Shown here: piece by piece, positions 1 through 10,444 of the stretch
Layout: every line of letters begins with the position of its first letter
How positions within the stretch are numbered: position 1 is the first letter of the stretch
From: Desulfobacteraceae bacterium
GTDB taxonomy: Bacteria > Desulfobacterota > DSM-4660 > Desulfatiglandales > HGW-15
DNA length: 10,444 nt
Assembly: GCA_003819975.1 (NCBI GenBank)
Contig: RPPU01000103.1
Span: 1 to 10,444 of the forward strand
Direction of reading: 5' to 3'
Made by a program: the position numbers and the translations under genes
The notes under the pieces: generated by a model
Databases searched by the model: none
Told to the model about the DNA's origin: nothing
What the model saw: only the letters and a program-made list of their open reading frames with translations

Positions 1-3000
1 ACTGCCGCGCCTAATCCGCGTAACATTGCTTCCCCCTTCTCCGCCTGCAATAGTCCCACCAACCCAACCGGAATCGGTTCCGTGGATCCGGCTGCCGCTT
101 TCCCCGGTCAACCTATTCTGCTGACTGCGGCCGTAACCCCCGGCAACTATCCGGTCAGCACCGGTTTAACGATCTTAGCCGACCTGAGTCCCATGGGCGG
201 ATCTAGTTCTCAATTTTTTTACGATGACGGCACCCACGGCGATCTCACGGCCGGAGATCTGATTTTTTCTTTTAACGCCGTTATCGACGGTGCCGCTCTT
301 CCCGGAATAAAAGCAATCGCGATTCTGGTTCGCGACGAACAAAATCGCACGGGCAGTGCTTCGATGCCCTTTGTGGTTGCTCCGGAATTGTCCGGGATCC
401 ACGATGTCCAGGGCGCCGGTCACTTGTCGCCCCTGGCAAATACTCTGGTCAGCGTTCAGGGCGTGACGACTGCCAAGCGCGCCAACGGCTTCTATCTCCA
501 GGATCCGAATCCGGATGATAATGCAGCGACATCCGAAGGCATTTTTATTTTCACCGGCGCGGTCCCCAACGTGGCCGTCGGCGATCTGCTCCTGGTGACC
601 GGAACAGTCAAAGAATACCGGGCCAGCGGCGTAACCAGTGTTTACCTGACCAATACCGAGCTGGAAAATCCGGGGTTTACCCTGACCCTGCTCTCCCGCA
701 ATCATCCTCTGCCCTCGCCGGTCGTACTCGGGAGCGGTGGTCGTATTCCGCCCGCAACCGTTATCGAAGACGACGCAACCGGAGATGTGGAAACCTCCGG
801 CCTCTTTGATCCGGCCGAGGACGGCCTTGATTTTTACGAAAGCCTGGAAGCCATGCTGGTGCAGATGAATGATACCGTAGCCGTCGGGCCGATCAAAAAT
901 TTCGGTTCCAACCGCGAATTGCCGGTTGTCGGCGACAACGGCATTCATGCCGGGCTCTTCAGCTCCCGCGGCGCACTGGTTGTCCGGCCCGACGACTTCA
1001 ACCCGGAGCGCCTGATCCTGAACGATCTGATCCTGGGCGGTCCGACTTTACCGTCTGCCGACCAAGGCGATAAATTTCCCGGTTCTCTGCTGGGCGTTCT
1101 CGATTATAGTTACGGCAATTACAAACTGGAACTCATTGCCCTGCCTGCTCTTGTTCCCGGCGGTCTGGCCCAGGAGATGCTGAACGATCCCGGTAAATAC
1201 GATTTGTCTGTTGCGACTTTTAATGTCGAAAACCTGGCGCCGAACAACCCACCCGCTAAGTTCGCCGCCTTGGCCGACTTGATTGTGAACCATCTTAAAT
1301 CGCCCGATCTTCTGGGAATCGAAGAGATCCAGGACAATTCCGGAGCCAAAGACGACGGCACGGTTGATGCGACTTTGACCTGGAATAAACTCATCGCCGC
1401 TGTTCAGGCTGCCGGTGGACCCAACTATGCTTATCGCCAGATCGATCCGGTCAACGATGAAGACGGCGGCGCAGAAGGCGGCAACATCCGCGTCGGTTTT
1501 CTCTTCCGCATGGACCGCGGCCTGAGCTTTATCGATCGGCCCGGCGCAAACGCCCTTACGCCGAACGCGGTCGGCACCGGCGCGACCGGTCCGGAACTGC
1601 AATACAGCCCCGGCCGGCTCGACCCGGCCAACCCGGCGTTCCTCAACAGTCGCAAACCTTTGGCCGGAGAATTTCTCTGCCGCGGCAGTAAACTCTTTGT
1701 CATTCTCAACCATTTCAACTCCAAAGGCGGCGACACTCCCTTGGCCGGCCGTTTTCAGCCGCCTATTTTGAACTCTGAAGTCCAACGGCTGCAGCAGGCC
1801 GCGGTGGTCAAGGGGTTTGTTCAATCCATTTTAAACATCGATCCGAACGCGAATGTGATTGTGCTGGGCGATCTGAACGATTTTCAATTTTCCAAACCGC
1901 TGCAGACACTCAAGAGCGCTCCTCTGTACAATCTGATTGAAACGTTGCCCGAAGCCGAACGATATTCCTATGTTTACGAAGGCAATGCCCAAGCCCTGGA
2001 TCATATTCTTTTCAGCGAGGGTCTTGCCAATCGGCCCCTGGCTTACGGCGTGGTGCATGTCAATTCCGAATTTGCCGCTCAAGTCAGCGACCACGATCCT
2101 CAAGCTGTGTACGTCACTTTTAACGATCCTCCCGTCGTAATACCCGGCGGCCCCTATACTGTAAGCGAAGGCAATATAGTTATGCTTTCGGCCGCGGCCG
2201 TCGATCCCGAGGGCGGTTTGCTCTCCTATGCTTGGGATCTCGATCAGGACAATGTTTTTGAAACGTCCGGACAAACCGTCGCTTATACGGCTCTGGACGG
2301 TCCGAGTTCCCTAACCCTCCGGGTGCAAGTAACCGATGACGGCGGTCTTTCGACTTTGGCTTCTGTTTTAATAACCATCCAAAATAGCGCGCCCGCAATC
2401 GGCCCGATCCAAGCGCCGGCTGCGCCCGTGTCGATCCATCAACCTGTAAAAGTCTCGGCCTCTTTCGAGGATCCCGGAATCCGCGATACGCACAAAGCCG
2501 AGTGGAATTGGGGTGACGGCCGCACCAGCCCGGGAGTGATTGTAGAATTGAACGGCGCCGGTACGGTGAGCGGCAAGCACATTTATAAATCGCCCGGTCT
2601 TTACAAAGTAACGCTGACCGTCACGGATCAAGACGGCGCTTCCGCCCGGGCGTTTTACGAATATGTAGTCGTATACAACCCGCACAGCTTCACGAGCGGC
2701 AGCGGCTGGATTCAATCGCCGCTGGGCGCCTTTCCGGCCGATCCCGCGGCGACCGGCTATGCCGGGTTTCATTTTACGGTGAAGAATAAAAAACACTCCG
2801 GAAATACCGAGGGCCGCGTTGAGTTCCGTTTAAAATCCGGCAACCTGCATTTTCAAGCAACCGACTTTACCTGGCTGGTTGCCGACTGGAGTCGCGCCCG
2901 CGTCAAAGGAGCCGGGACGATCAACGGCCAAGGCACCTGTTTCTTCAACCTGGAAGTTATGGAGTCGCGCCGTCATCATCCACCCACGTTCCATATAAAA

Positions 3001-3090
3001 ATCTGGCAAGATCTGAACGGCGCCGAACAGATCGTCTATGACAACAAAACGCTGCAACCGGTCTTTTTCGGTTATATTTTAATCCGCTAA
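1..3090 (+). CDS. Secreted extracellular nuclease (EEP domain) with PKD domains, 5'-partial
   Basis: The frame is open from base 1, so the true start lies upstream; the GTG at 82 is only the first internal start-like codon. Order of parts: an Ig-like segment with FYDDGTHGDLTAGD (about 226-270), as in choice-of-anchor X-type domains; an OB-fold-like segment as found beside secreted nucleases (about 400-690); an EEP nuclease domain (about 1200-2115); PKD 1 (about 2116-2390); PKD 2 with NWGDG (about 2395-2675); and a C-terminal domain (about 2680-3087). The nuclease shows FNVENL (1216-1233), the metal-binding Glu in GIEEIQ (Glu at 1321), HFNSKGGD (from 1711), GDLNDFQ (from 1867), LDHILFS (from 1996) and the catalytic SDHDP (2086-2100). 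The key residues are therefore intact, as in ExeM/NucH-type exported DNases. It probably degrades extracellular DNA for nutrients or in biofilm. No C-terminal anchor or sorting signal is visible, and the signal peptide would be outside the window. The nuclease call is strong; the exact substrate is inferred. Confidence 0.86.
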   Translation, partial: TAAPNPRNIASPFSACNSPTNPTGIGSVDPAAAFPGQPILLTAAVTPGNYPVSTGLTILADLSPMGGSSSQFFYDDGTHGDLTAGDLIFSFNAVIDGAALPGIKAIAILVRDEQNRTGSASMPFVVAPELSGIHDVQGAGHLSPLANTLVSVQGVTTAKRANGFYLQDPNPDDNAATSEGIFIFTGAVPNVAVGDLLLVTGTVKEYRASGVTSVYLTNTELENPGFTLTLLSRNHPLPSPVVLGSGGRIPPATVIEDDATGDVETSGLFDPAEDGLDFYESLEAMLVQMNDTVAVGPIKNFGSNRELPVVGDNGIHAGLFSSRGALVVRPDDFNPERLILNDLILGGPTLPSADQGDKFPGSLLGVLDYSYGNYKLELIALPALVPGGLAQEMLNDPGKYDLSVATFNVENLAPNNPPAKFAALADLIVNHLKSPDLLGIEEIQDNSGAKDDGTVDATLTWNKLIAAVQAAGGPNYAYRQIDPVNDEDGGAEGGNIRVGFLFRMDRGLSFIDRPGANALTPNAVGTGATGPELQYSPGRLDPANPAFLNSRKPLAGEFLCRGSKLFVILNHFNSKGGDTPLAGRFQPPILNSEVQRLQQAAVVKGFVQSILNIDPNANVIVLGDLNDFQFSKPLQTLKSAPLYNLIETLPEAERYSYVYEGNAQALDHILFSEGLANRPLAYGVVHVNSEFAAQVSDHDPQAVYVTFNDPPVVIPGGPYTVSEGNIVMLSAAAVDPEGGLLSYAWDLDQDNVFETSGQTVAYTALDGPSSLTLRVQVTDDGGLSTLASVLITIQNSAPAIGPIQAPAAPVSIHQPVKVSASFEDPGIRDTHKAEWNWGDGRTSPGVIVELNGAGTVSGKHIYKSPGLYKVTLTVTDQDGASARAFYEYVVVYNPHSFTSGSGWIQSPLGAFPADPAATGYAGFHFTVKNKKHSGNTEGRVEFRLKSGNLHFQATDFTWLVADWSRARVKGAGTINGQGTCFFNLEVMESRRHHPPTFHIKIWQDLNGAEQIVYDNKTLQPVFFGYILIR

Positions 3091-3094
3091 CGAA

Positions 3095-3126
3095 AAAGCC
3101 CCCTGCAGAGGGCTGCAGGGGGCTTT
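3095..3126. terminator. Bidirectional intrinsic terminator, 14-bp perfect stem
   Basis: The left arm AAAGCCCCCTGCAG (3095-3108) and right arm CTGCAGGGGGCTTT (3113-3126) are perfectly complementary around a 4-base loop (AGGG). The hairpin starts 5 bases after the nuclease stop codon. On the plus strand the U-tract is formed only by the end of the stem. On the minus strand the hairpin runs into TTTTT, so it can also end transcripts of the convergent minus-strand gene at 3242-3733. Confidence 0.85.
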
Positions 3127-3241
3127 AACCAAGTGCATTGTTAATTTAATTGTTACCAATAAGGGACCGTCATTCCGGCAATTTTTTAGTTTTCCCTAAA
3201 CCCATCCTTTTCAAGGGTTCCGGTCAGTGCTCCACTCAATC

Positions 3242-3733
3242 TCAACTCCAATAGGCCGCCAATTTGGCATTATTCGCAATCGGAAAGTCCGTCTTTTCGC
3301 TCCTGAATTCAATATACTCTGCAACGGTCGCAGCCTTTGACCAGGCTGCATACTCGTCCGCGGAAATCGCCGATTCGGCATAGCAGGCGAATTCATGCGA
3401 ACCGTCTTCGCGCGAGCAATCTTTCGGTTGCATATCGACGGTATTGAACTCGCTGACATCAAGAATGGTTTCCATATAGGGCGAAAAGCGAAAAACCTTG
3501 GTGACATGCGGGAAAGCGAGAACAAAGCCGATGCCTTCCTGTTTGCCCGCGAGAAACATTTTTTCAAAATCATCCTGTGTATGCGGACAGTGCGCCCATT
3601 CGTATTGTTCGGGCTTGTCTCGGCCTATGACCGAGATATAATAAACTTTAAAAACCGATTTTCCGTCAGGCATCCGCAGCAGAGTTTGTTTAACCGTTCG
3701 AGCATGATACGTTCTGCAGCTCATGATTTGCAT
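3242..3733 (-). CDS. Uncharacterised protein, 163 aa
   Basis: I do not recognise this family. The ATG at 3733 is preceded by AGAGG (3740-3744) at 6-base spacing, so I prefer it to the second ATG three codons later. The protein is soluble-looking, with no signal peptide or membrane segment. It is rich in aromatic and acidic residues and holds five cysteines, among them WAHCPHT, PKDCS and FACYAE; no zinc-binding pair of CxxC type is seen. The middle (FVLAFPHVTKVFRFSPYMETILDV) looks like a beta-rich core, and the C-terminal third is probably helical. The overlapping plus-strand frame lacks a ribosome site and reads like a shadow. The gene lies on the same strand as, and 173 bases after, the SLOG gene, but has its own ribosome site and a terminator-like hairpin before it, so it is probably separately transcribed. 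Its composition is closer to the flanks than to the AT-rich pair. Confidence 0.7.
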   Translation of the reverse strand: MQIMSCRTYHARTVKQTLLRMPDGKSVFKVYYISVIGRDKPEQYEWAHCPHTQDDFEKMFLAGKQEGIGFVLAFPHVTKVFRFSPYMETILDVSEFNTVDMQPKDCSREDGSHEFACYAESAISADEYAAWSKAATVAEYIEFRSEKTDFPIANNAKLAAYWS

Positions 3734-3788
3734 AAATGACCTCTATGGTGTTCAAGCTTTTCAATCTGAGTTTATCTTACCAACCTGG

Positions 3789-3818
3789 AAAAACAGTAAA
3801 AACAATCTTGTGATTGTT
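3789..3818 (-). terminator. Weak terminator-like hairpin after the SLOG gene
   Basis: Read on the minus strand, AACAATC-ACAA-GATTGTT forms a 7-bp stem (arms 3812-3818 and 3801-3807) with a 4-base loop. It is followed at once by TTTTTACTGTTTTT (ending near 3789). The stem is AT-rich and therefore weak, but the T-run, and the position about 90 bases after the SLOG stop codon, fit an intrinsic terminator of the two-gene unit. Confidence 0.35.
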
Positions 3819-3906
3819 CAAATCCGTAGTGCCCAAGTCGATAGGGTCCTGAGCATACCTGAATGATATTACACAATTATTTTTTTAGATCTCTGAAGTT
3901 CGGCTA

Positions 3907-4479
3907 TCATTCTCGTAAAAAATTGAACTCATTTTGAAATGGCCGTTCTTTTTTGAGCATTTGAGAAAGGTTAAGTTTTTTTTCAAAAATATCCATGAAT
4001 TTCTTTTCGCATTTACTTAGAAGCTTTTCACAGTCGCCAAAGGAAGCCAGATTAAAAAACTCCTTACTTGAAGAAAAATAAACCAAAGCTTTTTTATTGT
4101 CATTCAATAGGTTTAAAACATTATTTAAAGTTCCTTTACTTTTACCATCCCAAATCATGAACCCATAATCAGCTTCCCTAGCCATTTCCAAATCTTTAAT
4201 TGCAAAATAATGGAAATCTTTTTTCTTTCCGGCCCCATTCGAATGTATTTGATTTATCTCCCAATGACCAATGTTATTTCTGCACCCATTGCTCATGCAA
4301 AATATACGGACATTTCCATAATTATTTTCAAATAAATATTCTTGCACGCATTTGTCTACGCCATCGGCATCTCCAACAAAAATCGTGTATTCTTTTTGCA
4401 TAATATTATCTATTCTGTCTTTTATATCCGTATTTAACTTTGATATATTTCTCGATCCACCTATAAAAATCTTTATCAT
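3907..4479 (-). CDS. SLOG-fold (YspA/DprA-like) nucleotide-binding protein, 190 aa
   Basis: The N-terminus KIFIGGSR (residues 3-10), then FVGDADGVDKCVQEYL (34-49) and ADYGFMIWDGKSKGTLNN (103-120), follow the order seen in SLOG Rossmannoid proteins (YspA/DUF2493, related to DprA and LOG): a first strand ending in GGSR, a glycine/aspartate loop followed by a helix, and a late strand before a GxxxGT-type loop. SLOG proteins bind nucleotides or nucleotide-derived ligands, and some hydrolyse or sense them. The conserved CRNNIGHWE stretch (66-74) is shared, as far as I recall, with an uncharacterised SLOG subfamily. The C-terminal 50 residues are lysine-rich and helical. The start is fixed by AGGAG (4486-4490) at 6-base spacing. 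Its ATG overlaps the stop of the phosphoribosyltransferase gene (ATGA), indicating translational coupling. The gene is markedly AT-rich (for example 14 of 60 bases are G or C at 4081-4140) and may be acquired. Fold assignment is good; ligand and role are unknown. Confidence 0.78.
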   Translation of the reverse strand: MIKIFIGGSRNISKLNTDIKDRIDNIMQKEYTIFVGDADGVDKCVQEYLFENNYGNVRIFCMSNGCRNNIGHWEINQIHSNGAGKKKDFHYFAIKDLEMAREADYGFMIWDGKSKGTLNNVLNLLNDNKKALVYFSSSKEFFNLASFGDCEKLLSKCEKKFMDIFEKKLNLSQMLKKERPFQNEFNFLRE

Positions 4480-5075
4480 GACATGCTCCTTGTTTTGGTC
4501 AGTGCCAACACATAAACTTTACTGACATTTCCGCTTTGATATAAAACGCGAGTTATGGCATTACATGTCGCTCCGGATCTGTATAAGTCGTCAAAAACCA
4601 AAACATTCTTTCCCTTGAGTGACGGATTTTCGGCAATAAAAGCATTGTTTAATGATTCCATTCTTTTCTGATAGTCAAAGACATTTTTCAGTTCCGGAGT
4701 TTCTTTTACTTTGACCAAATAACCCTCATACAAAGGTATATGTAACAAAACGCTTATACCTTTAGCAACTTCCAGTACGGGCTGAAAAACTCTTCCCCTG
4801 GAGGGAGGAACCGGCACTATCCCGTCTAATATTTTGGCAATTTTCCATTCAGTATTTACAAATTTTTCTATAACACTTAATATCTCTTTCAAGGGGGATT
4901 TATCCGATTGATATTTAAGCCTATACAACAGCTCCCCCATCTCGCTTCTTTTCGTATCGAAAACTTCATGACCAAATTCATCATGCCCCAAGAATTCACT
5001 GCTAATGGTATGTATATCCAAAGCATATCCTTCAACCCAATTACCTGTTAATTTTATGGGATTAATATTTACCAT
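4476..5075 (-). CDS. ComF-like phosphoribosyltransferase, 199 aa
   Basis: The type I phosphoribosyltransferase PRPP loop is visible as VLVFDDLYRSGAT (residues 158-170): two adjacent aspartates followed by the SGAT turn. An upstream PVPPSRGR segment (88-95) matches the strand and loop before the substrate hood in ComF proteins. The N-terminal part (GYALDIHT, FDTKRSEMGELLYRLKY) is shared with ComF-like proteins, but the cysteine zinc ribbon of true ComFC is absent. Enzymes of this class move a phosphoribosyl group between PRPP and a base or other acceptor; the acceptor is unknown here. The ATG at 5075 (199 aa) is preferred to the TTG at 5114 because GGGAG (5086-5090) lies 10 bases before it and nothing suitable precedes the TTG. 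The gene is first in a two-gene unit, its stop overlapping the SLOG start. It is AT-rich like its partner. Confidence 0.8.
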   Translation of the reverse strand: MVNINPIKLTGNWVEGYALDIHTISSEFLGHDEFGHEVFDTKRSEMGELLYRLKYQSDKSPLKEILSVIEKFVNTEWKIAKILDGIVPVPPSRGRVFQPVLEVAKGISVLLHIPLYEGYLVKVKETPELKNVFDYQKRMESLNNAFIAENPSLKGKNVLVFDDLYRSGATCNAITRVLYQSGNVSKVYVLALTKTRSMS

Positions 5076-5085
5076 TATCGATTTG

Positions 5086-5090
5086 CTCCC
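5086..5090 (-). promoter_or_regulatory. Ribosome binding site deciding the phosphoribosyltransferase start
   Basis: GGGAG on the minus strand sits 10 bases before the ATG at 5075. The longer frame back to TTG at 5114 has no Shine-Dalgarno match at useful spacing, so the extra 13 residues are probably not translated. Confidence 0.5.
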
Positions 5091-5158
5091 AATTTTGTTA
5101 CTTGTAATTGGCAAATTTGTAAAGCCTGATGGATTTTATGATCAAGGAAATTTATTCT

Positions 5159-5187
5159 TTAATAAAAGTCACTGTGCATTTTATCAA
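5159..5187 (-). promoter_or_regulatory. Possible sigma-70 promoter of the phosphoribosyltransferase-SLOG unit
   Basis: On the minus strand TTGATA (5182-5187, 5 of 6 matches to TTGACA) and TATTAA (5159-5164, 4 of 6 to TATAAT) are separated by exactly 17 bases. Transcription would start near 5152 and leave a leader of roughly 77 bases before the ATG at 5075. The surroundings are very AT-rich, so chance matches are likely. Confidence 0.35.
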
Positions 5188-5238
5188 AACAATGCTAAAA
5201 AGAAAATTCAAATAAATTTTCCCTTGCATATCAACTAG

Positions 5239-5253
5239 TTGCATGCATTGCAA
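5239..5253. repeat. Short inverted repeat TTGCA-N5-TGCAA
   Basis: TTGCA (5239-5243) and TGCAA (5249-5253) are inverted around TGCAT, with a nested palindrome TGCATGCA at 5240-5247. A further TTGCAT lies at 5224-5229. The position, about 50-60 bases before the proposed minus-strand promoter, would suit an operator, but the sites are short and the assignment is a guess. Confidence 0.3.
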
Positions 5254-5333
5254 AAAAATAAATTTCAAAAAACAGGTCTATAATCCACAAAAAAATTTTG
5301 ATTTTAAGTTCCTTTCGTCTAATAAGCTATGAT

Positions 5334-5368
5334 ATCTTTAATCTTTAATAGGTAAACAAAATAAAGAT
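5334..5368. repeat. Tandem ATCTTTA with an inverted copy
   Basis: ATCTTTA occurs twice in tandem (5334-5340, 5341-5347), and its exact reverse complement TAAAGAT lies at 5362-5368, separated by 14 bases. It could form a small hairpin or a regulator site about 95 bases before the transporter start. Low base complexity makes chance plausible. Confidence 0.3.
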
Positions 5369-5461
5369 AAAAAACAAAAACATTTCAACTGGTTACCGCA
5401 AAAAAACACTTAAAAATATTATTTGCGATAGAATAAAACGGGAGATAATCCAATCATCGTC

Positions 5462-6652
5462 ATGCATACAAAAATTAATCTTCAAAAGGCTCTTTTCTTT
5501 TTCATGGGCTGGATCGGAATGGTTTTTTATTTTACCCAACGCTGGATCTACGGCCCGGTCATTCCGGCTTTGATGACCGATTTTCACATGAATAAAGAGA
5601 CGGCCGGATGGATCGGCTCCGCTTCGCTTTTCGGTTATATGCTCACGCCGGTTATCGCCGGTGTGCTTTCCGATAAATATGGAAGAAAATATACGGCCCT
5701 TTCCGGAATTCTCGGCTTCTCCGCCTTGACTCTGCTGGCCGGTTTCGCGCCCAACCCGTCCGTGCTTTTCGGCATCCGCTTCCTGACCGGAATCGCCGAG
5801 GCCTTTTTCTTCATTCCCATGATCGCGTTTACCCTCGATCTGTTTCCGGAGCGGCCCGGTTTTTATGTCACCCTCATGTCCTCCGGGTCTTCACTCGGCT
5901 GGTTTACCGGCCCGGCTTTGGCCGGATGGTTGTTGGATTTGACGAATAAATGGCAATCCCCCTTTTGGGTCACCGGTTGCCTAAGCCTAGTGGCGACTGT
6001 TCTGCTTTTCCTATTTTGGCCCAAACAAATCAAACAAGCCGAGGCCAAACCTTTCTTTAATCGGGCCATTCTGCTGCCCGCCAATTATATTCTGCTCGCT
6101 ATTCTCGGTTTGGCGACCGCTTTCCAAATCGCGGCTGAATTCGGTTTTACCATGTGGTACCCGGCCTATCTAAATTTAGAGTCCGGTATGACCGTTGCGG
6201 CTGCCGGTTACTTGGCCGGTTTTTTCGGCATCGGACAATTCCTCGGCCGGCCCAGCATGGGCTGGGTTCTGGATCGCTTAGCCTACCGGCCCATCGGGAT
6301 CCTGGGCAGTTTTGCAATCGGGTTTTGCATTCTTTTTATTCTGGGCACGCGCGATCCGGTTTGGCTGCATATTTTCACCTTCCTGGCCGGCTTTATCGGC
6401 GCCGCGGCCATGGGTGCGCTATGGACCTTTACCGGTCTGGTTTTCGCGCCTTTCAAAGGCCTGGCTTTGGGAGTCATTATCACGATCGGGTATGTGATGG
6501 GTGCTTTTTCCGTAGTCCTCATCGGTCGCTTGGGCGATCAGTCAACGGTCGCCATGGGGTTGCGCTATATCAGCGTACCGGCCGCTTTTTTGGCCGGATT
6601 AACCGTTTTGGCGACGTTTTTGGCGCGGCCGAAGTTGATCAGGAAAGCATGA
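5462..6652 (+). CDS. Major facilitator superfamily (MFS) transporter, 396 aa
   Basis: The protein is a chain of about 12 hydrophobic helices of normal MFS length. The loop between helices 2 and 3 carries the MFS signature GVLSDKYGRK (residues 67-76). The pseudo-symmetric copy in the second half is visible as LGRPSMGWVLDR (261-272). A polar stretch near residues 188-200 (KQIKQAEAKPFF) marks the central cytoplasmic loop. It is an inner-membrane secondary transporter driven by an ion gradient; the substrate cannot be read from sequence, though drug or metabolite export is common in such proteins. The start is less certain than usual: ATG at 5462 gives a plausible short cytoplasmic N-terminus, but the only purine-rich site, GGGAG (5440-5444), is 17 bases away. 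GC content rises sharply at this gene, matching the genome rather than the neighbouring AT-rich pair. It faces the CorC gene across a repeat-filled spacer. Confidence 0.88.
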   Translation: MHTKINLQKALFFFMGWIGMVFYFTQRWIYGPVIPALMTDFHMNKETAGWIGSASLFGYMLTPVIAGVLSDKYGRKYTALSGILGFSALTLLAGFAPNPSVLFGIRFLTGIAEAFFFIPMIAFTLDLFPERPGFYVTLMSSGSSLGWFTGPALAGWLLDLTNKWQSPFWVTGCLSLVATVLLFLFWPKQIKQAEAKPFFNRAILLPANYILLAILGLATAFQIAAEFGFTMWYPAYLNLESGMTVAAAGYLAGFFGIGQFLGRPSMGWVLDRLAYRPIGILGSFAIGFCILFILGTRDPVWLHIFTFLAGFIGAAAMGALWTFTGLVFAPFKGLALGVIITIGYVMGAFSVVLIGRLGDQSTVAMGLRYISVPAAFLAGLTVLATFLARPKLIRKA

Positions 6653-6700
6653 TAAGATAGGGATCGAAGGATCAAAGGTAAAAGAAGAAAAAATCAAACG

Positions 6701-6729
6701 TCGAATATCGAACACCGAATATCGAATGA
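6701..6729. repeat. Intergenic TCGAATATCGAA-type repeat
   Basis: CGAATATCGAA occurs exactly twice (6702-6712 and 6716-6726) with a 14-base period, plus partial units on either side. From memory, such degenerate TCGAA(T/C)-rich runs recur in intergenic regions of several uncultured and anaerobic bacterial lineages. They do not code for protein here. Confidence 0.6.
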
Positions 6730-6774
6730 TGACCGGGAGAAGAGAAAGGTGGAGTGAAAAAAAGGATGAAGCAT

Positions 6775-6859
6775 GAAGGCGGAAGGATGAAAAGGCACCG
6801 TCTTTTTTGATTATCTCTTTTTGTGTTTCCTATTATTCATCCTTTATCCTTACGCCTTC
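6775..6859. repeat. Imperfect inverted repeat between convergent genes
   Basis: GAAGGCGGAAGGATGAAAAGG (starting at 6775) is a near match to the reverse complement of CCTTTATCCTTACGCCTTC (6841-6859), with a few mismatches or one-base gaps and about 45 bases between the arms. AAGGATGAA near 6762-6770 also matches TTCATCCTT near 6837-6845. A transcript could fold into a long hairpin; it may help stop convergent transcription from the transporter and CorC genes, but it lacks a tight loop and clean T-run. Confidence 0.45.
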
Positions 6860-6890
6860 AACCTTTTCTTCTGGATTCTTTCTTCCAACT

Positions 6891-6917
6891 TTGAACGGTG
6901 AACCGTGAACCTTGAAC
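6891..6917. repeat. Tandem TGAAC(C/G)-type intergenic repeat
   Basis: Four successive degenerate units of 6-8 bases, TTGAACGG, TGAACCG, TGAACC and TTGAAC, lie just 8 bases past the end of the CorC reading frame. It resembles the TCGAATATCGAA run nearby in scale and style, suggesting a family of small dispersed elements. Confidence 0.55.
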
Positions 6918-6925
6918 TTAAGTGT

Positions 6926-7204
6926 TTACTTCTTCCCTTCCTGATGACCATCGCCGTCCGGCTTGACGAGATTTTCCATTCGAACTTTTGAAATTCGTTG
7001 CCCCACCATCTCCTTGACGAAAATCCGTTTGCCGTCCACCTCCACCACATCGCCGATGCGGGGGATCTTCTGCAACCGGGTGATCAAAAACCCGGCCAGG
7101 GTCTCGTACTCCGGCGATTCCGGAATGGTGATCTGATGATCTTCTTTTAGATCCGCAAACTGATCGCCGCGTCGATCAACCAACTGCCGTCCGAAAGTTT
7201 GCAA
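6926..7204 (-). CDS. C-terminal CorC/HlyC domain fragment of the frameshifted CNNM/CorC gene
   Basis: From about 7153 to the stop this frame encodes DLKEDHQITIPESPEYETLAGFL, then RIGDVVEVDGKRIFVKEM and RISKVRMENL. This is the transporter-associated CorC/HlyC domain that normally ends CNNM/CorC proteins. The first 17 residues, from 7204 to about 7154, are merely the out-of-frame reading of sequence that encodes SDGSWLIDAAISLR in the other frame, and the apparent TTG/ATG-like start has no ribosome site. This is therefore not an independent gene but the tail of the preceding frame. Joined after ISLR, the whole protein would be about 443 residues, normal for the family. The alternative, a separately translated domain, is unlikely. 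Confidence 0.7.
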   Translation of the reverse strand: MQTFGRQLVDRRGDQFADLKEDHQITIPESPEYETLAGFLITRLQKIPRIGDVVEVDGKRIFVKEMVGQRISKVRMENLVKPDGDGHQEGKK

Positions 7205-8256
7205 ACCGGGCTTTCCGTGTCGTATTCGTCGCGGATTTCGCCCACGATTTCCTCGATCAAATCTTCAATGGACACCAGTCCGGAAATGCCGCCGTATTCA
7301 TCCACCACCAGGGCCATGTGAACCCTCTTTTTCTGCATTTCCCGTAATAATAGACTGATCTTCATGGTTGCCGGGATATAGAAAGAAGGCTTGATGATCT
7401 TACGGATATCGATTTTCCCGGTTTTGGCCATGATCGTTAAGAAATCCTTGGCATAGAGAACACCCATGATGTCGTTGGGTTCGTCGCCGTAAACCGGGTA
7501 ACGCGAAAACTGTTCTTTTTCCATGATGGTCATGATTTCCTGGGTGGTCTGATCGATTTGGATCGTCACCATCTGAGTGGTCGGGATCATGACTTCCTTG
7601 ACCGACATATCCGTGAACGCGAAAACGCTTTGCAGAATTCTCTCCTCGGTCGGTTCGAACACACCGTGCTTGCCGCCCTCGCGAATCAACATCTTGACTT
7701 CTTCTTCGGTAATATGCGCCTTTTCAGCGGCAGCCCGGATCCCGAACGGTTTCAGTACGATGGTGCTGCTCCAGGTCAGGATTTGAATAAAAACATGGCC
7801 GATTCGGGAAAAAAAATCAACGGCGCGGGCGGTTCCCAAAGCAATGCTTTCCGGATAGCGTAAGGCAATGGACTTGGGCACCAATTCGCCGAAGATCAGG
7901 GTAAAATAGGTGATGAGAACCACCACAAGCCCAATCGCGATCGGCTCAGCCGAGAGCGCCACCCACTTGATCGGCACTTGCTTTAAAATGGGTCCCAATA
8001 CTTCCACCGAAGCCGCACCGCCGATGGCCGAAGCCAAAGCGCCGACCAAAGTAATCCCGACCTGGATCGTGGCCAAAAACCGCTCCGGGTCGTCTTTTAA
8101 CTTCAGGAGAATATCCGCATTTCTTCTGCCGCCTTCGGTCAATTGCTTGACCCGAGTCTTGCGGGCCGATATGACGGCGATTTCCGTTCCGGCCAAAAAG
8201 CCGTTTAATAGAATCAAAAGCGCAATCAGAAAAATCTCCAAAAACAATTCCGACAT
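7147..8256 (-). CDS. CNNM/CorC (HlyC/CorC) membrane protein, interrupted by a frameshift
   Basis: The N-terminal DUF21/CNNM membrane domain (residues 1 to about 180) holds several hydrophobic helices, with LNGFLAGTEIAVISARKTRV and FGELVPKSIALRYPE visible. A CBS pair follows (about 215-345), with MIPTTQMVTI, YPVYGDEPNDIMGVLYAKDF and VVDEYGGISGLVSIEDLIEEIVGEI. Family members are linked to Mg2+ or other ion transport and to envelope homeostasis, with CBS domains sensing adenine nucleotides. The frame stops at 7147 right after DGSWLIDAAISLR. The missing CorC/HlyC domain continues in the next frame (6926-7153), consistent with one lost G in CGGGAT near 7151-7155. The ATG at 8256 is preferred to the one at 8295 because GGAGGT (8263-8268) stands 6 bases before it. 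The gene follows the TIGR00300 gene by about 110 bases and is probably the last of its operon. Confidence 0.85.
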   Translation of the reverse strand: MSELFLEIFLIALLILLNGFLAGTEIAVISARKTRVKQLTEGGRRNADILLKLKDDPERFLATIQVGITLVGALASAIGGAASVEVLGPILKQVPIKWVALSAEPIAIGLVVVLITYFTLIFGELVPKSIALRYPESIALGTARAVDFFSRIGHVFIQILTWSSTIVLKPFGIRAAAEKAHITEEEVKMLIREGGKHGVFEPTEERILQSVFAFTDMSVKEVMIPTTQMVTIQIDQTTQEIMTIMEKEQFSRYPVYGDEPNDIMGVLYAKDFLTIMAKTGKIDIRKIIKPSFYIPATMKISLLLREMQKKRVHMALVVDEYGGISGLVSIEDLIEEIVGEIRDEYDTESPVCKLSDGSWLIDAAISLRI

Positions 8257-8262
8257 ACCAGA

Positions 8263-8268
8263 ACCTCC
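8263..8268 (-). promoter_or_regulatory. Strong ribosome binding site fixing the CorC start
   Basis: GGAGGT on the minus strand lies 6 bases before ATG 8256, near-ideal sequence and spacing. It shows that the 13 extra residues in the longer frame (from 8295) are not part of the protein. Confidence 0.75.
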
Positions 8269-8323
8269 GAAAAATTCGTTTTTATCGCAAATCATTCCGA
8301 ATTGATTTTTATTTTATTATCCG

Positions 8324-8340
8324 GTTAATCCTGTTAATCC
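8324..8340. repeat. Intergenic GTTAATCC direct repeat
   Basis: GTTAATCC occurs at 8324-8331 and 8333-8340 (reverse: GGATTAACAGGATTAAC), followed by a decayed unit (CATCAATTCC). It lies in the 113-base gap between the TIGR00300 stop and the CorC start. From memory, GGATTAACAGGATTAAC-type runs are common in intergenic DNA of diverse environmental bacteria. Confidence 0.5.
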
Positions 8341-8369
8341 CATCAATTCCCTTTTTTAAAATGCAAGCC

Positions 8370-9587
8370 TCATAAAACTCCCAATTTCTCCGCCAGCGAC
8401 CGCACAAACAACCCGACATCCGTGACCACGCCGATGGCCTGGGCCGAACCGCGGTCGATCAGCTTGGTGACGACCGCCGGGTTGATATCCACGCAAATGG
8501 TTTTGATCCGCGCCGGTATCATGTTGCCGGTGGCAATGGAATGGAGCATGCTCGAAAGCATAATGATCATGGCGGCTTCTTTGACGATCGCCTGATACTG
8601 CTCCTGGGCTTCGATCATGTCGGTCACGGTTTCCGGAAGCGGCCCGTCGTCGCGCAAAGACCCGGCCAGAACATAAGGGATTTTCTTTTGTATCACGGCC
8701 TGCATGACTCCGTCGGTCAATAGGCCGGCTGCGACCGCCGCGGCAATGGAACCGTAATGGTTGATTTGATTGATGGCGCGCATATGATTGCGGTGGCCTT
8801 CATCCACGGGTTTGCCGGTCTGGAGGTCGATACCCAAGGAAGTGCCGTACAAAACCGCTTCAATGTCATGCACGGCCAGGGCGTTGCCGGTCAGCAGTCC
8901 TTGCACATAATCGTTCCGGATCAAAGCGGCCAAAGCCCCGGCTCCGCCGGTATGAATCACGACCGGGCCCGACACCACGATAATTTTGCCGCCTTGAGCA
9001 CGAATGCGCTTGATCTCTTGAGCGATTTTTTCAATGGTAACCCGCACGCTGCGCTCCGACGAGACATCATTGAGCATAAATCCGAATTCTTCGCTCGATC
9101 TTTCGCGGAATTCCGGGATCAGGCGGATGGAGTCGGAACCGCATACAACCGCGTCGCCCTTTTTGACATTGCGCAGTTTCCGGCATTTGAACCGGCCCTG
9201 TTCAAACACCAGCACTCCGTCCATGCGCTGCCCTTCAACTTCGTGCCACTTGTTTTCATGATAAACCAAGGTTTTCAGATTCGTCGAAGAATAAAAATCA
9301 TCCGGCACGGTTGCGTCCTTGCCCGCCGGTTTCAACACCGCCTCTTTGGTGATCTTTTCATAACAACCCAGGTTGACCAGCTTGGCCGTGAGCGTTTCGA
9401 ATTTTTCCGCTTGGTCACAGCGCACTTCGATTTCCAGGTGGGAAGGCGCCAGATTATTCCGGCCCATCTCGAATTTCAAGACCTGGTATTCGGCTTGTTC
9501 CGCCACAATCAAGTTCAATATTTTGGTCATGATCCCGGAATCGATCAAATGACCTTCGGAAACAAATATCTGCGTATGCTTTTTCAT
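8370..9587 (-). CDS. TIGR00300-family protein (LOR/SDH region; archaeal-type ornithine cyclodeaminase-like), 405 aa
   Basis: The protein matches the family in length and layout. An N-terminal beta-alpha region comes first (EGHLIDSGIM, then LEIEVRC; residues 10-90). A middle part follows (MDGVLVF, CRKLRNVKKGDAVVCG; 120-150). The C-terminal half carries the conserved Rossmann-like core: GGKIIVVSGPVVIHTGGAGAL (199-219), LLTGNALAVHDIEAVLYGTSLG (231-252), LAGSLRDDGPLPE (308-320), and CVDINPAVVTKLIDRG (365-380). Relatives include the archaeal NAD-dependent ornithine cyclodeaminase (ornithine to proline plus ammonia) and the C-terminal part of cyanobacterial ArgZ/AgrE, so arginine or ornithine breakdown is the best guess; this bacterial member is not proven to do it. 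No N-terminal arginine dihydrolase domain is fused. The ATG at 9587 follows a G-rich site (GGGGGG, 4-base spacing). It lies 27 bases after the SDR stop, so the two are probably co-transcribed. Likely cytosolic. Confidence 0.82.
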   Translation of the reverse strand: MKKHTQIFVSEGHLIDSGIMTKILNLIVAEQAEYQVLKFEMGRNNLAPSHLEIEVRCDQAEKFETLTAKLVNLGCYEKITKEAVLKPAGKDATVPDDFYSSTNLKTLVYHENKWHEVEGQRMDGVLVFEQGRFKCRKLRNVKKGDAVVCGSDSIRLIPEFRERSSEEFGFMLNDVSSERSVRVTIEKIAQEIKRIRAQGGKIIVVSGPVVIHTGGAGALAALIRNDYVQGLLTGNALAVHDIEAVLYGTSLGIDLQTGKPVDEGHRNHMRAINQINHYGSIAAAVAAGLLTDGVMQAVIQKKIPYVLAGSLRDDGPLPETVTDMIEAQEQYQAIVKEAAMIIMLSSMLHSIATGNMIPARIKTICVDINPAVVTKLIDRGSAQAIGVVTDVGLFVRSLAEKLGVL

Positions 9588-9614
9588 CCTGCCCCCCTGA
9601 TGTTTTTCCTCTTT

Positions 9615-10444
9615 TTATAAATTTCCATAAGCGGTGGATCGATCCCGACGCCGGGCCAGTTCGCCGGCGTAATGTTTACCCAGAGAATCGGCATGGGCCC
9701 GGGCCCAATCCGTAAGCCGGGTTTTACCGGCCGGAGCAGATGGCGTATAGAGCAAATCCTGCATCAACCCCCGGATCTCCTCGCGAGTGATGATGACGTC
9801 TCTGACGATGATTCCCAAAACCAGGCCGGCCCAATAACCCATGGCCGGTGTTACGGAGAGAATCGGCCTTTTCTTCCCAATGATCCGGCCGATGGTTTGA
9901 ACCAGCTCCCGATAGGTGAAGGTCTCCGGGCCAATGGCATCGATGGTATTATCGATATTAGATTGGCCCTGTTCAACGGCCAGCTGAGCCAGATCATCGA
10001 CATAGATGGGCTGCAGCCGGTATTGGCCGTCCCCGAACATTCCGAACAGGGGCAGATGGCGCAGCATCCAGGCAATGTTATTGATCAAAATATCTTCCGC
10101 GCCGAAAAGAACCGCCGGTCTTAATATCGCGTAAGAGATCCCGGAATCGACCAGGGCTTGTTCCAGTTGAGCCTTGCCCCGGAAATATTCCAAAGCAGAA
10201 TCAACAGAAGGATTGGTGATGCTGACATGCACGATTCGTTCGACGCCCGCCCTTTGGGCGGCGCTGAACAGTTTCAAAGTATTCTCGACCGCGATGGAGT
10301 GCTTGAAATCCTTATGATTAAAACGGACCCAATAAGTATTATAAAGAACCCGAGCGCCTTTTAACGATTCCATCAGCGCTTTCGGATCGTCAAAATGATA
10401 GGGATGCGCCTCTATTTTTCCGTTGAACGGGTTTTCCCGATCAG
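9615..10444 (-). CDS. Atypical SDR / NAD(P)-binding epimerase-like protein, 5'-partial
   Basis: The frame stays open to the window edge, so the first part, including the expected GxxGxxG nucleotide-binding turn, is missing. The visible part starts inside the Rossmann fold (HFDDPKALMESLKGARVLYNTYW). It continues through AAQRAGVERIVHVSITNPS, then YFRGK (10173-10187), which fits the YxxxK catalytic motif, then ISYAILRPAVLFG and QPIYVDDLA. The C-terminal part (TFTYRELVQTIGRIIGKKRPI and beyond) matches NDUFA9-like or nucleoside-diphosphate-sugar epimerase-type atypical SDRs, which act on NAD(P) with varied or no catalytic role; the substrate is unknown. One moderately hydrophobic segment (about 9798-9860) could touch the membrane, but is short. 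It is the first visible gene of the probable operon leading to the TIGR00300 and CorC genes, and its promoter would be outside the window. Confidence 0.82.
   Translation of the reverse strand, partial: DRENPFNGKIEAHPYHFDDPKALMESLKGARVLYNTYWVRFNHKDFKHSIAVENTLKLFSAAQRAGVERIVHVSITNPSVDSALEYFRGKAQLEQALVDSGISYAILRPAVLFGAEDILINNIAWMLRHLPLFGMFGDGQYRLQPIYVDDLAQLAVEQGQSNIDNTIDAIGPETFTYRELVQTIGRIIGKKRPILSVTPAMGYWAGLVLGIIVRDVIITREEIRGLMQDLLYTPSAPAGKTRLTDWARAHADSLGKHYAGELARRRDRSTAYGNL

What the first reader, a model, noticed from the sequence alone, without database searches (positions are those of the whole stretch)
3907..5075. Overlapping phosphoribosyltransferase-SLOG gene pair in an AT-rich block
Seen: ATGA overlap, a shared ribosome site arrangement, a PRPP loop (FDDLYRSGAT) in one gene and SLOG motifs (GGSR, GDADGVDK, WDGKSKGT) in the other, and base composition far below the GC-rich flanks. 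Known: SLOG and phosphoribosyltransferase folds both handle nucleotides, SLOG proteins occur in predicted nucleotide-based conflict systems, and competence proteins ComF (phosphoribosyltransferase) and DprA (SLOG fold) interact. Inference: this may be a self-contained two-gene module that makes or senses a nucleotide or ribosyl signal, or a minimal ComF-DprA-like pair. Horizontal transfer is suggested by composition.
Basis: partly seen in the sequence, partly recalled or inferred. Interest (0 to 1): 0.75.

Follow-up and report, generated by a model that had tools for sequence, protein, structure and literature searches.

The report
Compact ShosTA-like toxin-antitoxin gene pair
Two overlapping bacterial genes look like a small mobile poison-and-antidote pair, a stripped-down relative of a known virus-defence system, found in scattered copies in many kinds of bacteria and not recognised as a unit by the gene catalogues searched here.

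Summary
Window 5075-3907 (minus strand) holds a 199-aa phosphoribosyltransferase (PRTase) gene and a 190-aa SLOG gene with an ATGA overlap in an AT-rich block. The pair recurs: a PRTase gene or remnant lies directly upstream of SLOG in 69 of 80 bacterial loci and 17 of 20 viral contigs, and the proteins diverge together. By Foldseek E-value the top PDB matches are ShosA for SLOG and ShosT (tied with ComF) for the PRTase: the halves of a phage-defence toxin-antitoxin system. Six relatives carry an HTH domain on SLOG, two of them an 'addiction module antidote' domain. Of 60 plasmid records found through the PRTase, 58 keep SLOG; the 2 that lack it have a broken PRTase, while others keep SLOG beside a broken PRTase. 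One intact divergent PRTase without SLOG is an exception. Best reading: a compact PRTase toxin-SLOG antitoxin module. Toxicity, neutralisation and trigger are inferred. A PRTase-YpsA gene pair was noted before (PMC6459960), so this is a new variant of a known kind.

The parts
4476..5075 (-). ComF-like phosphoribosyltransferase gene, 199 aa; proposed toxin
   Evidence: ORF; PADLOC PsyrT 2.7e-18, ShosT 2.9e-10; NCBIfam comF 4.6e-13 but far below its cut-off; AlphaFold2 pLDDT 90.6; Foldseek: ShosT 8zvb E 3.5e-6 and H. pylori ComF 7p0h 3.8e-6
3907..4479 (-). SLOG-superfamily gene, 190 aa; proposed antitoxin
4476..4479 (-). ATGA overlap of PRTase stop and SLOG start
   Evidence: sequence; the same -4 overlap in 28 of 42 loci
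4486..4491 (-). Shine-Dalgarno-like site AAGGAG of the SLOG gene, inside the PRTase gene
   Evidence: sequence
4566..4595 (-). PRPP-binding motif FDDLYRSGAT (PRTase residues 161-170)
   Evidence: D162 and D163 kept in 99% and 97% of 78 paired proteins
4450..4461 (-). SLOG motif GGSR (residues 7-10)
   Evidence: GSR invariant in the 32 close relatives; in the 78 paired proteins only G8 is invariant (S9 65, R10 44, G7 36 of 78)
4351..4374 (-). SLOG motif GDADGVDK (residues 36-43)
   Evidence: G36, G40 and D42 in 100% of 78 paired proteins
4129..4152 (-). SLOG motif WDGKSKGT (residues 110-117)
   Evidence: W110, S114 and G116 in 100% of 78 paired proteins
3734..5461 (.). AT-rich block holding the pair and its flanking non-coding DNA; likely acquired segment
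   Evidence: composition; non-coding 5076-5461 is 26% GC

Best explanation
The two genes are a compact toxin-antitoxin module of the ShosTA/RqlHI type. The PRTase is the toxin: with its conserved PRPP site it would consume PRPP or modify nucleotides, disturb the nucleotide pool or DNA, and stop growth when free. The SLOG protein is the antitoxin: made from the overlapping second gene with a better ribosome site, it would bind and restrain the PRTase. The module spreads horizontally; infection or loss of the module would let the toxin act (phage defence and/or addiction). Shown here: the operon, its recurrence, co-divergence, folds, conserved active-site residues, HTH fusions in relatives, and the asymmetric loss pattern. 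Inferred: toxicity, direct binding, chemistry, trigger.
For: PRTase gene or remnant directly upstream of SLOG on the same strand in 69 of 80 genome loci (L048 only a 65-bit hit) and in 17 of the 20 viral contigs that have upstream sequence and a full SLOG match. Distances of the two proteins correlate, r 0.84, n = 78, 0 of 2000 permutations as high. Foldseek, first by E-value: ShosA for SLOG (5.2e-5), ShosT for the PRTase (3.5e-6). PADLOC: PRTase to PsyrT and ShosT. C-terminal HTH fused to SLOG in all six relatives scanned for it: PF21716 'probable addiction module antidote protein' (L110, L114) and PF13744 HTH_37 (L066, L113, L116, L117). Loss asymmetry: of 60 plasmid records found through the PRTase, SLOG is adjacent in 58; both without SLOG have a broken PRTase. 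PRTase broken with SLOG intact on plasmids, three separate histories: L126 (stop), the Agrobacterium vitis/Allorhizobium group L127, L128, L133, L141, L131, L134, L142 (shared breaks; some copies also hold IS869 or IS481), and L143 (split by IS3). In the SLOG-found loci a single ORF covers under 80% of the PRTase model in 16 of 83, while the SLOG frame was never split in 101. Homologous systems in print: RqlH PRTase domain toxic unless RqlI is present, HTH of RqlI dispensable (PMC4670107, sections 11, 12); a DprA+PRTase pair protects against T7 and lambda (PMC9122126, passage).
Confidence: 0.74

Rival explanations
1. Signal-and-effector defence (Thoeris-like logic): the PRTase makes a nucleotide or ribosyl signal on infection and the SLOG protein is the ligand-gated effector or sensor.
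For: Residues of both motifs are conserved; proteins with this fold bind nucleotides (LOG with AMP, TRPM2 with ADP-ribose; ThsA is also listed); SLOG/YpsA-PRTase association was discussed with nucleotide-centred conflict systems in PMC6459960.
Against: SLOG is only 190 aa with no effector domain; HTH fusions of antitoxin type; SLOG is kept intact where the PRTase is destroyed and a lone PRTase was itself broken in 2 of the 3 cases seen (L129, L130; not L140), which a two-part signalling system does not predict.
Confidence: 0.13
2. Housekeeping nucleotide-salvage or competence pair: a PRTase and a SLOG protein acting together in ssDNA handling or base salvage (ComFC-DprA-like).
Against: Patchy: SLOG in 5 of 391 genomes of one class, two of them the known seeds; on plasmids and viral contigs; AT-rich foreign composition; comF score 49.5 against a cut-off of 233.55; plasmid copies in E. 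coli, Listeria and Klebsiella.
Confidence: 0.07
3. Selfish plasmid-style addiction module without a defence role.
For: Many plasmid copies (60 PRTase records, 39 predicted conjugative), some beside or near other toxin-antitoxin genes; HTH domains that could autoregulate.
Against: 80 of the loci come from genome assemblies, many on long contigs; a DprA-PRTase pair has anti-phage activity in print. It shares the toxin-antitoxin core with the best explanation, so this rival concerns only the benefit and its odds overlap with it.
Confidence: 0.3

Closest known systems
ShosTA (PDB 8zva-8zvd; Pu et al. 2025, known here only through PDB titles and a review passage, PMC12593503)
   Same: PRTase toxin with DprA/SLOG-fold antitoxin; first by Foldseek E-value for both proteins; partial ShosT profile match
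   Different: Window SLOG 190 aa against a 303-position ShosA profile and a 308-residue chain that aligns only over chain residues 130-290; no ShosA profile match; identity in the structural alignments 13-16%; the PRTase is no closer to ShosT than to ComF
RqlHI / PsyrTA (PMC4670107)
   Same: PRTase carries the toxicity, a DprA/MoCo-fold partner restrains it; toxin gene first, genes close or overlapping; the PRTase matches the last 150 positions of the PsyrT profile
   Different: RqlH/PsyrT has a RecQ-type helicase part that is absent here; RqlI is 400 aa with an HTH, absent in the window protein (the HTH is dispensable in RqlI)
DprA + PRTase pair of the P2-like phage hotspot (PMC9122126, passage read)
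   Same: Two-gene PRTase/SLOG-fold defence pair on prophages
   Different: Sequence not compared here; described partner is a DprA protein
YpsA-PRTase gene pair noted by Brzozowski and others 2019 (PMC6459960, introduction and discussion read)
   Same: [quoted passage not shown] YpsA 2nx2 is among the tied best structural matches
   Different: No DUF1273 among the Pfam hits of the window protein; the figure with accessions is not held, so whether it is the same branch could not be settled; no toxin-antitoxin function was proposed in the sections read
Natural-competence proteins ComFC and DprA
   Same: Folds
   Different: Score far below the comF cut-off; patchy and mobile rather than a fixed competence locus

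Membership tests
ShosTA | Adjacent PRTase and SLOG/DprA-fold genes | tested here: met
ShosTA | Toxin matches the ShosT profile over its length | tested here: inconclusive
   PADLOC ShosT E 2.9e-10 on residues 77-197 only, profile 79-213 of 237; PsyrT scores better
ShosTA | Antitoxin matches the ShosA profile | tested here: not met
   window protein: no PADLOC match at E <= 1; 2 of 32 relatives, best E 0.0048
ShosTA | Toxicity, neutralisation, phage defence | not testable with these tools
   needs experiment
RqlHI / PsyrTA | RecQ-like helicase fused to the PRTase | tested here: not met
   199-aa protein; match confined to profile positions 537-686 of 689
RqlHI / PsyrTA | Toxin gene upstream, antitoxin gene downstream, close or overlapping | tested here: met
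   ATGA overlap; order as in PMC4670107 section 15
SLOG superfamily | SLOG Rossmann-type fold | tested here: met
   [not shown]
YpsA family (DUF1273) | Sequence membership | tested here: inconclusive
   [not shown]
ComF/ComFC | NCBIfam comF curated cut-off | tested here: not met
   49.5 bits against 233.55
PRTase superfamily (type I fold) | PRPP-binding motif and fold | tested here: met
   [not shown]
Type II toxin-antitoxin system | Antitoxin retained when toxin is lost, not the reverse | tested here: met
   58 of 60 PRTase-found plasmid records keep SLOG, the other 2 have a broken PRTase; one exception elsewhere, L140
Type II toxin-antitoxin system | Antitoxin with DNA-binding domain | tested here: not met
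   no HTH in the window protein; present in six relatives chosen for scanning
Type II toxin-antitoxin system | Protein-protein neutralisation | not testable with these tools
   no co-folding tool; needs experiment

The most novel reading that the evidence does not exclude
The SLOG antitoxin is also the sensor: its conserved nucleotide pocket reads a metabolite that changes on infection and so frees the PRTase. The same compact SLOG protein has been recruited, without the PRTase, as a shared control subunit inside other defence operons (Wadjet, type III restriction, AbiE, a HEC-01/PARIS-like ATPase pair), and phages carry stand-alone copies as ready-made antidotes.
Probability: 0.15. Interest if true: 0.82.

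Novelty: new variant of a known kind. Interest (0 to 1): 0.52.

Why it matters
A two-protein core of under 400 residues in total would be a minimal form of the PRTase-SLOG toxin-antitoxin design, without the helicase of RqlHI and without the extra ShosA and RqlI parts. It would make open questions of ShosTA and RqlHI (what the PRTase does to nucleotides or DNA, and what the DprA-like fold senses) tractable on small proteins. It is scattered widely on chromosomes, plasmids and viral contigs, yet its SLOG half has no match in NCBIfam or PADLOC 2.0 at E <= 1 and only a sub-threshold one in Pfam, so surveys built on these may miss it. The orphan SLOG genes beside other defence genes raise a testable question about shared regulators.

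Tried and rejected
Defence-island enrichment: 119 nearest neighbours of paired genome loci (within 1.2 kb) against 119 of 139 genes more than 6.5 kb away, scanned with Pfam and PADLOC. PADLOC families hit at 1e-30: 76 near, 56 far, with no per-gene count; not a clear enrichment, so I do not claim it. The commonest near Pfam families are Recombinase (4 of 119), Resolvase, its zinc ribbon and MFS_1 (3 each).

The scan of viral contigs with the PRTase alignment found no relative by tblastn, although SLOG-found viral loci carry divergent PRTases. Phage records: no SLOG match, 8 records with weak PRTase matches. PADLOC family searches in genomes for ShosA, PsyrT and ShosT gave only the family's own PRTase, generic hits or nothing, so no tree with true ShosTA was built. 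PDB sequence searches gave no ShosTA link; only the fold search did. VIA-align does not separate YpsA, MoCo carriers, DprA and ShosA (Z within about 1), so I make no claim which SLOG family is closest. Repeats around the block are short and AT-rich, no att-like pair recognised; promoter and terminator scans near the shuffled expectation. The first PRTase count was replaced by one with an iterated profile. Host: 4 of the 120 listed relatives of the flanking ArgZ-like protein bear an organism name, all Spirochaetes MAGs at 58-68%; too few to assign the host.

Full report
1. What is there. On the minus strand the window carries a 199-aa phosphoribosyltransferase (PRTase) gene at 5075-4476 and a 190-aa SLOG gene at 4479-3907, joined by an ATGA overlap. 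The SLOG start has AAGGAG at 4491-4486; the PRTase start has GGGAG. GC is 0.37 and 0.31 (GC3 0.35, 0.29) against 0.48-0.56 (GC3 0.53-0.67) for the six other genes, and codon use departs from them (0.64 against 0.78-0.90). The flanks encode a nuclease/PKD protein, a 163-aa protein without family, an MFS transporter, a CNNM/CBS protein, an ArgZ-like protein and an NAD-binding protein.

2. Families. The PRTase reaches NCBIfam comF at 4.6e-13 (49.5 bits, cut-off 233.55), PADLOC PsyrT at 2.7e-18 and ShosT at 2.9e-10. The SLOG protein has no NCBIfam or PADLOC match at E <= 1, only sub-threshold Pfam DprA (0.056) and PHROG 289 at 8.4e-9. Of 32 relatives, 11 touch Pfam DprA (best E 0.0024), 2 PADLOC ShosA, 2 PsyrA. 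Both families are large: 1139 and 2667 proteins at E <= 1e-3 (the second probably includes other ComF-like proteins).

3. Fold. AlphaFold2 models are confident (pLDDT 91.5 and 90.6). Foldseek against the PDB puts ShosA (8zva, E 5.2e-5, query TM 0.53) first by E-value for the SLOG model and ShosT (8zvb, 3.5e-6, query TM 0.53) first for the PRTase model, with H. pylori ComF level in E-value (3.8e-6) and better in TM (0.67). VIA-align gives YpsA 13.6, MoCo carriers 13.0, DprA 12.7, ShosA 12.5 for SLOG (ties) and ComF 16.2, ShosT 12.3 for the PRTase. Fold and superfamily are secure; the nearest family is not.

4. Recurrence. The scan of the species-genome collection kept 80 of 92 SLOG relatives. 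A PRTase gene or remnant lies directly upstream (within about 70 nt) on the same strand in 69 of 80 (L048 weakly; L005, L025 and L039 cut by the contig end), in Planctomycetes, Nitrospirae, Chloroflexi, Acidobacteria, Clostridia, Proteobacteria and others by record title. Of 24 viral-contig loci, 3 (L102-L104) are only weak partial matches and L087 has no upstream DNA; 17 of the other 20 have the PRTase. The -4 overlap is kept in 28 of 42 genome loci where both starts were placed; the Shine-Dalgarno match is longer for SLOG in 25, for the PRTase in 9, equal in 8. Pairwise distances of the two proteins correlate at r 0.84 (n = 78: 53 genome, 16 viral and 8 plasmid loci with an unbroken PRTase, and the window; 0 of 2000 permutations; 0.81 after dereplication to 72). 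The family is patchy: SLOG in 5 of 391 genomes of one class, two of these being the seeds and all five, by their profile matches, apparently already among the 80 loci.

5. Conserved sites. Over the 78 paired proteins the PRTase keeps K54, R95, K122, K130, D162, D163 and G168 in 97-100%; SLOG keeps G8, G36, D37, G40, D42, Q46, R67, N68, N69, W73, D96, G106, W110, S114, G116 and N120 in 99-100%, while the rest of the first motif varies. This fits an active enzyme and a functional ligand pocket (inference).

6. Domain fusions. In Pseudomonadota some SLOG proteins carry a C-terminal HTH: PF21716 'probable addiction module antidote protein' (L110, L114; 7.6e-23, 6.4e-21) or PF13744 HTH_37 (L066, L113, L116, L117; 1.4e-16 to 1e-19). 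That HTH_37 is common in antitoxins is recalled, not tested. Two different HTH domains on the same SLOG core support the antitoxin role. I picked these six after seeing annotations or long C-terminal extensions, so they are not a rate; among the 80 genome loci only L066 has such an extension.

7. Loss asymmetry. Searching 72,556 plasmid records with the PRTase gave 60 records at 1e-10. SLOG is adjacent in 58: 47 by matching its rows by eye with those (which listed 60 of 95 records), H52, and H53-H55, H59-H62, H106-H108. The two without SLOG (L129 Xanthomonas perforans; L130 Citrobacter braakii, beside an IS1 transposase) both have a broken PRTase. In the other direction SLOG stays intact where the PRTase is broken: L126 by a stop; the A. 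vitis/Allorhizobium group (L127, L128, L133, L141, L131, L134, L142) by shared breaks, some copies also interrupted by IS869 or bordered by IS481; and L143, split by IS3. Many records are near-identical, so the independent events are few: three with SLOG kept, two with both damaged or lost. In the SLOG-found genome and viral set a single ORF covers under 80% of the PRTase model in 16 of 83 loci; in 3 of these (L023, L048, L085) the ORF is long enough, leaving 13 clearly broken. No SLOG gene was split in 101 loci, but that set was found through SLOG. Against the pattern stands L140, an intact divergent PRTase with no SLOG in the 2.7 kb held downstream; its contig ends just upstream. In that class sample, of 5 genomes with SLOG one has an intact PRTase, two a remnant, two none; of 4 PRTase hits two are partial, ComF-like, one is paired and one is L140. 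Of 60 listed SLOG plasmid records 13 lack a PRTase row; one of them (H118/L143) proved to be the IS3-split PRTase, four (L120-L123) show none within 5 kb, the others were not looked at.

8. Orphans. In 11 of 80 genome loci and 3 viral loci no PRTase is found upstream. In five of the genome loci the neighbours are defence genes by PADLOC: JetA/JetB of Wadjet (L041), between type III Mod and Res (L046), AbiEi/AbiEii (L068), HEC-01/AriA-like ATPase and partner (L061), a type II methyltransferase (L009). I chose these five after reading the translations at all fourteen; the neighbours of the other nine were not scanned. A near/far test on the paired loci shows no clear defence enrichment.

9. Interpretation. 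Published relatives fix the logic: the RqlH PRTase domain is genotoxic unless RqlI is present, D663 in its PRPP site is needed, the HTH of RqlI is dispensable and the proteins interact (PMC4670107, abstract, sections 11, 12, 15 and the first part of 16 read; [quoted passage not shown] a DprA-PRTase pair protects E. coli from T7 and lambda (PMC9122126, passage); ShosT is described as PRTase and pyrophosphatase that disturbs purine metabolism (PMC12593503, passage; the original paper is not held). The window pair lacks the helicase of RqlH and the extra ShosA and RqlI parts, so it is not filed as either; that it works like them is inference, and the insufficiency of the RqlH PRTase domain alone is a point against simple transfer.

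10. Novelty. A YpsA-PRTase gene pair was noted in PMC6459960. Literature searches listed no paper that I recognised as describing this compact family as a toxin-antitoxin system; the library holds open-licence papers only, and I saw listings and the passages named, not all papers. I call it a new variant of a known kind.

Noticed in passing
L009, L041, L046, L061, L068: SLOG genes without a PRTase that sit directly beside or inside other defence operons: type II methyltransferase, Wadjet JetA/JetB, type III Mod-SLOG-Res, HEC-01/AriA-like ATPase pair, AbiEi/AbiEii.
   Followed up: partly
L090, L099, L100 (viral contigs); L102-L104: Stand-alone SLOG genes in viral contigs of 102, 180 and 28 kb, and a 259-aa protein (L102) with a weak SLOG match; possible phage-carried antidotes.
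   Followed up: no
L140: Intact divergent PRTase of this family with no SLOG partner in the held 2.7 kb downstream; an exception to the toxin-antitoxin pattern.
   Followed up: partly
L120-L123: Orphan SLOG genes on rhizobial and Methylobacterium plasmids, upstream of DUF736 genes and near other toxin-antitoxin genes.
   Followed up: no
P0119 (protein search): A SLOG protein whose first 39 residues look like the start of the PRTase: the rest of the PRTase appears deleted in frame while SLOG is kept.
   Followed up: no
window 6926-8295: The CNNM/CBS gene looks frameshifted near 7147-7204: what looks like its C-terminal part lies in an overlapping ORF 7204-6926 of another frame.
   Followed up: no
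window 3095-3126: Strong hairpin of about 14 pairs just after the nuclease/PKD gene, likely its terminator (read from the sequence).
   Followed up: no
window 3242-3733: 163-aa protein next to the pair without any family match better than E 0.05.
   Followed up: no
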